The notes beneath the pieces are model-generated. The model was given only the letters and a program-made list of their open reading frames with translations, made no database searches and was not told the origin of the DNA. From Chloroflexota bacterium (GTDB lineage Bacteria; Chloroflexota; UBA6077; JACCZL01): a stretch of DNA of 60,247 nt. Every line of letters starts with the position of its first letter. Within the stretch, counting starts at the first letter, position 1. The DNA is taken from the NCBI GenBank assembly GCA_020850535.1, contig JADZEM010000043.1:1-60247 (forward strand). Reading direction: 5' to 3'. The translations under genes and the position numbers were made by a program. Below are positions 1 through 60,247 of the stretch, piece after piece.

Positions 1-1
1 C

Positions 2-218
2 CAGGGCGATCGCATGTTGATGTCGTCGTGCCGCCGCGTCGGGGCTTGAAAGCCCCGCCTACCATCCTGCAGTCGCTGCGCGACGCTCCCGGCTCACCTG
101 TCCCTGCCGTTCCCGGCGTCCGTCGCGCAGCGACGGAATGACTGTAGGCGGGGCTTTCAAGCCCCGACTGCCCGTCTTGCGACGTTCTGGGAGCACCAAC
201 GAACAGGCAATTGCCCTG
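2..218. repeat. Palindromic repeat element, copy 1, with terminal inverted repeats
   Basis: A non-coding element built of nested inverted repeats. The inner palindrome is CAGTCGCTGCGCGAC near 70-85 against GTCGCGCAGCGAC at 122-134. The outer arms are the hairpin-forming GGGGCTTGAAAGCCCC at about 43-58 and its counterpart at 151-166. Beyond these, terminal inverted repeats lie at 2-18 (CAGGGCGATCGCATGTT) and, in reverse complement, at 194-218. Further copies lie at 15562-15687 and 60073-60247. No reading frame inside it is credible. The shape is that of a non-autonomous MITE- or REP-like element. The mobilising enzyme is not in this window. Confidence 0.8.
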
Positions 219-251
219 CTGGGCTGAAGGCGGCACGCGCTGAAGAGCGCG

Positions 252-1547
252 TCAGTCGCCGACGAGCCGCTGGCCGCCCTTGAAGACTGCCACCACGTCA
301 CGCAGGTTGCTGATGTCGTCCAGCGGGTTCGCCTCGACCACCAGCACGTCGGCCTCCTTGCCGACCTCCAGCGTCCCGACCTTGTCCAGGATGCCGCAGG
401 CCGCCGCCGCCGTCCGGGTGCTGGCCTGGAGGGCCTGCATCGTCGTCATGCCGCCGGCTACGCCGACCTCCATCCCCTGCCACAGCTTGCCGAACTCGAT
501 GTCGAACGGCCCGGCGTCAGAGGAGATCACCATGCGCGGCAGCATCCCCAGTTTGAGGAAGCGGCTCACGTTCTCGGCCCGACCTTCCTGCGCCGCCTCG
601 CCCCGTGCGATGGCCTCGCGCTCGCTGGCTGCGAGCGCCGACACCCCCTCGCGCTGGAGCTTGTCCTTGAGTGTGCGGAACGCCGCGTAGCCGCTGCCCG
701 GCAGGGTCAGGCTGGCGTAGGTGCTGGAGTTTGCCAGCCGCTTCGCCACCTCTTCGTCCCAGGCCGGCTGGTGGTTCGGCCCCTCGGCAAGGTGCTCGAT
801 CAGGTCGCCGGGGCCGTTGAACTCGGCATGCTCGATGCAGTCCAGGCCCGCCTCGACGGCGTTGGCGACAGCCTGCGTGGCGCGGCAGTGCGCCGTCGTC
901 AGCCGCCCGTAGTAGTGCGCCGCCTCGACGGCTGTCGCCAGTTCGTGCATCTTGTAGCCCGGCAGCCCTGGATTCGTGCCGGCCGTCCCGCCGCCGCTCG
1001 CCATGATCTTGATGTGATCCGCGCCCTCCTGCACCAGCTTGCGGATCTCCTGCCAGATCTCCTCGTCGCCGTCCGCCACGCCGTTGCACCACCAGAAGTG
1101 GCCGCCCGTCGGCGTCACCGGCCGCCCGGCGATCAGCATCCGCGGCCCGATCAGCAGCCCCCGATCCATCGCGTCCCGCACCGCGAACATGATGCTGTCG
1201 CGGCAGCCGTTGTCGCGGAGGGTCGTGACGCCAGACTTGAGCATCACGTGGGCGTTGTAGGCCGCCGTCACCGCCATAAACTCGTTTGCGTTGCGAACCT
1301 CCTCCTCGTAGCGGAGGCCCGCACCGAGCAGGCTGAGGTGGCAGTGGGCATCGACCAGCCCGGGCAGGACCGTCTCGACCGGGAACTCGTAGACCGTGGC
1401 GCCCACCCGGAGCGCCTCGCGCCACGGCTCGATGGCGCCGATCTTCGAGCCGTTCAGGACGATGGCCATGTCGGACTGGGGGGCCACGCCGGTGCCGTCG
1501 ATGAGCCGTCCGGCTCGGATGATGGTGCGTCCGGTCCCGATGCTCAT
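252..1547 (-). CDS. Metal-dependent amidohydrolase (imidazolonepropionase/prolidase-like)
   Basis: A 431-residue protein of the amidohydrolase superfamily, expected to hydrolyse an amide or peptide-like bond with a metal centre in the cytoplasm. The N-terminal beta-sandwich strand ends in LPGLVDAHCHL, giving metal ligands His68 and His70. Next come the segment DHIKIMASGG (candidate carbamylated Lys), TAHCRA, CIEHAEF, and the late Asp of VISSDAGPF. The C-terminal part (GTLEVGKEADVLVVEANPL) rebuilds the sandwich typical of this subgroup. The ATG is preceded by a good AGGAGG at about six bases. It lies upstream of nothing obvious on the minus strand. Substrate is not predictable from sequence; related enzymes include Xaa-Pro dipeptidases and imidazolonepropionase. 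Confidence 0.88.
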   Translation of the reverse strand: MSIGTGRTIIRAGRLIDGTGVAPQSDMAIVLNGSKIGAIEPWREALRVGATVYEFPVETVLPGLVDAHCHLSLLGAGLRYEEEVRNANEFMAVTAAYNAHVMLKSGVTTLRDNGCRDSIMFAVRDAMDRGLLIGPRMLIAGRPVTPTGGHFWWCNGVADGDEEIWQEIRKLVQEGADHIKIMASGGGTAGTNPGLPGYKMHELATAVEAAHYYGRLTTAHCRATQAVANAVEAGLDCIEHAEFNGPGDLIEHLAEGPNHQPAWDEEVAKRLANSSTYASLTLPGSGYAAFRTLKDKLQREGVSALAASEREAIARGEAAQEGRAENVSRFLKLGMLPRMVISSDAGPFDIEFGKLWQGMEVGVAGGMTTMQALQASTRTAAAACGILDKVGTLEVGKEADVLVVEANPLDDISNLRDVVAVFKGGQRLVGD

Positions 1548-1621
1548 CGTGAGCCTCCTGAAGTGGGCGTGAGGTCAGGCAGGCACAGGATACCCCGGGG
1601 CCGGGCGGTCGCGCGGCGACG

Positions 1622-2041
1622 CTAACACAACAGAACCGGCATGGACGACGACCAGACGGCGTCGTCCACCAGCATCAGCAGCATGCCGATGTCGAACGGC
1701 TTGGCCACGAACACCAGCGAGCCAAGCTCTGGATCGCGGAAGGCCTCATGCGCCGCCGACATCACGAGGATCGGGATGCTGCTGGTGGCCGGATCGGCGC
1801 GGCACGCACGGATCAACTGCCGGCCATCCGACTGCGGCAGCATGATGTCGCAGAGGATGGCGTCCGGCCGACGCTCGCGGATCCGCGCGAGGGCGTCCGG
1901 CACGTTCGAGGCCGTCGCGACCTCGTACCCTTCGTCGAGCAGCGCCTGCGCCACGGTGCTGCGGATGTCTAGCTCGTCTTCCACGACGAGCACGAGTTTG
2001 CGCGGCAGAGCCTGGTCGGAGTGCGCGGCGCTGGTGGTCAT
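1622..2041 (-). CDS. Single-domain response regulator (REC only)
   Basis: A 139-residue CheY-like receiver domain with no output domain. The acidic pocket is Glu21-Asp22 (VVEDE), the phospho-acceptor Asp65 (AILCDIMLP), the switch residue Ser95 (VMSAA) and the invariant Lys114 (FVAKPFD). I chose the ATG at 2041 because a GAGG lies eight bases upstream; an in-frame ATG at 2083 has no ribosome-binding site. No histidine kinase is adjacent: its neighbours are an amidase upstream and an amidohydrolase downstream on the same strand. It may act as a phosphorelay or protein-interaction switch for a kinase elsewhere. Confidence 0.85.
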   Translation of the reverse strand: MTTSAAHSDQALPRKLVLVVEDELDIRSTVAQALLDEGYEVATASNVPDALARIRERRPDAILCDIMLPQSDGRQLIRACRADPATSSIPILVMSAAHEAFRDPELGSLVFVAKPFDIGMLLMLVDDAVWSSSMPVLLC

Positions 2042-2118
2042 GGCGACCTCAGGCGAGAGTGGTGTCCGTCCGAAGTTATCCAAGAACCGTGCCAGCGCTC
2101 TTGCCCCTGACTACGTGG

Positions 2119-3642
2119 CTACGGCAGCGCGAGCGTGGGAAGGTACGTCGGGGGGCGGCGCGGCGGCAGCGCCTGCTCCAGCGCGTAGGCGATCCGGATC
2201 AGCGTCGGCTCGCTCCAGGCGCGGCCCATCAGCGTCAGGTTGACCGGCTGCCCGAACGGCGTGTACCCCGCCAGCATGCTGATCAGCGGGTAGCCGGCCA
2301 GCGCGGCCGGCGTTGAGCTGCCACCCAGGCGCTTCTCGCCGTTGATCTGGTCGGTCACCGCTGCCGGCGAACCGGTCGGCGCGATCAGTGCATCCAGCTC
2401 CAGGCCGTCCAGCACGGCGTCCAGGCCTTCGTCGCGCGAGAGCCGGAAGTTGCGGGCCAGCACCTCCTGGTAGCGCCAGTCGGTCAGCGGCCCCTTCTCC
2501 TCCGCCTTCTCGAACAGCTCCTGACGAAAGTACGGCATCTCTTCGGATGCGTGCGCCTCGTTGAAGGCGATCAGGTCGGCCAGGGTCCGCATCGTCGGGT
2601 GGCCGCGCTCCGCGAGGTAGGCGTTCAGGTCCGCCTTCAGCTCGTAGAGCAGCACCTCGCGGCCGGCCTCCGGCTGGGCCATCTCCCTGGCCGTCGGGAT
2701 GTCGGCCGGGTCGACGATGGTCGCGCCGCACGCGCGCATCACCTCAATGGCCGCCTCGACCAGCCCATCGGTGTGCTCGCTGTAGCCGAAGTAGACGCCG
2801 CGGGCCACGCCAATGCGCGCACCCTTGAGCCCGTTCGTGTCGAGGAACTGGGCGTAGTCAGCATGCGCCCTGCCTGCGCTCGCCTCGGTGGCGCTGTCGC
2901 GCGGGTCAAGGCCGACAAGCGCACCAAGCACGATGGCCGCATCGGTCACCGTCCGCGCCAGCGGCCCGATGGTGTCCTGGGTGTGTGAGATCGGGATGAC
3001 GCCCGCCCTGCTGGTCAGCCCGACGGTCGGCTTGATCCCGACGATGCCGCTGGCATTGGCCGGCGACACGATCGAGCCGTTGGTCTCGGTGCCGATGGCG
3101 GCAGCGCACAGGCTGGCGGCCGGCGCGACGCCCGAGCCGCTGCTCGATCCGCCCGGCGTGCGGTCCAGGGCGTACGGGTTGCGGCACTGGCGACCGCGCC
3201 CGCTCCAGCCGCTGGCCGACCGAGTCGACCGGAAGTTGGCCCACTCGCTCATGTTGGTCTTGCCGAGCAGGATCGCCCCGGCCGCTCGCAGCTTCGCAGC
3301 GACGGTCGCGTCCTGGGGCGGCCGGTGCCCGAGCAGCGCCAGCGAGCCGGCCGTCGTCTCCATCCCGTCTGCCGTATCGATGTTGTCTTTGAGCAGGATC
3401 GGGATGCCGTGGAGCGGCCCGCGCACGTTGCCGCCCGCCCGCTCGGCGTCGAGCGCGTCGGCGATGGCCAGGGCGTCAGGGTTCAGCTCCAGCACCGAGT
3501 GCAGCCGCCCGTCCAACTCGGCGATCCGCGCGCTGTACGCCTCGACAACCCCTCGGGATGTGACCTTGCCGTCGCGCATCCACGCCTGCAACGTCTGGAC
3601 GTCGACCTCTTCGACGTTCACGCTCGACCGGCCGTCGCTCAT
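2119..3642 (-). CDS. Amidase signature family enzyme
   Basis: A 507-residue amidase of the Ser-cisSer-Lys type. The catalytic Lys85 lies in PILLKDNIDT, the cis-Ser in the glycine/serine loop GGSSSGSG (about 164-171), and the nucleophile Ser190 in GTETNGSIVSPA. Family members hydrolyse aliphatic or aryl amides. GatA is a relative, but there is no gatB or gatC here, and the C-terminal half (LDALIAPTGSPAAVTDQING) fits the stand-alone amidases. It is divergently placed from the dehalogenase-like gene at 3833, with 190 bases between the starts. The start codon is ATG, preceded by a G-rich stretch. Natural substrate unknown. Confidence 0.9.
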   Translation of the reverse strand: MSDGRSSVNVEEVDVQTLQAWMRDGKVTSRGVVEAYSARIAELDGRLHSVLELNPDALAIADALDAERAGGNVRGPLHGIPILLKDNIDTADGMETTAGSLALLGHRPPQDATVAAKLRAAGAILLGKTNMSEWANFRSTRSASGWSGRGRQCRNPYALDRTPGGSSSGSGVAPAASLCAAAIGTETNGSIVSPANASGIVGIKPTVGLTSRAGVIPISHTQDTIGPLARTVTDAAIVLGALVGLDPRDSATEASAGRAHADYAQFLDTNGLKGARIGVARGVYFGYSEHTDGLVEAAIEVMRACGATIVDPADIPTAREMAQPEAGREVLLYELKADLNAYLAERGHPTMRTLADLIAFNEAHASEEMPYFRQELFEKAEEKGPLTDWRYQEVLARNFRLSRDEGLDAVLDGLELDALIAPTGSPAAVTDQINGEKRLGGSSTPAALAGYPLISMLAGYTPFGQPVNLTLMGRAWSEPTLIRIAYALEQALPPRRPPTYLPTLALP

Positions 3643-3832
3643 CGTGTCCCCCGCGAGCGGTCGCGCACGGCGGCCCTCGCACCATTCGGAGTCGAGCCGT
3701 GGCCGGCCGAGTCCAGCCCTGACGCTCGCTGGCCGCCGCTGGTATCGGCAGCACTGGCCCTGTATCGTAGCCGGGCACGCCGATCAGACGAAGCTGACAG
3801 GTCGGACGGACCGGTCCGTTGGAGGACGCGCC

Positions 3833-4702
3833 ATGTTCGAGGGATTCACGCTCACCACCATCGACACCGGCGAGGCGACCATCCGCGTCCGCCATGGTGG
3901 GAGCGGCCCGCCTCTGCTGCTGCTCCACGGCAATCCGCAGACCCACGTCATGTGGCACCGGATCGCCCCCAGGCTGGCCGAAGAGTTCACGGTGGTGGCC
4001 GCCGACATCCGTGGCTACGGCGACTCGACCAAGCCGCCCTACACCGACGACCATGCCCCCTACTCGAAGCGCGCGATGGCCCGCGATCAGGTCGAGGTGA
4101 TGCGGCAGCTTGGCTTCGACTCGTTCTTCCTGGCCGGCCACGACCGGGGCGCTCGCGTCTCCTACCGCCTGACGCTCGATCACCCGGAGCGGGTCAAGAA
4201 GCTGGCCGTGCTCGACATCATCCCGACCATCGAACAGTACGCCCGCGCCGACTTCCAGTTCGGCATGCGGACGTGGCACTGGTTCTTCCTGCCGCAGCCG
4301 GCCGACATGCCGGAGCGCGCCATCAACGCCGCCCCAGAGGTCTTCTTCGCGCGTCGCCCGAACAGCTTCTGGGACCCGGAGGCCCGCGCCGACTACTGGC
4401 GCTGCTACCAGAACCCGGACACCATCCGCGCCATCTGCGAGGATTACCGGGCCGGCACGACCATCGACCTGGAGCACGACGGGGTAGACCGGGGCAAGCA
4501 GCACATCAGGTGCCCGCTGCTGGTGCTCTGGGGGGCGCGCGGCTCGCAGCCGGGCTTCGACCACCTGGCGATCTGGCGTGAGTGGGCCACCGACGTGCGC
4601 GGTCGGGGCATCGACAGCGGGCACTTCCTGGCCGAGGAGGCCCCCGAGGAGACGTACGCCGAGCTTCGCGCCTTCTTCAAGGAGGAGGAGCAGCGGGCCT
4701 GA
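3833..4702 (+). CDS. Alpha/beta hydrolase, haloacetate/fluoroacetate dehalogenase-like
   Basis: A 289-residue alpha/beta hydrolase. It keeps every residue I know as important in fluoroacetate dehalogenase. These are the oxyanion segment HGNPQ (32-36), nucleophile Asp104 and carboxylate-binding Arg105 and Arg108 in GHDRGARV, and the acid Asp128 in AVLDIIPT. His149-Trp150 in TWHWFFLPQP and Tyr205 in CEDYRAG match the halide pocket, and the catalytic base is His264 in DSGHFLAEE. It should therefore displace halide from a short 2-haloacid by an Asp ester intermediate; activity on C-F bonds is inference. The start is ATG with GGAGGA at 3821-3826; the frame stays open upstream but has no second start signal. 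It is followed 18 bases later by mutS. Confidence 0.85.
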   Translation: MFEGFTLTTIDTGEATIRVRHGGSGPPLLLLHGNPQTHVMWHRIAPRLAEEFTVVAADIRGYGDSTKPPYTDDHAPYSKRAMARDQVEVMRQLGFDSFFLAGHDRGARVSYRLTLDHPERVKKLAVLDIIPTIEQYARADFQFGMRTWHWFFLPQPADMPERAINAAPEVFFARRPNSFWDPEARADYWRCYQNPDTIRAICEDYRAGTTIDLEHDGVDRGKQHIRCPLLVLWGARGSQPGFDHLAIWREWATDVRGRGIDSGHFLAEEAPEETYAELRAFFKEEEQRA

Positions 4703-4720
4703 GGTACAATCCCGACTCCT

Positions 4721-7700
4721 ATGCCCCAGAAGTCGCGCACGGCAGCGAAGCGCGCCGACGCCGCCAACGAGGCGGACGGCGTCAAGGTGAGCCAGGTCCG
4801 CGCCCAGTACGATGCCCTCAAGCGGCAGCACCCGGGCCGCGTGCTGCTGTTCCAGCTTGGCGACTTCTACGAGACGTTCGAGGCCGACGCCGCCATTGTG
4901 GCCCGCGTCTGCGACATCACGCTGACCTCGCGTGAGCTGAGCCGTGGGGATCGGGTGGCGCTGGCCGGCGTCCCGATCCACCGCGCCGCCCCGCACATCG
5001 GGAAGCTGATCGCGGCAGGCTACCACGTCGCCATCTGCGATCAGGTCAGCGAGCCGGGCAAGGGGCTGGTCGAGCGGGCCGTCACCCGGGTGGTGACGCC
5101 CGGCACCGTGGCCGAGCCGGGCCTGGTCTCGCCGCACGAGAACAACCTGATTGTCGCGCTGGCCCAGGGAAAGTGGGGCGTCGGGCTGGCCGCCGCCGAC
5201 GTGACGACCGGCGAGCTACAGACGACCGTTGTCGAGGGTGACGGACCGCACACCGATGTGCTGCTCTCGGCCGAGCTGCAGCGGCTCGCGCCGGCCGAGT
5301 GCCTGATCATAGAGGGGGCGTCGTTCGGGCGGGCGGGCGGCGTCCCGCTGCCGGGCCACACGACCACGCTCCCGCCGGCCCGCTTCGAAGCGGGCGCCGC
5401 CACCGACGCGCTGCGCCGCCTGTTCAGGGTCGGGTCGTTGGACGGCTACGGGCTGGTCGCCGATTCGCCGGCCCTCGGCGCGCTCGGGGCGCTGGTCGGC
5501 TACGTCGGCGAGATGGATCACCGGCTGCTGGCCTCCCTCCGCGAGCCGACCGCGTACCTCGTCGGGTCGCACCTTGCCCTCGACCCGGTCACGCGCAGGA
5601 ATCTCGAATTGACCCGCACCGCCCGGCACGGGCAGTCGCGCGGCAGCCTCCTGCACGCCGTCGACCGTACCCGCACCCCGATGGGCGCCCGCCGCTTGCG
5701 TCGCCTGCTCGGGCAGCCGCTGGTGGACCGCGAGCGTCTCGACGCGCGGCTGGACGCCGTCGAGCGGCTGATGGAGGACGGGCAGCGGCGGGCACGCCTC
5801 CGTGGCATCCTGGCCCGCCTGGGCGACCTCGAACGGCTGATCGGGCGGATCCGGCAGGCGACGGCCACACCCCGCGAGGTGATGGTGCTGGCCGGCGCGC
5901 TGCGGCTGCTGCCAGGGCTGCCGGCCGAGCTTGGCGAGGACGTCCAGGCCGGCGGGCTGCTCGCCGCGCTGGCCGAGGCCATCGACGCCTGCCCGAAGCT
6001 GGCCGAGACCGTCGAGCAGACCCTGGCCGATCCTGGCGGCCCGCGCATCATCCGGCCGGGCCACAGCCGCGAGCTTGACGATCTGGTGGACGGGATGGCC
6101 GAAGCCCGGCACTGGCTGGCCCAGCTCGAGCGCCGCGAGCGCGAGCGAACCGGCATCCGCTCGCTGCGGGTCGGGTTCAACCGGGTCTTTGGCTACTACC
6201 TGGAGGTCACGCGCCCGAACCTCGCAGCCGTGCCCGCCGACTACCAGCGGCGGCAGTCGCTGGTCTCGGCCGAGCGCTTTGTCACGCCGGAGCTGAAAGA
6301 GCGTGAAGCGCTGATCCTGACGGCCGAGACGCGCGTCGAGGAGTTGGAGACGGAGCTGTTCCAGGCGCTGCTTCGCAAGATCGCCGAGCAGGCCGCGCCG
6401 GTGGTCGAGAGCGTGGAGGCGGTGGCCGATCTCGACGTACTGGCCGCCCTGGCGGACGTGGCGGCCGACCGTGGCTGGTGTCGCCCCCACTTCGTGGACG
6501 ACGACGAACTGACGATCCGTGGAGGCCGACACCCCGTGCTGGAGGCGATGCTGCCCGGCGGCGACATCGTCCCGAACGACTGCCGCGTCGGCGGGGCGGC
6601 CGTCGCGGGTGATGGCGTCGGAAGCATGCCCGGCGGCGCGACAGGTCACGGCCGGCTGCTGATCGTGACCGGCCCGAACATGGGCGGCAAGTCGACCTAT
6701 CTCCGGATGGTGGCGCTGGTGGTCTTGCTGGCGCAGGTCGGCTCGTTCGTGCCAGCCGACGAAGCGCACATCGGGCTGGCCGACCGGCTGTTCACGCGCA
6801 TCGGCTCCGAAGACGATCTCACGGCCGGCGCCAGCACCTTCCTGGTCGAGATGGCCGAGACGGCGAGCATTCTGCGGCAGGCCACGCCGCGCAGCCTCGT
6901 GGTGCTGGACGAGGTCGGGCGGGGGACCAGCACCCACGACGGCCTCTGCATCGCGCAGGCGGTGCTGGAGCACCTGCACGACGAGGTCGGCGCGCGGACG
7001 CTCTTCGCCACCCATTTCCACGAGTTGACGACGCTCGCAGAGTCGCTCTCGGCGGTCCGCAACGTGACGGTCGCCGTGGACGAGCGCAACGGCCAGTTGG
7101 CGTTCCTCTACCGCGTGCAGCCGGGGGCCGCCGACCGCAGCTACGGCGTCCAGGTCGCCCGGCTGGCCGGGTTGCCGGCCAGCGTCACCGAGCGTGCGGC
7201 GGCCCTGCTGGCCCTCCGCGAGGCCGGCTGGTCCGACCCGCTGCTGTCGGACGACGGGCCGGTGGCGTTGCGGCCAGAAGACAGCCAGGATGACCTCACC
7301 CCGCCAGCCACGAGGGATAACTTCACCCCCCAGCCTCCTCTTCCACGAACGATGGAGCCTCTCGGCTTCGCCGCCTCTCCAGATCGGCGCGGAGAGGGGG
7401 AGGATTGGCAGCCTGCGGCTCACTTTTCGATGCCGCAGGATGGAGCGGGCAGCCTCACAAGTGCCGCTGAGCGCCCTTTGGAGCATGATGACTACCTGGC
7501 GAATACCCTCCCCCCTCTCCGCGCCGGAGATGATGCCGGCGGAGCCGATAGTTGCGCCGCGCAGCGGGGCTGGGGGGGTGAGGTCTCCCCGGCCGCAAGG
7601 GGTGAGGTTCCCTCGGCGCTGGGTGCTGAGGCCGCTCCGACACCGACAGACGGGATCTCCCCGGCCGCCCGCCAACTGCTCGCCCACCTGCTTGGCCTCG

Positions 7701-7837
7701 ATCTCGGCAACCTGACCCCGCTCCAGGCCCTCAACCTGCTGCACCGCTGGCAAACCGACGCCCGCGCGGCGGTGCCCTGGCGTGACTGGCTCTCCAGCCT
7801 GGCGAACGGCGGGCTGCCACAACCGGAGGATCGGTGA
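4721..7837 (+). CDS. mutS: DNA mismatch repair protein MutS, with repeat-derived insert
   Basis: A 1038-residue MutS, longer than the usual 850-900. The mismatch-reading Phe-x-Glu is present (GDFYETF, Phe49 and Glu51). The Walker A GPNMGGKST is near residue 651 and the Walker B LVVLDEVGRGTS near 727. The extra length is almost all between about residues 858 and 964. That segment joins the ATPase to the C-terminal helix-turn-helix dimerisation tail (ISPAARQLLAHLLGLDLG) and is encoded by a palindromic repeat sequence. No Shine-Dalgarno is close to the ATG; a TACAAT box at 4705-4710 could place transcription start about four bases before the ATG, as in leaderless genes. mutL follows and overlaps. 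Confidence 0.97.
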   Translation: MPQKSRTAAKRADAANEADGVKVSQVRAQYDALKRQHPGRVLLFQLGDFYETFEADAAIVARVCDITLTSRELSRGDRVALAGVPIHRAAPHIGKLIAAGYHVAICDQVSEPGKGLVERAVTRVVTPGTVAEPGLVSPHENNLIVALAQGKWGVGLAAADVTTGELQTTVVEGDGPHTDVLLSAELQRLAPAECLIIEGASFGRAGGVPLPGHTTTLPPARFEAGAATDALRRLFRVGSLDGYGLVADSPALGALGALVGYVGEMDHRLLASLREPTAYLVGSHLALDPVTRRNLELTRTARHGQSRGSLLHAVDRTRTPMGARRLRRLLGQPLVDRERLDARLDAVERLMEDGQRRARLRGILARLGDLERLIGRIRQATATPREVMVLAGALRLLPGLPAELGEDVQAGGLLAALAEAIDACPKLAETVEQTLADPGGPRIIRPGHSRELDDLVDGMAEARHWLAQLERRERERTGIRSLRVGFNRVFGYYLEVTRPNLAAVPADYQRRQSLVSAERFVTPELKEREALILTAETRVEELETELFQALLRKIAEQAAPVVESVEAVADLDVLAALADVAADRGWCRPHFVDDDELTIRGGRHPVLEAMLPGGDIVPNDCRVGGAAVAGDGVGSMPGGATGHGRLLIVTGPNMGGKSTYLRMVALVVLLAQVGSFVPADEAHIGLADRLFTRIGSEDDLTAGASTFLVEMAETASILRQATPRSLVVLDEVGRGTSTHDGLCIAQAVLEHLHDEVGARTLFATHFHELTTLAESLSAVRNVTVAVDERNGQLAFLYRVQPGAADRSYGVQVARLAGLPASVTERAAALLALREAGWSDPLLSDDGPVALRPEDSQDDLTPPATRDNFTPQPPLPRTMEPLGFAASPDRRGEGEDWQPAAHFSMPQDGAGSLTSAAERPLEHDDYLANTLPPLRAGDDAGGADSCAAQRGWGGEVSPAARGEVPSALGAEAAPTPTDGISPAARQLLAHLLGLDLGNLTPLQALNLLHRWQTDARAAVPWRDWLSSLANGGLPQPEDR
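7291..7612. repeat. Palindromic repeat sequence inside mutS, kept in frame
   Basis: About 320 bases of nested inverted repeats. CGGCGCGGAGAGGGGGAGG near 7385-7403 pairs with sequence at about 7505-7527. TTCACCCCCCAGCC near 7322-7335 pairs with GGGGCTGGGGGGGTGA at 7565-7580. CCTCACCCCGCCAGCC near 7293-7308 pairs loosely with the end around 7590-7610. The same 'CCTCACCCC...CTCTCC' wording occurs in spacers at 21383-21495, 22664-22704 and 25570-25620. There are no stops in the mutS frame across it, giving about 107 codons of Pro/Ala/Gly-rich sequence. Confidence 0.75.
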
Positions 7838-9588
7838 TCGAGCCGGCCCCGTCGGGCGTGCCCGGGCCGCCCCGCATCCGCGTCCTCCCTCCCGAGATCG
7901 CGGAGCGGATCGCAGCCGGCGAGGTCGTCGAGCGGCCGGTCTCGGTCGTCAAGGAGCTGATCGACAACTCGCTGGACGCCGGGGCCGCGGATATCCGCAT
8001 CGACATCGAGGGCGGCGGCCTCACCCTGATCCGCGTGGCCGACGACGGCCACGGCATCGCCCCGGATCAGCTTGAGCTGGCGTTCCAGCGCCACGCCACC
8101 TCCAAGATCGACGACGTGCGCGACCTGCTGGAGATCGCCACGCTCGGCTTCCGAGGCGAGGCGCTCCCGAGCATCGCCGCCGTGGCCGAGGTGGACGTCG
8201 CCAGCAGCGTGGACGACGATGGCCGCGCCGTGACGGTTGGGATTCGCGCGGGGAAGGTCCAGCGACGCGGCACGCGGGGCCGGCCGCGCGGCACGACTGT
8301 CTGGGTCCGCAACCTGTTCCAGCCGATCCCGGCCCGCCTGAAGTTCACCCGCAACCCGCGCGTCGAGTCGTCCGCCATCAGCCAGCTGGTCCGCCGCTAC
8401 GCCCTGGCCCGCCCGGAGGTCCGCTTCGCCCTGACGTTGGACAGCCACGCGTCGCTCAAGACCAGCGGGAGCGGCCGGCTGGAGACGACGCTCGCCGAGG
8501 TGCTCGGGCCAGAGGTGGCGGCGTGCCTGCTGCCGCTGCCCGAGCGAACGGTGGGGGCAGGCCGGCTGACTGGCTACGTCAGCGCCCCGGGCCTCAGCCG
8601 TCCAAACCGGCAGTCCTGCATCGTCTTCGTGAACCGGCGCTGGGTGGCCGTGCCAGTGTTGCAGCAGGCGCTCGAAGCGGCCTACCGTCCACTGCTGCCG
8701 CCGGGCCGCCACCCGATTGTCGTGCTGTACGTCGAGGTGCCGCCGGGCGCGGTGGACGTGAACGTCCATCCGTCGAAGGCCGAGGTCAAGCTGCTCTGGG
8801 AAGCGGACCTCGCGGCGGCGGTGAGTGACGCCGTCAAGGACGTGATCGGCCGAAGTCCGCGCCGCCCGGACGACGAGCAGGACTTTGCGCTGGCAGCCAC
8901 CCAGTACAAGCTGCCGACGCCCTCCCGGCGGGGCACCCTGGCGGCCGAACGCGGCCCGGGCCTCTGGGAGCTTGACGCCGCCACACCGACGCTGGGGCTG
9001 AAGCTGATCGGCCAGCACGGCAACACCGTCCTGCTGGCCGAGGGGCGCGGCGGCCTCTACGTGGTCGATCAGCACCGCGCCCACGAGCGCATCATCTACG
9101 AGCAGTTGAGCGCCCGCTACGCCGCCCAGGTTGCGCTCGACGCCGAGGACGGTGGCGCTGACGCGGGCGCAGCCGCCAACGCCCAGTACCTGCTGGAGCC
9201 GATCGTCATGGAGATGCCGCCCGGCCGCGCCGAGATCATCGGGGATCGGCTGGCGGCGCTCGAAGCGCTCGGCTTCTCCTGCGAGCGGTTCGGCGGCCAC
9301 AGCTTCCTGATCCGCTCCACCCCGGACGTCCCCGACGCCACCCAGCGGGCCACCCTTGAGGAAGTCCTGGAGGAGGCGTCCGACCAGCGCGACGACTGGC
9401 GCGAGCGGCTGCTGATCCGCCTCGCCTGCCGCTCGGCGATCCGCCGGGGCCGCCAGTTGACCCTGCCCGAAGCGACTCGCCTGCTGGATCAGCTCAGCCG
9501 CGCCGCCACGCCGGCCGTCTGCCCGCACGGCGCGCCGATTGTCCTGCACTTCGGCCGCAAGTTTCTGGAGCGTCAGTTCGCCTGGTAG
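7834..9588 (+). CDS. mutL: DNA mismatch repair protein MutL
   Basis: A 584-residue MutL that couples MutS mismatch recognition to strand incision. The GHKL ATPase is clear: ELIDNSLDAGA, VADDGHGIAPDQL, ATSKI and LGFRGEALPSI. The transducer region holds VNVHPSKAEVKL. The C-terminal domain keeps the endonuclease motif as DQHRAHERIIYE (family consensus DQHA-x2-E-x4-E; the Ala is Arg here) and the zinc-site motif CPHGAP near the end. It should thus be a nicking MutL, as in bacteria without MutH. The GTG start overlaps the mutS stop (GTGA), with GGAGGA at 7825-7830, indicating translational coupling. Confidence 0.96.
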   Translation: MIEPAPSGVPGPPRIRVLPPEIAERIAAGEVVERPVSVVKELIDNSLDAGAADIRIDIEGGGLTLIRVADDGHGIAPDQLELAFQRHATSKIDDVRDLLEIATLGFRGEALPSIAAVAEVDVASSVDDDGRAVTVGIRAGKVQRRGTRGRPRGTTVWVRNLFQPIPARLKFTRNPRVESSAISQLVRRYALARPEVRFALTLDSHASLKTSGSGRLETTLAEVLGPEVAACLLPLPERTVGAGRLTGYVSAPGLSRPNRQSCIVFVNRRWVAVPVLQQALEAAYRPLLPPGRHPIVVLYVEVPPGAVDVNVHPSKAEVKLLWEADLAAAVSDAVKDVIGRSPRRPDDEQDFALAATQYKLPTPSRRGTLAAERGPGLWELDAATPTLGLKLIGQHGNTVLLAEGRGGLYVVDQHRAHERIIYEQLSARYAAQVALDAEDGGADAGAAANAQYLLEPIVMEMPPGRAEIIGDRLAALEALGFSCERFGGHSFLIRSTPDVPDATQRATLEEVLEEASDQRDDWRERLLIRLACRSAIRRGRQLTLPEATRLLDQLSRAATPAVCPHGAPIVLHFGRKFLERQFAW

Positions 9589-9748
9589 TGGTATCCTCGG
9601 GGTACGGCTCTGCCGGCCCGAGAGTTTTCGCTCCCTGCCGCAACTGCGAGCGCGGCAGCACGTTGAAGGACGCTGGAACGACTCCTCTGCTCGCCGCGAT
9701 CGCGGGTCACACTGGGTGACGTTCTGACGAAAACTGCAGGTTGGAGAT

Positions 9749-9778
9749 TTGCCCGGCCTATCTGGCACGGCCTAGAAT
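9749..9778 (+). promoter_or_regulatory. Candidate sigma-70 type promoter of tig-clpP-clpX
   Basis: TTGCCC at 9749-9754 and TAGAAT at 9773-9778 are separated by 18 bases. They lie in the 359-base gap between mutL (stop 9588) and the trigger factor start (9948). The predicted transcript would have a leader of about 165 bases. I see no riboswitch-like or T-box-like structure in that leader, and the rest of the gap holds no gene. Confidence 0.5.
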
Positions 9779-9947
9779 CAATCCTGGGAGAGACCAGATC
9801 GGATCGACGGGCCGAACGCGGCCCGGCCCTGGCGCTTGAAGGCCCGAACGCTCCCGTATTTTTCCGACCAGGGCGCCCACTGCGACGGTGACCGTGTCAA
9901 CTGCTGTTGCGCGCGTTCAAGAGTCGCTTCGAGGAGGAAGACCGCCG

Positions 9948-11465
9948 GTGAAGGTGGCCGCGCAAGAGATCGAGAACAGCCAGGTCGTCCTGGATATCGA
10001 AGTTGAGGACGAGCGGCTGGAGCGTGCTGTCGACCAGGCGTACCGCCGCATCGTGCAGCGCATCAACGTGCCGGGCTTCCGCAAGGGGAAGGCGCCCAGG
10101 GCGCTCGTCGAGCGGATGGTTGGCCGCGAGGCGCTGGTAGAGGATGCCGTCGAGCAACTGGTTCCCCAGGTGGTCGAGGACGCCGTCAAGCAGCAAGAGC
10201 TCAAGATGGTCGCGCGGCCGAGCCTGGAGGTCGTGAGCACCCAGCCGCTGCAAGTCAAGGCGACGGTCCCCGTCCAGCCGAAGGTCGAGCTTGGGGACTA
10301 CAAGTCCCTGAGCATCGAGGCCACCCCGGCCGAGGTGACCGACGAGCAGGTGGACCGCGTCGTTTCGCGGCTCCAGGAGTCGAACGCGACGTTCGAGCCG
10401 GCCGAGCGAGCCGTCGAGCTGACGGACCGCATCTCCATCGACATCCTCGCCAGGGCCGGCGAGACGACGATCATGGAGAGCAAGGACGCCGAGTACGTCG
10501 TGGACCCGGAGGGGCCGCAGCCGGCCGAGGGCTTCGCCGAGGCGCTCGTCGGGCAGCAGCCTGAGGAGACCAAGACCTACACCCTCAAGCTCCCTGAGGA
10601 TCACCGCAACACCGAGCTGGCCGGCCAGGACGCCGAGTTCACCATCACGGTCAACTGGGTCAAGGCCAAGATCCTGCCGCCGCTGGACGACGATTTCGCC
10701 TCCGTCGTCGGGACCGAGTTCGAGTCGATGGACGCTCTGCGCGGCGCCATCCGCGAGAACCTGAGCGCCCGCGAGGAGCACGAGCGGCGGATGGCCCACG
10801 AGGAGCAGGTCGTCAACGCGGTGGTCGAGCAGGCCTCCGTAGACCTCCCGCCGCAGCTTGTCGAGGAAGAGGCCGGACGCCAGGTTCAGCAGCTCGCGCA
10901 GAACATGGAGCGCCAGGGCATCCCGTTGTCGACGTATCTTCGTTTCACTCAGAAGACGGAGGAGCAGTTCCGGGCTGAGATGATGGCCCAGGCTGAGCGA
11001 AGCGTCCGACGGAGTGAAGTTCTGAACGCAGTGGCCCTGGCTGAGGGTATCGACGTCACCGACGACGAGATCCGCGAGCAGCTGACCCTTTCGCTGGACG
11101 ATTCCAACGAAAGCCGCCGGCTGATTCGCGACTCGATGCGGAATCCGATGGTCCGAGAGCGCATGGCGGCGTCCATGCGGCGCGATCGAGCCGTCCGCTT
11201 CCTGCTGGAGACCGTTGGCGGCGTTGACTTTGCCGCGTTGGAGGCCGAGGCCGCCGCCGAGGCGCAGGCCCTCGAGGAGGCCGCCGACGACGTGGTGCTG
11301 GCTGATCCGGTCGACGACGCGGTTGACGCGGTCGAGATCGACGAGCTGGTGGAAGAGACTGTCGAGGAGCTCAAGGCCGAACTGGCCGAGGCTGAGGCAG
11401 TCGAAGGCGCCGGCTCAGACGCCGAGGGCAAGCCCCGCGACGCTTCTGGAGACACATCCGCATGA
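9948..11465 (+). CDS. tig: Trigger factor, ribosome-associated chaperone and prolyl isomerase
   Basis: A 505-residue trigger factor. The N-terminal ribosome-binding domain carries the signature GFRKGKAP. A central FKBP-type prolyl isomerase domain follows ([13 protein letters not shown] through [21 protein letters not shown]), then the helical chaperone arms. The last 75 residues or so are a strongly acidic, Ala/Glu/Asp-rich tail not found in the E. coli protein. The start chosen is GTG 9948, with GAGGAGGA at 9931-9938; an upstream in-frame GTG at 9888 would add 20 residues before the domain and has weaker signals. clpP overlaps its stop by four bases, so folding and degradation genes are co-expressed. 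Confidence 0.95.
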
Positions 11466-12220
11466 CCCCACATCTCCGTTTCCTGTCCCATCCTCGCGTC
11501 GCACCGGCCCCGGAGATCTCGTGGCTCGGTGCGGATATGCGGGACAGCGTGGCGCCGCCCCTGACCCTCTCGTCGGCTCAGCTTGACCGCACGATCGACC
11601 AGGTCGTGCCGATGGTCATCGAGCAGACGAACCGGGGTGAGCGGGCGTACGACATCTTCTCGCTGCTGCTCAAGGAGCGCATCATCTTCCTGGGCACCGG
11701 CATTGACGACCAGATTGCCAACCTGATCATCGCGCAGCTCCTGTTCCTGGCCCGCGAGGACCCGGACAAGGACATCACCCTGTACATCAACAGTCCCGGC
11801 GGCTACGTCAACGCCGGGCTGGCGATCTACGACACGATGCAGCTGATCCAGCCGGACGTCTCCACGACGTGCGTCGGGATGGCCGCGTCGATGGGCGCGG
11901 TGCTGCTCTGTGGCGGCGCGAAGAACAAGCGCTATTCGCTGCCGAACTCCACGATCATGATCCACCAGGCGGCTGGCGGCTTCGAGGGCACGGCCGCGGA
12001 CATCGAGATCCGCGCCCGGGAGATCCTCCGGCTGCAGCAGCGCCTCAAGGAGATCATCTCGTTCCACAGCGGCCAGGACATCGAGCAGGTGGCCCGCGAT
12101 ATGGACCGCGACTTCTTCATGAGCGCGGAGGCAGCCAAGGAATACAAGCTGGTCGACGAGATCATCGGAACCACGCCGGTGTCGACCGGCTCGGGTGGCG
12201 CGGACGGCGCCGCATCATGA
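11462..12220 (+). CDS. clpP: ATP-dependent Clp protease proteolytic subunit
   Basis: A 252-residue ClpP, the tetradecameric serine peptidase that works with ClpX. The triad is visible: Ser in [11 protein letters not shown], His in [11 protein letters not shown], Asp in [29 protein letters not shown] is the typical handle region. The ATG overlaps the tig stop (ATGA). About 25 residues precede an internal ATG at 11537 from which standard ClpP length would result; they may form a propeptide or the true start may be internal, though 11537 lacks a clear ribosome-binding site. clpX follows after 111 bases. Confidence 0.96.
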
Positions 12221-12331
12221 ATTCTCGGTCGGTGCCACGAGCCGTGACGCCGCGGTCTGCCTGGGCGTGCGCCCCGTCAGGCCGCGCGGCGTCGTCCGGT
12301 TGGGCGACGACGGTCAAGGGGGTTTGAGGGG

Positions 12332-13615
12332 ATGGCGAACACCCGCGGCGCTCGCGGTCAGTACCATTGCTCCTTCTGCGGTAAAAGTCAGGACCAGGTT
12401 CGGCGGCTGATTGCCGGTCCTGGCGCCGTCTACATTTGCGACGAGTGCGTCGATCTCTGCCGAGAGATCATCGACGAGGAGTCAGCCCCGCCGACCAAGG
12501 CCAAGGTGCCGATGGCGAAGCTGCCGACCCCGAAGAAGATCTACGAGCAGCTCAATGCTTACGTAGTGGGCCAGGACCGCGCCAAGAAGGTGCTGTCCGT
12601 GGCGGTCTACAACCACTACAAGCGCGTCGGCGCGGGCATGCAGGTCGACGATGTCGAGCTGCAGAAGAGCAACATCCTGCTCGTCGGACCGACCGGCTGT
12701 GGCAAGACCCTGCTGGCGCAGACCCTCGCGCGGATCATCGACGTGCCGTTCTGCATCGCGGACGCCACGGCCCTGACCGAGGCGGGCTACGTCGGCGAGG
12801 ATGTCGAGAACATCCTGCTCCGGCTGATCCAGGCCGCCGACTTCGACATCGCGCGGGCCGAGCGTGGCATCGTCTACATCGACGAGATCGACAAGATCGC
12901 CCGCAAGGGTGACAACCCGTCGATCACCCGTGACGTCTCGGGCGAGGGCGTGCAGCAGGCGCTCCTCAAGATCATCGAGGGGACCGTTGCGAACGTGCCG
13001 CCGCAGGGTGGCCGCAAGCACCCGCACCAGGACTTCATCCAGATCAACACCACGAACATCCTGTTCATCTGCGGCGGGGCGTTCGAGGGGCTGGAGCAGA
13101 TCGTCGGATCCCGCATCGGCTCCAAGCGGATGATGGGCTTCAACAGCGAGCGCCGCACCGACGCCGACCTGGCGGAGATCTACCGCTCGCTGACCTCGGA
13201 CGACCTGCTCAAGTACGGGCTGATCCCCGAATTCGTCGGCCGCCTGCCGGTCACGGTCAGCATCGATCCGCTCCTGAAGGAGGATCTGATGCGCATCCTG
13301 ACCGAGCCGCGCAACGCGATCACGAAGCAGTACTCCAAGTTCCTCTCGCTGGACAAGGTCGAGCTGGTGTTCCAGGACGACGCCCTCGAGGCGGCGGCCG
13401 AGAAGGCGCTGGAGCTGCGGACGGGCGCACGCGGTCTGCGGACGATCATCGAGGAAGTGCTCCTCGACGTGATGTACGAGATCCCGTCGCGCAACGACAT
13501 CCGCAAGTGCATCATCACGGCGGACGTGATCAAGAACGGCAAGACGCCGCAGCTGCTGGCGCGGTCGGAGCGCCCGATCGACATGGCCGAGCTGCGGGAG
13601 GACCAGCCCGCGTAG
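12332..13615 (+). CDS. clpX: ATP-dependent Clp protease ATP-binding subunit ClpX
   Basis: A 427-residue AAA+ unfoldase that feeds substrates to ClpP. It has the N-terminal zinc-binding domain (CSFCGKSQ and CDECVDLC), Walker [13 protein letters not shown], Walker [12 protein letters not shown], the pore loop GYVGEDVE and the sensor region [10 protein letters not shown]. Length is normal. The ATG has GAGGGG immediately upstream. It is the last gene of the tig-clpP-clpX operon: a strong intrinsic terminator follows at 13659-13697. Confidence 0.97.
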
Positions 13616-13658
13616 GGGCGAGTTATCAGTCGTCAGTTCTCAGTCAAGAGCTGTCAGA

Positions 13659-13697
13659 GGGGGCGGGTGTGTCACGCGAGACGCACCCGCTCCCTTT
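13659..13697 (+). terminator. Intrinsic terminator after clpX
   Basis: GGGGGCGGGTGTGTC at 13659-13673 can pair with GACGCACCCGCTCCC at 13679-13693 (15 positions, two imperfect), with a five-base loop and a TTTT tail. It sits 44 bases after the clpX stop and before the oppositely oriented TatC-like genes. The flanking sequence (13621-13655) contains short runs of CAGT/CAGTTCTCAGT with no coding potential. Confidence 0.8.
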
Positions 13698-13757
13698 TGC
13701 GCTGGGTGCCCTCTCCCCAACCCCTCCACCTCGCATGAGAGCGAGGAGAAGAACGGG

Positions 13758-14516
13758 TCAGGCCCGGGTGGGGAAGAGGCGCGCCAGCAGCAGCCCGGCC
13801 TCGTAGAAGAGGTAGAGCGGCGCGGCGACTACCAGCATCGTCAGGATGTCAGGCGTCGGCGTAGCCAGCGCCGCCAGAATGACGGCGACCAGCAAGGCGT
13901 ACGGGCGCAGCTTCGTGAGTCGTTCCATCCCGACCACCTCCATGCCCCCGAGTGTGCGTACCCAGAATGGCAGTTGAACTGCTACCCCACTAAGACATAC
14001 CAGGTGGAGGCCAAGGATCCCGAGACTGGTCATCGACATGCGGTATCGCCAGTGATTCAGGTCATGGTTCCAACTCACATGCGCAGCGAGAATGGGAACC
14101 ACGATGATGAAGGCGAAGGCCGCTCCGAAGACGAAGGCGACAGTTAGGCCTATTGCCGTACCCCATCGACGGAACCGGCCCCTCGCATTCCCGAGTGCGA
14201 TGACGAGTCCCAGGATCTGCGCGATAAGGACTGGCTGTGCCATGGCCAGCGCGGAGACAGCGGCGACGTACACGTACGCCCGTAGCCATTCTTCTTGAGA
14301 ATCGTGTGAGATGACAAACCAGACCGTAGAGAGCACCTGAAGGAGATCGCCTGCAAGCGAGTGTTGGTCCCACCCGCGTGGAATCGGCCAGCATACCAGG
14401 ACGAACGCCACCAGGTAGCTGCCCAGGCAGATGAGGACGCGTCGGAGTGCATCCCGCGTTAGCTCGTTCATCGACGTGACGTCTTCGGGCGGATCAATGA
14501 CGGGCCTGCTCATCAA
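13758..14516 (-). CDS. TatC-like polytopic membrane protein (degenerate paralogue, six predicted TM)
   Basis: A 252-residue membrane protein with hydrophobic spans at about 25-45, 81-107, 119-143, 164-186, 205-220 and 224-246, the TatC pattern. The C-terminal RPYALLVAVILAALATPTPD then YLFYEAGLLLARLF matches the TatC signature (compare YALILSFIVGAMITPTPD in the canonical TatC at 20259). The N-terminal HLEELR twin-arginine recognition motif of TatC is missing; the protein begins MNELTRDALRRV there. The upstream gene overlaps by four bases and encodes a shorter relative. Function as a translocase is doubtful; it could be a divergent partner or a decaying duplicate. Confidence 0.65.
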   Translation of the reverse strand: MMSRPVIDPPEDVTSMNELTRDALRRVLICLGSYLVAFVLVCWPIPRGWDQHSLAGDLLQVLSTVWFVISHDSQEEWLRAYVYVAAVSALAMAQPVLIAQILGLVIALGNARGRFRRWGTAIGLTVAFVFGAAFAFIIVVPILAAHVSWNHDLNHWRYRMSMTSLGILGLHLVCLSGVAVQLPFWVRTLGGMEVVGMERLTKLRPYALLVAVILAALATPTPDILTMLVVAAPLYLFYEAGLLLARLFPTRA

Positions 14517-15139
14517 CTGCTTTGACCTACGGCCCCGACGCTGCCAGCCGGAATGAGTCTTGCCAGCAGCAGCCCGGCCTCGTAGAAGAGGTAGAGCGGC
14601 ACGGCTACGAGCATCATCGACAGCGGATCAGTGCTCGGCGTCACCAGCGCCGCGACGATCACCGTCCCCAGCAGCAGGTATCGTCGTGACCGCTCCAACG
14701 TTCGTCTACTCGTGATCTCCAGACGTACAAGCACGGCCGGCCAGCCCGGCAACTGGAACGCCAGCCCGACCAGGAAGGTCAATCCGGCAACGAAGAGGAC
14801 TTCATCGGCGGTGTTGATGCCCGCCATGATGAAGTGGGCGATGGGACTGACGCCGGACCGTACCCAGAGCAGATGCGGGGATGATGGAACGGACAGTGCG
14901 ATGGCGATAGACTGCGTAGTAGAGCCGTCGGTGACGTACGGCACGGGCAGCAAGGCCACCAGAAGACCAGCGAACAGCGCGGCCGCACAGATGGCAATCC
15001 GCCAGCGGACCCGTCGATCCGATGTGGGCTCATCCCGGGCGGCGTACAGGTCCGCGCACGTCAACTTGTCCACAAGTGGCCTCGTAGCAGAGATCGCCGG
15101 CGGCCCGAGCGCGCACCGCACAGGGGCAGCGGTTCCCAA
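14513..15139 (-). CDS. Short TatC-like membrane protein
   Basis: A 208-residue protein related to the next gene and to TatC. Its first span and loop (ALLPVPYVTDGSTTQSIAI) align with ALPIPWLTEASVTQTVISI of the canonical TatC. Its end (LERSRRYLLLGTVIVAAL, VTPSTDPLSMML, YLFYEAGLLLARL) aligns with the last two spans. One to two central membrane spans are missing, leaving about four. The last ~43 coding bases are nearly identical to those of the neighbour (around 14561-14604 versus 13783-13826), so the pair arose by tandem duplication. It overlaps the downstream TatC-like gene as ATGA. The N-terminal 40 residues are unconserved-looking and the start is uncertain. Confidence 0.6.
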   Translation of the reverse strand: MGTAAPVRCALGPPAISATRPLVDKLTCADLYAARDEPTSDRRVRWRIAICAAALFAGLLVALLPVPYVTDGSTTQSIAIALSVPSSPHLLWVRSGVSPIAHFIMAGINTADEVLFVAGLTFLVGLAFQLPGWPAVLVRLEITSRRTLERSRRYLLLGTVIVAALVTPSTDPLSMMLVAVPLYLFYEAGLLLARLIPAGSVGAVGQSS

Positions 15140-15150
15140 TACCGCCCAGT

Positions 15151-15510
15151 TTACGGCACGCGGACCACAATCGCGGCGTTGACCATCAGGATCGCGTCGA
15201 TGCGGTCCCCAAACTCCGGCCGGAACGCCTCGCCGACCGGCAGCAGGCCGCCCGGCTGCACCATTACGTTGACCGTCCCAATCGGGAACTGGGCCTTGAC
15301 CTGCTCCACATCCACCGGGCCGGTCTCCGGCGGCGCGCCGATGGTCACATCCACCATCACCGTGGACATATCCGTCACACCAGCCACCTGCCGCAACCCC
15401 GGCAACGAGACATGCTGAAACGCATTCCGAACGGCCCGCACAGCGGCCTTCGTCGGATCCTGCCCGTGCAGGTCAACCCCAGTCCCCAGCTCGACGCAGA
15501 ACGTACGCAT
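15151..15510 (-). CDS. Lin0512 family protein
   Basis: A 119-residue protein that I recognise as the Lin0512 family by its opening MRTFCVELGTGVDLHGQDPT, the following KAAVRAVRNAF, and the end VNAAIVVRVP. The family is conserved in many bacteria and has no firmly established function. The ATG at 15510 has GGAGAG a few bases upstream; an alternative GTG at 15522 adds four residues. It is the first gene on the minus strand, 11 bases upstream of the TatC-like pair, and so may be co-transcribed with it. Confidence 0.75.
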   Translation of the reverse strand: MRTFCVELGTGVDLHGQDPTKAAVRAVRNAFQHVSLPGLRQVAGVTDMSTVMVDVTIGAPPETGPVDVEQVKAQFPIGTVNVMVQPGGLLPVGEAFRPEFGDRIDAILMVNAAIVVRVP

Positions 15511-15561
15511 GACTCTCTCCACACCGCTCTCATCGGTCGTTCCTCAGTGTAGCCGTGATCT

Positions 15562-15687
15562 GTCGGGGGCTGAAGCCCCCGGCTACAGTCATTCAGTCGC
15601 TCCGCGACGTTGGGCGGGGTGGCCGTCGAGCACGGGAGGCGTCGCGCAGCGACAGCACGACGGTAGGCGGGGGTTTCAACCCCCGAC
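15562..15687. repeat. Palindromic repeat element, copy 2
   Basis: Same architecture as the copy at the window start. GTCGGGGGCTGAAGCCCCC opens at 15562 and the mirrored TTTCAACCCCCGAC ends at 15687. The inner palindrome is CAGTCGCTCCGCGAC against GTCGCGCAGCGAC. The extended terminal repeats seen at 2-18 and 60073-60097 are absent here, so this is the core form. It lies in the divergent spacer between the Lin0512 gene and the DUF177 gene; the remaining part (15688-15902) holds the promoter and hairpin listed separately. Confidence 0.8.
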
Positions 15688-15762
15688 CCCGAGCTGCGGT
15701 TCTGGTCCCAACACCCTCGCTGTGCCGCCCAGCACACCGGCCATCAGCCCCAGCACGGTATG

Positions 15763-15792
15763 TTGTTCCTACCACCAAACGCCGCGTATACT
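15763..15792 (+). promoter_or_regulatory. Candidate promoter of the yceD-rpmF-fabG operon
   Basis: TTGTTC at 15763-15768 and TATACT at 15787-15792, with an 18-base spacer. Predicted start of transcription is near 15799, 104 bases before the DUF177 start codon and at the first base of a terminator-like hairpin. Confidence 0.55.
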
Positions 15793-15799
15793 TCGAGAG

Positions 15800-15824
15800 G
15801 CGGCTGCCCGCAGCCGCTCTTTTT
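15800..15824 (+). promoter_or_regulatory. Hairpin with T-run at the predicted 5' end of the rpmF operon transcript
   Basis: GCGGCTGC (15800-15807), a two-base loop, GCAGCCGC (15810-15817), then TCTTTTT (15818-15824). By itself this is an intrinsic terminator shape. It starts at the position where the promoter at 15763-15792 should initiate, so it may be a stabilising 5' hairpin, an attenuator, or the end of an unseen upstream transcript. Confidence 0.5.
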
Positions 15825-15902
15825 GTGCTCGCAACCGAGCGTGACGAGCCTCGCTCCCGTGCTCGCGCGAGACCCGCTCTTGAACAACTTTGAGGTGCCG
15901 AG

Positions 15903-16457
15903 ATGATCGGGGAGAATGTCGCGCAACTGCTGCAAGCTCCCGTCGGCACGAGTCGCTCGTATCGCCTGGACGAGGACGAGCCGCTTCTGGCCGAGGAACT
16001 CGGGCTCGTCAGCCCGATTGTCGGCACGCTGAAGCTCACCCGCACCAACCACGGGATTCTGGCTGAGGCCCGCTACTCCGTCGACATCGAGCAGGAGTGC
16101 GGCCGGTGTCTGGAGCCAGCCCGTGACACGATCCAGAGCGAGTTGAGCGAGGAGTTCCTGCCCTGCCTCAACATCGTCACCGGCACGCCGGTCAACATCG
16201 AGGCCGATCCCGAGGCGCCGCGCCTGACCGCCAACCACGAGCTTGACCTGACCGAAAGCCTCCGCCAGGACATCGTGGTGCAGACACCGCTCCAGCCACT
16301 CTGCCGCCCGGACTGCCCCGGCCTCTGCCCACAGTGCGGGGCGGAGCTTAGCGCAGGCGCGTGCGCCTGCGACGGGGACGACGCGCCCCTCTCGGACAAC
16401 CCACAACTGAGCCGCCTGGGTGAGTTGCTCAAAGCGCAGCTTCCCCCAGGCTCATAG
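15903..16457 (+). CDS. DUF177 (YceD-like) protein with zinc-binding tail
   Basis: A 184-residue YceD/DUF177 protein, which in most bacteria sits directly before the ribosomal protein L32 gene, as here. The signature EQECGRCLEP lies near residues 62-71 and a zinc-ribbon-like C-PDCPGLCPQCG-C cluster is near 137-150. E. coli YceD is linked to 23S rRNA metabolism; the bacterial family is otherwise little understood. Start ATG 15903 follows GAGGTGCCGAG. It leads the operon with rpmF 71 bases downstream. Confidence 0.88.
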   Translation: MIGENVAQLLQAPVGTSRSYRLDEDEPLLAEELGLVSPIVGTLKLTRTNHGILAEARYSVDIEQECGRCLEPARDTIQSELSEEFLPCLNIVTGTPVNIEADPEAPRLTANHELDLTESLRQDIVVQTPLQPLCRPDCPGLCPQCGAELSAGACACDGDDAPLSDNPQLSRLGELLKAQLPPGS

Positions 16458-16528
16458 CTTCCGTCGCGTAGACGGTATCATTCGCACCCGAACACTCATC
16501 GACCCCTGCACACCGAAGGAGCACGCTC

Positions 16529-16729
16529 ATGGGCGCCCTGCCAAAGAAGAAGGTCAGCCGCATGCATCGCGGCCATCGCCGCCACCACCTCGCCATCACC
16601 CTGCCCACGCTGATGGACTGCCCGCAGTGCAATCAGAAGAAGCTGACGCACGTCGTCTGCCCGTCCTGCGGCACCTACAACGGCCACCAGGTGCTGACCA
16701 TCAAGGAGAAGCGGCTCCAGGCCGAGTAG
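16529..16729 (+). CDS. rpmF: 50S ribosomal protein L32
   Basis: A 66-residue L32: it opens with the invariant MGALPKKKVS and holds two CxxC pairs (CPQC and CPSC) for zinc, so it is the zinc-containing form. AAGGAG precedes the ATG. It lies between DUF177 and fabG, the common bacterial arrangement linking translation to fatty-acid synthesis, although plsX and fabD, which often sit here, are not present. Confidence 0.96.
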   Translation: MGALPKKKVSRMHRGHRRHHLAITLPTLMDCPQCNQKKLTHVVCPSCGTYNGHQVLTIKEKRLQAE

Positions 16730-16890
16730 GGGTCCAGGCCGAGCAGGCACGCCAGGCCGATACGCGGTCAGCGGCCTGAGACAGGCTGCACGCCTTGTCC
16801 CATGAGCGCGATGCCGGGCCACGCTGGCCCGGACTGCTGCATGGGCGAGAACACCAGGCAGCCAGCAGGGCACGGGAGGGGTAGCGCGCC

Positions 16891-17706
16891 ATGTCCACCA
16901 ACGGCGACCAGTTTCTGGATTCGATCATGCCGAAGCCGGCGCCGGCTCCACGCCTTCTGACCAGCTTGCACGGCAAGGTTGCGCTGGTCACTGGCGGCTC
17001 GCGGGGCATCGGCCGGGCCGTGGCGATCCGTCTGGCGCAGGCCGGCGCGAAGGTCTCCTTCAACTACAAGAGCAACCACGAGGCCGCGCAGGACGTCCTG
17101 GGCGAGCTGAAGGGCGGCGGCGCGCACGCGATGGCCGTGGCCGGCGACGTCGGCGTGCAGGCCGACGTAGACCGACTGGTCTCCTCGACGCTCCAGGCGT
17201 TCGGGCAGATCGACATCCTGGTCAACAACGCCGGCATCACGCGGGACACCCTCCTGATGCGGATGTCCGAAGAGGACTGGGACGCCGTCATCGACACCAA
17301 CCTCAAGAGCACGTTCCTGGTGACCAAGGCCGTGCTGCGGGGGATGGTGCGCCAGCGGTCCGGCCGGATCGTCAATATCACGTCGGTGTCGGGGCTGCTC
17401 GGGAACGCCGGCCAGTCCAACTACGCCGCCTCCAAGGCCGGCATGATCGGCTTCACGCGGTCGGTCGCCCGCGAGGTCGCCTCGCGCGGCATCACCGTCA
17501 ACGCGGTGGCCCCCGGCTTCATCGAGACGGACATCTGGACCGGCGTCAGCGAGGAGGCCCGCAAGGCGATCCTCAACATGGCGCCGCTCGGCTACATCGG
17601 GAAGCCAGAGGACGTAGCCGAGGCCGTCGCGTTCCTGGCATCGGACGCCGCCCGCTACATCACCGGCCAGACGCTGAACGTCGACGGCGGCCTGGTGATG
17701 AGCTAG
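16891..17706 (+). CDS. fabG: 3-oxoacyl-ACP reductase FabG
   Basis: A 271-residue short-chain dehydrogenase. The NAD(P) site is TGGSRGIGRAVA, the NNAG motif is present (DILVNNAGITRDT), and the catalytic Ser-Tyr-Lys lie in NITSVSGLLGN and SNYAASKAGM. The C-terminus GQTLNVDGGLVMS is typical of FabG. Placement between rpmF and accC, with acpP three genes on, supports the fatty-acid role over a catabolic SDR. About 30 residues precede the Rossmann fold. The start ATG follows GGGAGGGG. Confidence 0.9.
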   Translation: MSTNGDQFLDSIMPKPAPAPRLLTSLHGKVALVTGGSRGIGRAVAIRLAQAGAKVSFNYKSNHEAAQDVLGELKGGGAHAMAVAGDVGVQADVDRLVSSTLQAFGQIDILVNNAGITRDTLLMRMSEEDWDAVIDTNLKSTFLVTKAVLRGMVRQRSGRIVNITSVSGLLGNAGQSNYAASKAGMIGFTRSVAREVASRGITVNAVAPGFIETDIWTGVSEEARKAILNMAPLGYIGKPEDVAEAVAFLASDAARYITGQTLNVDGGLVMS

Positions 17707-17731
17707 GCCCCGCGGCCACTCACCAGCCAGC

Positions 17732-19120
17732 ATGTTCAGCAAGATCCTCGTCGCCAACCGAGGCGAGATCGCCGTCCGGATCATCCGCGCCTGCCGCGAG
17801 CTTGGTGTCCAGGTCGTCGTCGCCCACTCCGAGGCCGACCGTGAGTCGCTGGCCGTCCGGCTGGCCGACGAATCGGTCTGTGTCGGCCCTGCCGCCAGCG
17901 ACCGCAGCTACCTGAACATCCCGAACATCGTCTCGGCGGCCCTGGTGACCGGCTGCGACGCCGTCCACCCCGGCTACGGCTTCCTCTCGGAGAACGCCTA
18001 CCTTGCCGAGGTCGTGGAGCAGTGCGGGCTGACCTTCATCGGGCCGCCGCCCGGCGTCATCGAGCTGCTGGGCGACAAGATCCAGGCCCGCAAGCAGATG
18101 GCCCTGGCCGGCGTCCCGACGGTCCCCGGCTCGGACGATCCGCTCTACCGCGTGGACGACGCGATCGACCTGGCACGGCAGATCGGCTACCCGCTGATGA
18201 TCAAGGCCGTGGCCGGCGGCGGCGGTCGCGGCATCCGCGCTGTCGTGGACGAGCGCGACCTGATGCGCCAGTTTCCGCTGGCCCAGATGGAGGCGCAGAG
18301 CTTCTTCGGCAACGGCGCGCTCTACCTGGAGCGGAAGGTCGAGCGGGCGCACCACGTCGAGGTGCAGCTCCTGGCCGACAACCACGGCACGACGCTGGCC
18401 CTCGGCGAGCGCGACTGCACCCTCCAGCGCCGCCGGCAAAAGCTGCTGGAGGAGGCCCCCTCCCCGAGCCTCACCGCCGAGCAGCGCGAGCGGATCTGCG
18501 CGCAGGCCGCCCGGGGCGCGGCGCACGTCGGCTACCGCAACGCCGGCACCATGGAGTTCCTGCTCGACGAGTCCGGTCAGTTCTACTTCATGGAAGTGAA
18601 CACCCGGATCCAGGTCGAGCACGGCGTGACCGAGCTGGTGACCGGCATCGATCTGGTCAAGGAGCAGTTGCGCGTCGCGGCCGGCGAGGCGCTCGGATAC
18701 ACCCAGGCGGATGTCCAGGTGCGCGGCCACGCCGTCGAGTGCCGCGTGACCTCCGAAGACCCGATGCGTGGCTTCGCGCCCGAGTCTGGGGTCATCGAGA
18801 CCTGGCTGCCGCCGGGCGGCCCTGGCGTCCGCGTGGACTCCCACTGCTACGCGGGCTACTTTACGCCGCCGTTCTACGACTCGCTGCTGGCGAAGGTGAT
18901 GACCTGGGGCCAGAGCCGCGACGAGGCGTTTGACCGGATGGCGCGCGCCTTGCGGGAAATGCGCGTCGAGGGCATCCACACCTCGATCCCCTACCATCTG
19001 AGCCTGCTCGCCGACCGGTCGGTCCGCTCCAACGCCGTGACCATCGACTTCGTCGGCGACCATCTCGCGTCCTGGGCCACGCGCCAGGAAGATCGCCCCA
19101 TCGAGCGGCCCACGGCGTGA
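17732..19120 (+). CDS. accC: Biotin carboxylase subunit of acetyl-CoA carboxylase
   Basis: A 462-residue ATP-grasp carboxylase that charges biotin with bicarbonate. It begins [17 protein letters not shown], has the glycine loop GGGGRGI, and the catalytic region [16 protein letters not shown] (the family usually reads HPVTE). Length fits a free AccC rather than a fused acyl-CoA carboxylase; no biotin carrier gene is next to it. It starts 25 bases after fabG and overlaps nusB by four bases. Confidence 0.94.
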
Positions 19121-19908
19121 CGCCGCCGCTCGACCCGCACGACAGGACCCCCATGCCCGACGACCGCAGCCCCGAGTCCGCCGACCAGCCGCCCGCCTCT
19201 GCGCCGACGCCTGCCGAGCCCAGCACGGCCCCGGCCGAGGCCAGCGCGGCCCCTGCCGAGGCAGCGGACGCCGAGGCCAGTGCGGCCCCTGACGAGGCAG
19301 CGGGCGCTGCGCCGGATGCCGAGGCGTCCGCCGGCGCGGCGCCCGCGGATGCCGACGGGCGGGTGGTCAGCATCCCCGGGCGCGGTCAGGTCAACCTGCG
19401 CCTGGGTGTGCCGGCCGAGCGCGGCGGCGACCGCCCGGCCTCCGGCTGGAGCGGCCGGCGGCTGGCCCGCATCCTGGCGTTCCAGGTGCTCTACGAGGTC
19501 GATCTGGCCCGCCATGCGCCAGGGGCCGTGCTGACGCGGTTCCTCGACGCCCCCGAGCACACGGTCGACATCGAGGACGCCGAGACGGTCCACGGTCCGC
19601 TGCCCGAGGACGTGACGGCCTACGCCCGCGAGCTGATCGGCGGCGTCCTCCGCCAGCGCGAGGCGCTCGACCAGGAGCTTCAGGAGCGCGCGCCCGCCTG
19701 GCCGCTGCGCCAGATGTCCGCCGTGGACCGCAGCATCCTCAGACTCGGACTGTACGAGTGCCGCTACCAGCATGGTATCGTTCCAGTCAAAGTGGCAATC
19801 AACGAGGCGATTGAGCTGGCGAAGCTCTTCGGGAATGACGGATTGCCCCGACTGGTCAACGGCGTGCTCGGGAGCGCTATCGCCTCCGAGAGCAGGCAAA
19901 CCCCCTGA
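19117..19908 (+). CDS. nusB: Transcription antitermination protein NusB with long N-terminal extension
   Basis: The NusB all-helical RNA-binding domain begins near residue 107 ([21 protein letters not shown]) and ends GVLGSAIA. The hallmark [15 protein letters not shown] and [16 protein letters not shown] are present. It binds boxA RNA with ribosomal protein S10 in rRNA antitermination. The first ~105 residues are Ala/Pro/Glu-rich with near-repeats of AEASAAP and are probably disordered; usual NusB proteins are 130-170 residues. The GTG at 19117 overlaps the accC stop; ATG 19153 is an alternative start. Confidence 0.9.
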
Positions 19909-19975
19909 TCGCGTACACTCCCGCCGCCAAAGGCATCAAATCCTTGACCTATCCACTTGAGGAGGGGCACAACGC

Positions 19976-20215
19976 ATGGCACAGACTCCCGAGGCTCGCC
20001 TGAAGAAGATCATCGCCGACCAGTTGAGCGTCAACGAAGAGGACGTCGTTCCTGAGGCCTCCTTTATCGACGACCTGAACGCCGACTCGCTGGATCTGGT
20101 CGAGTTGATCATGTCGCTCGAGGAAGAGTTCGGGGTGAAGATCTCGGACGAGGACGCTGCGAAGATCCTGACCGTTCAGGACGCGATGGATTACATGCAA
20201 GAGCACGCGAACTAA
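19976..20215 (+). CDS. acpP: Acyl carrier protein
   Basis: A 79-residue acyl carrier protein. The phosphopantetheine attachment Ser is in [14 protein letters not shown], followed by [14 protein letters not shown] strong GAGGAGGGG lies upstream of the ATG. It is 67 bases after nusB and 43 before tatC, and serves the fatty-acid synthase with the FabG and AccC encoded just upstream. Confidence 0.96.
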
Positions 20216-20258
20216 CCTCGGTCAGGCAGATGCATCGTCTGGTTGACCTGGACTCACC

Positions 20259-21227
20259 GTGAGCATTCCGACAGAAGACCCACGAGCCGCGACCGGCGCG
20301 ACGCCTGCCACCAATGGCACGGCGTCTCATGCGACGGATGGCGTCGGCGAGACGGCCATCAGCGCGACGGTCCAGTCAACCTCCTCGACAACGGAAGCGT
20401 CGGTCGCGCCGGTTCCCTACGAGCCGGCGCTGCCTCCTGCTTCGCCCCCGCCCCCCGACACGACGTCGGCCCTCGAACCGCTCGGCGATGCGCCCGAGGA
20501 GGAAGAAGAGGGCATGACGATGCTGGAGCACCTCGAGGAGCTCCGCAACCGGCTCGTCGTCTGCTCGGTGGCGCTGGCCGTCGGCCTGGTGATCTCGGCC
20601 CTGCCGATCCCCTGGCTCACGGAAGCTTCAGTCACGCAGACGGTCATCAGCATCGTCAGCCAGCCCGCCGCCGGCCACCTGATCTTCTTCAAGCCCGGCG
20701 AAGGGTTTGTCACCTACTTCCAGGTGGCGCTGATCGTTGCCGCCGTGCTGGCGCTTCCCGTCATCACCTATCAGGTGATCGCGTTCGTCCTGCCGGCCCT
20801 CTTACCCCACGAGAAGAAGTATCTCTACATGGCGATCCCGGGGGTGATGGCCTCGTTTGCCATCGGCCTGTTCTTCGGGTACATCCTGGTGATCCCGGTG
20901 GCCATTCAGTTCTTACTCACCTTCGGCACCGAGAACATTCCGGGCCTGGAGGTGAAGTGGGCGTTCAGCGAGTACATCGGCACCGTCACGACGCTGCTCT
21001 TCTGGATGGGCCTGTCGTTTGAGACGCCGCTGCTGATGTTCTTCCTGACCAAGCTGCGGGTCTTGAACCCGGATCGGCTCAAGAGCTTCCGGAAGTACGC
21101 GCTGATCCTGTCGTTCATCGTCGGCGCGATGATTACGCCCACGCCGGACCCGCTGAACCAGACGCTGGTCAGCCTGCCGCTGTACCTGCTGTTCGAGCTG
21201 GGGCTGCTGCTCTCGAAGCTGGCGTAG
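20259..21227 (+). CDS. tatC: Sec-independent protein translocase TatC, with N-terminal extension
   Basis: The TatC core begins at about residue 86 (MTMLEHLEELRNRL, holding the twin-arginine recognition Glu residues) and has six membrane spans, ending YALILSFIVGAMITPTPD and LYLLFELGLLLSKLA. The preceding 85 residues are Thr/Ala/Pro-rich and acidic. Their GC-rich third codon positions suggest real coding from GTG 20259, but ATG 20514 has GAGGAGGAAG upstream and would give a normal 237-residue TatC. No tatA is adjacent. At least one Tat-signal protein is in the window (32016). Two degenerate TatC-like proteins lie at 13758-15139. Confidence 0.95.
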   Translation: MSIPTEDPRAATGATPATNGTASHATDGVGETAISATVQSTSSTTEASVAPVPYEPALPPASPPPPDTTSALEPLGDAPEEEEEGMTMLEHLEELRNRLVVCSVALAVGLVISALPIPWLTEASVTQTVISIVSQPAAGHLIFFKPGEGFVTYFQVALIVAAVLALPVITYQVIAFVLPALLPHEKKYLYMAIPGVMASFAIGLFFGYILVIPVAIQFLLTFGTENIPGLEVKWAFSEYIGTVTTLLFWMGLSFETPLLMFFLTKLRVLNPDRLKSFRKYALILSFIVGAMITPTPDPLNQTLVSLPLYLLFELGLLLSKLA

Positions 21228-21236
21228 CCTCCTACG

Positions 21237-21382
21237 TTACGGGGCGGGGCGGATCGCCGTGAACACGTCCACGTCGCCGCCCCCCGATCTCAGCTCCGGC
21301 AGCGTGTCGAGCGGGCCGCCAGCAGGTGATACCAGCCGGCCAGGTCGGTGTAGAGCAACGGCAGCGAAGAAGTCACGTTGGA
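21237..21382 (-). pseudogene. Remnant of a class I SAM methyltransferase gene
   Basis: Reading the minus strand, one frame gives LPLLYTDLAGWYHLL, which is the common opening of small class I methyltransferases. Another frame gives LDTLPELRSGGGDVDVFTAI followed by RPAP and a stop, which resembles the end of the same family. The catalytic middle is gone and the frames do not join, so this looks like the two ends of a gene fused by a deletion of several hundred bases. It abuts the perfect inverted repeat at 21383. Confidence 0.45.
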
Positions 21383-21495
21383 GGCCCTCACCCCCCGGCC
21401 CCCTCTCCCTGTGCGCGGGAGAGGGGGAGACGCACGAGAGTTTCGTTCCTCCCCCTCTCCCGCGCACAGGGAGAGGGGGCCGGGGGGTGAGGGCC
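21383..21495. repeat. Perfect 47-bp inverted repeat
   Basis: Arms at 21383-21429 and 21449-21495 are exact reverse complements, separated by 19 bases. Each arm itself contains the CCTCACCCCCCGGCC and CTCTCCC wording found in other spacers and in the mutS insert. The hairpin lies between tatC (stop 21227) and the convergent Ldh2 gene (stop 21585), and may end transcription from both sides. The rest of the spacer (21496-21584) holds a partial extra copy of one arm and no gene. Confidence 0.85.
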
Positions 21496-21584
21496 TTCCG
21501 GGGGGGTGAGGGCCTCCCTCGAGACCCGAGATGAGGGCCTTCGCCCCGGTCACTCGTCAAGCGCCAGAACCCCCGGGACGCAGT

Positions 21585-22613
21585 CTAACCGATGCTCACG
21601 CCGAGGCCGCCGGCCGTCTCCTCCAGTTGCTCCCAGGTCCGCTCGGCCACCGGGATGCCCTCCTGCAGCCGTTCGGCCCGCGTCGAAGCCTCCGGCTCGC
21701 CCGGCAGCAGCACCCGCGAGAAGCCCGGCGCCGGCGGGGTCGCGGTCATGCGCTCCGAGATGCTGTCCACGTAGGCGTCGAAGTCGGCCTGGGAGACGAA
21801 CGCCGTCGGGCTCATCGCCAGCACGAAGAAGCAGCTTCCACGGGTGCCCTCGGCCACCATCGCGCCGCCGCTCAGCCCCACCGCCAGCAGCTCGACCACC
21901 ACCGACAGCGAGTACCCCTTGTGCCCGGCGAACGGCAGCAGGTTGCCCCCGGCGAAGTAGTCCTCGACGTTGGTCGTCGGGTTGCCGTTCTTGTCGATGA
22001 TGCAGCCTTCCGGGACCGGCGCGCCCTTGGCCCGGGCCACCTGCAGCTTGCCCTGGGCCACCGCGCTGGTGGCGTAGTCCAGGAGGATCGGCGGGCGACC
22101 ATTGGTGCGCGGGAACGCCCAGGCCAGCGGGTTGGTGCCGAGCGCGCCCTTCGCGCCGCCGAACGGCACCGTGCTGTACGGGCCACGGATACCCGCCGTC
22201 GTGGCGAACCCGACCAGCCCGGCCGCCGCCACGCGCTCGGCCCACTCGCCGATGCGCCCGGTGTGGTGGCAGTTGCGCGCCGTGACCGCCGCGATGCCCG
22301 TCGTCTTCGCCTTGGCTACCGCCGTGTCCGCCGCGAACCGCGCCCCCACCTGCCCGAATGTCGCGCCACCATCGACAATCGCCGTCGAGCCGACCTCGTG
22401 GACGACCTCCGGGCTGGCCTTCGGATCCAGCCGGCCGGCCTTGATGTCGGCGACGTAGGCCGGGATGCGCAGGATGCCGTGCGAGTCGTGGCCAGCCAGG
22501 TTCGCCCCGATCAGGGCCGAGACGACACACTCGGTGTTCTCAGGCGAAGCGCCAGCCGCGCGGAAGATGTCCGTCGCGACCTTCGTCAACCGATCTGCAC
22601 TGATCGTCAGCAT
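21585..22613 (-). CDS. Malate/L-lactate dehydrogenase (Ldh2 family)
   Basis: A 342-residue member of the Ldh2/MdhY-type NAD(P)-dependent oxidoreductases, unrelated to classical LDH. Recognisable segments are GHDSHGILRIPAYVADI (catalytic His region), ATFGQVGARFA, RNCHHTGRIGEW, GTNPLAWAFP and the late PFAGHKGYSLSVVVELL. Family members reduce 2-oxo acids such as ureidoglycolate, 2,3-diketo-gulonate or imine precursors; the substrate here cannot be set. GGGAGG lies six bases before the ATG. It is separated by about 95 bases from the kinase gene upstream. Confidence 0.9.
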   Translation of the reverse strand: MLTISADRLTKVATDIFRAAGASPENTECVVSALIGANLAGHDSHGILRIPAYVADIKAGRLDPKASPEVVHEVGSTAIVDGGATFGQVGARFAADTAVAKAKTTGIAAVTARNCHHTGRIGEWAERVAAAGLVGFATTAGIRGPYSTVPFGGAKGALGTNPLAWAFPRTNGRPPILLDYATSAVAQGKLQVARAKGAPVPEGCIIDKNGNPTTNVEDYFAGGNLLPFAGHKGYSLSVVVELLAVGLSGGAMVAEGTRGSCFFVLAMSPTAFVSQADFDAYVDSISERMTATPPAPGFSRVLLPGEPEASTRAERLQEGIPVAERTWEQLEETAGGLGVSIG

Positions 22614-22663
22614 GGAGATCCTCCCAGGGAGTCAGCAGCGCCAACGGCGGCGCTGCGCCGGCA

Positions 22664-22704
22664 GTGTACTCCCTCTCCACTGGCAGAGGGCTGGGGTGAG
22701 GGCA
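22664..22704. repeat. Short hairpin of the CTCTCC/GGGTGAGGG family
   Basis: CTCCCTCTCCACTGGCAGAG followed by GGCTGGGGTGAGGG fills the gap between the histidine kinase stop (22709) and the Ldh2 start (22613). It is a short partial copy of the family represented by the inverted repeat at 21383-21495. Confidence 0.5.
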
Positions 22705-22708
22705 GCGA

Positions 22709-23920
22709 TCAGCGCGGCAGGCGGATGTAGAAGGTGCTCCCCTGGTTCGCGCCCGCGGACTCCACCCAGATCTGCCCGCCGTGCGCCTCCACGATCACCC
22801 GCGTGATGTAGAGGCCCAGCCCCACACCCTGCGTCGAGCGGCTCAGGCGGGTGTCCACCCGGTGGAACCGCTCGAAGACGCGCCCCTGCTCGTCGCGCGG
22901 GATGCCGATGCCCTGGTCGCGCACGTACAGGATCACATGGTCGCGCTCGGCGCGCCCGCCCAGGGTGATGCTGCCGCCGCTCGGCGAATACTTGATGGCG
23001 TTGTCGATCAGGTTGCCGAGCGCCTGCCGCAGCTTCTCGCGGTCGCCCCGAATGACCGGGAAGTCGGGCGGGAAGTCCGTCACGAAACGGTGGTCCGCCG
23101 AGCGCGGGCGGCTGCGCTCGGCCAGAGTGTCGGCCATCTCCGGCAGGTCGACCGGCCCGATGGTCATGCCGACCCGCCCGGCCTGGATCTTCGAGATGTC
23201 CAGCAGGTCGCTGATCAGCCGGTACAGTCGGTCGCACTCCTCTTCGATGGTGTGGGCCACCCGGATGACCGTGTCCCGGCTCCACGGGCCGTCCGGGCGG
23301 GCCAGCGTGCCGGCGTACGCCTTGATGATCGAGACCGGCGTTTGCAGCTCATGGCTGACGATGGACACGAACGACGATTGCATCGACTCCAGCCGCTGCC
23401 GTTCAGCCAACGTAGCGGCCGTCAGGCGCACCTGCTGGATCGTCGCGGTGGCCTGCCGCGCGAAGATGTTCAGCACGTCCAGGTCGGTCGGCTCGAAGCG
23501 GGCAGCCGTCGGGTGGCGAAAGACGTAGATGACCCCGATGACCTTGCCGCTGGTCTCGGTGAGCGGCAGCCCGAGGATCTGGGCGATCCGCTCGCGCTGC
23601 GCCCAGGACGCCGCCGCCGCCCGCCAGGCCAGGCTGACCTGCTCGCCAACCTGCCCGAGCGTGCCCACGATCGTCTCGTCCAGGCGCGGGTGCAGGGCCG
23701 CCACCACCTCGTCGGACAGACCGTAGCTGGCCCGGATGCTCAGTTGCGGGCCGGAGTCGTCCCGCAAGGCGATGGCGCCGGCGCTGCCACGCAGGATCTG
23801 GACGGCGCTCAGCACCACCAGCCCGAGCATCGACGTCATGTCCGTCGGATCGGGAGGCGGCGCCGGGATGCTGAACGGCGAGTCGGGCGCTGGCCCCTTG
23901 CCAGACTCGGGGTCGGCCAT
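22709..23920 (-). CDS. GAF-domain sensor histidine kinase
   Basis: A 403-residue soluble kinase. Residues about 28-165 form a GAF sensor, 180-250 a HisKA dimer with phospho-acceptor His190 (SIVSHELQTPVSI), and 290-403 the ATPase with the N box NLIDNAIKYSPSGG, G1 VRDQGIGIP and G2 GVGLGLYIT. There are no membrane spans, so it senses a cytoplasmic signal. No response regulator is adjacent; the orphan regulator at 1622 is 20 kb away. Only four bases separate it from gpmI upstream, so the two are probably co-transcribed, an unusual pairing. Confidence 0.92.
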   Translation of the reverse strand: MADPESGKGPAPDSPFSIPAPPPDPTDMTSMLGLVVLSAVQILRGSAGAIALRDDSGPQLSIRASYGLSDEVVAALHPRLDETIVGTLGQVGEQVSLAWRAAAASWAQRERIAQILGLPLTETSGKVIGVIYVFRHPTAARFEPTDLDVLNIFARQATATIQQVRLTAATLAERQRLESMQSSFVSIVSHELQTPVSIIKAYAGTLARPDGPWSRDTVIRVAHTIEEECDRLYRLISDLLDISKIQAGRVGMTIGPVDLPEMADTLAERSRPRSADHRFVTDFPPDFPVIRGDREKLRQALGNLIDNAIKYSPSGGSITLGGRAERDHVILYVRDQGIGIPRDEQGRVFERFHRVDTRLSRSTQGVGLGLYITRVIVEAHGGQIWVESAGANQGSTFYIRLPR

Positions 23921-23924
23921 GCTG

Positions 23925-25514
23925 CTACGCCTCGTGCTCGATCAGGCTCCGGGCCGTCATGCCGGCCGGCGCGGACAGCCCCAGCAACTCCAGGACCGTC
24001 GGCGCAACGTCCGAGAGCTTCCCGCCGTCCGCCAACGCCGTGACCTCCGGCGCGCCCTCCACGATCACCGGGACCGGGTTGGTGGTGTGCGCCGTCTTTG
24101 GGCGGCCCTTCTCGTCCACCATCTCTTCGGCGTTGCCGTGGTCAGCCGTCACCACGAGGCAGTAGCCCGCCTGCCGGGCCGCCTCGGAGATCCGCCCGAT
24201 GGCCGAGTCCACCGTCTCGACGGCCACGATGGCCGCGTCGAGCACGCCGGTGTGGCCGACCATGTCCGGGTTGGCGAAGTTCAGGGCGATCAGGGCGTAC
24301 GTCCCAGACTCGATGCCCTCGATGGCCTTGTCGGCCACGCCCTCGGCGCTCATCGTCGGCTGAAGGTCGTAGGTGGCGACCTTCGGCGAGGGAACGAGCA
24401 CACGGTCCTCGCCTGGGAACGCCTCCTCGTGGCCGCCGTTCAGGAAGTAGGTCACGTGGGCGTACTTCTCGGTCTCGGCGACGTGGAGCTGGCGCAGCCC
24501 GGCATCCGCCACGACCTTCGCCAGCGGCGTCTCGACCAGGGTGGCCGGGAACGCGATGTCGGTGACGGGCAGGCCGCTCTCGTACTCCGCGAAGGTGACG
24601 TAGTGCAGCGGGTGCGGCCAGATGGAGCGCTCGAAGTCGCCGAAGTCTGGCTGCACAAAGGCCCGTGTGAGCTGGCGGGCGCGATCAGCGCGGAAGTTGA
24701 AGAAGATGACGGCGTCGCCGCTCCGGATGCGGCCCACGTCGGCGTCGCCGACAATCGTCGGCGTGACAAACTCGTCGCCGGCGTTGGCGTCGTACGACTG
24801 CTGGACGGCCTGCTGCGCGGTCTCGGCGTGCGCGCCCGTGTCCGAGACGAGCGCCGCGTAGGCCTGGGCCGTGCGGTCCCAGCGCTTGTCGCGGTCCATC
24901 GCGTAGTACCGCCCGGAGATGGTGGCGACGCGGGCGTTCCCGAGCTTCTCCAGCTTCGGCTCGAAGGTCTTCAGGTCGTCCAGCGCCTGCCGGGGCGGCA
25001 CATCCCGCCCGTCGAGGAACAGGTGGAGCTGCACGTCCTCGACGCCGTGCCGCTTCGCCAGCTCGAGCAGTGCCAGGGCATGGCCCGCGTGGCTGTGGAC
25101 GCCGCCATCGCTGAAGAGCCCCATCAGGTGAAGCTTCGGCGCGCGGCCGTCGGTCGGCTCACCGTTCTTGACATACTCGACGGCGCCCACGAGAGCCGGG
25201 TTCTCGAAGAACGCGCCAGACTGGATGTCGTGGTCGATACGTGGGAGATCCTGGAGGACCGGATAACCGGCCCCGATGTTCAGGTGGCCGACCTCCGAGT
25301 TGCCGATCTGCCCCTCTGGCAGCCCGACAAACGCGCCGGATGCTTCGACGGACGTGTGCGGGCAAGAGGCCCAGAGGCGATCCATGGTCGGCGTCTTTGC
25401 CAACGAGATTGCGTTGGACGGACCGTCAGACGCGATGCCCCAGCCGTCGATGACGATCAGGACGAGCGGGCGCGCGCCGGGGGTCGAGGAGTCGGAGCGA
25501 GCGTCAGACGCCAT
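23925..25514 (-). CDS. gpmI: 2,3-bisphosphoglycerate-independent phosphoglycerate mutase
   Basis: A 529-residue glycolytic/gluconeogenic enzyme of the alkaline phosphatase superfamily that interconverts 3- and 2-phosphoglycerate with two Mn ions. It shows LIVIDGWGIA at the start, the phosphoserine in GQIGNSEVGHLNIGAG, FLDGRDVPP, and the metal-binding VVTADHGNAEEM. The ATG at 25514 was chosen because GGGAGG lies just upstream; the longer open frame to 25622 is formed by a hairpin repeat and is not likely to be coding. Confidence 0.95.
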   Translation of the reverse strand: MASDARSDSSTPGARPLVLIVIDGWGIASDGPSNAISLAKTPTMDRLWASCPHTSVEASGAFVGLPEGQIGNSEVGHLNIGAGYPVLQDLPRIDHDIQSGAFFENPALVGAVEYVKNGEPTDGRAPKLHLMGLFSDGGVHSHAGHALALLELAKRHGVEDVQLHLFLDGRDVPPRQALDDLKTFEPKLEKLGNARVATISGRYYAMDRDKRWDRTAQAYAALVSDTGAHAETAQQAVQQSYDANAGDEFVTPTIVGDADVGRIRSGDAVIFFNFRADRARQLTRAFVQPDFGDFERSIWPHPLHYVTFAEYESGLPVTDIAFPATLVETPLAKVVADAGLRQLHVAETEKYAHVTYFLNGGHEEAFPGEDRVLVPSPKVATYDLQPTMSAEGVADKAIEGIESGTYALIALNFANPDMVGHTGVLDAAIVAVETVDSAIGRISEAARQAGYCLVVTADHGNAEEMVDEKGRPKTAHTTNPVPVIVEGAPEVTALADGGKLSDVAPTVLELLGLSAPAGMTARSLIEHEA

Positions 25515-25569
25515 ACAGTGCCTCCCGGCCGGATTGTACCCAGGGCCGGCCGCGTCTGGCCGCGTGATC

Positions 25570-25620
25570 TGCCCCCTCACCCCCGACCCCTCTCCCTCAG
25601 GGGGCGAGGGGAGACGCGCC
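25570..25620. repeat. Hairpin repeat of the CCTCACCCC/CTCTCCC family
   Basis: CCCCTCACCCCCGACCCCTC followed by TCCCTCAGGGGGCGAGGGG, between gpmI (start 25514) and the ThDP enzyme (stop 25635). Same wording as the arms at 21383-21495 and the insert in mutS. Confidence 0.6.
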
Positions 25621-25634
25621 ATGTCCGCGCCGCC

Positions 25635-27284
25635 TCACCCGGCCGACGGCGCGCGCAGGCTGGCGATCTGCACGTTGATGCAGGCCGGCTTGCCGCTGGC
25701 GAAGGCCCGTTCCAGAGCCGGCCGCAACTGCTCTGGCCGCTCGACGTGCTCGCCGTGCGCCCCCAGATCGGCGGCCACGCGGTCGTAGCGGGTGGGCAGG
25801 AGATCGGCGGCGACCAGCCGGTCGGGACCGTAGACCTCGCGCTGACGGTGCCGCTCGGTGGCCCAGCCGGCATCGTTGCCGACGATGGCCACCAGCGGCA
25901 GGTTGTGGCGCACTGCCGTGTCGAACTCCATCGCGTGGAAGCCGAACGTGCCGTCGCCCACGAACGCCACCGACTTCGCCCCGGGCCGGGCCAGCGTGGC
26001 CGCCATCGCCAGCGGCAGCCCCGGACCCAGCGCCCCGAGCTTGCCGTTGGTCAGCAGCTCCCAGGGGCCGCCCCCGAACGTCCAGCGCGCCCAACGGACG
26101 AAGTCGCCGCCATCCAGGGCCACGCAGTCGCCCGGCGCGAGCAGATCGCGGACCGTCGCGGTGACCCGCATCGGGTGGACCGGCACAGCATCTGAGACTT
26201 CGAGGGCACGGGTGCGCTCCTGCCGGGCCGCGCGCCGCCGATCAAGCTCGGCGCGCCAGCCCGCCGACCTCCTGGGATACTCCTTCGTCTGCGTGACCAG
26301 CCGCGCAAACTCGGCCAGGTGACCGAGGATGGTCGGCATGTCCGCGACAATCCCCAGATCGACGGCCCGGCTCTGCCCGATGCTGCCAGCGTCCGGCGCA
26401 ATCTGCACGATCTTCGTGCCCGACCGCACTGTCTGTTCATCCAGGAAGTTGATGGCGAAGTCGCCGCGCGCCGCCAGGATCACGAGGTCTGATTCTGCGA
26501 GGGCGCGTCCCAGGCCGTGCAGCGACGGCTCCGCGAGGCCGACCGGGCTGTCGATCACCACCACGCCGAGGCCCGTCAATTCGGACAACTCGCGGAGGCC
26601 CGCGCCGGTTTGCCCGCGTGTGATGGACGGCCCTGCAATCAGGGTCGGGCGCTCGGCCAGGGTGAGCAGGCTTTCCAACTGCCCGAACTGCGAGTACAGC
26701 GCTGACTGGAGCAATGGCCCAAACTGCTCGGCACCCGGCATCCTGACGGCGTCGGCGTCCACCGACTGGTGGAGCACGTCGTAAGGCAGCGTGATGTGGA
26801 CCGGCCCTGGCACCCCGGACAGCGCCACCCGCATCGCCCGCGCCACCAGCGCCGGGATCTCCTCCGCCGTGCGCGGCATCCAGGCCCCCTTGACGATGGG
26901 CCGGATCATCGCCAGTTGATCCATCTCCTGAAAGCCGCCCCGCCCCAGGTTCGTCGTCTCGACGCCGCCGCTCAGCAGCAGGACCGGCGACTCGCTCATC
27001 CAGGCCGTTGCCACGCCAGTCAGCGCGTTCGTGAAGCCCGGGGCGGCCGTCACCAGCGCCACGCCGCACTGGCCCGTCAGGCGCGCCCAGCCGTCCGCCA
27101 TGTGGACGGCGGCGTTCTCGTGGCGAGTGTCGATGAACCGTAGCTGCTCGTCGATGCCGGCGTCGTAGATCGGCAGGATCTGGTGGCCTGAGAGCGTGAA
27201 GATCGGACCGGCGCCGCTCGCCCGCAGCGTACGCGCCAGCAGCATCGCCCCGTTGATCTTGCCCGTCAGCCCGGCCGTCACCAT
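25635..27284 (-). CDS. Thiamine diphosphate-dependent enzyme (acetolactate synthase-like)
   Basis: A 549-residue three-domain ThDP enzyme. The catalytic Glu sits in DTRHENAAVHMADGWA. The ThDP/Mg motif near the C-terminus is VGDGTFGFHAMEF through NLPLVAIVGNDAGW. Relatives include acetolactate synthase, 2-hydroxyacyl-CoA lyase and oxalyl-CoA decarboxylase. No regulatory subunit (ilvH) or ilvC lies near, so a biosynthetic role in branched-chain amino acids is unlikely; carboligation or 2-oxoacid decarboxylation in catabolism is more probable. I chose ATG 27284 with GAAGGGG upstream; the longer open frame runs into the tandem repeat array and is not credible. Confidence 0.88.
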   Translation of the reverse strand: MVTAGLTGKINGAMLLARTLRASGAGPIFTLSGHQILPIYDAGIDEQLRFIDTRHENAAVHMADGWARLTGQCGVALVTAAPGFTNALTGVATAWMSESPVLLLSGGVETTNLGRGGFQEMDQLAMIRPIVKGAWMPRTAEEIPALVARAMRVALSGVPGPVHITLPYDVLHQSVDADAVRMPGAEQFGPLLQSALYSQFGQLESLLTLAERPTLIAGPSITRGQTGAGLRELSELTGLGVVVIDSPVGLAEPSLHGLGRALAESDLVILAARGDFAINFLDEQTVRSGTKIVQIAPDAGSIGQSRAVDLGIVADMPTILGHLAEFARLVTQTKEYPRRSAGWRAELDRRRAARQERTRALEVSDAVPVHPMRVTATVRDLLAPGDCVALDGGDFVRWARWTFGGGPWELLTNGKLGALGPGLPLAMAATLARPGAKSVAFVGDGTFGFHAMEFDTAVRHNLPLVAIVGNDAGWATERHRQREVYGPDRLVAADLLPTRYDRVAADLGAHGEHVERPEQLRPALERAFASGKPACINVQIASLRAPSAG

Positions 27285-27460
27285 CGTCGTCGCCCCTTCG
27301 CGGATGGCAGGATCCCGGCCCTCGTCGCCGCGCAGCCATCCGTGCGAGCATGATAGCCAGCACGCAGGTTGGGACAGGGCGCCCTTCCCCCTGCGCAGGT
27401 TGAGCGGACGGACCGCTTGGACGAGGCGACTGGCGGCGGATTCACCGAGGCGGGTGCGAG

Positions 27461-27687
27461 CTCCCATGTCATCCTGAGTATGTATGTCATCCTGAGCTCC
27501 CATGTCGTCCTGAGCTCCCATGTCGTCCTGAGCGAAGCGAAGGACCTCACCCGCTGACGCGACACTCGACGGTCAGCGGGTGAGATCCTTCGCTACGCTC
27601 AGGATGACATACATACTCAGAATGACATACATACTCAGAATGACATGCATACTCAGGATGACATGGGAGCTCAGGATGACATACATG
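27461..27687. repeat. Bidirectional array of 18-nt units around a hairpin
   Basis: The left arm (27461-27521) contains three consecutive 18-base units, each an 11-base core GTCATCCTGAG or GTCGTCCTGAG plus a 7-base linker (TATGTAT or CTCCCAT). A hairpin follows at 27522-27608 (CGAAGGACCTCACCCGCTG and its complement). The right arm (27609-27687) then holds four reverse-complement units (CTCAGGATGAC or CTCAGAATGAC plus ATACATA, ATGCATA or ATGGGAG). The period is exactly 18 throughout. It occupies the divergent spacer (27285-27809) between the ThDP enzyme and the MaoC gene; the rest of that spacer holds nothing recognisable. Confidence 0.9.
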
Positions 27688-27809
27688 CCGGCCTGCATGT
27701 CCCTGAATGAGCCGCCTGTCACTTCTGAGAAGCAGCCTGCCCCCACTCCTGTGCGGGAGAGAGGTTGGCCGTGAGGGCGTCCTCACGTCCGTAACCCAGA
27801 GGAGCAGGC

Positions 27810-28352
27810 ATGGCAGAGAAGCAAGGCTGGATCGGTCGGTTCTTCGAAGATTTCGAGGTCGGCGACGTCTACCGCAGCCACATCGGCCGGACCATCACCC
27901 AGGCCGACAACATCTGGCTGACGCTGCTGACGAACAACACCAACCAGATCCACTTCAACGAGCACTACGCCGCGCAGACCGAGTTCGGGAAGCCGCTGGT
28001 CAACAGCGTCATCACCATCGCCGTGGTGGCCGGCCTCGGGGTGACGGATACCAGCGAGAACGGCTTCGCGCTCGGGTGGGACGAGATCAAGCTGCCGAAC
28101 CCGATGTTCGACGGCGACACGCTCTACTCTGAGAGCGAGGTCGTGGAGAAGCGCGAGTCGAAGTCTCGGCCACAATGGGGCATCGTCAAATTCCGCTCAC
28201 GGGGGGTCAAGCAGGATGGCACCGTGGTGATGGAGTACACCCGCAGTGTGATGGTCTGGAAGAAGGATCACGCGCCGGCCCACAACCACTTCCCCGAGCC
28301 GAAGCTCAATCCTGACGGTTCACCGGCTATCGTCAAGGCAACCAGGAACTAG
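27810..28352 (+). CDS. MaoC family dehydratase
   Basis: A 180-residue hot-dog-fold protein of the MaoC/mesaconyl-CoA hydratase group, which adds or removes water at an enoyl-CoA double bond. The hydratase motif is NNTNQIHFNEHYA, followed by FGKPLVNSVITI (helix) and NPMFDGDTLYSESEV. GAGGAGCAGGC precedes the ATG. The next gene is an SDR, so the two could act in sequence on a hydroxyacyl-CoA, but 344 bases of repeats separate them. Substrate unknown. Confidence 0.88.
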   Translation: MAEKQGWIGRFFEDFEVGDVYRSHIGRTITQADNIWLTLLTNNTNQIHFNEHYAAQTEFGKPLVNSVITIAVVAGLGVTDTSENGFALGWDEIKLPNPMFDGDTLYSESEVVEKRESKSRPQWGIVKFRSRGVKQDGTVVMEYTRSVMVWKKDHAPAHNHFPEPKLNPDGSPAIVKATRN

Positions 28353-28390
28353 CATTTCGCCAACCCAAGCGAGACGAGGCCTGCACCCCG

Positions 28391-28632
28391 ACCCCATTCG
28401 GCAAGCTCAGGGCAAGCTACGCAAGGAACGAGCACACACCTCGTCATCCCGACCGTAGCGAGGCACGAGCGGAGCGGAGAGGGATCTGCCCCTTCTGTGG
28501 CCTGGAGGAAGATCCCTCGACTCCACTCGCAGGCTCGTTCCGCTCGGGATGACGGGGGAGCAGCGCAGGCTCACTTCGCTCGGGATGACGGGGGAGCAGC
28601 GCCGGCTCACTTCGCTCGGGATGACGGTGGGG
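28391..28632. repeat. 'CGCTCGGGATGACGGGGG' repeat cluster
   Basis: A non-coding block in the 28353-28696 spacer. It opens with ACCCCATTCGGCAAGCTCAG, then has a hairpin around GAGGGATCTGCC...GGAAGATCCCTCGACTCC. It ends with three direct repeats of TTCGCTCGGGATGACGG or CCGCTCGGGATGACGG, about 35 bases apart. A longer copy of the same wording is at 55830-56063. Open frames inside it are chance. Confidence 0.75.
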
Positions 28633-28696
28633 ATGCCAGCATGGAAGCGGTGAAGTACGTGCACGCGCAGTGCATCGAGCGAGAGGAGGCAGCAAC

Positions 28697-29461
28697 ATGG
28701 CAGAACAGGCACAGTCGCTCGCGGGCAAGGTGGCCGTGGTCACCGGAGCCGGCCAGGGCATCGGCCGGGCCATCGCGCACGGGTTCGCCGGGGCCGGCGC
28801 GGGCGTCGTCGTCGCCGACGTGATCGGCGAGAACGCGGCGACCGTCGCGCGGGAGATCGTGGCCGAGGGAGGCCGGGCGCTCGGGCTGGCCGTGGACGTG
28901 TCGCAGAGCGTGGCCGTGCGCGCGATGATCGACGCCGCCGTGGCCGAGCTTGGCCGGGTGGACATCCTGGTCAACAACGCCGGCGTCTTCCCGCGCGGCA
29001 TGGTGCTGGAGCTGGACGACGACACCTGGAACGCGGTCATGGACGTGAACCTGCGCGGGACGTGGCTCTGCTCGCAGGCGGCGGCCCGCGTGATGGTGGA
29101 GCAGGGCGAGGGCGGCCGGATCGTCAACTTTGCCTCGGTGGCCGCGTTCCGGCCGGCCCTCAACGGCGCGCACTACGCCGCCAGCAAGGCTGGCATCGTC
29201 GCGTTCACCCGCAACATGGCGCTGGAAGTCGCGCCGTTCAACATCACCGTGAACGCCATCGCCCCCGGCCTGACCGACACCGCCCAGCCGCGCTACGGCA
29301 TGACCGAAGATGAGATCGCGGAGGCCGGCGGCGCGGTGCCGCTCGGGCGGATCGCCCAGCCAGGGGACATGGTCCCGACAATCCTGTTCCTGTGCGGACC
29401 AGACGGCGGCTACATCACCGGGCAGACCCACCATGTCAACGGCGGAAGCTGGATGCTGTAG
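28697..29461 (+). CDS. Short-chain dehydrogenase/reductase
   Basis: A 254-residue classical SDR: VTGAGQGIGRAIA at the cofactor site, VADV after beta-2 (acidic residue, favouring NAD), NNAG (DILVNNAGVF), catalytic Ser in NFASVAAFRP and Tyr-Lys in HYAASKAGI. It ends GQTHHVNGGSWML. GAGAGGAGG lies upstream of the ATG at 28697. Its position with MaoC upstream and a Rid protein downstream points to a catabolic alcohol or hydroxyacyl dehydrogenase rather than FabG. Confidence 0.9.
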   Translation: MAEQAQSLAGKVAVVTGAGQGIGRAIAHGFAGAGAGVVVADVIGENAATVAREIVAEGGRALGLAVDVSQSVAVRAMIDAAVAELGRVDILVNNAGVFPRGMVLELDDDTWNAVMDVNLRGTWLCSQAAARVMVEQGEGGRIVNFASVAAFRPALNGAHYAASKAGIVAFTRNMALEVAPFNITVNAIAPGLTDTAQPRYGMTEDEIAEAGGAVPLGRIAQPGDMVPTILFLCGPDGGYITGQTHHVNGGSWML

Positions 29462-29607
29462 CCTGCATGCGCGCGCCCGGATGCTCTACCCTGCGCTCTG
29501 TAACTGGATTGGAGCGGTACGGTGTCGGCTGTGGCGCGCCACCACTCGTTGAGAACGGTGGCAGTACAACCGCGCTGCCACCAGTGAGAGGGGGACAGGG
29601 GAGCACA

Positions 29608-29997
29608 ATGCCCAGGGGCCAGCGGGTCAATCCACCAGGCGTCCACACGCCACAGGCGAACTACACCCACGGGACCAGGATCGGGAACACGCTGTACGTG
29701 TCCGGACAGCTCCCGCTCGACGTGAACGGCCAGCTTGTCGGCGAGGGAGACGCCGAGGCGCAGGCCGAGCAGTGCTACCGGAACATCAAGGCCATCGTCG
29801 AGCACTTCGGCGGCACGATGGACGACATCGTGAAGATCGGCCAGTTCATCACCGACCTGGAGTATCGCCCGCTGGTGGCCCGCCCCCGCGACCGGCACCT
29901 CGGGACGCCCGGACCGGCCAGCACGCTGCTCATCATCAAGGGGCTGGCCGTGCCCGGCGCGCTGGTGGAGATCGAAGCCATCGCCGTGCTCGACTGA
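29608..29997 (+). CDS. Rid (YjgF/YER057c/UK114) family protein lacking the catalytic Arg
   Basis: A 129-residue Rid-family protein (TRIGNTLYVSGQLPLD; GGTMDDIVKIGQFITD; GALVEIEAIAVLD). RidA deaminates reactive enamine/imine intermediates using an Arg in the segment reading AR-T-V-V before the last strand. Here that segment reads GPASTLLIIKGL, with no Arg, so deaminase activity is unlikely and it belongs with the other Rid subgroups. ATG 29608 was chosen; the frame upstream is open but has no domain. It precedes an ABC importer operon by 225 bases. Compare the Arg-containing relative at 44375. Confidence 0.85.
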   Translation: MPRGQRVNPPGVHTPQANYTHGTRIGNTLYVSGQLPLDVNGQLVGEGDAEAQAEQCYRNIKAIVEHFGGTMDDIVKIGQFITDLEYRPLVARPRDRHLGTPGPASTLLIIKGLAVPGALVEIEAIAVLD

Positions 29998-30139
29998 TCG
30001 ACGTACAGCCTGCCGTACGGCGCAGGCGCAGCTTTCTGGGCCCCCACCCGGCGGCAGCGCCGTACCCCTGGACGGAGTGCACAACACCGCCGGGGCAGCG
30101 TTATGCGGACGCTCCAGCGCAAGAGTATTGGAATGTCCG

Positions 30140-30145
30140 TATACT
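30140..30145 (+). promoter_or_regulatory. Possible -10 box before the ABC importer
   Basis: TATACT at 30140-30145 in the 225-base gap between the Rid gene and the ABC ATPase. No good -35 lies at 16-18 bases, so this is weak. The rest of the gap shows no gene. Confidence 0.25.
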
Positions 30146-30222
30146 TACCATCGCCAGGGCCAGTGCAGTCCCGGAGTGTGTGCCTCCTCGGGCTCACTGC
30201 GAGCGGAATAGCGGAGTGATGA

Positions 30223-31053
30223 ATGGCCGTTGTGCGCCCTGACACCTCTGGAGTGGCGGCTCCTGGGTCAAGCGGCGATGTCTTGATCGCCATCGACCAT
30301 GTGGGCAAGGTCTACAACAATGGGACCGTCGCCCTCGAAGACATCTCGTTTGACGTGCACGAGGGCGAGTTCGTCTCGCTGGTCGGGCCGTCGGGCTGCG
30401 GCAAGTCCACCCTCCTCCGGATGGTTGCCGGCCTCGGCGCGATCTCCTCAGGCCAGATCCTGGTGGAAGGGCTCCCGCCGACCAAGGCTCGCCAGGAGAA
30501 GAACGACACGGCGTTCGTGTTTCAGGATGCCAACCTGATGCCCTGGCGCACGGCCCTTGGCAACGTCGAGCTGCCGCTGGAGCTGCGCGGCGAGGGCAAG
30601 GAGGCGCGCCGGGCGACTGCCGCCACCGCGCTCGAGCAGGTCGGCCTTGGCGACGCCCTGAAGGCGTATCCGCGCGAGCTGTCCGGCGGCATGCGGATGC
30701 GTGTCTCGCTGGCGCGCGCCCTGGCCGCCCACCCACGTCTGCTGATGATGGACGAGCCGTTTGGGGCGCTGGACGAGATCACCCGCCAGCGGCTGAACGG
30801 CGAGCTGCTCCGGCTGTGCTCCCTCGCCAACTGGACCGTCGTGTTCGTGACGCACAACGTCTTCGAGGCGGTCTACCTGTCCACGCGGATCCTGGTGATG
30901 AGCGCCCGCCCGGGCCGCATCGTGGCCGAGGTGCCGGTGCCGCTCCCGCACCCCCGAGTGCCCGAGATCCGTACCGACCCAGAGTTCACCCGGATCGTGC
31001 GCGAGGTCGTCGAGCTGCTCGGCAGCGCGGCCGATGCTGGTGAGGAGGACTGA
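30223..31053 (+). CDS. ABC importer ATPase (NitT/TauT type)
   Basis: A 276-residue ATP-binding subunit like SsuB/TauB. Walker A is GPSGCGKSTLLR, the Q-loop is FVFQDANLMPW, the signature ELSGGMRMRVSLARAL, Walker B LLMMDEPFGALDE and the switch His VFVTHNVFEAVY. It powers uptake through the permease encoded next, which it overlaps by 20 bases. The cargo of this class includes sulfonates, nitrate, pyrimidines and aromatic acids; sequence alone does not decide. Confidence 0.94.
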   Translation: MAVVRPDTSGVAAPGSSGDVLIAIDHVGKVYNNGTVALEDISFDVHEGEFVSLVGPSGCGKSTLLRMVAGLGAISSGQILVEGLPPTKARQEKNDTAFVFQDANLMPWRTALGNVELPLELRGEGKEARRATAATALEQVGLGDALKAYPRELSGGMRMRVSLARALAAHPRLLMMDEPFGALDEITRQRLNGELLRLCSLANWTVVFVTHNVFEAVYLSTRILVMSARPGRIVAEVPVPLPHPRVPEIRTDPEFTRIVREVVELLGSAADAGEED

Positions 31054-31921
31054 GCTGGCTACCACCATCGAGCGGACCACCCCTTCGTCGTCCCCGGCCC
31101 GCCCGGCGGCGGCTCCACGCCCGCAGCCGTCCCGCCTGATGCGCTCGTTGCGCTCGGCGCTCCCGCCGTTCATCGTCTTCGTCGTCGCCATCGTGGCCTG
31201 GCAGGTGATCTGCCGCCAGCTCAACGTGCCGCGCTTCCTGCTGCCGGCCCCCACGGACGTGGTCGAGGCCTGGATCGAGAACCGCCAGAGCCTGCTCGGG
31301 GCGCTCCTCTCGACGTTCCTCTCGGCGCTGATCGGCTTCGGCGCGGCCATCGTGGTCGGCACGCTGATCGCCCTGGCGATGTCCCAGAGCAAGCTGCTCG
31401 AACGGAGCATCTTCCCCTACTGCGTGCTGCTCCAGACGATCCCGATTGTGGCCATCGCGCCGCTGATCGTGATCTGGTTCGGCGCGGGCATGCCGGCGGT
31501 CGTCTTCATCGCCTTCCTGATCGCCCTCTTCCCGATCATCACCAACACCACGGCCGGGCTGATCTCGACAGACCACAACCTCGTGGCGATGTTCGAGCTG
31601 TACAACGCCTCGTGGTGGCAGCGGATGGTCAAGCTGAAGTTCCCGGCCGCCCTGCCATACATCATGACCGGCCTGCGGATCTCGTCCGGGCTGGCGGTCA
31701 TCGGGGCGATTGTCGGCGAGTTCATCGCCGGCATCGGCGGCCTGCGCGGCGGCATCGGCTACGTGATCACGGTGGCCGCGTCGCAGATCAAGATGCCGTA
31801 CCTCTTCGCGGCGGCGCTGACCTCGTCGGTGCTGGGCATCGCGATCTTCGTGCTGGTGAGCTTCATCAGCGCCCGCTTCCTGCGCCACTGGCACGAGTCC
31901 GCGATCAAGCGCGAGCTCTGA
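31034..31921 (+). CDS. ABC importer permease (SsuC/TauC type)
   Basis: A 295-residue inner-membrane permease with about six spans after a 40-residue Pro/Ala-rich N-terminus. The EAA-like coupling loop is visible (SWWQRMVKLKFPAALPYIMTG), with IVGEFIAGIGGLRGGIGY after it, as usual in the NitT/TauT class. It overlaps the ATPase gene and is followed 94 bases later by the binding protein, completing the transporter. Confidence 0.93.
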   Translation: MLVRRTELATTIERTTPSSSPARPAAAPRPQPSRLMRSLRSALPPFIVFVVAIVAWQVICRQLNVPRFLLPAPTDVVEAWIENRQSLLGALLSTFLSALIGFGAAIVVGTLIALAMSQSKLLERSIFPYCVLLQTIPIVAIAPLIVIWFGAGMPAVVFIAFLIALFPIITNTTAGLISTDHNLVAMFELYNASWWQRMVKLKFPAALPYIMTGLRISSGLAVIGAIVGEFIAGIGGLRGGIGYVITVAASQIKMPYLFAAALTSSVLGIAIFVLVSFISARFLRHWHESAIKREL

Positions 31922-32015
31922 CAGGCGGCCGGCTTTTCCCATCCCTTCCCGTTTTCGCGCAACCGCGCTGCGTCGTTCCCGTTTCGTCTAGACGACACAC
32001 CAGGAGGGAAACCCC

Positions 32016-33110
32016 GTGACCACTCCGTCTGACGCGTCGCTGACCCCATCGCGCCTGAGCCGCCGCCGCTGGCTGACCATCGCTGCTGCCGCGGCGGGTG
32101 CCGTCGCCGTGAGCGGCGCGAGCGCTACCGCGGCCAGCGCTGCCAGTCTGGCGGGGCAGACTGCTGCCGCGCCGGCCGTCGTCCAGTCGCCAGCCGCCCA
32201 GATGAAGGCCAGCCAGGTGATGAACTGGTTCGCCCAGTCCTCGCAGGGCGGTTTCTTCAACGGCGTCCGCAACGGCCACTACGCTTCCGCCGGCGTGGAC
32301 ATGACTATCGAGCAGGGTGGCCCGCAGATCTCGGCGGTGCCGCTGGTGGCGGCCGGCCGCCACACCTTCGGCATGGTGACGGCGGATGCCGTCCTCTCCG
32401 CGCGCGAAGAGGGCATCCCGATCGTCATGGTCTTCCCGGCCTTCCAGCGCAACCCGCAGGGCCTGATGTTCCATGCCAGCAACCCGGTCTCGGACTTCTC
32501 CGAGCTGAACGGCCGCAAGGTCTACGTCTCGGGCGCTGGGATCTTCTGGCGGGTGATCTCGGCGAAGTACAACCTGACCGACGTCCAGCAGTTCGCCTAC
32601 AACGGCCAGCTCGCGACGTTCCTCTCGGACGAGACCAACGTCTCGCAGTGCTTCGTCACCTCCGAGCCGCAGATCCTCAAGGGCCAGGGCAAGGAAGTCG
32701 GCTTCCTGGTCAACGCCGACTCCGGCTTCAACCCGTACCAGAACGCGATGGTCTGCATGGAGTCCACCATCCGCGATCAGCCGGATCTGGTGCAGGCGTA
32801 CGTCAGCGCCTCGCTCAAGGCCTGGATCGAGTACATCAACGACCCGCAGCCGACGCTCCAGTACATCAAGGCCGAGTACAACAAGGACAAGGACCTGGAG
32901 ATCGAGGCGAAGGTGTTCGAGGCCGAGAAGGCCGGCTTCTTCACCGGCGCCGAGGGCTGGGACCCGTCGAAGATGGCCCGCATGACCGACGAGCGCTGGT
33001 CTGAGCTGTACACCATGATGCGGCAGTACGGCATCCTGACCAAGGATCAGGACTACACGAAGGCGTTCGACGCGAGCTTCGTGGAGAAGGCCCACGCCTC
33101 GATGATGTAG
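32016..33110 (+). CDS. Tat-exported NMT1/THI5-like substrate-binding protein
   Basis: A 364-residue periplasm- or wall-side binding protein. The N-terminus SRRRWLTIAAAAAGAVAV is a Tat signal (twin Arg plus hydrophobic h-region), ending near ATAASAAS. The mature part follows the NMT1/SsuA pattern: NGHYASAGVDMTIEQGGPQ, VSDFSELNGRKVYVSG, then FLVNADSG. A GGAGGG precedes the GTG start. It is the third gene of the importer. Export by Tat suggests folding before export, possibly to hold a ligand or to avoid misfolding. Confidence 0.9.
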   Translation: MTTPSDASLTPSRLSRRRWLTIAAAAAGAVAVSGASATAASAASLAGQTAAAPAVVQSPAAQMKASQVMNWFAQSSQGGFFNGVRNGHYASAGVDMTIEQGGPQISAVPLVAAGRHTFGMVTADAVLSAREEGIPIVMVFPAFQRNPQGLMFHASNPVSDFSELNGRKVYVSGAGIFWRVISAKYNLTDVQQFAYNGQLATFLSDETNVSQCFVTSEPQILKGQGKEVGFLVNADSGFNPYQNAMVCMESTIRDQPDLVQAYVSASLKAWIEYINDPQPTLQYIKAEYNKDKDLEIEAKVFEAEKAGFFTGAEGWDPSKMARMTDERWSELYTMMRQYGILTKDQDYTKAFDASFVEKAHASMM

Positions 33111-33183
33111 ATTCGGTAGGTGTCAGGTTACCGGGGACAGCAGACAGCAGCGCTGTCCGGTGTAAGGTCTGCGACTCCCCATT

Positions 33184-33270
33184 GTCATCCTGAGCGCAGC
33201 GAAGGACCTCACCCGCTGGCCATCAAGTTCCGCGCCAGCGGGTGAGGTCCTTCGCTGCGCTCAGGATGAC
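33184..33270. repeat. TCATCCTGAGCG hairpin repeat
   Basis: GTCATCCTGAGCGCAGCGAA through GGACCTCACCCGCTG, a 17-base loop, then the full reverse complement to 33270. Same element as the core of the array at 27522-27608, here without the tandem arms. The loops differ between copies while the stems are kept. Confidence 0.85.
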
Positions 33271-33325
33271 CGTTGTGTGTTGCATGCTTTCACCGCCGCT
33301 GGCTCCTGGCTCCCTTGGAGGTTCA

Positions 33326-33496
33326 GTGCAGTTCGGCGTCGAGCACCTGACGATCTTCCCGGACCTGCCGGGCATGACCAAGGATCAGGTGACCGACCGG
33401 CTGGACCGCTTCTCGCGGGAGGTCTCGCCAACGCTCCAGGCGCAGGCTCCAACCGTCGAGCAGGCCGCGCCCGGCCGGGGAGCCAGCTCGGGCTGA
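33326..33496 (+). pseudogene. C-terminal fragment of an LLM-class flavin monooxygenase
   Basis: A 56-codon frame beginning VQFGVEHLTIFPDLPGMTKD and ending with a low-complexity tail. The pattern GVEH-IFP-LPGMT-DQV-D-L-RFS-EV matches the end of luciferase-like monooxygenases, whose FMN-binding barrel (about 300 residues) is absent. A GGAGG stands before the GTG, so it may still be translated. It starts 55 bases after a hairpin repeat. The stretch 33497-33719 that follows contains no recognised gene. Confidence 0.5.
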
Positions 33497-33719
33497 TCCC
33501 TTTTCCCCTGACGAAGTCTGCCTGATCTGCGCTATTACGAGCAGTCACATCGCGCAATTGCTGCGGATCGGGTGACCGCTTTCGTCTCGCCACCGCCACT
33601 TCATGAGTGGTGCCGCTCGTGCGGGCGGGTTTGTGTTGCCAGTGTCCTGGCCTCGCGGACCTCCGACCCGTGGAGAGCGCGCTTGCACCACAGCCTGGCC
33701 GGCGGCAGCAGGGAGAGAC

Positions 33720-36700
33720 GTGGTTCAGCACCTCGAGACCGGACACCACGGCGGTGAGCGGCTGCACGCCGCCACACCGCTGCGATCCGATGGCAGCTCG
33801 CTGCCGTTTCTCACCCAGGTGAGTGAGGTGCTGGCCGGCTCGCTTGACTACGACGAGACGCACGAGCACGTGCTCGACCTCGTCGTGCCGGCCTTTGCTG
33901 ACCTCTGCTCGATTCACCTGCTGGATGACACCGGCCGGTTCGTTCGGATCGCCAGCCGCCACCACACGCTGGCGACGGCGGCCGTCTCCGCGATGCTTGG
34001 CGAGTCGTATCTGGACAACGGGGAGCTCGACGGGCTGATCCACCAGTTGGTGCGAGATCGCAGGTCGCTCTTGTGGATCGCAGGGGACATCGACCTGGTC
34101 GGGCAGATCGTCGGGCCGAGCGTGCTCGCGCGCATCAGGGACCAGCTCGATCTCACCTCGGCGATGGTCGTGCCGCTGATCGCCCGTGGCCGCCCGCTCG
34201 GCGTCCTGACGCTCTCGACGGCAGCCCCGCGCCGTCCCGCAACCTCGGAGACGCTGCGGCTGGTGGAAGATGTCGCACGGCAGGCGGCGCTTGCCCTGGA
34301 CAACGCCCGGCTCTACCGTGCAGCAACGGCGGCCCGCCTGGAGAGTGAAGGAGCACAGCGTCGGCTGAGCTTCCTCGCCGAGGCCAGCGCCACCCTCTCG
34401 GCCTCGCTCGACGTGCAGGCCACGCTCCAGGCAGCCGTCTCGCTGGCCGTGCCAACGCTGGCCGATTGCTGCGGCGTCGCCACCATCGACGACGACGACG
34501 GCTCGTTTCGGCGCATGGCCGTCGCACACGTCGATCCTGAGATGCAGCGCAGGATGGCCGAGCACGGGCCATTCTTGCCCATCGACGAGTACCCGGATCA
34601 CCCGATCCGGCAGGCCCTGGCGAGTGGCCGCCCCGTCCTGGTCAAGGACATCCGGCAGGCGGCCTGGGCGGAGTACGCCGACGACGCCTACCGCTCGCTG
34701 CTCGAAGCGCTCGCGTTTCACAGCGTCCTGGTGGTGCCGCTGGAGGCACGCGGACGCCGCCTCGGCGCACTGACCCTGGCGCTGTCCTCCCCTGACCGCG
34801 CGTTTGGCGATGACGATATCGCCCTTGGAACCGAGCTGGCAGGACGGGCGGCGCTCGCCATCGAGCATGCCACCCTCTACCGCCAGGCCGCCGACGCGCG
34901 CGACGATCTACGACGCCAGCTCGATTTTTCGGATGCCATCGTCAGCAACATTGCCGAGGGCATCACGGTCGTGGACCACCAGGGAAACATCACCTACGCC
35001 AACCCGATCGCCGAGTCGATGCTGGGCCTGCCCCTGAGTCAGATGCTCGGGCGGATCGGCCACGATGTCATGCACGTCCGCGATCTGAGTGGGCGCTCGA
35101 TGCCGCGCTCTGAGTGCGGCCTCCAGGCCGTCTACGCCGGCGGCGTGACGGTCCGCCTGGACAACGAGGCGTTCATCCGCGCAGACGGTACGACCTTTCC
35201 GGTCTCGGTCATCTCATCGCCGCTCGTCCGCGATGGCGAGGTCGTCGGCGCGATCACCGTGTTCCGAGACGTCAGCGAGGCACGCGCCCAGCAGGAAGCC
35301 CTGCGGCGGAGCGAGGAGCGGCTCCAGCGGGCGCTTCGCTCGGCCGGCATGGTGATGTGGGAGCGCAGCTTCACGACGGGCCGGACCGTGCGCTCGGAGC
35401 TTGCGCCGCGCCTGTACGGACGGAGCAGCGACGAACTCCTGGAGGACTCGCTCAACCATCTGCGGCTGATCCACCCGGACGACCGCGAGTGCGTCTCCAA
35501 CGCCGTGCGCCACGCGATCCTCAACGGCGTCCCGTACGATGTCGAGTACCGGGTGACCTGGCCCGATGGCACGGTCCGCTGGCTGTGCGGCCGGGCGAGC
35601 CTCTTCCGGGACGCCAATGGCAGTCCGCTCGGGATGAGCGGCACCACCCACGACATCACGGATCGCAAGCGCGCCGAGTTGGAGCGCCAGCAGCTCATCG
35701 CCGAGCGCGAGGCGGAAGCCGACCACCTGCGGGCACTGCACCAGGCCCTGAAGCAGAGCCTCGACGCGCTGCTCGGCCTGCACGAGGTCGGCAAGCTGCT
35801 GATCTCGGTCTCGGACACCGACGCGATGGCCCAGCGGCTGCTGGAGATCGCCGTCCGAGCCGCGAGCCTCCGCGCGGCCGTCCTGCGGCGCGTCGAAGGG
35901 ACGCCGACCGTCGTCTGGCGGAGCGTCGGCGACGAGGCCGCGATTGCCGCGCTGGACGCCGCCTGGGACGGCGCAGCCGACGACACGCCAGATGGTCGCG
36001 CCACGCCCTGGCAGCCCACCTGGACCCCGCACGCCGAGATCCACCCGCAGGATGGCCCGGCGCTCACCGTTTGGCGGGTGCCGCTCATCGTCAGGGGCGA
36101 GGTGATCGGCGTCCTCGAAGGCGCTGGCGACCTGCCACTGCCGGACGAGCCCACGGCAGCGATCCTCGGCAGTATCGGTCTCCAGGCGGCCACGGCGGTG
36201 GAGAACGCCCGCCTGTACGGCGAGCTTGCCGCACGCGAGCGGTCGCTTCAGCAACTGGTGCAGGCGCTCCTGGTGGCCCAGGAGGACGAGCGGCGGCGTC
36301 TGGCATACGAGATCCATGACGGCTTCGCACAGCTGGTCTGGGGGTTGCAGCAGCTACTCGAAGCGTTCTTGAACGATCAGCCGAGCCATCCGGCAGACGC
36401 CCGGCACCGCATCGAGGTGGCGAGCGCGCTGGCACAGCGGGCCGTCCAGGAGATTCGCCAGGTGCTCGCGGGCCTGCGCCCCGCCGTCCTCGACGACTTC
36501 GGTCTGGCGAGTGGGCTGCGCTCGTACCTGGACGGTCTGCGCGATGAGGGCTTCGACGTGACGTACGTCGAGACATTCGGGCCGAGACGGCTGTCCTCGG
36601 AGCTGGAGATCACCCTGTTCCGCCTTGCCCAGGAGGCGCTGGGCAACGTGCGGAAGCACGCAGGCGTGCACACTGCGCGCCTGCATTTGACGGTCGTCAA

Positions 36701-36947
36701 CGAGCAGGTGGTGATGGAGGTCGAAGATGCCGGGCAGGGCTTCAACGGCGTTACGGAGACACCCTCGGCCCGTCCGGGCGGGCGGTTCGGGTTGCTGAAC
36801 ATGCAAGAGCGCATCGCGCATGTCGGCGGGGAGTTGAAGATATCCACGCAGCAGGGGCAGGGCACGCGCGTACGGGCAGTCGTTCCGATCCAGGAGCCCG
36901 CCCGTCAGTCCAGCCAGTCCAGCCCGGGAGGGCACTCAGATGGATGA
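33720..36947 (+). CDS. Multi-sensor histidine kinase (GAF-GAF-PAS-PAS-GAF-HisKA_3)
   Basis: A 1075-residue cytoplasmic kinase. Approximate order: GAF 25-197, GAF 217-390, PAS 409-530 (AEGITVVDHQGNITYANPI), PAS 540-648 ending in a PAC segment, GAF 687-835, HisKA_3 with phospho-acceptor His866 (RRLAYEIHDGFAQL), and ATPase 960-1055 (ALGNVRKHAG; RFGLLNMQERI). No membrane span. GTG 33720 with AGGGAGAG upstream is preferred; ATG 33603 adds 39 residues without a ribosome-binding site. The HisKA_3 type pairs with NarL regulators, and one follows with an eight-base overlap. Confidence 0.92.
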   Translation: MVQHLETGHHGGERLHAATPLRSDGSSLPFLTQVSEVLAGSLDYDETHEHVLDLVVPAFADLCSIHLLDDTGRFVRIASRHHTLATAAVSAMLGESYLDNGELDGLIHQLVRDRRSLLWIAGDIDLVGQIVGPSVLARIRDQLDLTSAMVVPLIARGRPLGVLTLSTAAPRRPATSETLRLVEDVARQAALALDNARLYRAATAARLESEGAQRRLSFLAEASATLSASLDVQATLQAAVSLAVPTLADCCGVATIDDDDGSFRRMAVAHVDPEMQRRMAEHGPFLPIDEYPDHPIRQALASGRPVLVKDIRQAAWAEYADDAYRSLLEALAFHSVLVVPLEARGRRLGALTLALSSPDRAFGDDDIALGTELAGRAALAIEHATLYRQAADARDDLRRQLDFSDAIVSNIAEGITVVDHQGNITYANPIAESMLGLPLSQMLGRIGHDVMHVRDLSGRSMPRSECGLQAVYAGGVTVRLDNEAFIRADGTTFPVSVISSPLVRDGEVVGAITVFRDVSEARAQQEALRRSEERLQRALRSAGMVMWERSFTTGRTVRSELAPRLYGRSSDELLEDSLNHLRLIHPDDRECVSNAVRHAILNGVPYDVEYRVTWPDGTVRWLCGRASLFRDANGSPLGMSGTTHDITDRKRAELERQQLIAEREAEADHLRALHQALKQSLDALLGLHEVGKLLISVSDTDAMAQRLLEIAVRAASLRAAVLRRVEGTPTVVWRSVGDEAAIAALDAAWDGAADDTPDGRATPWQPTWTPHAEIHPQDGPALTVWRVPLIVRGEVIGVLEGAGDLPLPDEPTAAILGSIGLQAATAVENARLYGELAARERSLQQLVQALLVAQEDERRRLAYEIHDGFAQLVWGLQQLLEAFLNDQPSHPADARHRIEVASALAQRAVQEIRQVLAGLRPAVLDDFGLASGLRSYLDGLRDEGFDVTYVETFGPRRLSSELEITLFRLAQEALGNVRKHAGVHTARLHLTVVNEQVVMEVEDAGQGFNGVTETPSARPGGRFGLLNMQERIAHVGGELKISTQQGQGTRVRAVVPIQEPARQSSQSSPGGHSDG

Positions 36948-37638
36948 AGGCAGCCGTCAAGGGCGGACGCCAGCGCGGACGATCGTGGTTGACGATCATG
37001 ACGTCTCGCGCCTTGGGCTCGTTGCGATTCTGAACGGGATTCCAGGCATACGGGTCGTCAAAGAGGCGTACGACGGCCCGACCGCCGTCTCGGCCGTCCG
37101 TAGCCACGATCTCGACCTCGTCCTGATGGACGTGCGGATGCCTGACACGGAGGGGCTGGAGGCAACCCGCCAGATCCGCGCCATCAGTCCGCAGACCCGT
37201 ATCATCATGGTGTCCTACTACGACGTGCCCGAGTATCGGGCTGAGGCCCTCGCCGCCGGCGCCATGGGCTACATCTCGAAGGGGGCCAACCGCAAGGCTT
37301 TCGAGTGCGAGATCACGCGGGTGCTGCGCGGAGAGCCCTACACCGCCACCACGGCCCAACCCCGTGCCGCGGCGGTATCCAGCACGCCGTCGCTGGCGAA
37401 CGCCGCCGCCGTGGTCGACCGGCTCGCGCCACGCCAGCGGGAGGTGCTGGCGCTCGTCGGGCTGGGACTCCGCAACCGGGAGATCGGCGAGCGGCTCGGG
37501 ATCAGCACGCGCACGGTGCAGAAGACGGTCGAGCGGATCCTGAAGTACCTCGGCGTGCCGAACCGGACCCAGGCGGCGATGATCTGGATCACGTCCGGAC
37601 GACGCACCGTGCCGGCGGCAGAGGGCGTCCCCGGCTGA
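36940..37638 (+). CDS. NarL/FixJ-type response regulator
   Basis: A 232-residue regulator: receiver with Asp18-Asp19, phospho-acceptor Asp64 (DLVLMDVRMPD) and the Lys of GYISKGANR, then a LuxR-type helix-turn-helix (about 168-230, LAPRQREVLALVGLGLRNREIGERLGIS). It overlaps the kinase gene and should be its partner. Its likely targets include its neighbours; the secreted protease gene begins 209 bases downstream. Confidence 0.94.
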   Translation: MDEGSRQGRTPARTIVVDDHDVSRLGLVAILNGIPGIRVVKEAYDGPTAVSAVRSHDLDLVLMDVRMPDTEGLEATRQIRAISPQTRIIMVSYYDVPEYRAEALAAGAMGYISKGANRKAFECEITRVLRGEPYTATTAQPRAAAVSSTPSLANAAAVVDRLAPRQREVLALVGLGLRNREIGERLGISTRTVQKTVERILKYLGVPNRTQAAMIWITSGRRTVPAAEGVPG

Positions 37639-37782
37639 ACCGGGGGCGGAACGGCGCCCGGCCACGCCGTGACGAGCAACAACTCGCAAGACGCACGGCC
37701 ACAATCGCAGAAACATGCCCAAATCCGGGATAGTGCGGCTGATTTGTCGCGTAAGTGAGTGAATATACGTAGTAAAGTCACC

Positions 37783-37794
37783 TTGTCGAGACAA
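37783..37794. promoter_or_regulatory. Perfect palindrome upstream of the subtilase gene
   Basis: TTGTCGAGACAA, 53 bases before the protease start codon and in a locally AT-richer stretch (37741-37800). It could be an operator, for example for the NarL-type regulator just upstream, but no second site is seen. Confidence 0.3.
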
Positions 37795-37846
37795 CTGCCG
37801 TTTCCCTTAGTGACGCGGATGACAACCGCGCATGGGGTAACGGCAG

Positions 37847-39763
37847 ATGAAACTCAAGCAGAAGCTGGCACGCGCGGGTCTCGCCCTCGCAGTCGCTATT
37901 CCACTCCTTGGCGCCGACGCCACCGCGCTCCAGGCCGAAGCGCGCGCGACTGATGCTGTCGCGCAGATCGCCAGGGCCGCTGAGCGTGACAGCGTCCTGG
38001 ACCTCGCCTACGCCGCCACGCCCGGCGTTGCGACGCCGCAGCCGTCCGGCAACCCGCCGTCTGGCAACGGACCGTCCGGCAGTATCTCGTCGCAGAGCGT
38101 CGGCTCGACTGGCGCGGGCGTCTCGTCTCAGAGCGTTGGCGGGCCGGCCGCCGCGACGCCGACGCCGTCCGGCGCGGACACAGCGCCCGCCCCGAGCGTG
38201 GGAGCGGCATCGAACGGCTCGCGCAGCGGCGGCTTCGAGGTCGAGACCGGCCCAGATGGACGGCCCGTCCGCGCAGGCAGCCTGCTGGTGACGTTCCGCG
38301 GCAGCGCTCCGGCCGCCGTCTCGGACGCCGCCTACCAGCAGGTCAGCTCGCAGGCCGTCGAGCGCGTCGGCAAGAGCAGCCGCTCGGTGCGGGTGCAGGT
38401 GCCGAACGGCACCGTCACGCAGGCGATGGCCGCGTACGCCGGCCGCTCCGATGTCGAGCGCGTCGAGCCTGACTACGTCGTCACCGCGTCGATGACGCCG
38501 AACGATCCGAAGTACCCCGAGACCTACGGGCCCGGCCGCATCGGCGCGCCGACCGCCTGGGATCGGATCGGTGGCGGCGCCGGCGTCCGCGTGGCGATCC
38601 TCGACACCGGCATCTTGAGCAGCCACGCCGACCTCGTCGGCAAGGTCGTCGCCGCCTCGGACTTCACCGGCTCGGCCTACGGCGTCGAGGACCGGCACGG
38701 GCACGGGACGCACGTCGCGGGGACGGTCGCCGCCACGGCGAACAACGGCATCGGCGTGGCCGGCGTCGCCTGGGGCGCGAGCCTGATGAACGCCAAGGTG
38801 CTGGGTGACACGGGCGGCGGCTCGATCTCCAGCGTGGCGAACGGCATCACCTGGGCCGCCGACAACGGCGCGAAGGTGGTGAGCATGAGCCTCGGCGCGA
38901 ACGCTCCCTGCCCACAGGTGTTGCAGGACGCCGTCAACTACGCCTGGAATCGTGGTGTGGTGGTGGTGGCTGCCGCTGGCAACGACGGCCAGGTGGTCTC
39001 GCACACACCAGCCAACTGCACGAACGTGGTCTCGGTGGCGGCGTCGGATTCGCTCGACGCCAAGGCCAGCTTCTCGAACTACGGCCCGAACATCAAGGTC
39101 TCCGCGCCCGGGGTGTTTATCCTCTCGACCTACAAGGACGGCGACTACCAGTGGATGTCTGGCACGTCGATGGCGACCCCGCACGTGGCAGCCGTGGCTG
39201 CGCTGATCTGGGCCAGCTCCTACGGCACGGGGAATCAGGCCGTGCTCGACCGGATGTTTTCGACTGCCGATCAAATCGCAGGAACGGGAACATACTGGCA
39301 GTACGGTCGCGTCAATGTGGCCCGAGCGGTCGAGGGCTCCTCGGCTGGCCCGACCCCGACCCCCGCCCCGTCGCCCTCGCCGACACCTTCGCCGTCGCCC
39401 ACGCCCTCCCCCACCCCGACGACGCCTGTCTCCTGTAGCCCGCGCCCGCCGGTCGGCGTGCGAATGGCCCAGGGATCGACGGCCGGTACGTTCAGGGTCA
39501 CGGTGACCGCGGGGACAGCCGCGCAGGGCACCAACCGGCTCCAGCAGCTCCGCTTCGGCAACGGCTCCAATGCGATCATCGACACCGGCACGCAGGCAGC
39601 GTCCGGTGGGAACTTCACCTACAGCCTGCCGTCCGCAACGACCGAGATGACCTTCACGGTCAAGCGACAGTCCAATGGCGCGCCGGTGACGGTTCCGCTG
39701 ACCGTGGTAGACAGCTGCGGCGAGTGGATCACCCTGGTTGGAGGCGGCTCCGGAGCGTTCTAG
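37847..39763 (+). CDS. Secreted subtilisin-like serine protease (S8)
   Basis: A 638-residue precursor. Signal peptide about 1-34 (LALAVAIPLLGADATALQAE), a low-complexity region to about 125, an inhibitor-like propeptide (SLLVTFRGSAPAAVS through DVERVEPDYVV), then a thermitase-like catalytic domain with Asp253 (AILDTGI), His286 (HGTHVAG) and Ser441 (SGTSMATPH); AAAGNDG supplies the oxyanion Asn. A Pro/Thr/Ser-rich linker near 505-530 joins an all-beta domain with two Cys that may form a disulfide. Terminator at 39793. Likely role: extracellular protein degradation. Confidence 0.93.
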   Translation: MKLKQKLARAGLALAVAIPLLGADATALQAEARATDAVAQIARAAERDSVLDLAYAATPGVATPQPSGNPPSGNGPSGSISSQSVGSTGAGVSSQSVGGPAAATPTPSGADTAPAPSVGAASNGSRSGGFEVETGPDGRPVRAGSLLVTFRGSAPAAVSDAAYQQVSSQAVERVGKSSRSVRVQVPNGTVTQAMAAYAGRSDVERVEPDYVVTASMTPNDPKYPETYGPGRIGAPTAWDRIGGGAGVRVAILDTGILSSHADLVGKVVAASDFTGSAYGVEDRHGHGTHVAGTVAATANNGIGVAGVAWGASLMNAKVLGDTGGGSISSVANGITWAADNGAKVVSMSLGANAPCPQVLQDAVNYAWNRGVVVVAAAGNDGQVVSHTPANCTNVVSVAASDSLDAKASFSNYGPNIKVSAPGVFILSTYKDGDYQWMSGTSMATPHVAAVAALIWASSYGTGNQAVLDRMFSTADQIAGTGTYWQYGRVNVARAVEGSSAGPTPTPAPSPSPTPSPSPTPSPTPTTPVSCSPRPPVGVRMAQGSTAGTFRVTVTAGTAAQGTNRLQQLRFGNGSNAIIDTGTQAASGGNFTYSLPSATTEMTFTVKRQSNGAPVTVPLTVVDSCGEWITLVGGGSGAF

Positions 39764-39792
39764 TCAAACGTCCCCCACCATCTCCGCTCACG

Positions 39793-39839
39793 CGCCCGGT
39801 CTGGACTCGCCTACCCCCGAGTCCCGGCCGGGCGTCTTT
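39793..39839 (+). terminator. Intrinsic terminator after the subtilase gene
   Basis: Outer stem CGCCCGG (39793-39799) with CCGGGCG (39828-39834); inner stem GGACTCG with CGAGTCC across ACCCC-type loop; then TCTTT. It separates the protease from the catabolic operon that starts at 39950. A TAGAAT box at 39889-39894 may be the -10 of that operon, without a clear -35. Confidence 0.65.
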
Positions 39840-39949
39840 GCGTTCGGCGGCCAGGGGACCAGACGTACATCTCGTCAACGCCGGGGCCTAGAATCTCCCG
39901 TGTAACGCTCGGGCCACGTCAACGCGTGACGGGACAGGAGTGAGGGAGC

Positions 39950-41158
39950 ATGCCCTCGGAGATTGCGTTCACCCCAACCCCAGAGCAGGCTGCCGTGCGC
40001 GACCGCATCCGCGCCTTCGTGGACACGGAGGTCATCCCTGAGGAGTCAGCCCTCTCGACGCTGGAGGGCGTCTCCTGGAACACGATCACCCGGCTCCGCG
40101 CGCAGGCCCGGGCAGCCGGCGTCTACGGTCCGCAGCTCTCGCAGCGCCACGGCGGCCTCGGGCTGGACTGGCGCGGGGTGGCCATCGCCTTCGAGGAGGC
40201 CGGGACCAGCCTGATCGGGCCGCTGGCGCTCAACTGCGCCGCTCCGGACGAGGGCAACATGCACCTGCTGGAGCAGGTCGCCTCGCCGGCCCAGAAGGCC
40301 AGGTATCTGGACCCGCTGGCGGCCGGCCGGATCCGCTCGTGCTTCGCGATGACCGAGCCGGCCCCTGGCGCGGGCGCAGACCCCACGATGCTCCAGTCGC
40401 GCGCCCGCCGCGACGGCGACGCCTGGGTCGTCGACGGGCACAAGTGGTACATCACGGGGGCAGACGGCGCGGCGTTCGCCATCGCGATGGTCCGCACCTC
40501 GGACGACCCCGACCCTCGGCGCGGCGCGACGATGCTCCTGGTGGATGCTGGCACACCTGGCTTCGAGATCGTGCGGCATATCCCCTCGCTGGATCAGACG
40601 TTCCCGGGCGGTCACTGCGAGGTGCGGTTCACGAACTGCCGGGTGCCACTTGACGCCGTCCTGGGCGAGCCGGATCTGGGGTTCGAGTACGCCCAGGCGC
40701 GGCTGGTCCCCGCGCGCCTGACCCACTGCATGCGCTGGCTGGGCATCGCGCGGCGGGCGCTGGAGATCGCCGCCGAGCACGCGGTCAACCGGACCGGGGG
40801 CGGCAAAGCGCTCGGCGAGCACCAGATGGTGCAAGCGATGCTGGCCGACTCGCAGATCGACCTGGATGCGGCGCGGCTGCTGATCTGGCGGGCCTGCGCC
40901 GAGCTTGACCGTGGCCGGCCGGCCCGAGGCGAAAGCTCGGCGGCCAAGGTCTTCGTGGCCGAGGCGGTGCACCGGGTCGTGGACCGCGCGATCCAGATCT
41001 GCGGCGCGCTCGGCATCAGCGAAGACCTGCCGCTGAGCCTGTTCTACCGCGAGGTCCGCCCGTTCCGCGTCTACGACGGCCCCAGCGAGGTGCACCGGGC
41101 GGCGGTGGCGCGGCGGGTGCTGCGGGCGGCCCAGGGCCGGATCACGGCGCGAGCATGA
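39950..41158 (+). CDS. Acyl-CoA dehydrogenase family protein, ACAD10/11-like
   Basis: A 402-residue flavoprotein of the acyl-CoA dehydrogenase fold: FAMTEPAPGAGADP (FAD/substrate loop), W-I-G-KWYITGADGA, and HEHQ-type helix KALGEHQMVQAMLADS. Near the C-terminus the segment is RVYDGPSEVHRAAVARRVL. Position 376 is Asp where medium-chain dehydrogenases have the catalytic Glu of YEGT; ACAD10/11-type proteins carry a similar DGP-EVH. The next gene, overlapping by four bases, is an APH-type kinase, the other half of ACAD10/11. Together this suggests 4-hydroxyacyl-CoA conversion rather than ordinary beta-oxidation. Confidence 0.9.
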   Translation: MPSEIAFTPTPEQAAVRDRIRAFVDTEVIPEESALSTLEGVSWNTITRLRAQARAAGVYGPQLSQRHGGLGLDWRGVAIAFEEAGTSLIGPLALNCAAPDEGNMHLLEQVASPAQKARYLDPLAAGRIRSCFAMTEPAPGAGADPTMLQSRARRDGDAWVVDGHKWYITGADGAAFAIAMVRTSDDPDPRRGATMLLVDAGTPGFEIVRHIPSLDQTFPGGHCEVRFTNCRVPLDAVLGEPDLGFEYAQARLVPARLTHCMRWLGIARRALEIAAEHAVNRTGGGKALGEHQMVQAMLADSQIDLDAARLLIWRACAELDRGRPARGESSAAKVFVAEAVHRVVDRAIQICGALGISEDLPLSLFYREVRPFRVYDGPSEVHRAAVARRVLRAAQGRITARA

Positions 41159-42237
41159 GCGAGGACACGACCCTCGTCGATCCTGCACGCCTCACCACCT
41201 TCCTGGAGACCGTCCCCGCGCTCCGGGCCAGCCTTCCGATCCGCGACATCAGGCGCGTCGGCGGCGGCCAGTCGAACGTCACCTGCCGGGTCACGCTCGC
41301 GGATCGAACGGTCGTCGTCCGGCGGCCGCCGCCCGGGCCGCTGCCGCCCCGCGCTCACGACGTGCTGCGCGAGCACCGGATCCTGGCGGCGCTGGCCCCG
41401 GCGGGCACGGTCCCGGTGCCACGCCCGCTGGCCGCCTGCGACGATGTGAGCGTCCTCGGAGCGCCCTTCTTCGTGATGGAGGCGCTCGACGGCGACGCCA
41501 TCCGCTTCGAGCTGCCGCCAGGGCTGGCCGCCGCCCCGCTCCCGCTGCGCTTCGAGCTGGGCTTGCAGGTGGTGGACGCCCTGGCCGCCCTCCACCGGGT
41601 CGACCCCGCCGCCATCGGCCTGGGCGATCTCGGCCCTCCCGCCGGCTACGTCCCACGCCAGATCAGGCGCTGGCGCGGCCAGTTGGAGCACGCCAGGGTG
41701 CGCCCGGTCCCCGATCTCGACTGGGCCGCCGACTGGCTGGAGGCCCACCAGCCGCCTGAGCCAGCCGGGGTGCGGATCGTCCACGGGGACTATCGGCTGG
41801 ACAACGTCCTGTTCAGCCAGGAGCCGCCACCGCGCCTGCTCGGCATCGTCGACTGGGAGCTGGCGACGCTGGGCGACCCGCTGGCCGACCTCGGCTGGCT
41901 GCTGGCGTTCTGGTACGAGCCGACCGACCCGACGCCCGAGCTGAAGATCATGCCGCGCGTCACCATGCAGCCCGGCTTCCCGACCCGCGCCGATCTGGTG
42001 GCCCGCTACGCCGGGCAGACAGGCCAGCCGCTGCCCGATCTCACCTTCTATGTGGTCTTCGCGATGTGGCGGATGGCCGTCCTGCTCGAAGGGCACTGGG
42101 CCAGACACCTGCGCGGCACGGCGGCCGGCTTCGACTTCGCCTACCTCGAAACGGCCGGCCCGGCCTTCGCCGCCAGGATGCGGCAGATTGCCGAAGCCGC
42201 CCCACCTGGGGCACCATCCCGGCCGCACCGCCCCTGA
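41155..42237 (+). CDS. APH-family phosphotransferase (ACAD10/LvaA-like kinase)
   Basis: A 360-residue kinase of the aminoglycoside phosphotransferase fold. The P-loop-like start is RVGGGQSNVTCRV, the catalytic loop VHGDYRLDNVLF, and the metal Asp is in GIVDWELATLGDPLADLGWL. The last motif is the form found in the kinase domain of ACAD10/11 and in LvaA, which phosphorylates the 4-hydroxyl of a hydroxyacyl-CoA. ATGA overlap with the ACAD gene supports a joint pathway. Antibiotic resistance is an unlikely role. Confidence 0.88.
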   Translation: MSEDTTLVDPARLTTFLETVPALRASLPIRDIRRVGGGQSNVTCRVTLADRTVVVRRPPPGPLPPRAHDVLREHRILAALAPAGTVPVPRPLAACDDVSVLGAPFFVMEALDGDAIRFELPPGLAAAPLPLRFELGLQVVDALAALHRVDPAAIGLGDLGPPAGYVPRQIRRWRGQLEHARVRPVPDLDWAADWLEAHQPPEPAGVRIVHGDYRLDNVLFSQEPPPRLLGIVDWELATLGDPLADLGWLLAFWYEPTDPTPELKIMPRVTMQPGFPTRADLVARYAGQTGQPLPDLTFYVVFAMWRMAVLLEGHWARHLRGTAAGFDFAYLETAGPAFAARMRQIAEAAPPGAPSRPHRP

Positions 42238-42300
42238 CAACGCCTGCCCGACGATCCCTCCCGAACGCGCACTCCCTGACGAGGACTGGAGCGTCCGCCC

Positions 42301-43230
42301 GTGACGATGTCGCCGCTCGACCTCTACCGCTGGATGGTGGTCGCCCGCGTGCTCGACCGCGCCCTCTGCGCCGAGAACCCGAACTGGTTCCCTATCGAAG
42401 GCGAAGAGGCGACCGTCGTCGGGGCCTACGCCGACCTCCGCCCGACTGATGTCGCCGCCCCGCACTACCGCGATCCGTTCGTGGTCTACCTGATGCGCGG
42501 CGCGGAGATGTGGCGGCTGGCCTCGCAGGTGATGCGGAAGGGCGCCGGCTACAACAAGGGTCGCTCGGTGCCGTTCAACGGGCCGTTCCACCTGCGGCAT
42601 GTGCCCTGGGTCGCTGGCGACCTCGGCACGACGCTCGGCACGGCGACCGGCGCGGCCCTCGCGCTCCAGGACGAGGAGTCCGACGGCGTCTGCGTCTGCG
42701 GCTTCGGCGACGGCACGGCCAATCGCGGCGACTTCCACGAGAACGTCAACCTGGCGGCCTGCTGGAAGCTGCCCATCGTCTACCTCTGCCAGCACAACGG
42801 CTGGGCCATCTCCGAGCCGGCCGAGCTGTACCTGCCAGCCCCGATTGTCGCCCGGGCGGCCGGCTACGGCATCCCGGGCGTGGCCGTGGACGGCAACGAC
42901 GTCGAGGCGGTCCAGGCCGCCGTCGGTGAGGCGGTGGCGCGCGCACGGCGCGGCGACGGCCCGACGCTGATCGAGGCCCGCTCCTGGCGCGTGCGCGGGC
43001 ACTGGGGCGGCGACACGGCAACCTACCGGCGCGACAACCAGCCGGACGGCGTGCGCGACCCGCTGGAGCTGCAAGCTGGACGGCTGCTCGCACGCGGGCA
43101 GGCCGACCAGGGCATCCTGGACGAGATCCAGCGACAGGCCGAGGCCGAGGTTGCCGAGGCGGTGGCGCGCGCGCGAGCCTTGCCCGAAGCCGGCGCCGGC
43201 GAGCTTGGGCTGAGCGAGGTGTTCGTGTGA
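42301..43230 (+). CDS. ThDP-dependent 2-oxoacid/acetoin dehydrogenase E1 alpha subunit
   Basis: A 309-residue E1 alpha. The ThDP/Mg motif is GFGDGTANRGDFHENVNLAA with CQHNGWAIS. It would decarboxylate a 2-oxo acid or cleave acetoin and pass the acyl group to a lipoyl E2. The GTG at 42301 lies nine bases after GGAG; ATG 42307 is an alternative. It overlaps the beta gene. No E2 or E3 gene is present, so those are shared from elsewhere in the genome. Confidence 0.9.
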   Translation: MTMSPLDLYRWMVVARVLDRALCAENPNWFPIEGEEATVVGAYADLRPTDVAAPHYRDPFVVYLMRGAEMWRLASQVMRKGAGYNKGRSVPFNGPFHLRHVPWVAGDLGTTLGTATGAALALQDEESDGVCVCGFGDGTANRGDFHENVNLAACWKLPIVYLCQHNGWAISEPAELYLPAPIVARAAGYGIPGVAVDGNDVEAVQAAVGEAVARARRGDGPTLIEARSWRVRGHWGGDTATYRRDNQPDGVRDPLELQAGRLLARGQADQGILDEIQRQAEAEVAEAVARARALPEAGAGELGLSEVFV

Positions 43231-44240
43231 GCGTGTCCGTGCCGCAGACCGTCCAGGCGACCCGCCGCCTCACCCAGACCGAGGCGATTGTCGAAGCGAT
43301 GGCCCAGGAGATGCGGCGCGACCGGCGCGTCTTCTTCGTGGGGCAGGACGTGGGCGAGTTCGGCGGCTCGCTCCAGGGCTCGAAGGGGCTGTGGGAGGAG
43401 TTCGGCGCCCGCCGCATCCGCGAGGCCCCGATCTCCGAATCGGCGATGGTCGGGGCGGCGATTGGCGCGGCCCTGTTCGGGAGGCGGCCCATCGTCGAGG
43501 TCAGCTTCGGCGAGTTCCTGCCGGCCGCCATGAATCAGCTCATCAACCAGGCCCCGAACCTCCACTACATGACCGGCGGCGCAGCCAGCGTGCCGGTCGT
43601 GATCCGCACGCGCGTCGGCGACGGTCCGTACGGCGGGCATCCCCAGGATTATTCGGTCTGGTTCGCCTACGTGCCGGGGCTGAAGGTCGTGATGCCGGGC
43701 ACGCCCGCCGACGCCAAGGGCCTGATGCTGGCCGCCATCCGCGACGACAACCCGGTGCTGTACGTCGAGCCGATGTCGCTGGCGCACGGGCCGCGCGAGG
43801 ATGTCCCCGCCGGCGAGTACACCGTGCCCATCGGGAAGGCGCGGCTGGCCCGGGAGGGCACCGACCTGACCATCGTCACCATTGGCTCGATGGTGCCCGT
43901 CGTCATGCGGGCCGCCGCCGCCCTGGCCGAGGAGGGCGTCGAGGCCGAGGTGATCGATCTGCGCTCGCTCGCGCCCCTGGACACCGAGGCCATCGTCCAG
44001 TCGGTCCGCAAGACCGGCGGGCTGGTAACGGTCCACGAGTCGTGGACGGCCTACGGCATCGGCGCGGAGGTGGCGGCGGTGGTGGCCGAGCAGGCGATGG
44101 AAGACCTGCTGGCCCCCGTCAAGCGCGTCGGCACGAAGCCAGTCCCGGTCCCGAGTGGCGCCGTCCGCAAGCATGCCCTCCCCACGGCCGACGACGTGAT
44201 CCTGGCCTGCCGCGAGCTGCTGGCCGGCTCGGCAAAGTAG
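43227..44240 (+). CDS. ThDP-dependent dehydrogenase E1 beta subunit
   Basis: A 337-residue E1 beta, partner of the preceding subunit. It shows VFFVGQDVGEFGG, the ThDP-activating Glu in REAPISESAMVGAAIGAAL, RTRVGDGPYGGHPQD and the C-terminal swivelling domain (VIDLRSLAPLDTEAI; VTVHESW). The GTG overlaps the alpha stop (GTGTGA), ensuring equal synthesis. 134 bases separate it from the Rid gene. Confidence 0.92.
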   Translation: MSVSVPQTVQATRRLTQTEAIVEAMAQEMRRDRRVFFVGQDVGEFGGSLQGSKGLWEEFGARRIREAPISESAMVGAAIGAALFGRRPIVEVSFGEFLPAAMNQLINQAPNLHYMTGGAASVPVVIRTRVGDGPYGGHPQDYSVWFAYVPGLKVVMPGTPADAKGLMLAAIRDDNPVLYVEPMSLAHGPREDVPAGEYTVPIGKARLAREGTDLTIVTIGSMVPVVMRAAAALAEEGVEAEVIDLRSLAPLDTEAIVQSVRKTGGLVTVHESWTAYGIGAEVAAVVAEQAMEDLLAPVKRVGTKPVPVPSGAVRKHALPTADDVILACRELLAGSAK

Positions 44241-44374
44241 GCCATGGCAACGCCGAGCCTGAGCAGATGCCCGAGACGACCGCACGCTCAGCCCGGAGTA
44301 GACTCACCCCCCGACCGACTCACCGTCTGGTTTTCAGCGGTTCAGCGTCGCACTTCAGACAGAGGAGCATCACG

Positions 44375-44827
44375 GTGCAGGAGACCAGACCGACCACCGC
44401 CCCCCGGCGCGAGGTCATCGTGCCGGAGAACCGGCGCAGCGCCCCACGGGCCTACTCGCCGGCCACGGCCTTCGGGGCGCTCGTCTTCTCGTCGGGCCTG
44501 ACCGCCGCCCACCCGGTCACCGGCGAGATCCCCGACGGCATCGCCGAGCAGACGCGGCGCTGTTTCGAGAAGCTGGCCGACATCCTGGCCGAGGCCGGCA
44601 GCAGCCTCGACCAGGTGCTGCGCGTCACCGTCTACCTGACCGACATCGCCACGCAGCAAGGGCCAATGACCGCTGTCTTCCGCGAGGTCTTCCCCGTCGA
44701 TCCGCCCGCCCGCGCGACCGTCCAGGTGGCGGCCCTCTCCGGCGCGGACAAGCTCATCGAGATCGACGCCATCGCCGCACGCCCGGAAGCCGCACGCCCG
44801 GAAGCCGCACGCCCGGTACAGGAGTAA
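44375..44827 (+). CDS. Rid family protein with catalytic Arg
   Basis: A 150-residue Rid/RidA-like protein: YSPATAFGALVFSSGLTA, SLDQVLRVTVYLTDI, and PPARATVQVAAL with the Arg expected for enamine/imine deaminase activity. The GTG at 44375 follows AGAGGAG. The last residues are three copies of a five-residue unit (AARPE, AARPE, AARPV), encoded by the 15-base tandem repeat at 44774-44818. Two bases separate it from the M24 peptidase gene. Confidence 0.88.
   Translation: MQETRPTTAPRREVIVPENRRSAPRAYSPATAFGALVFSSGLTAAHPVTGEIPDGIAEQTRRCFEKLADILAEAGSSLDQVLRVTVYLTDIATQQGPMTAVFREVFPVDPPARATVQVAALSGADKLIEIDAIAARPEAARPEAARPVQE
44774..44818 (+). repeat. 15-base tandem repeat, three copies, at the end of the Rid gene
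   Basis: GCCGCACGCCCGGAA repeated at 44774-44788, 44789-44803 and (last base pair changed) 44804-44818. It lies wholly within the coding sequence and adds residues in multiples of five after the conserved domain, so it can vary in copy number without a frameshift. Confidence 0.9.
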
Positions 44828-44829
44828 CG

Positions 44830-45999
44830 ATGTCCGATCCTCGTTCCGCCCTCGGTCCGCCGCCCCCGCCCATCGACCGCGCCGAAGTCCTCGGCCGCCA
44901 CGAGCGCGCCCGCGTCCTGATGGAGCAGCAGGGCCTCGACGCCCTGTTCCTGACCGAGCGCGACAACTGGTACTACATGACCGGCCACCGCAGCGCCCAG
45001 TTCGAGCACAAGATGCGCCCGATGGGTCTGGTCGTGCCGCTCAAGGGCGAGCCGGCCGCTGTCTGCTACAGCCGCGACCTGAACGCCGTCACCACCACGA
45101 CCGGCTGGTCGTCGATCCGCTCCTACGTGGACGTGCCGTTCCCGCTGGAGCTGATGACCGAGATGCTCCGCGAGGCCGGCCTGGCAGGGCCAGACGTGCG
45201 GATCGGGGCCGAGCTGGGCACCAATGAACGCCTCGGGCTGCCGATTGCAGACTTTATGCAAGTGCGGGACGATCTCGGCGCGCAGATGGTGGACGCCGCC
45301 CCGCTGCTGCGCGAGCTGAAGATCCGCAAGAGCCCCACCGAGCTGGCCTGCATCCGCCGGGCCTGCGAGATCTCGCAGTTGGCCTGGGAGCGCACCTGCG
45401 AACGGCTGACGGTCGGCGTGACCGGGCGGCAGGTGGCCGAGACGCTGACCATCGCGATGCTGGAGCTGGGCGCGGACCTGACCCACCCCGGCAAGATCAA
45501 TCAGGCCTACCCGCTCGACCACGTCTACCAGAAGGGCGAGGCCCTGTGGGTGGACTGGGGCGCGATCTATCGCGGGTACAACGCCGACATCGCCCGCCGC
45601 GCCATCTTCGGCGAGCCGACCGACGAGCAGAAGCGACAACACGAGCTGATCTACGGCATCTGCGAGACGCTGATCGACGCCGTCAAGCCCGGCGCACGGG
45701 CCAGCGACGTGGCTCGCGCCTGCAACGAGCAGTTGAGCCGGTACGGCTACCCGCTGCTGGTCGGCCCGAAGCGCGTCGGGCACGGCATCGGGCTGCTGGC
45801 CAGCGAGCCGCCCTCGCTCAGCATGGCCGACGACACGGTGCTGGAACCGGGCATGGTCGTGACGCCCGAGCCGCGCATCGACCTGACGAAGACGGAGCGG
45901 CTGCACGTCGAAGAGGATGTGGTGGTGAGCGCGGACGATCCGTCCGGGCACGTCTGGCTGAGCGGGGGCGGCCGGAACCTGCTGGTGATCCCGTGCTGA
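44830..45999 (+). CDS. M24 family metallopeptidase (Xaa-Pro peptidase-like)
   Basis: A 389-residue pita-bread protein. The metal ligands appear in order: Asp in VDWGAIYRGYNAD (two Asp), His in GHGIGLLASEPP, Glu in VVTPEPRI and Glu in LHVEEDVVV. The N-terminal creatinase-like domain (LDALFLTERDNWYYMTGH) is present. Members are Xaa-Pro dipeptidases or creatinase-like C-N hydrolases; a GHGIGL site with full ligands supports peptidase chemistry. It overlaps the next gene by seven bases. Confidence 0.9.
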   Translation: MSDPRSALGPPPPPIDRAEVLGRHERARVLMEQQGLDALFLTERDNWYYMTGHRSAQFEHKMRPMGLVVPLKGEPAAVCYSRDLNAVTTTTGWSSIRSYVDVPFPLELMTEMLREAGLAGPDVRIGAELGTNERLGLPIADFMQVRDDLGAQMVDAAPLLRELKIRKSPTELACIRRACEISQLAWERTCERLTVGVTGRQVAETLTIAMLELGADLTHPGKINQAYPLDHVYQKGEALWVDWGAIYRGYNADIARRAIFGEPTDEQKRQHELIYGICETLIDAVKPGARASDVARACNEQLSRYGYPLLVGPKRVGHGIGLLASEPPSLSMADDTVLEPGMVVTPEPRIDLTKTERLHVEEDVVVSADDPSGHVWLSGGGRNLLVIPC

Positions 46000-47030
46000 C
46001 GACGGGGCCAGACACCGATCCGACGCCGGTGAGCGCCAGTCAGCCGGCCGGCGCGCTCTACATCTCCGACGCCGACGTGCGGGCGCTTCTCGACGTGCGG
46101 AGCGTGCTGGACGTGGTCGAGCAGACGTTCCGCTGGGCCTACGAGGGTCGCATCACCTGGCCCGAGCCGCGCCTGTTCCGCCTCGACCTCGCGGAGCCGG
46201 CGAAGGCGAAGTACCACGTCAAGGGCGCATCGCTGCCGGACCTGGGCGTCAGCGGCGTGCGCGTGGTCGGCTACCGAATCTTCCCGGACGGCTCTGGCAC
46301 CAGCCGCGACGACAACATGCGCTATGTGCTGCTGCACGATCCGGTCACTGGCTTTCCGCTGGCCATCGTGGACGAGCACACCAGCTACGGCATTCGCAGC
46401 GCGGCCTCGGGCGTGGTCGGCGCGAAGTACCTTGCCCGTCCGGATTCGGCAGTGGTCGGGCTGGTCGGCGCGGGCAAGCTGATGCGGGCGGCGCTGGTCG
46501 CCCTGGCTGCCCTGTTCCCCCTGCAAGAGGCTCGCGTCACCTCGCGCACCGAGGCCAGCCGCAAGCGGTTCGCCGAGGAGCTGGCGGAGGCCGTGCCGGG
46601 CGTGCGGATCGTGGCGGTGGACACGCCGACGGCCGCCTGCAAGGACGCCGACATCGTGATGAGCGCCACGACCTCGGGGCGGCCGTTGATGGAGGCGTCC
46701 GACTTCGCGCCGGGCGTCTTCGTCTGCGGACTGGGCCAGCGAGAGGTTGCGCCGGACGCCTTCGCCACCTTCGAGAAGGTGGTGGTGGACGACTGGGAGC
46801 AGGTGCGCCACCTCTCGGACTTCCGCGCGATGGCCGCCGGCGGCCACTTCGACCGCGACCGCCTCTACGGCGAGTTGCCCGAGATCGTGGTCGGGGCGAA
46901 ACCGGGCCGCGAGCATCCGTCCGAGCGCATCCTGACGCGGACCGAGGGGCTGGTCACGCAGGATATCGCCGTGTCGCACTGGCTGTACCAGGAGGCGGTG
47001 CGCCAGGGCCGAGGGCTGCGCCTGCCGTAG
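45993..47030 (+). CDS. Ornithine cyclodeaminase / mu-crystallin family protein
   Basis: A 345-residue NAD(P)-dependent protein of the OCD/mu-crystallin family: YISDADVRALLDV, AKYHVKGASLPD (substrate Lys), TSYGIRSAASGVVGAKYL, the Rossmann motif VGLVGAGKLMRAALVAL and DADIVMSATTSGRPL. Members act on cyclic imines or amino acids (ornithine, alanine, ketimines). In an operon with a Rid deaminase, imine chemistry is plausible. The GTG start overlaps the M24 stop. It is the last gene of the 39950-47030 operon. Confidence 0.88.
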   Translation: MLTTGPDTDPTPVSASQPAGALYISDADVRALLDVRSVLDVVEQTFRWAYEGRITWPEPRLFRLDLAEPAKAKYHVKGASLPDLGVSGVRVVGYRIFPDGSGTSRDDNMRYVLLHDPVTGFPLAIVDEHTSYGIRSAASGVVGAKYLARPDSAVVGLVGAGKLMRAALVALAALFPLQEARVTSRTEASRKRFAEELAEAVPGVRIVAVDTPTAACKDADIVMSATTSGRPLMEASDFAPGVFVCGLGQREVAPDAFATFEKVVVDDWEQVRHLSDFRAMAAGGHFDRDRLYGELPEIVVGAKPGREHPSERILTRTEGLVTQDIAVSHWLYQEAVRQGRGLRLP

Positions 47031-48507
<1,477 letters not shown>

Positions 48508-48844
48508 GCTCGGCCCAACGTCAGGAGGGATCCGCGACCTGGAAACGAGATTCGGGAACGCGAGCACCCAGGGGCCAGCGGCGGGACATCGAGTGTCTGG
48601 GCAGAAGGCAGCGGCACTGGAAACCAGACAGCGCGCCACGGGACCGCGTCAAGGCCCTCTTCGGCCGCTACCTCAAACGCATGGCGGAATCCGACGCTCC
48701 TGCACTGGACCCGGCGGCTGACGCCGCCTGGCTCAGAATGACTTCTGACCATCTATCGCATGTCGCACCGGGGGCGGCGAAGTTCGCTGCCCGGCCGGTC
48801 CGGGCAGGCGTTCTTCCTTGACCGTCTCGCGCGGACCGTGTAGA
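48508..48844. other. Spacer without a recognised gene
   Basis: 337 bases between the broken reductase and the molybdenum hydroxylase operon. A plus-strand frame near 48647-48818 reads RVKALFGRYLKRMAESDAPA and onward to a stop at 48819. It looks somewhat protein-like but I recognise no family in it. Confidence 0.4.
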
Positions 48845-48861
48845 TTGCATGCATCATGCAA
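48845..48861. promoter_or_regulatory. Palindromic operator candidate before the molybdenum hydroxylase operon
   Basis: TTGCATGCATCATGCAA is a perfect inverted repeat (TTGCATG, three bases, CATGCAA), 21 bases upstream of the first start codon of the operon, where a repressor would cover the promoter or leader. An extra ATGC follows at once. The size and shape suit a GntR- or TetR-type dimer; a TetR fragment lies 1.5 kb upstream. Confidence 0.45.
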
Positions 48862-48882
48862 CCATGCGCGTAAGGTCAGGCC

Positions 48883-49353
48883 ATGCTGCTCGACATCTCT
48901 CGCACCACTGACGTTGCAGCGGCCCCGGCTTCGGCCTGGGCGCTGTACCGCGATCTTCCCCGCCTCGTGACCCTCCTGCCGGCCGTCTCCGACTTCAGGC
49001 CGCTCGAACCAGACAAGAAGTATGCGGCCAACGTCTCCGAGAAGCTGGGTCCGTTCAAGCTGAGCGTCCCCGTCGAGATCGAGCTGCAGACCGTCGAGGA
49101 GCCGAAGCGAATCGTGGCGGCGCTCACGGGTGCGGACAGCCGGGGGCAAGCCCGCGTCAAAGGCACCCTCGAAGGGACCATCGAGCCGCTCGGGGATGAC
49201 CGCGTCCGCCTCACCATGAGCATGCAACTGGAAGTGCTCGGCAAGCTGGCGACCCTCGGCGCGATGCCGATGCGCCGGCGCGCCGACGAGATCTTCACCG
49301 ACTTCGTGCGCCGCATCGACGCGGAGCTGACCGGCCCTGGCGCCGCCTCGTAA
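48883..49353 (+). CDS. CoxG-like SRPBCC protein
   Basis: A 156-residue START/SRPBCC-fold protein like CoxG (carbon monoxide dehydrogenase subunit G). It opens MLLDISRTTDVAAAPASAWA and has LYRDLPRLVTLLPAV, GQARVKGTLEGTIEPL and the C-terminal ADEIFTDFVRRIDAEL. CoxG helps recruit or mature the enzyme at the membrane; here the usual C-terminal membrane anchor is missing. It starts the operon with the Fe-S subunit 11 bases on. Confidence 0.85.
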   Translation: MLLDISRTTDVAAAPASAWALYRDLPRLVTLLPAVSDFRPLEPDKKYAANVSEKLGPFKLSVPVEIELQTVEEPKRIVAALTGADSRGQARVKGTLEGTIEPLGDDRVRLTMSMQLEVLGKLATLGAMPMRRRADEIFTDFVRRIDAELTGPGAAS

Positions 49354-49364
49354 GGATCGCGCTG

Positions 49365-49934
49365 ATGACGACCTCCTCCCCCGACGCCGGCTCCGACCTG
49401 AGCGGCTCGACGCTGACGATCTCGACTCGCATCAACGGGCGGGACGAGACGCTCCAGATCGCCCCCAACGAGACGCTGGCCGAAGTCCTGCGTGACCGTC
49501 TCGGGCTGACCGGCACCAAAGTCTCGTGCGACGTCCAGGTCTGCGGGGCCTGCACCGTCCTGGTGGACGGCCTGCCGGTGAGCGCCTGCACCTTCCTGGC
49601 CTACGAGACGCGCGGGCGTGACGTGCTGACCGTCGAGGGGCTGGCCCCCGCGCCCGGCCAGTACCACCCCCTGCAACAGGCGTTCATCGAGCTGAACGCC
49701 TTCCAGTGCGGCTTCTGCACGCCGGGCATGCTGCTCTCGGCGAAGAGCCTGCTCGACTACAACCCCGCCCCCTCCACCCACGAGATCAAGGAGTACATGG
49801 AGGGCAACCTCTGCCGCTGCACCGGGTATATTCCGATCCTGGCGGCCATCGGACGGGCGCGCGACATCATGGCGCGCGAGGCCAGCCAGGGCACCGGCGG
49901 CCAGCCAGCAGACGGAACGGGGACGGGGAGGTAG
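49365..49934 (+). CDS. Molybdenum hydroxylase [2Fe-2S] subunit
   Basis: A 189-residue small subunit with two [2Fe-2S] clusters. The N-terminal plant-ferredoxin-type cluster uses CDVQVCGACTVLVDG and a later Cys (SAC). The C-terminal helical domain uses CGFCTPGML and CRCTGY. It passes electrons from the molybdenum site to FAD. An extra 20 residues at the N-terminus and a Gly-rich end are unremarkable. Eight bases separate it from the FAD subunit. Confidence 0.94.
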   Translation: MTTSSPDAGSDLSGSTLTISTRINGRDETLQIAPNETLAEVLRDRLGLTGTKVSCDVQVCGACTVLVDGLPVSACTFLAYETRGRDVLTVEGLAPAPGQYHPLQQAFIELNAFQCGFCTPGMLLSAKSLLDYNPAPSTHEIKEYMEGNLCRCTGYIPILAAIGRARDIMAREASQGTGGQPADGTGTGR

Positions 49935-49941
49935 CCACACC

Positions 49942-50829
49942 ATGCCGACCTTCCTGCCCCCGTTCACCATCCAGCAGCCCGCCAGCCTGGACGAGGCGTC
50001 GCAACTGCTGCTCGACGGCGGCGACGATGCCCGTGCCTACGCTGGCGGCACCGAACTGCTGCTGGTCATGAAGCATGGCGGCCTCCAGTACGGCAGCCTG
50101 ATCGACATCAAGACGATCCCCGGCCTGGGAACTATCGAGGTCTCGGATGGCGCGCTGCGGATCGGGGCGCTGGCGACCCACCTGGCCGTCGAGCGCTCGC
50201 CGCTGATCCGTCAGCACATCCCGTCGCTGGCCGAGCTTGAGGGGAAGGTCGCGAATCCGCGCGTGCGGGCCTCGGGCACCCTGGGCGGCAACCTCTGCTT
50301 CGGCGAGCCGCACTCCGACCCGGCCACGCTGCTGCTCTGCCTGGACGCCACAATGCAGATCGACGGGCCAGACGGCGCGCGCAGCCTGCCCATCGACGAG
50401 TTCATCGTCGGGCCGTATGAGACGGCGCTGGCCGAGGGCGAGCTGCTCACGTCGATTGACATCCCCCTCAGGGGCACGGCCTGGGTGTCCGCGTACACCA
50501 AGTTCCAGGTCCGCGAGCGCCCGATGCTCGGGCTGGCGCTGGCGCTGGAGATCGACGCAGCGGCCGCCGCGGTGACCGACGCCCGCGCGGCCGTCGGCTC
50601 GGCCAGCCCGATCCCGGTGCGCGGCGCGGAGGCCGAAGCGCTGCTCGTCGGCCCGATCTCCGAGATCCGCGGCCGGCTGGCCGAGGCTGGCGCAGCCCTC
50701 GCCGCCGCTGCTGACCTGCTGGACGATGGTGACGGCTCGGCAGCATACAAGGCGCACCTGATCGGCGTATTCCTGCGGCAGACGTTCGAGCGGCTCACGG
50801 CGGCCGGCACGGAGCGAGCAACGGCATGA
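49942..50829 (+). CDS. Molybdenum hydroxylase FAD-binding subunit
   Basis: A 295-residue medium subunit of the CoxM/XdhB type. The FAD pyrophosphate loops are AYAGGTELLLVMK and ASGTLGGNLCFGEPHSDP. It receives electrons from the Fe-S subunit and reduces the acceptor. The C-terminal domain (CO dehydrogenase flavoprotein C-terminal) follows from about residue 175. It overlaps the large subunit gene by four bases (ATGA). Confidence 0.93.
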   Translation: MPTFLPPFTIQQPASLDEASQLLLDGGDDARAYAGGTELLLVMKHGGLQYGSLIDIKTIPGLGTIEVSDGALRIGALATHLAVERSPLIRQHIPSLAELEGKVANPRVRASGTLGGNLCFGEPHSDPATLLLCLDATMQIDGPDGARSLPIDEFIVGPYETALAEGELLTSIDIPLRGTAWVSAYTKFQVRERPMLGLALALEIDAAAAAVTDARAAVGSASPIPVRGAEAEALLVGPISEIRGRLAEAGAALAAAADLLDDGDGSAAYKAHLIGVFLRQTFERLTAAGTERATA

Positions 50830-53168
50830 CAAGCGTTTCGGAGCGGCCAGAGATTCCAGAATCGGAAGCGCCCGACGTGGCGCCCGATCCGTTCGGCTTC
50901 CGCGTCGTCCACCACTCGATCCCGCGCACCGATGGCCCGCCAAAGGTGACCGGCGCGGCGAGGTTCACCGCCGACCTGCCGATCACCAACCTGGCCTACG
51001 CTAAGGTGCTCCGCAGCCCCATCGGGCACGGGCGGATCGTCTCGATCGACGCGAGCGCGGCCCTGGAGCGGCCGGGCGTCATCTGCGTGGTGACCGGCGA
51101 CGACCTGTCGGTGCTCCACAACGCCCGGTTCGGCCACGCCATCAAGGATCACCCGGTCCTGGCGCTCGACAAGGTCCGCTTCATCGGGGAGCCGGTGGCG
51201 GCGGTGATCGCCGAGTCGTCGGTGATCGCCCAGCTGGCCCTGGACGATATCGCGGTCGAGTACGAGGAGCTGCCCTCGGTCATCACCTGCGACGACGCGC
51301 TGGCCGAGGATGCCCCGCTGGTGCATGAGTCGCGCTACGGCCAGGGCGTCTCGCCGGGGCATGTCGAGCTGAAGGCCGGCGACCGCATCACCAACGTCTG
51401 CCAGGAGAACCACGTCCAGTGGGGCGACGTGGACGCGGCGTTCGCGAAGGCGGCGCAGATCGTCGAGGGCGAGTTCCGCTACCCGATGACCTACGCCTAC
51501 GCCATGGAGCCGTACGTCAGCATCGCCGATGCGTCAGACGGCCAGATCACCGTCTACTCGTGCGCGCAGCACCCGTTCATGGTCCGCAGCGACGTGGCCG
51601 AGATCTTCGGCCTGCCGCTCAACCAGGTCCGCATCTCGACTCCGCTGATCGGCGGCGGCTACGGCTCGAAGTCGTACACGAAGATCGAGCCGCTGACGGC
51701 CCTGTGCTCGTGGAAGGCGAAGCGGCCGGTCAAGCTGGAGCTGACCATCGACGAGTCGATCCTGACGACCCGCGCCGACGATGCCCACATCTTCATCAAG
51801 ACGGCTGTCGACGCCGAGGGCAAGCTGCTGGCCCGGCGCGCCACGATCTACATGAACACGGGCGCATTCGCCGAGAACAGCCCGCTGGTCTCCTCCAAGG
51901 CGGCCGTCCGGATCGTCGGGCCGTACCGCTGGGAGGCGGTCGACATCACCAGCTACGCCGTCTACACCAACACCTGTCCGGCCAGCTCGTATCGCGGGTT
52001 CGGCGTCTCGCAGGTGACGATGGCGGCCGAGGTCCAGGTGGACGAGCTGGCCGAGGCGGTCGGGGTGGACCCGGTCCAGTTCCGGCTCAAGAGCTTCGCG
52101 GATCACGGCGAGCGGTTCTTCCCGAAGCGGCGCGGCCTGACCGCCGACGTGAAGGGTGACGTCCGCAAGCTGGCAGACGCGCTGGGGTGGGGCGCGCCGC
52201 TCGGGCCGAACCGTGGGCGCGGCATGGCCATCGCCGTGATCGACTCCGGCGCGCAGCCGATTGGCCGCAGCGAGATCCGCGTCCACGGCGACACCTCGGT
52301 GACGGTCCTGACGGGCAGCGCCGAGATGGGCCAGGGCAGCCGGACGGTCCTGGCGCAGATCGCCGCCGAGGAGTTCGGCATCGATCTGGACAAGGTGCGG
52401 GTGGTGATGTCGGACACGGCCCTGACGCCGTTCGCGCGCTCGACGGGCGCGGACCGCACCACGACCCTCGAAGGGCGGACGGTCCTGGGAGCGTGCCGGG
52501 CCGCCAAGGACACGCTCAAGCGGATGGCCGCCGACATCTGGGAGGCTGACGAAGCCGACCTGATCCTGGAGCCGACCGGCGTCGTCTCCGAGGGCCGCCA
52601 CATGTCCTGGAGCGACATCATCGGCAAGTACTTCGGGATCTCCGACATGGAGGTCAGCGGCGCAGCCGAGATCCGCCAGAAGGACGAGCTGGCCGAGCTG
52701 CCGCCGTTCTGGGAGCCGGCCATCGCTGGCGTCGAGGTCGAAGTGTTCCCGGAGACCGGCCGCATCACCGTCCACAAGCTGGTGACGGTGGGCGACGTGG
52801 GCCTCGCCATCAACCCGACCCTCGCGGAGGGGCAGGATCTCGGGTCGGCCACGATGGGGCTCGGCGTGGCGCTGGGCGAGGAGCTGGTCTACGACGGCGA
52901 GCAGCTCATGAACGGCTCGATGCTCGACTACCGCGTGCCGCGCTTCGGGGACATCCCCGACGACTTCCACGGCATCCTGGTCGAGAACCGCGACGGCGTC
53001 GGGCCGTACGGCGCAAAGGGCATCGGCGACGGCCCGAGCAGCAGCATGTGCGCGGCGATCTCCAACGCGCTGTATCAGGCGTGCGGCATCCGCCTGCGAG
53101 AAGCGCCGTTCACCCCGGAGCGGGTCTGGCGGGCGATCCAGGAGGTCAAGGCGGCACGCGGCGAGTAG
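50826..53168 (+). CDS. Molybdenum hydroxylase large (Mo-pterin) subunit, xanthine dehydrogenase family
   Basis: A 780-residue catalytic subunit. It shows the hammerhead start RTDGPPKVTGAARFTADL, the pterin loop LIGGGYGSKSY, SSYRGFGVSQ, GSAEMGQGSRTVL and PYGAKGIGDGPSS. It has neither AYRCSFR of true CO dehydrogenase (form I) nor AYRGAGR of form II, so it is not CoxL proper. The residue where the family has its catalytic Glu (GVGE) appears to be Asp735. A 17-base GC hairpin follows the stop. Substrate unknown: aromatic, aldehyde or N-heterocycle hydroxylation are all possible. Confidence 0.9.
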   Translation: MTSVSERPEIPESEAPDVAPDPFGFRVVHHSIPRTDGPPKVTGAARFTADLPITNLAYAKVLRSPIGHGRIVSIDASAALERPGVICVVTGDDLSVLHNARFGHAIKDHPVLALDKVRFIGEPVAAVIAESSVIAQLALDDIAVEYEELPSVITCDDALAEDAPLVHESRYGQGVSPGHVELKAGDRITNVCQENHVQWGDVDAAFAKAAQIVEGEFRYPMTYAYAMEPYVSIADASDGQITVYSCAQHPFMVRSDVAEIFGLPLNQVRISTPLIGGGYGSKSYTKIEPLTALCSWKAKRPVKLELTIDESILTTRADDAHIFIKTAVDAEGKLLARRATIYMNTGAFAENSPLVSSKAAVRIVGPYRWEAVDITSYAVYTNTCPASSYRGFGVSQVTMAAEVQVDELAEAVGVDPVQFRLKSFADHGERFFPKRRGLTADVKGDVRKLADALGWGAPLGPNRGRGMAIAVIDSGAQPIGRSEIRVHGDTSVTVLTGSAEMGQGSRTVLAQIAAEEFGIDLDKVRVVMSDTALTPFARSTGADRTTTLEGRTVLGACRAAKDTLKRMAADIWEADEADLILEPTGVVSEGRHMSWSDIIGKYFGISDMEVSGAAEIRQKDELAELPPFWEPAIAGVEVEVFPETGRITVHKLVTVGDVGLAINPTLAEGQDLGSATMGLGVALGEELVYDGEQLMNGSMLDYRVPRFGDIPDDFHGILVENRDGVGPYGAKGIGDGPSSSMCAAISNALYQACGIRLREAPFTPERVWRAIQEVKAARGE

Positions 53169-53185
53169 CCGGGCCTCGCGCCCGG
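53169..53185 (+). terminator. GC hairpin directly after the molybdenum hydroxylase operon
   Basis: CCGGGC (53169-53174), five-base loop, GCCCGG (53180-53185), immediately after the TAG. No T-run follows, so it is a weak or factor-dependent end, or an mRNA 3' stabiliser. The following stretch to 53492 carries no gene, only the palindrome at 53351. Confidence 0.4.
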
Positions 53186-53350
53186 CCCCAGTCGAACGGG
53201 GAGCCGCCAGGGGCGGGCTGCGTCGGGGCAAGCGGAACCCCGCACGGCGTTGTTCATGGGCGCTCCGCCGAGTCAGCGGGCCGATCTGGTCAAAATGTGC
53301 AACCACACGCCGTCCCGACCGTCTGGTCAGGATGACGGAATGCTGAGCGG

Positions 53351-53363
53351 CTGGAAATTCCAG
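53351..53363. promoter_or_regulatory. Palindrome before the 2-hydroxyacid dehydrogenase gene
   Basis: CTGGAAATTCCAG is a perfect inverted repeat in an AT-richer stretch (53347-53390) that also holds TATTGT and TTATGC boxes suited to a -10. It may mark a promoter and operator for the gene starting at 53493. Confidence 0.3.
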
Positions 53364-53492
53364 ACCGGATATTGTATTCATTATGCACGCTGCCTCGTGG
53401 CGGGGTAGCGTGGTCGGTGGGAGAGGCCGTATGACCGAGGCAGCCCTGGCCCTCCTCCCTGTCTTTTGTGCGAGGCGTGCTGGAGTGAAAGC

Positions 53493-54575
53493 GTGAGCGA
53501 CCCCGCGAAACACGGCTCATCCCCCCGTTGGCGTGTTGTTGCCACCGGCCCATGGGATCGCCCGGGCTGGTCGTCGGTCCTGGAAGCCGGCGGCTGCGAG
53601 GTGATCGTCGGGACGACCTTCGATCGGTCGCCCGGCCCGTGCTACACCGAGGATCAGCTCATCGACCTGCTCCACGACGCCGACGCCGCCCTGGTGTCCA
53701 GCCGCGACACGATCTCCGCGCGCGTGCTCCAGAGTCTGCCGCGCCTCAACCTCGTCGCCAAGGCCACCATCGGCGTCGAGAAGATCGACCGCGCGGCGGC
53801 CACCGAGCTGGGCATCCTGGTCGTCAACAGCCCGGCCCCTGAGAACTTCCTGGGCGTCGCCGAGGCGACCGTCGGCCTGATGATCTCGCTCGCCAAGCGG
53901 GTCAACGAGAACCAGCGCCGCGTCCGCGAGGGCAAGTGGAAAGCCCCGGGCAGCCTCGGATCGCTGTTGCTGGGCAAGACGGTCGGCATCATCGGGCTGG
54001 GGCGCGTTGGCATGAACGTGGCGAAGCGGCTGAGCGGTTTCGGGGTCCGGCTGATCGCCGCCGATCCGTACGTCGAGCCGGCGATGGCGTTCGCGGTCGG
54101 CGTGGAGCTGGTGCGGCTGGACGAGCTGGTGGGCGAGGCCGACTTCATCACCTGCCATGTCACGCTGACCCCGGAGACGCGCGGCATCATCAACGAGGAG
54201 CGGCTGCGGGCCATGCAGCCGCACACCTACCTCGTGAACACCTCGCGGGGCGAGGTCGTGGACGAGGCAGCCCTGGCGCGGGCGCTCGACGAGGGCTGGA
54301 TCGCTGGCGCGGCACTCGACGTGTTCGAGGATGAGCCGCTGGCGATGGACAACCCGCTGCGCCGGGTCAACCCCGACAGGATCATCCTGACGCCGCACTG
54401 TGTCGGCGGGAGCCTGGCGTCACAGGCCACCGGCACGCGCATGGCCAGCGAGAACATCCTCCGCGCGTTGCGCCGGGAGGTTCCCGACTTCGTCACCAAT
54501 CGGGCCGCTATCGAGCGCTGGCGTACACGGGTCGCCGCGCTCGCCGCGGATCGCGCTACGGTCCCATCGCGGTAG
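53493..54575 (+). CDS. D-2-hydroxyacid dehydrogenase (NAD-dependent)
   Basis: A 360-residue member of the D-isomer 2-hydroxyacid/phosphoglycerate dehydrogenase family. The Rossmann motif is VGIIGLGRVGMNVA, the substrate Arg is in VNTSRGEVVDE, the Glu in DVFEDEPLAMDNPL and the catalytic His in LTPHCVGGS. Rather than serine synthesis it probably reduces glyoxylate, hydroxypyruvate or another 2-oxo acid, since no ACT domain follows. The GTG at 53493 has GGAG eight bases upstream. A C-terminal 30-residue extension is rich in Arg/Ala. Confidence 0.9.
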   Translation: MSDPAKHGSSPRWRVVATGPWDRPGWSSVLEAGGCEVIVGTTFDRSPGPCYTEDQLIDLLHDADAALVSSRDTISARVLQSLPRLNLVAKATIGVEKIDRAAATELGILVVNSPAPENFLGVAEATVGLMISLAKRVNENQRRVREGKWKAPGSLGSLLLGKTVGIIGLGRVGMNVAKRLSGFGVRLIAADPYVEPAMAFAVGVELVRLDELVGEADFITCHVTLTPETRGIINEERLRAMQPHTYLVNTSRGEVVDEAALARALDEGWIAGAALDVFEDEPLAMDNPLRRVNPDRIILTPHCVGGSLASQATGTRMASENILRALRREVPDFVTNRAAIERWRTRVAALAADRATVPSR

Positions 54576-54702
54576 CCTGCCGGAGGAGGTCACGACCAGC
54601 GATCACGCGCCGACAGGTCCAGACTGCCCGTTCCGCCGTCACCCTGGGGCGATGGTTGCCCCGGCCCCCCATCGGTTCGTCCTTGAGGAGGAGAGGTTGT
54701 CC

Positions 54703-55743
54703 ATGCGAGTGTCCCGCGCGCGTTTCCTGTCCCTGGCTGGCTCTGCCCTTGCTGCCGCCGCTGTTGCCCCGTCGGTCCTGTCGAAGACCGCGTTCGCGGC
54801 CCCGGCCCTGGTCACGCTGCCCGCGCCCGAGAAGGCCAACCTGACGCTGGCCCACTCGACCTACGAGCCGACGCAGCTGGCGTACGCCGTGGCAAAGGAG
54901 GCCGGCTTCTTCACCAAGTACGGCTTGAACGTCGATCTGGTGTTTGCCGAGGGCGATGCCAAGACCGTGCAGGCGCTGGTGTCGAGCGGCTCCGACTTCG
55001 GCGCGATGGGCGTCGGCCCGGTCGTCTCGTCCCTGACCACCGACCTGCCGCTCATCTCGCTGACCATGACCGCCACCCGGCTGACCGACTCGATCGTCGT
55101 CGGCCCGGACATCAAGAGCGCTGCCGACCTCAAGGGCAAGTCGGTCGCCATCAGCGCCATCGGCGGCACGTCGCACGGCGCGGCGCTGATCGGCCTGCAG
55201 AACGCCGGCCTGACCGGCGATGACGTGATCCTTTCGGCGGTCGGCGGCCAGTCGGCCCGCATCGCGGCGCTGCGGGCTGGCTCGGTGCACGGCGCGGTCG
55301 TAGACTCGGTGCTGGACGACGAGATGAAGGCCCAGGGCCTCAACATCCTGTCTCACACGGCGGACAGCGCCCTGGAGTACGGGCGCAACGGGATGAACAC
55401 CCGCCGCGAGTTCTTCGAGGCGAACCCGAACACCTGTCTGGCGATGACGGCGGCCCTCCTCGAAGGCCAGAACCTGATCTTCTCCGACCCGGCGAAGGCC
55501 ACCGAGATCTTCATGGCGTGGGCGCGGCTCGACAACGCCGACAGCGCGTCGAGGCAGGTGACGGCGTTCACGACCTACGGCGCGCGCACCCTGCGCTCGA
55601 CCCCTGGCGCCTGGGAGCTGACCCGGACCGTGCTCTCCTCGGTCCAGCCCGAGCTGCTGGACGTGGACGTCTCCAAGGCGTACACCACGGTTCCGCTGGA
55701 CAAGCTCCAGGAGCTGGGGCTGAACGCCGAACTGGGCATCTAG
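54703..55743 (+). CDS. Orphan NMT1/THI5-like substrate-binding protein
   Basis: A 346-residue exported binding protein. The signal peptide (RARFLSLAGSALAAAAVAPS) has RxR rather than a twin Arg, so Sec export or weak Tat. The mature part has LTLAHSTYEPTQLAYAVAKE, FFTKYGLNVDLVFAEGDAKT and IKSAADLKGKSVAISAIGGT, the usual pattern for sulfonate, nitrate or pyrimidine-precursor binding. No permease or ATPase gene is near, so it must share a transporter, possibly the one at 30223-31921. Strong GAGGAGGAGAGG before the ATG. Confidence 0.9.
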   Translation: MRVSRARFLSLAGSALAAAAVAPSVLSKTAFAAPALVTLPAPEKANLTLAHSTYEPTQLAYAVAKEAGFFTKYGLNVDLVFAEGDAKTVQALVSSGSDFGAMGVGPVVSSLTTDLPLISLTMTATRLTDSIVVGPDIKSAADLKGKSVAISAIGGTSHGAALIGLQNAGLTGDDVILSAVGGQSARIAALRAGSVHGAVVDSVLDDEMKAQGLNILSHTADSALEYGRNGMNTRREFFEANPNTCLAMTAALLEGQNLIFSDPAKATEIFMAWARLDNADSASRQVTAFTTYGARTLRSTPGAWELTRTVLSSVQPELLDVDVSKAYTTVPLDKLQELGLNAELGI

Positions 55744-55829
55744 TGGCTCGGCAGGCGTGAATCGCAGGGTCGCTCGGTGCCCATCGTCAACCCGACAGCG
55801 GCGAGAAACGACCTCCCGTCCGTCATCCC

Positions 55830-56063
55830 AACCCCATTCGGCACGCTCAGGGCAAGCTACGCGAGGAACGAGCGGAGTGGAGGGATCTTCTCCTTCTGGA
55901 GCGTGAGGAAGATCCCTCGACTTCGTTCGCACGCTCACTCCGCTCGGGATGACGGTGACGGGAGCAGCCTCACGTCGCTCGGGATGACGGGGGAAGGTCA
56001 TCAGGCTTGCCCTGAGCGTGCCGAACGGGTCGCTTTGCTCGGGATGACGGGGGAAGCGTCGAG
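55830..56063. repeat. 'CGCTCGGGATGACGG' repeat cluster, second copy
   Basis: Non-coding. It shares ACCCCATTCGGC, GCTCAGGGCAAGCTACGC and GGAAGATCCCTCGACT with the block at 28391-28632. It carries four direct copies of GCTCGGGATGACGG, one preceded by an inverted GCTTGCCCTGAGCGTG. It occupies most of the 572-base gap between the binding protein and the Rieske gene. Confidence 0.75.
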
Positions 56064-56198
56064 TGACCCGACCCGGTCGTTCACGACTGACAGGCCACCA
56101 GTACCGTCACGAGGCTGCCGAGTGCGGTCGGCGCTCGCCAGCCTCGCCAGACGACGCACACGGAACGGCGGCGCGCCGTCCGAGGGCTCTGGGGGGAG

Positions 56199-56246
56199 CG
56201 ACCAGCCGGCAAGGCGACCAGCCGGCAAGGCGACCAGCCGGCAGGC
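56199..56246. repeat. 16-base tandem repeat, three copies
   Basis: CGACCAGCCGGCAAGG at 56199-56214 and 56215-56230, then a third copy with its last bases changed at 56231-56246. It lies 70 bases before the Rieske gene start, in the leader region, and could alter spacing between a promoter and the gene if copy number varies. Confidence 0.85.
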
Positions 56247-56315
56247 TGGCTCGTGCCTTTGCGCGGGCTGCTGGCTCTCCTCCTTCCATTTCTGCCAAAG
56301 GAGCTCCCCACACCT

Positions 56316-56681
56316 ATGGCTGAGGTATTTGCCGGTGTCGTCGCCGATTTCGACGACGGCGCACGCAAGATCGTGCCAGTCAACGGGCGCGAGGTCGTGG
56401 TGCTGCGGCACGACGACAGCTACTACGCCTACGCGAACTATTGCCTGCACAACGGTGGTCCCGTTGGCGAAGGCGTGCTGATCGGGCGCGTCGAGGCGAT
56501 CCTTGGTGAGAACCAGACCTCAGCCGGCGAGCGCTTCTCCACCGAGGAAACGCATCTGGTCTGCCCCTGGCACGGCTGGGAGTACAACCTCAAGACGGGC
56601 GCCTGCGCGGGCGATCCGAGCCGCAAGCTGCGTCGCTTCGAGACGGTTGAGCGGGAAGGAAACATCTATGTCGTCGCGTGA
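56316..56681 (+). CDS. Rieske [2Fe-2S] protein with long inter-motif insertion
   Basis: A 121-residue soluble Rieske ferredoxin-like protein. Ligands are Cys43 and His45 (YCLHNGGP) and Cys83 and His86 (VCPWHGWEY). The two motifs are 37 residues apart instead of about 16-17, owing to an inserted IGRVEAILGENQTSAGERFS. It should carry electrons to an oxygenase or other partner. ATG 56316 has AAGGAG upstream; the longer open frame contains a chance hydrophobic run. It overlaps the next gene by 14 bases. Confidence 0.9.
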   Translation: MAEVFAGVVADFDDGARKIVPVNGREVVVLRHDDSYYAYANYCLHNGGPVGEGVLIGRVEAILGENQTSAGERFSTEETHLVCPWHGWEYNLKTGACAGDPSRKLRRFETVEREGNIYVVA

Positions 56682-57003
56682 CTCCGGGTCCAGCGTCGCA
56701 ACGCCCGCGAAGCCGTCCGGTCCCGACGCCCTGGCCGCCGCCATTGATGCTGTCTACGCCGAAGTAGACCGTCGCCTCGCGGCCGGCTCGGTGGAGGACG
56801 TCGATCGGCAGGCCGTTCAGCGGCTCATGACGCTCGCCGTCAAGCTGTACGTGGCGCAGCGGCAGGCAGGCGCCGAGTACTCGCCGTTCGTCGGCGACAG
56901 CGCCACCGCCACCGACGTGACCGTCACCGCGATGGCGATGCTCGAAGCGGTCAATCTCGATGTGTTCGAGCTGAGCCTGTGGCGCGGCTGGGGCAAGGCG
57001 TAA
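56668..57003 (+). CDS. Small helical protein of unknown function in the Rieske cassette
   Basis: A 111-residue protein with no family I recognise. It has a disordered start and then mostly amphipathic helix (AAAIDAVYAEVDRRLAAG; AVQRLMTLAVKLYVAQRQAG), ending in LDVFELSLWRGWGKA. GGAAGGA lies before the ATG, inside the end of the Rieske gene, and the amidohydrolase starts 22 bases after its stop. The tight packing suggests that it is a subunit or assembly factor for its neighbours. No membrane span or signal peptide. Confidence 0.75.
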   Translation: MSSRDSGSSVATPAKPSGPDALAAAIDAVYAEVDRRLAAGSVEDVDRQAVQRLMTLAVKLYVAQRQAGAEYSPFVGDSATATDVTVTAMAMLEAVNLDVFELSLWRGWGKA

Positions 57004-57025
57004 CGAGTTTTCAGGAGTGCTCCGC

Positions 57026-58273
57026 ATGACCCTTACCTCCGACTCGGCCCAGTCCGACCTGGTCCGTACCATCGTCCAGGGTGACCGCGACGGCTTCGAC
57101 ACGCGGGCGCACCTCGATCATGCCCAGCAGCAGGCGAAAGAGCGCAACTACTCCAGGTTCCTGATCGTGGACGCCGACGCCCACCACTACGAGAACGACG
57201 CGATGGCCGACATCGCGAAGTACATCGAGGACGAGATCGTTCGGCACCGGGCTGGCGGCCGCGACAAGTACGGCAAGTCGCAGTCGCTGACCATCGAGTA
57301 CAACCAGAACCAGGCGGTGGCCGGCCGCATCGTGCGCTACCCCAAGCGCCGGCTGGAGAAGGGCGAGCCCGATGTCCCGCGCGACGTGACGATGATCCGT
57401 CGCCAGATGGAGAGCATCGGGATCAACTACCAGATCCAGTTCCCGACGCCGATGCTCCACCTCGGCATGCAGCCCGATCCGTACATCGAGACACAGCTCT
57501 CGTGGGCGTACACGCGGTGGCTCACCGAAGAGATCATGCCGCACGACGACCGTATCAAGACGCTGGTGTACCTCCCGTTCACCGATCCGGAGGCCAGCCT
57601 GCGGGCCGTCGAGTACTTCGGCGACAAGCCGGGCGTCGTCGGGTTCATGGTGACCGGCGCGCGCTACCGCCCGATCCACGAGAACGCCTACATGAAGGTG
57701 TACCGGGCCATCGAGGAGCGCGACCTGCCCATCGCGTTCCACGCCAGCGCCTACGCCAGCGAGCGCATGTTCGAAGGCATGAACAAGTTCCTCTCCGTCC
57801 ATGCGCTCGGGTTCTGCTTCTACAACATGGTCCACCTGACCAACTGCGTCATCAACGGGCTGCCGGAGCGCTTCCCGAAGCTCAAGTGGATCTGGATGGA
57901 GAGCGGCCTCGCCTGGATTCCGTTCATGATGCAGCGGCTCGACAACGAGTACATGATGCGGACCTCCGAAGCACCGCTCCTGAAGATGAAGCCGTCCGAG
58001 TACATGCGGCGGAACTTCTACTACACCACCCAGCCCATCGAAGACGGCGACCTGGACGCGCTCCAGCAGACGCTGAAGATGATTCGCGCCGAGACACAGC
58101 TGCTCTTCGCGTCGGACTATCCACACTGGGACTTCAATCTTCCCAGCACGATCTATGACCTGCCGTTCCTCTCGGAGAACGCCAAGCGGCGCATCCTCGG
58201 TGAGAACGCCCGTGAGCTGTTCAAGCTGGAGCGCCTGCCCCACCATGAGCCGGTCGGTCCGGGCGCGCCGTGA
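57026..58273 (+). CDS. Amidohydrolase-2 family protein (ACMSD-like)
   Basis: A 415-residue TIM-barrel protein of the amidohydrolase-2 group, which includes decarboxylases such as ACMSD and gamma-resorcylate decarboxylase. The metal motif is VDADAHHYE (Asp51, His53, Glu56 region), then LPIAFHASAYASE, WIWMESGLAWIP and the late FASDYPHWDF. The ATG at 57026 has CAGGAG eight bases upstream. It ends the Rieske cassette. A hydrolase or decarboxylase acting on an aromatic ring-fission product is plausible, but no ring dioxygenase is in the window. Confidence 0.88.
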   Translation: MTLTSDSAQSDLVRTIVQGDRDGFDTRAHLDHAQQQAKERNYSRFLIVDADAHHYENDAMADIAKYIEDEIVRHRAGGRDKYGKSQSLTIEYNQNQAVAGRIVRYPKRRLEKGEPDVPRDVTMIRRQMESIGINYQIQFPTPMLHLGMQPDPYIETQLSWAYTRWLTEEIMPHDDRIKTLVYLPFTDPEASLRAVEYFGDKPGVVGFMVTGARYRPIHENAYMKVYRAIEERDLPIAFHASAYASERMFEGMNKFLSVHALGFCFYNMVHLTNCVINGLPERFPKLKWIWMESGLAWIPFMMQRLDNEYMMRTSEAPLLKMKPSEYMRRNFYYTTQPIEDGDLDALQQTLKMIRAETQLLFASDYPHWDFNLPSTIYDLPFLSENAKRRILGENARELFKLERLPHHEPVGPGAP

Positions 58274-58543
58274 CCCCCGGGGCAGTGTCGTCAGACAGGC
58301 CGTCCGCGTCGCCGGGGGCGGCGCGGACGCCGAGCACACCCTGCGGGCCAACCGGACGGCGACGCTGAGCGCTGGCGCGGGGCCGACGACCTGGACTACG
58401 CCTGCACCTGTCATCTGCCGCAGCGGTAGCCGGCGGCCACGCGGGAGTGTCCACCCGAAAGCGCGGCCCCGCGGTCCAGACGGCTTCTCGGGGCCAAGCG
58501 AAGCACTGGTGGCGGCCGGGACGGCGTAGACGCTGCCCCGGCC
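58274..58543. other. Spacer between convergent genes
   Basis: 270 bases between the amidohydrolase and the convergent P-loop gene. I see no gene, no repeat of the families above and no clear terminator. Confidence 0.5.
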
Positions 58544-59101
58544 CTACGACTCCGCGATGGTAGCCCTGACGGGCAGCGCGTAGTGCTCTGCGATCTGCGC
58601 GGCAGCGTCAGCCGGCGACAGATTCGTCGTGTCGAGGGTCAGGAGCGGCTCGAACGGCAACCTGGCGAACGGGTCCTTGTTCTCGAACAGGCGCAGGATC
58701 ACGGCGGGATCGGTCGGCTTGCTCTCGCTGAGGCGCGACTCGCTCGCGATCCGCGTCAGCCAGACATCACGCCGGCAGGTCAGTTGCACGAACACCGTCA
58801 TGCAGCCACCGGCGGCAACGACGTCGGTGAGCGACTGGATGAAGGCGTGCTGAGCCGCCGAGCCGGTGTTGACATTGGTCACGACGAGATCGACGTTGGC
58901 GCGGACGGCCTCCTCCATCATCGTCAGCCGAAACTGGCGCACCAGTCGGGTGAAATCGGCGGTTCCATGCGGGAACAGCGTGCTCACCAGATTGACCGTC
59001 AGATGGTTGTGGAGCAGCCTGAACCCGGTCTGTGCGACGAGTTCCCGTGCCACCGTGAGCTTGCCAACGCCCGGTGGGCCATACACGTAGACGACACGCA
59101 C
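58544..59101 (-). CDS. P-loop kinase-like AAA protein
   Basis: A 185-residue nucleotide-binding protein resembling small-molecule or shikimate-type kinases. Walker A is GPPGVGKLT (8-16); a HNHLTVNLV segment follows, then VDLVVTNVNTG and the lid-like region CRRDVWLTRIASESRLSESK. It ends in LTLDTTNLSPADAAAQI. Substrate unknown; such proteins sometimes phosphorylate antibiotics or nucleosides. The 136-base gap to the SDR gene downstream on this reading contains no gene. Confidence 0.82.
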   Translation of the reverse strand: MRVVYVYGPPGVGKLTVARELVAQTGFRLLHNHLTVNLVSTLFPHGTADFTRLVRQFRLTMMEEAVRANVDLVVTNVNTGSAAQHAFIQSLTDVVAAGGCMTVFVQLTCRRDVWLTRIASESRLSESKPTDPAVILRLFENKDPFARLPFEPLLTLDTTNLSPADAAAQIAEHYALPVRATIAES

Positions 59102-59237
59102 CGACGCTCTCCGGATCGCTCAGATTCCCCGCACTCGCGATGGTAGCCAACGGGCCACCCTGCGAGCACATTGACGGACCCCGGCCGGCCCAGCCCGGCG
59201 ACCTCCTGGGCCAGCCCGATGGCCGCACGTTGCCCGT

Positions 59238-60035
59238 TCAGCCGGGCACGATCCCCCCATCCACCGTGAACGGCTGCCCGGTGATGTAGCCGCCGTCCGG
59301 CCCGGCCAGGAACGCGAACACCCCGGCCACATCCTCCGGCTGTTGCGGCCGGCCGAGCGGGATCGGGGCGATTCGCTTCGCCCAGGCCTCGCCCTTCTGC
59401 AAGCCCTCGATCTCCGCGATCTCGGAGTCGATCTGCGCCCACATGGCCGTATCCACCACACCCGGGCAGACGCAGTTGACGGTGATGTACGGGCCGAGCG
59501 CCACCGCCGCCGATTGTGTCATCGACAACACGGCCGCCTTGCTGGTGGCATACGGCGCGAACATCGGCCGGCCGCCCGGCTTGGCCGCGATCGACGCCGT
59601 GTTGATAATCCGACCGCGCAGGCCATCCGAGCCGGCCTCCTGGGTCATCATCTGGCGCGCGGCGGCCTGCATCACGAAGAACACGGCCTTCGCGTTCACG
59701 TCCATGATGAAGTCCCAGTGCTGTTCGGTTACGTCGAGAAACCGTTCGACGCGGACCACGCCGGCGTTGTTCGCCACCACGTCCAGCCGCCCGAACACCT
59801 GCACCACCCGGTCGATCATCCCCTGAATCTGCGAAAGCTGCCGCACGTCCACGCTCAGCGCAACCGCCTTCCGACCCAGCGCCTCGATCTCGCCGGCCGT
59901 GGACTGTGCGCCCTCGCCATTCAGGTCGGCGACGGCCACGTCAGCGCCTTCCCGCGCGAACCGCAGCGCAATCGCCCGGCCGATCCCGCGCGCGCCGCCC
60001 GTCACCAGCGCGATCTTCCCATCCAGCGTGCCCAT
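59238..60035 (-). CDS. Short-chain dehydrogenase/reductase
   Basis: A 265-residue classical SDR: VTGGARGIGRAIALRFA, VADLNGEG (NAD-type acidic residue), NNAG (VVANNAGVVRVE), Ser in IINTASIAAKPGG and Tyr-Lys in APYATSKAAVL. The C-terminus GQPFTVDGGIVPG is normal. GGGAGGA lies five bases before ATG 60035; the longer frame upstream has no domain. It is the nearest gene to the repeat element copy at the window end. Substrate not predictable. Confidence 0.9.
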   Translation of the reverse strand: MGTLDGKIALVTGGARGIGRAIALRFAREGADVAVADLNGEGAQSTAGEIEALGRKAVALSVDVRQLSQIQGMIDRVVQVFGRLDVVANNAGVVRVERFLDVTEQHWDFIMDVNAKAVFFVMQAAARQMMTQEAGSDGLRGRIINTASIAAKPGGRPMFAPYATSKAAVLSMTQSAAVALGPYITVNCVCPGVVDTAMWAQIDSEIAEIEGLQKGEAWAKRIAPIPLGRPQQPEDVAGVFAFLAGPDGGYITGQPFTVDGGIVPG

Positions 60036-60072
60036 ACGTCCTCCCAGAAGCCTCGGCTGCTGCCACATGGTA

Positions 60073-60247
60073 CAGGGCGATTGCATGTTCGTTGGTGTAC
60101 GCGAAGCATCATGGAACGGGCGGTCGGGGGTTGAAACCCCCGCCTACAGTCACGCCGTCGCTGCGCGACGGCCGTCGGGAACGGCCGGCACTGGTGCGAC
60201 TGGAGCGTCGCGCAGCGACTGCAGGATCGTAGGCGGGGCTTTCAAGC
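60073..60247. repeat. Palindromic repeat element, copy 3 (cut by the window end)
   Basis: The terminal repeat at 60073-60097 matches 194-218 in reverse complement with two differences. The core starts GTCGGGGGTTGAAACCCCC at 60123, contains GTCGCTGCGCGAC and GTCGCGCAGCGAC, and ends in the GGCGGGGCTTTCAAGC arm at the window edge. Same element as 2-218. Confidence 0.8.

What the first reader, a model, noticed from the sequence alone, without database searches (positions are those of the whole stretch)
13758..15139. Tandem pair of degenerate TatC-like proteins distinct from the true TatC
Two overlapping genes encode proteins with the TatC C-terminal signature (YLFYEAGLLLARL after a TP-TPD loop) but neither has the HLEELR twin-arginine recognition motif. 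One retains six predicted spans; the other lost central spans and has about four. They share almost identical 3' ends (about 43 bases, one difference), showing a tandem duplication followed by strong divergence elsewhere. Both frames are intact, so they are probably maintained. A complete canonical TatC is encoded 5 kb away. A TatC-derived membrane module without signal-peptide recognition has, to my knowledge, no described role.
Basis: partly seen in the sequence, partly recalled or inferred. Interest (0 to 1): 0.7.

Follow-up and report, generated by a model that had tools for sequence, protein, structure and literature searches.

The report
Twin substrate-blind TatC paralogues
Next to clpX, where its relatives keep their only tatC gene, this Chloroflexota-type bacterium carries two overlapping, fast-diverged copies of tatC that keep the part of the exporter that docks partner subunits but have lost most or all of the site that recognises cargo; they look maintained, but they are known from one genome only and their job is untested.

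Summary
Gene A (13758-14513, minus, 251 aa) and gene B (14513-15073, minus, 186 aa) both match TatC (79 and 61 bits, cut-off 25), overlap as TGATG, and lack HLEELR; a canonical TatC (194 bits) lies at 20259-21227. A models as a six-helix TatC fold (Z 19.4 to solved TatC). B lacks TM2-TM3. New here: in 10 genomes of the order the only tatC sits convergent with clpX, exactly where A/B sit. In the window the block duf177...acpP-tatC is inverted, so A/B are copies left at the ancestral site. The N-terminal half of B is closest to its own genome's canonical TatC. Twin-arginine-binding residues F94 and E103 (E. coli numbering) are L and G in A and deleted in B; the TM5-TM6 docking half persists. A and B diverged from each other under purifying selection in that half (ps 0.69, pn 0.39) and stay open; but both have the poorest codon adaptation of 18 neighbouring genes, and no orthologue was found in 301 genomes of the phylum. 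Best reading: substrate-blind TatC paralogues acting as accessory or regulatory Tat subunits; main rival: late-stage decline of redundant duplicates. Function has not been shown.

The parts
13758..14513 (-). Gene A: 251-aa TatC paralogue with six spans; HLEELR lost, F94 replaced by L, E103 by G
14513..15073 (-). Gene B: 186-aa TatC paralogue with TM1 and TM4-TM6; TM2-TM3 deleted (longer alternative start at 15139)
14511..14515 (-). TGATG overlap of the stop of B with the start of A (probable translational coupling)
   Evidence: coupling is inference
15151..15522 (-). Lin0512-family gene 77 bp upstream of B on the same strand; possible operon head
   Evidence: PF09585, 111.7 bits; present in 4 of 16 genomes of the order
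20259..21227 (+). Canonical TatC (194 bits, HLEELR present), moved with acpP by the inversion
15903..21227 (+). Block duf177-rpmF-fabG-accC-nusB-acpP-tatC, inverted relative to the relatives; its former tatC end faced clpX
   Evidence: order in L105, L106, L108
12332..13615 (+). clpX, the neighbour that marks the ancestral tatC site

Best explanation
A and B are duplicate tatC genes that stayed at the ancestral tatC site beside clpX when the working tatC was carried off in an inversion. Shown: ancestry, location, loss of most or all of the cargo-recognition site, retention of the TM4-TM6 half, and purifying selection between A and B in that half. Inferred: they are co-translated membrane proteins that enter the Tat receptor ring, docking TatA through TM5-TM6 and/or using the TM1 and TM5-6 faces next to canonical TatC, without binding signal peptides. 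They would therefore act as accessory or regulatory subunits (lowering the number of cargo sites per ring, tuning TatA recruitment, or acting as natural dominant-negative brakes) rather than as a second translocase.
For: Pfam and NCBIfam TatC matches. Ancestral site: the sole tatC is convergent with clpX in G001, G002, G003, G004, G006, G008, G009, G010, G012 and G013. The N-terminal half of B scores 52.8 bits to its own canonical TatC against 33.5 to the next best, and shares its periplasmic-loop length. Loss of F94/E103: L/G in A, deleted in B; E103 is invariant and F94 present in 53 of 54 reference TatCs. In E. coli E15, F94 and E103 hold the twin-arginine motif, and E103A or F94A/E103A do not bind substrate (PMC13323110; PMC5201420; PMC5102672). 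Ring contacts and TatA/TatB docking use TM5, the TM5-6 loop and TM1 (PMC13323110, PMC5201420, PMC10197872). These segments remain in both, with T208 and D211 kept. Purifying selection between A and B over 61 codons: ps 0.69, pn 0.39, reached in at most 0.5% of neutral simulations; A keeps hydropathy that none of 600 drift simulations reach. Other frames carry 2-13 stops. The model of A matches solved TatC at Z 19.4 over 216 residues.
Against: One genome only: no other genome among 301 of the phylum (29 of the class, 16 of the order) has the pair, and no close homologue appeared in genome contigs or viral contigs. Codon adaptation is the lowest of 18 genes (0.41 and 0.46) and GC3 is 0.73 and 0.77 against 0.83-0.95. 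Divergence of A and B from canonical TatC is near neutral (ps 0.57/pn 0.48 and 0.50/0.47). The polar-cluster Q215 is M and E170 is Q in both, although M215 is present in 24 of 54 TatCs and Q170 in 2. No TatA gene lies beside the pair and the three TatA paralogues are of ordinary types. Interaction with TatC or TatA could not be tested.
Confidence: 0.42

Rival explanations
1. Declining redundant duplicates: after the inversion the moved tatC took over, and A and B are relaxed copies still open but on the way out, with no present function.
For: Near-neutral ps/pn against canonical TatC, worst codon adaptation of the neighbourhood, loss of invariant residues, an internal deletion in B, and absence from all relatives.
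Against: A and B diverged from each other under purifying selection in TM4-TM6. Hydropathy and six spans of A are kept beyond drift. An intact frame at this divergence has P about 0.005-0.015 for A and 0.05-0.15 for B under drift. The TGATG junction is intact.
Confidence: 0.3
2. Neofunctionalisation outside Tat: a TatC-derived membrane scaffold co-opted for another process, perhaps with the adjacent Lin0512 protein.
For: Loss of the cargo site, altered polar-cluster residues, a same-strand Lin0512 gene 77 bp upstream, and new selective constraint after fast divergence.
Against: The residues kept are the TatC hallmarks TPxxD, the TM4 GxxxQxP and PLYLFYE. Lin0512 is not with such genes in the relative examined (G007), and no paper on it was found in the library searched.
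Confidence: 0.2
3. A second Tat pathway with a different signal recognised by A and B.
For: Extra TatC copies serve distinct substrates in Bacilli (PMC3827258).
Against: The acidic and aromatic twin-arginine pocket is lost or deleted and no dedicated TatA is found.
Confidence: 0.05
4. Assembly or binning artefact.
For: The genome is in 227 contigs with 4.6% estimated contamination, and palindromic repeats lie near both inversion breakpoints.
Against: Flanks are the family's own genes in family order; the N-terminal half of B is closest to this genome's TatC; no long repeat joins the breakpoints.
Confidence: 0.03

Closest known systems
Canonical bacterial TatC (PF00902, TIGR00945; structures 4b4a, 4hts, 9dzz, 9e01)
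   Same: Homologous; A has the six-helix fold; TM4-TM6 signature with TPxxD and PLYLFYE kept; ancestral locus
   Different: HLEELR, F94 and E103 absent; B lacks TM2-TM3; scores below the TatC equivalog cut-off (70.6 and 52.6 against 132.7 bits); E170 is Q and Q215 is M
Bacilli TatCd/TatCy and other multi-copy tatC genomes (PMC3827258)
   Same: Extra tatC copies by duplication or transfer; about 5% of species have two or more
   Different: Those described are second Tat systems; here both extra copies lack the recognition site and have no TatA partner gene beside them
E. coli TatC FEA (F94A/E103A) and E103A variants (PMC5201420, PMC13323110)
   Same: The same two positions are altered in A; those variants are blocked in substrate binding
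   Different: Laboratory mutants; A and B differ at many other sites and are natural genes
Dominant-negative TatC alleles with periplasmic-cap substitutions (PMC5102672)
   Same: Possible analogy for a defective TatC acting on the wild-type one
   Different: Those alleles still bind substrate; A and B changed both the cap and the recognition site

Membership tests
TatC family (PF00902) by homology | Profile match above the curated cut-off | tested here: met
   A 79.3 and B 60.9 bits against 25.1
TatC family (PF00902) by homology | Six-helix TatC fold, gene A | tested here: met
   Z 19.4, rmsd 3.1, 216 aligned to 4hts, next unrelated row Z 6.9; caveat: the input alignment contained TatCs
TatC family (PF00902) by homology | Six-helix TatC fold, gene B | tested here: not met
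   TM2-TM3 absent, four clear spans; model pTM 0.56, best Z 8.5 to TatC
Functional TatC translocase subunit (TIGR00945 equivalog) | Score over the equivalog cut-off 132.7 | tested here: not met
   A 70.6 and B 52.6; canonical copy 171.1
Functional TatC translocase subunit (TIGR00945 equivalog) | Twin-arginine site: HLEELR, F94, E103 | tested here: not met
   E103 is G in A and deleted in B; F94 is L or deleted; H12 lost in both. The E15 position may be D in A and R in B when anchored without gaps on TM1 (by eye)
Functional TatC translocase subunit (TIGR00945 equivalog) | TatA/TatB docking residues in TM5-TM6 (M205, T208, Q215) | tested here: inconclusive
   T208 kept; M205 is L; Q215 is M in both, as in 24 of 54 reference TatCs
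Functional TatC translocase subunit (TIGR00945 equivalog) | Supports export of twin-arginine proteins | not testable with these tools
   Needs complementation of a tatC deletion

The most novel reading that the evidence does not exclude
A natural pair of co-translated TatC paralogues that have shed the signal-peptide site and act inside the Tat receptor as cargo-blind subunits, making a mixed translocase whose number of cargo sites or TatA recruitment is tuned by non-recognising protomers.
Probability: 0.3. Interest if true: 0.75.

Novelty: new variant of a known kind. Interest (0 to 1): 0.45.

Why it matters
Recent structures show Tat receptors as rings of three identical TatC subunits (PMC13323110), and how many of them must bind cargo is, in my reading, an open mechanistic question. 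A genome that keeps cargo-blind TatC copies beside the normal one would offer a natural test of mixed rings, and shows which parts of TatC survive when cargo recognition is no longer selected: TM4, TM5, TM6 and the loop between the last two. If they are only dying duplicates, the case still documents an inversion that moved a core export gene and left its duplicates behind.

Tried and rejected
Orthologues in other genomes: none; other low TatC hits in the phylum are mostly short and may be contig-edge fragments. Conservation beside Lin0512: in G007 Lin0512 lies elsewhere with no TatC-like neighbour. A dedicated TatA for the pair: three TatA paralogues, all on other contigs; each type recurs in G001 or G002. 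Defence-system models: none. Placing A and B by tree: they group together (89/93) but on very long branches (3.5 and 2.0); the AU test is borderline for the family clade (p 0.046) and does not reject a clade with own TatC (p 0.11), so I relied on synteny and on the N-terminal half of B. Gene conversion at the 3' end: suggestive, not shown. Remnants of the pair in G001, G002, G006 and G008: none beyond their own tatC. dN/dS against canonical TatC is not decisive because the sequences are too diverged.

Full report
Observation. The two frames were read directly and translated. Gene A occupies 13758-14513 on the minus strand and gene B 14513-15073. The stop of B and the start of A overlap as TGATG, and B has a GAGG six bases before its GTG start. 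Both match Pfam TatC over the curated cut-off (79.3 and 60.9 bits against 25.1), and a whole-genome search finds only these two and the canonical gene at 20259-21227, which scores 194 bits. Both are below the NCBIfam TatC equivalog cut-off, which the canonical copy passes.

Anatomy. Aligned with 54 TatCs, both proteins keep the TM4-TM6 signature: the G-x-x-x-E/Q-x-P of TM4, R-x-Y, T-P-x-x-D, P-L-Y and E227. Both lose HLEELR. F94 is L and E103 is G in A; the stretch that holds them (TM2-TM3) is deleted in B. E103 is present in all 54 and F94 in 53. E170 is Q and Q215 is M in both; Q170 occurs in 2 and M215 in 24 of the 54. AlphaFold2 gives A six membrane helices (pLDDT 77, pTM 0.64), with TatC structures as the only strong matches (4hts Z 19.4, 4b4a Z 19.3; next unrelated 6.9). 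The alignment given to the predictor contained TatCs, so the fold match is expected but not forced. B is less certain (pLDDT 73, pTM 0.56); its best six Foldseek matches are all TatC but weak. Removing two helices keeps the inside-outside order, and positive charges lie where a cytoplasmic N-terminus predicts, if the weak extra hydrophobic stretch in each first periplasmic loop is not counted as a span.

Origin. In the order, 14 of 16 genomes have a tatC; all but the window's genome have exactly one. In ten of those it is convergent with clpX on the same contig, and acpP, nusB, accC, fabG, rpmF and duf177 follow where the contig and the fetched stretch allow. G002 reads clpX> <tatC <acpP <nusB <accC <fabG <rpmF <duf177 <ldh. 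The window reads clpX> <A <B <lin0512 duf177> rpmF> fabG> accC> nusB> acpP> tatC> <ldh. The block from duf177 to tatC is inverted, while A and B hold the position and orientation of the ancestral tatC. The simplest history is tandem duplication of tatC beside clpX, then an inversion carrying off one copy with its acpP neighbour and leaving the rest. The N-terminal half of B matches its own canonical TatC best (52.8 bits against 33.5 for G002) and shares its two-residue-longer first periplasmic loop, which points to an origin of at least that half in this lineage. The tree groups A with B (89/93) but their long branches prevent a firm placement.

Selection. Between A and B in 61 codons of TM4-TM6, ps is 0.69 and pn 0.39; neutral simulations reached so low a ratio in at most 0.5% of runs. 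Against canonical TatC the ratio is near neutral. A keeps mean hydropathy 0.77 and six hydrophobic segments by the simple count used; drift to the same divergence gave about 0.03-0.14 and at most five, in 600 runs. Drift would leave A without a stop in about 0.5-1.5% of runs at GC 0.62-0.69 and aa identity near 24-38%, up to 5% in the most favourable setting, and B in roughly 5-15%. The other five frames of A hold 4-13 stops and of B 2-10. Against this, codon adaptation (0.41, 0.46) is the lowest of 18 genes and GC3 the lowest. I read this as fast change after duplication, then constraint on the TM4-TM6 half, at low expression or in weak decline.

Mechanism. In E. coli the receptor is a trimer of TatBC in which each TatB helix lies between TM5 and the TM5-6 loop of one TatC and TM1 of the next, and the twin-arginine motif is held by E15, F94 and E103 (PMC13323110). 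TatA and TatB dock on TM5-TM6 (PMC5201420; PMC10197872). A and B keep TM1 and TM4-TM6 and lose the motif site: A mainly by substitution, B by excision. Two different routes to the same loss, with the same half kept, fit cargo-blind subunits that still enter the ring. This step is inference; no complex could be predicted here. The polar-cluster change Q215M and the absence of a dedicated TatA weaken it.

Breadth. Among 301 genomes of the phylum, A is the lowest-scoring near-full-length TatC match seen in the lists returned; other low hits are short and may be contig-edge fragments (one search lists only the best matches, so the multi-copy genomes were searched again). Searches of genome contigs and viral contigs gave only ordinary TatCs or nothing. 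The case rests on one genome. About 5% of bacterial species surveyed in 2013 had two or more tatC loci (PMC3827258); I found no description of TatC paralogues lacking the recognition site in the library searched, which is not proof of absence.

Verdict. Real, correctly seen, and better explained by locus history than by tandem duplication alone. Function unproven; cargo-blind accessory subunit is the leading reading at about 0.42, declining duplicate next at 0.30.

Noticed in passing
window 15903-21227: The block duf177-rpmF-fabG-accC-nusB-acpP-tatC is inverted between clpX and ldh relative to G002 and to the partial synteny of G001 and G008.
   Followed up: yes
window 15562-15687 and 21382-21496: Palindromic repeats lie near both inversion breakpoints: a dispersed element also found near both contig ends (38-190, 60122-60245), and a perfect 48-nt inverted repeat between tatC and ldh.
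   Followed up: partly
window 15151-15522: A Lin0512-family gene of unknown function sits at the breakpoint; only 4 of 16 genomes of the order have one (G007 copy 69% identical).
   Followed up: partly
window 20259-20520: The canonical TatC has an N-terminal extension of about 85 residues rich in Ala, Pro, Thr and Glu before HLEELR; G001 also has a long extension.
   Followed up: no
G077:C42:11823-12470: A second, otherwise full-scoring tatC in another genome of the phylum carries one in-frame TAA.
   Followed up: no
L113, L114, L115: The genome holds three TatA paralogues on contigs away from any TatC; all three keep a glutamate near the start of the helix, a TatB-like feature.
   Followed up: partly
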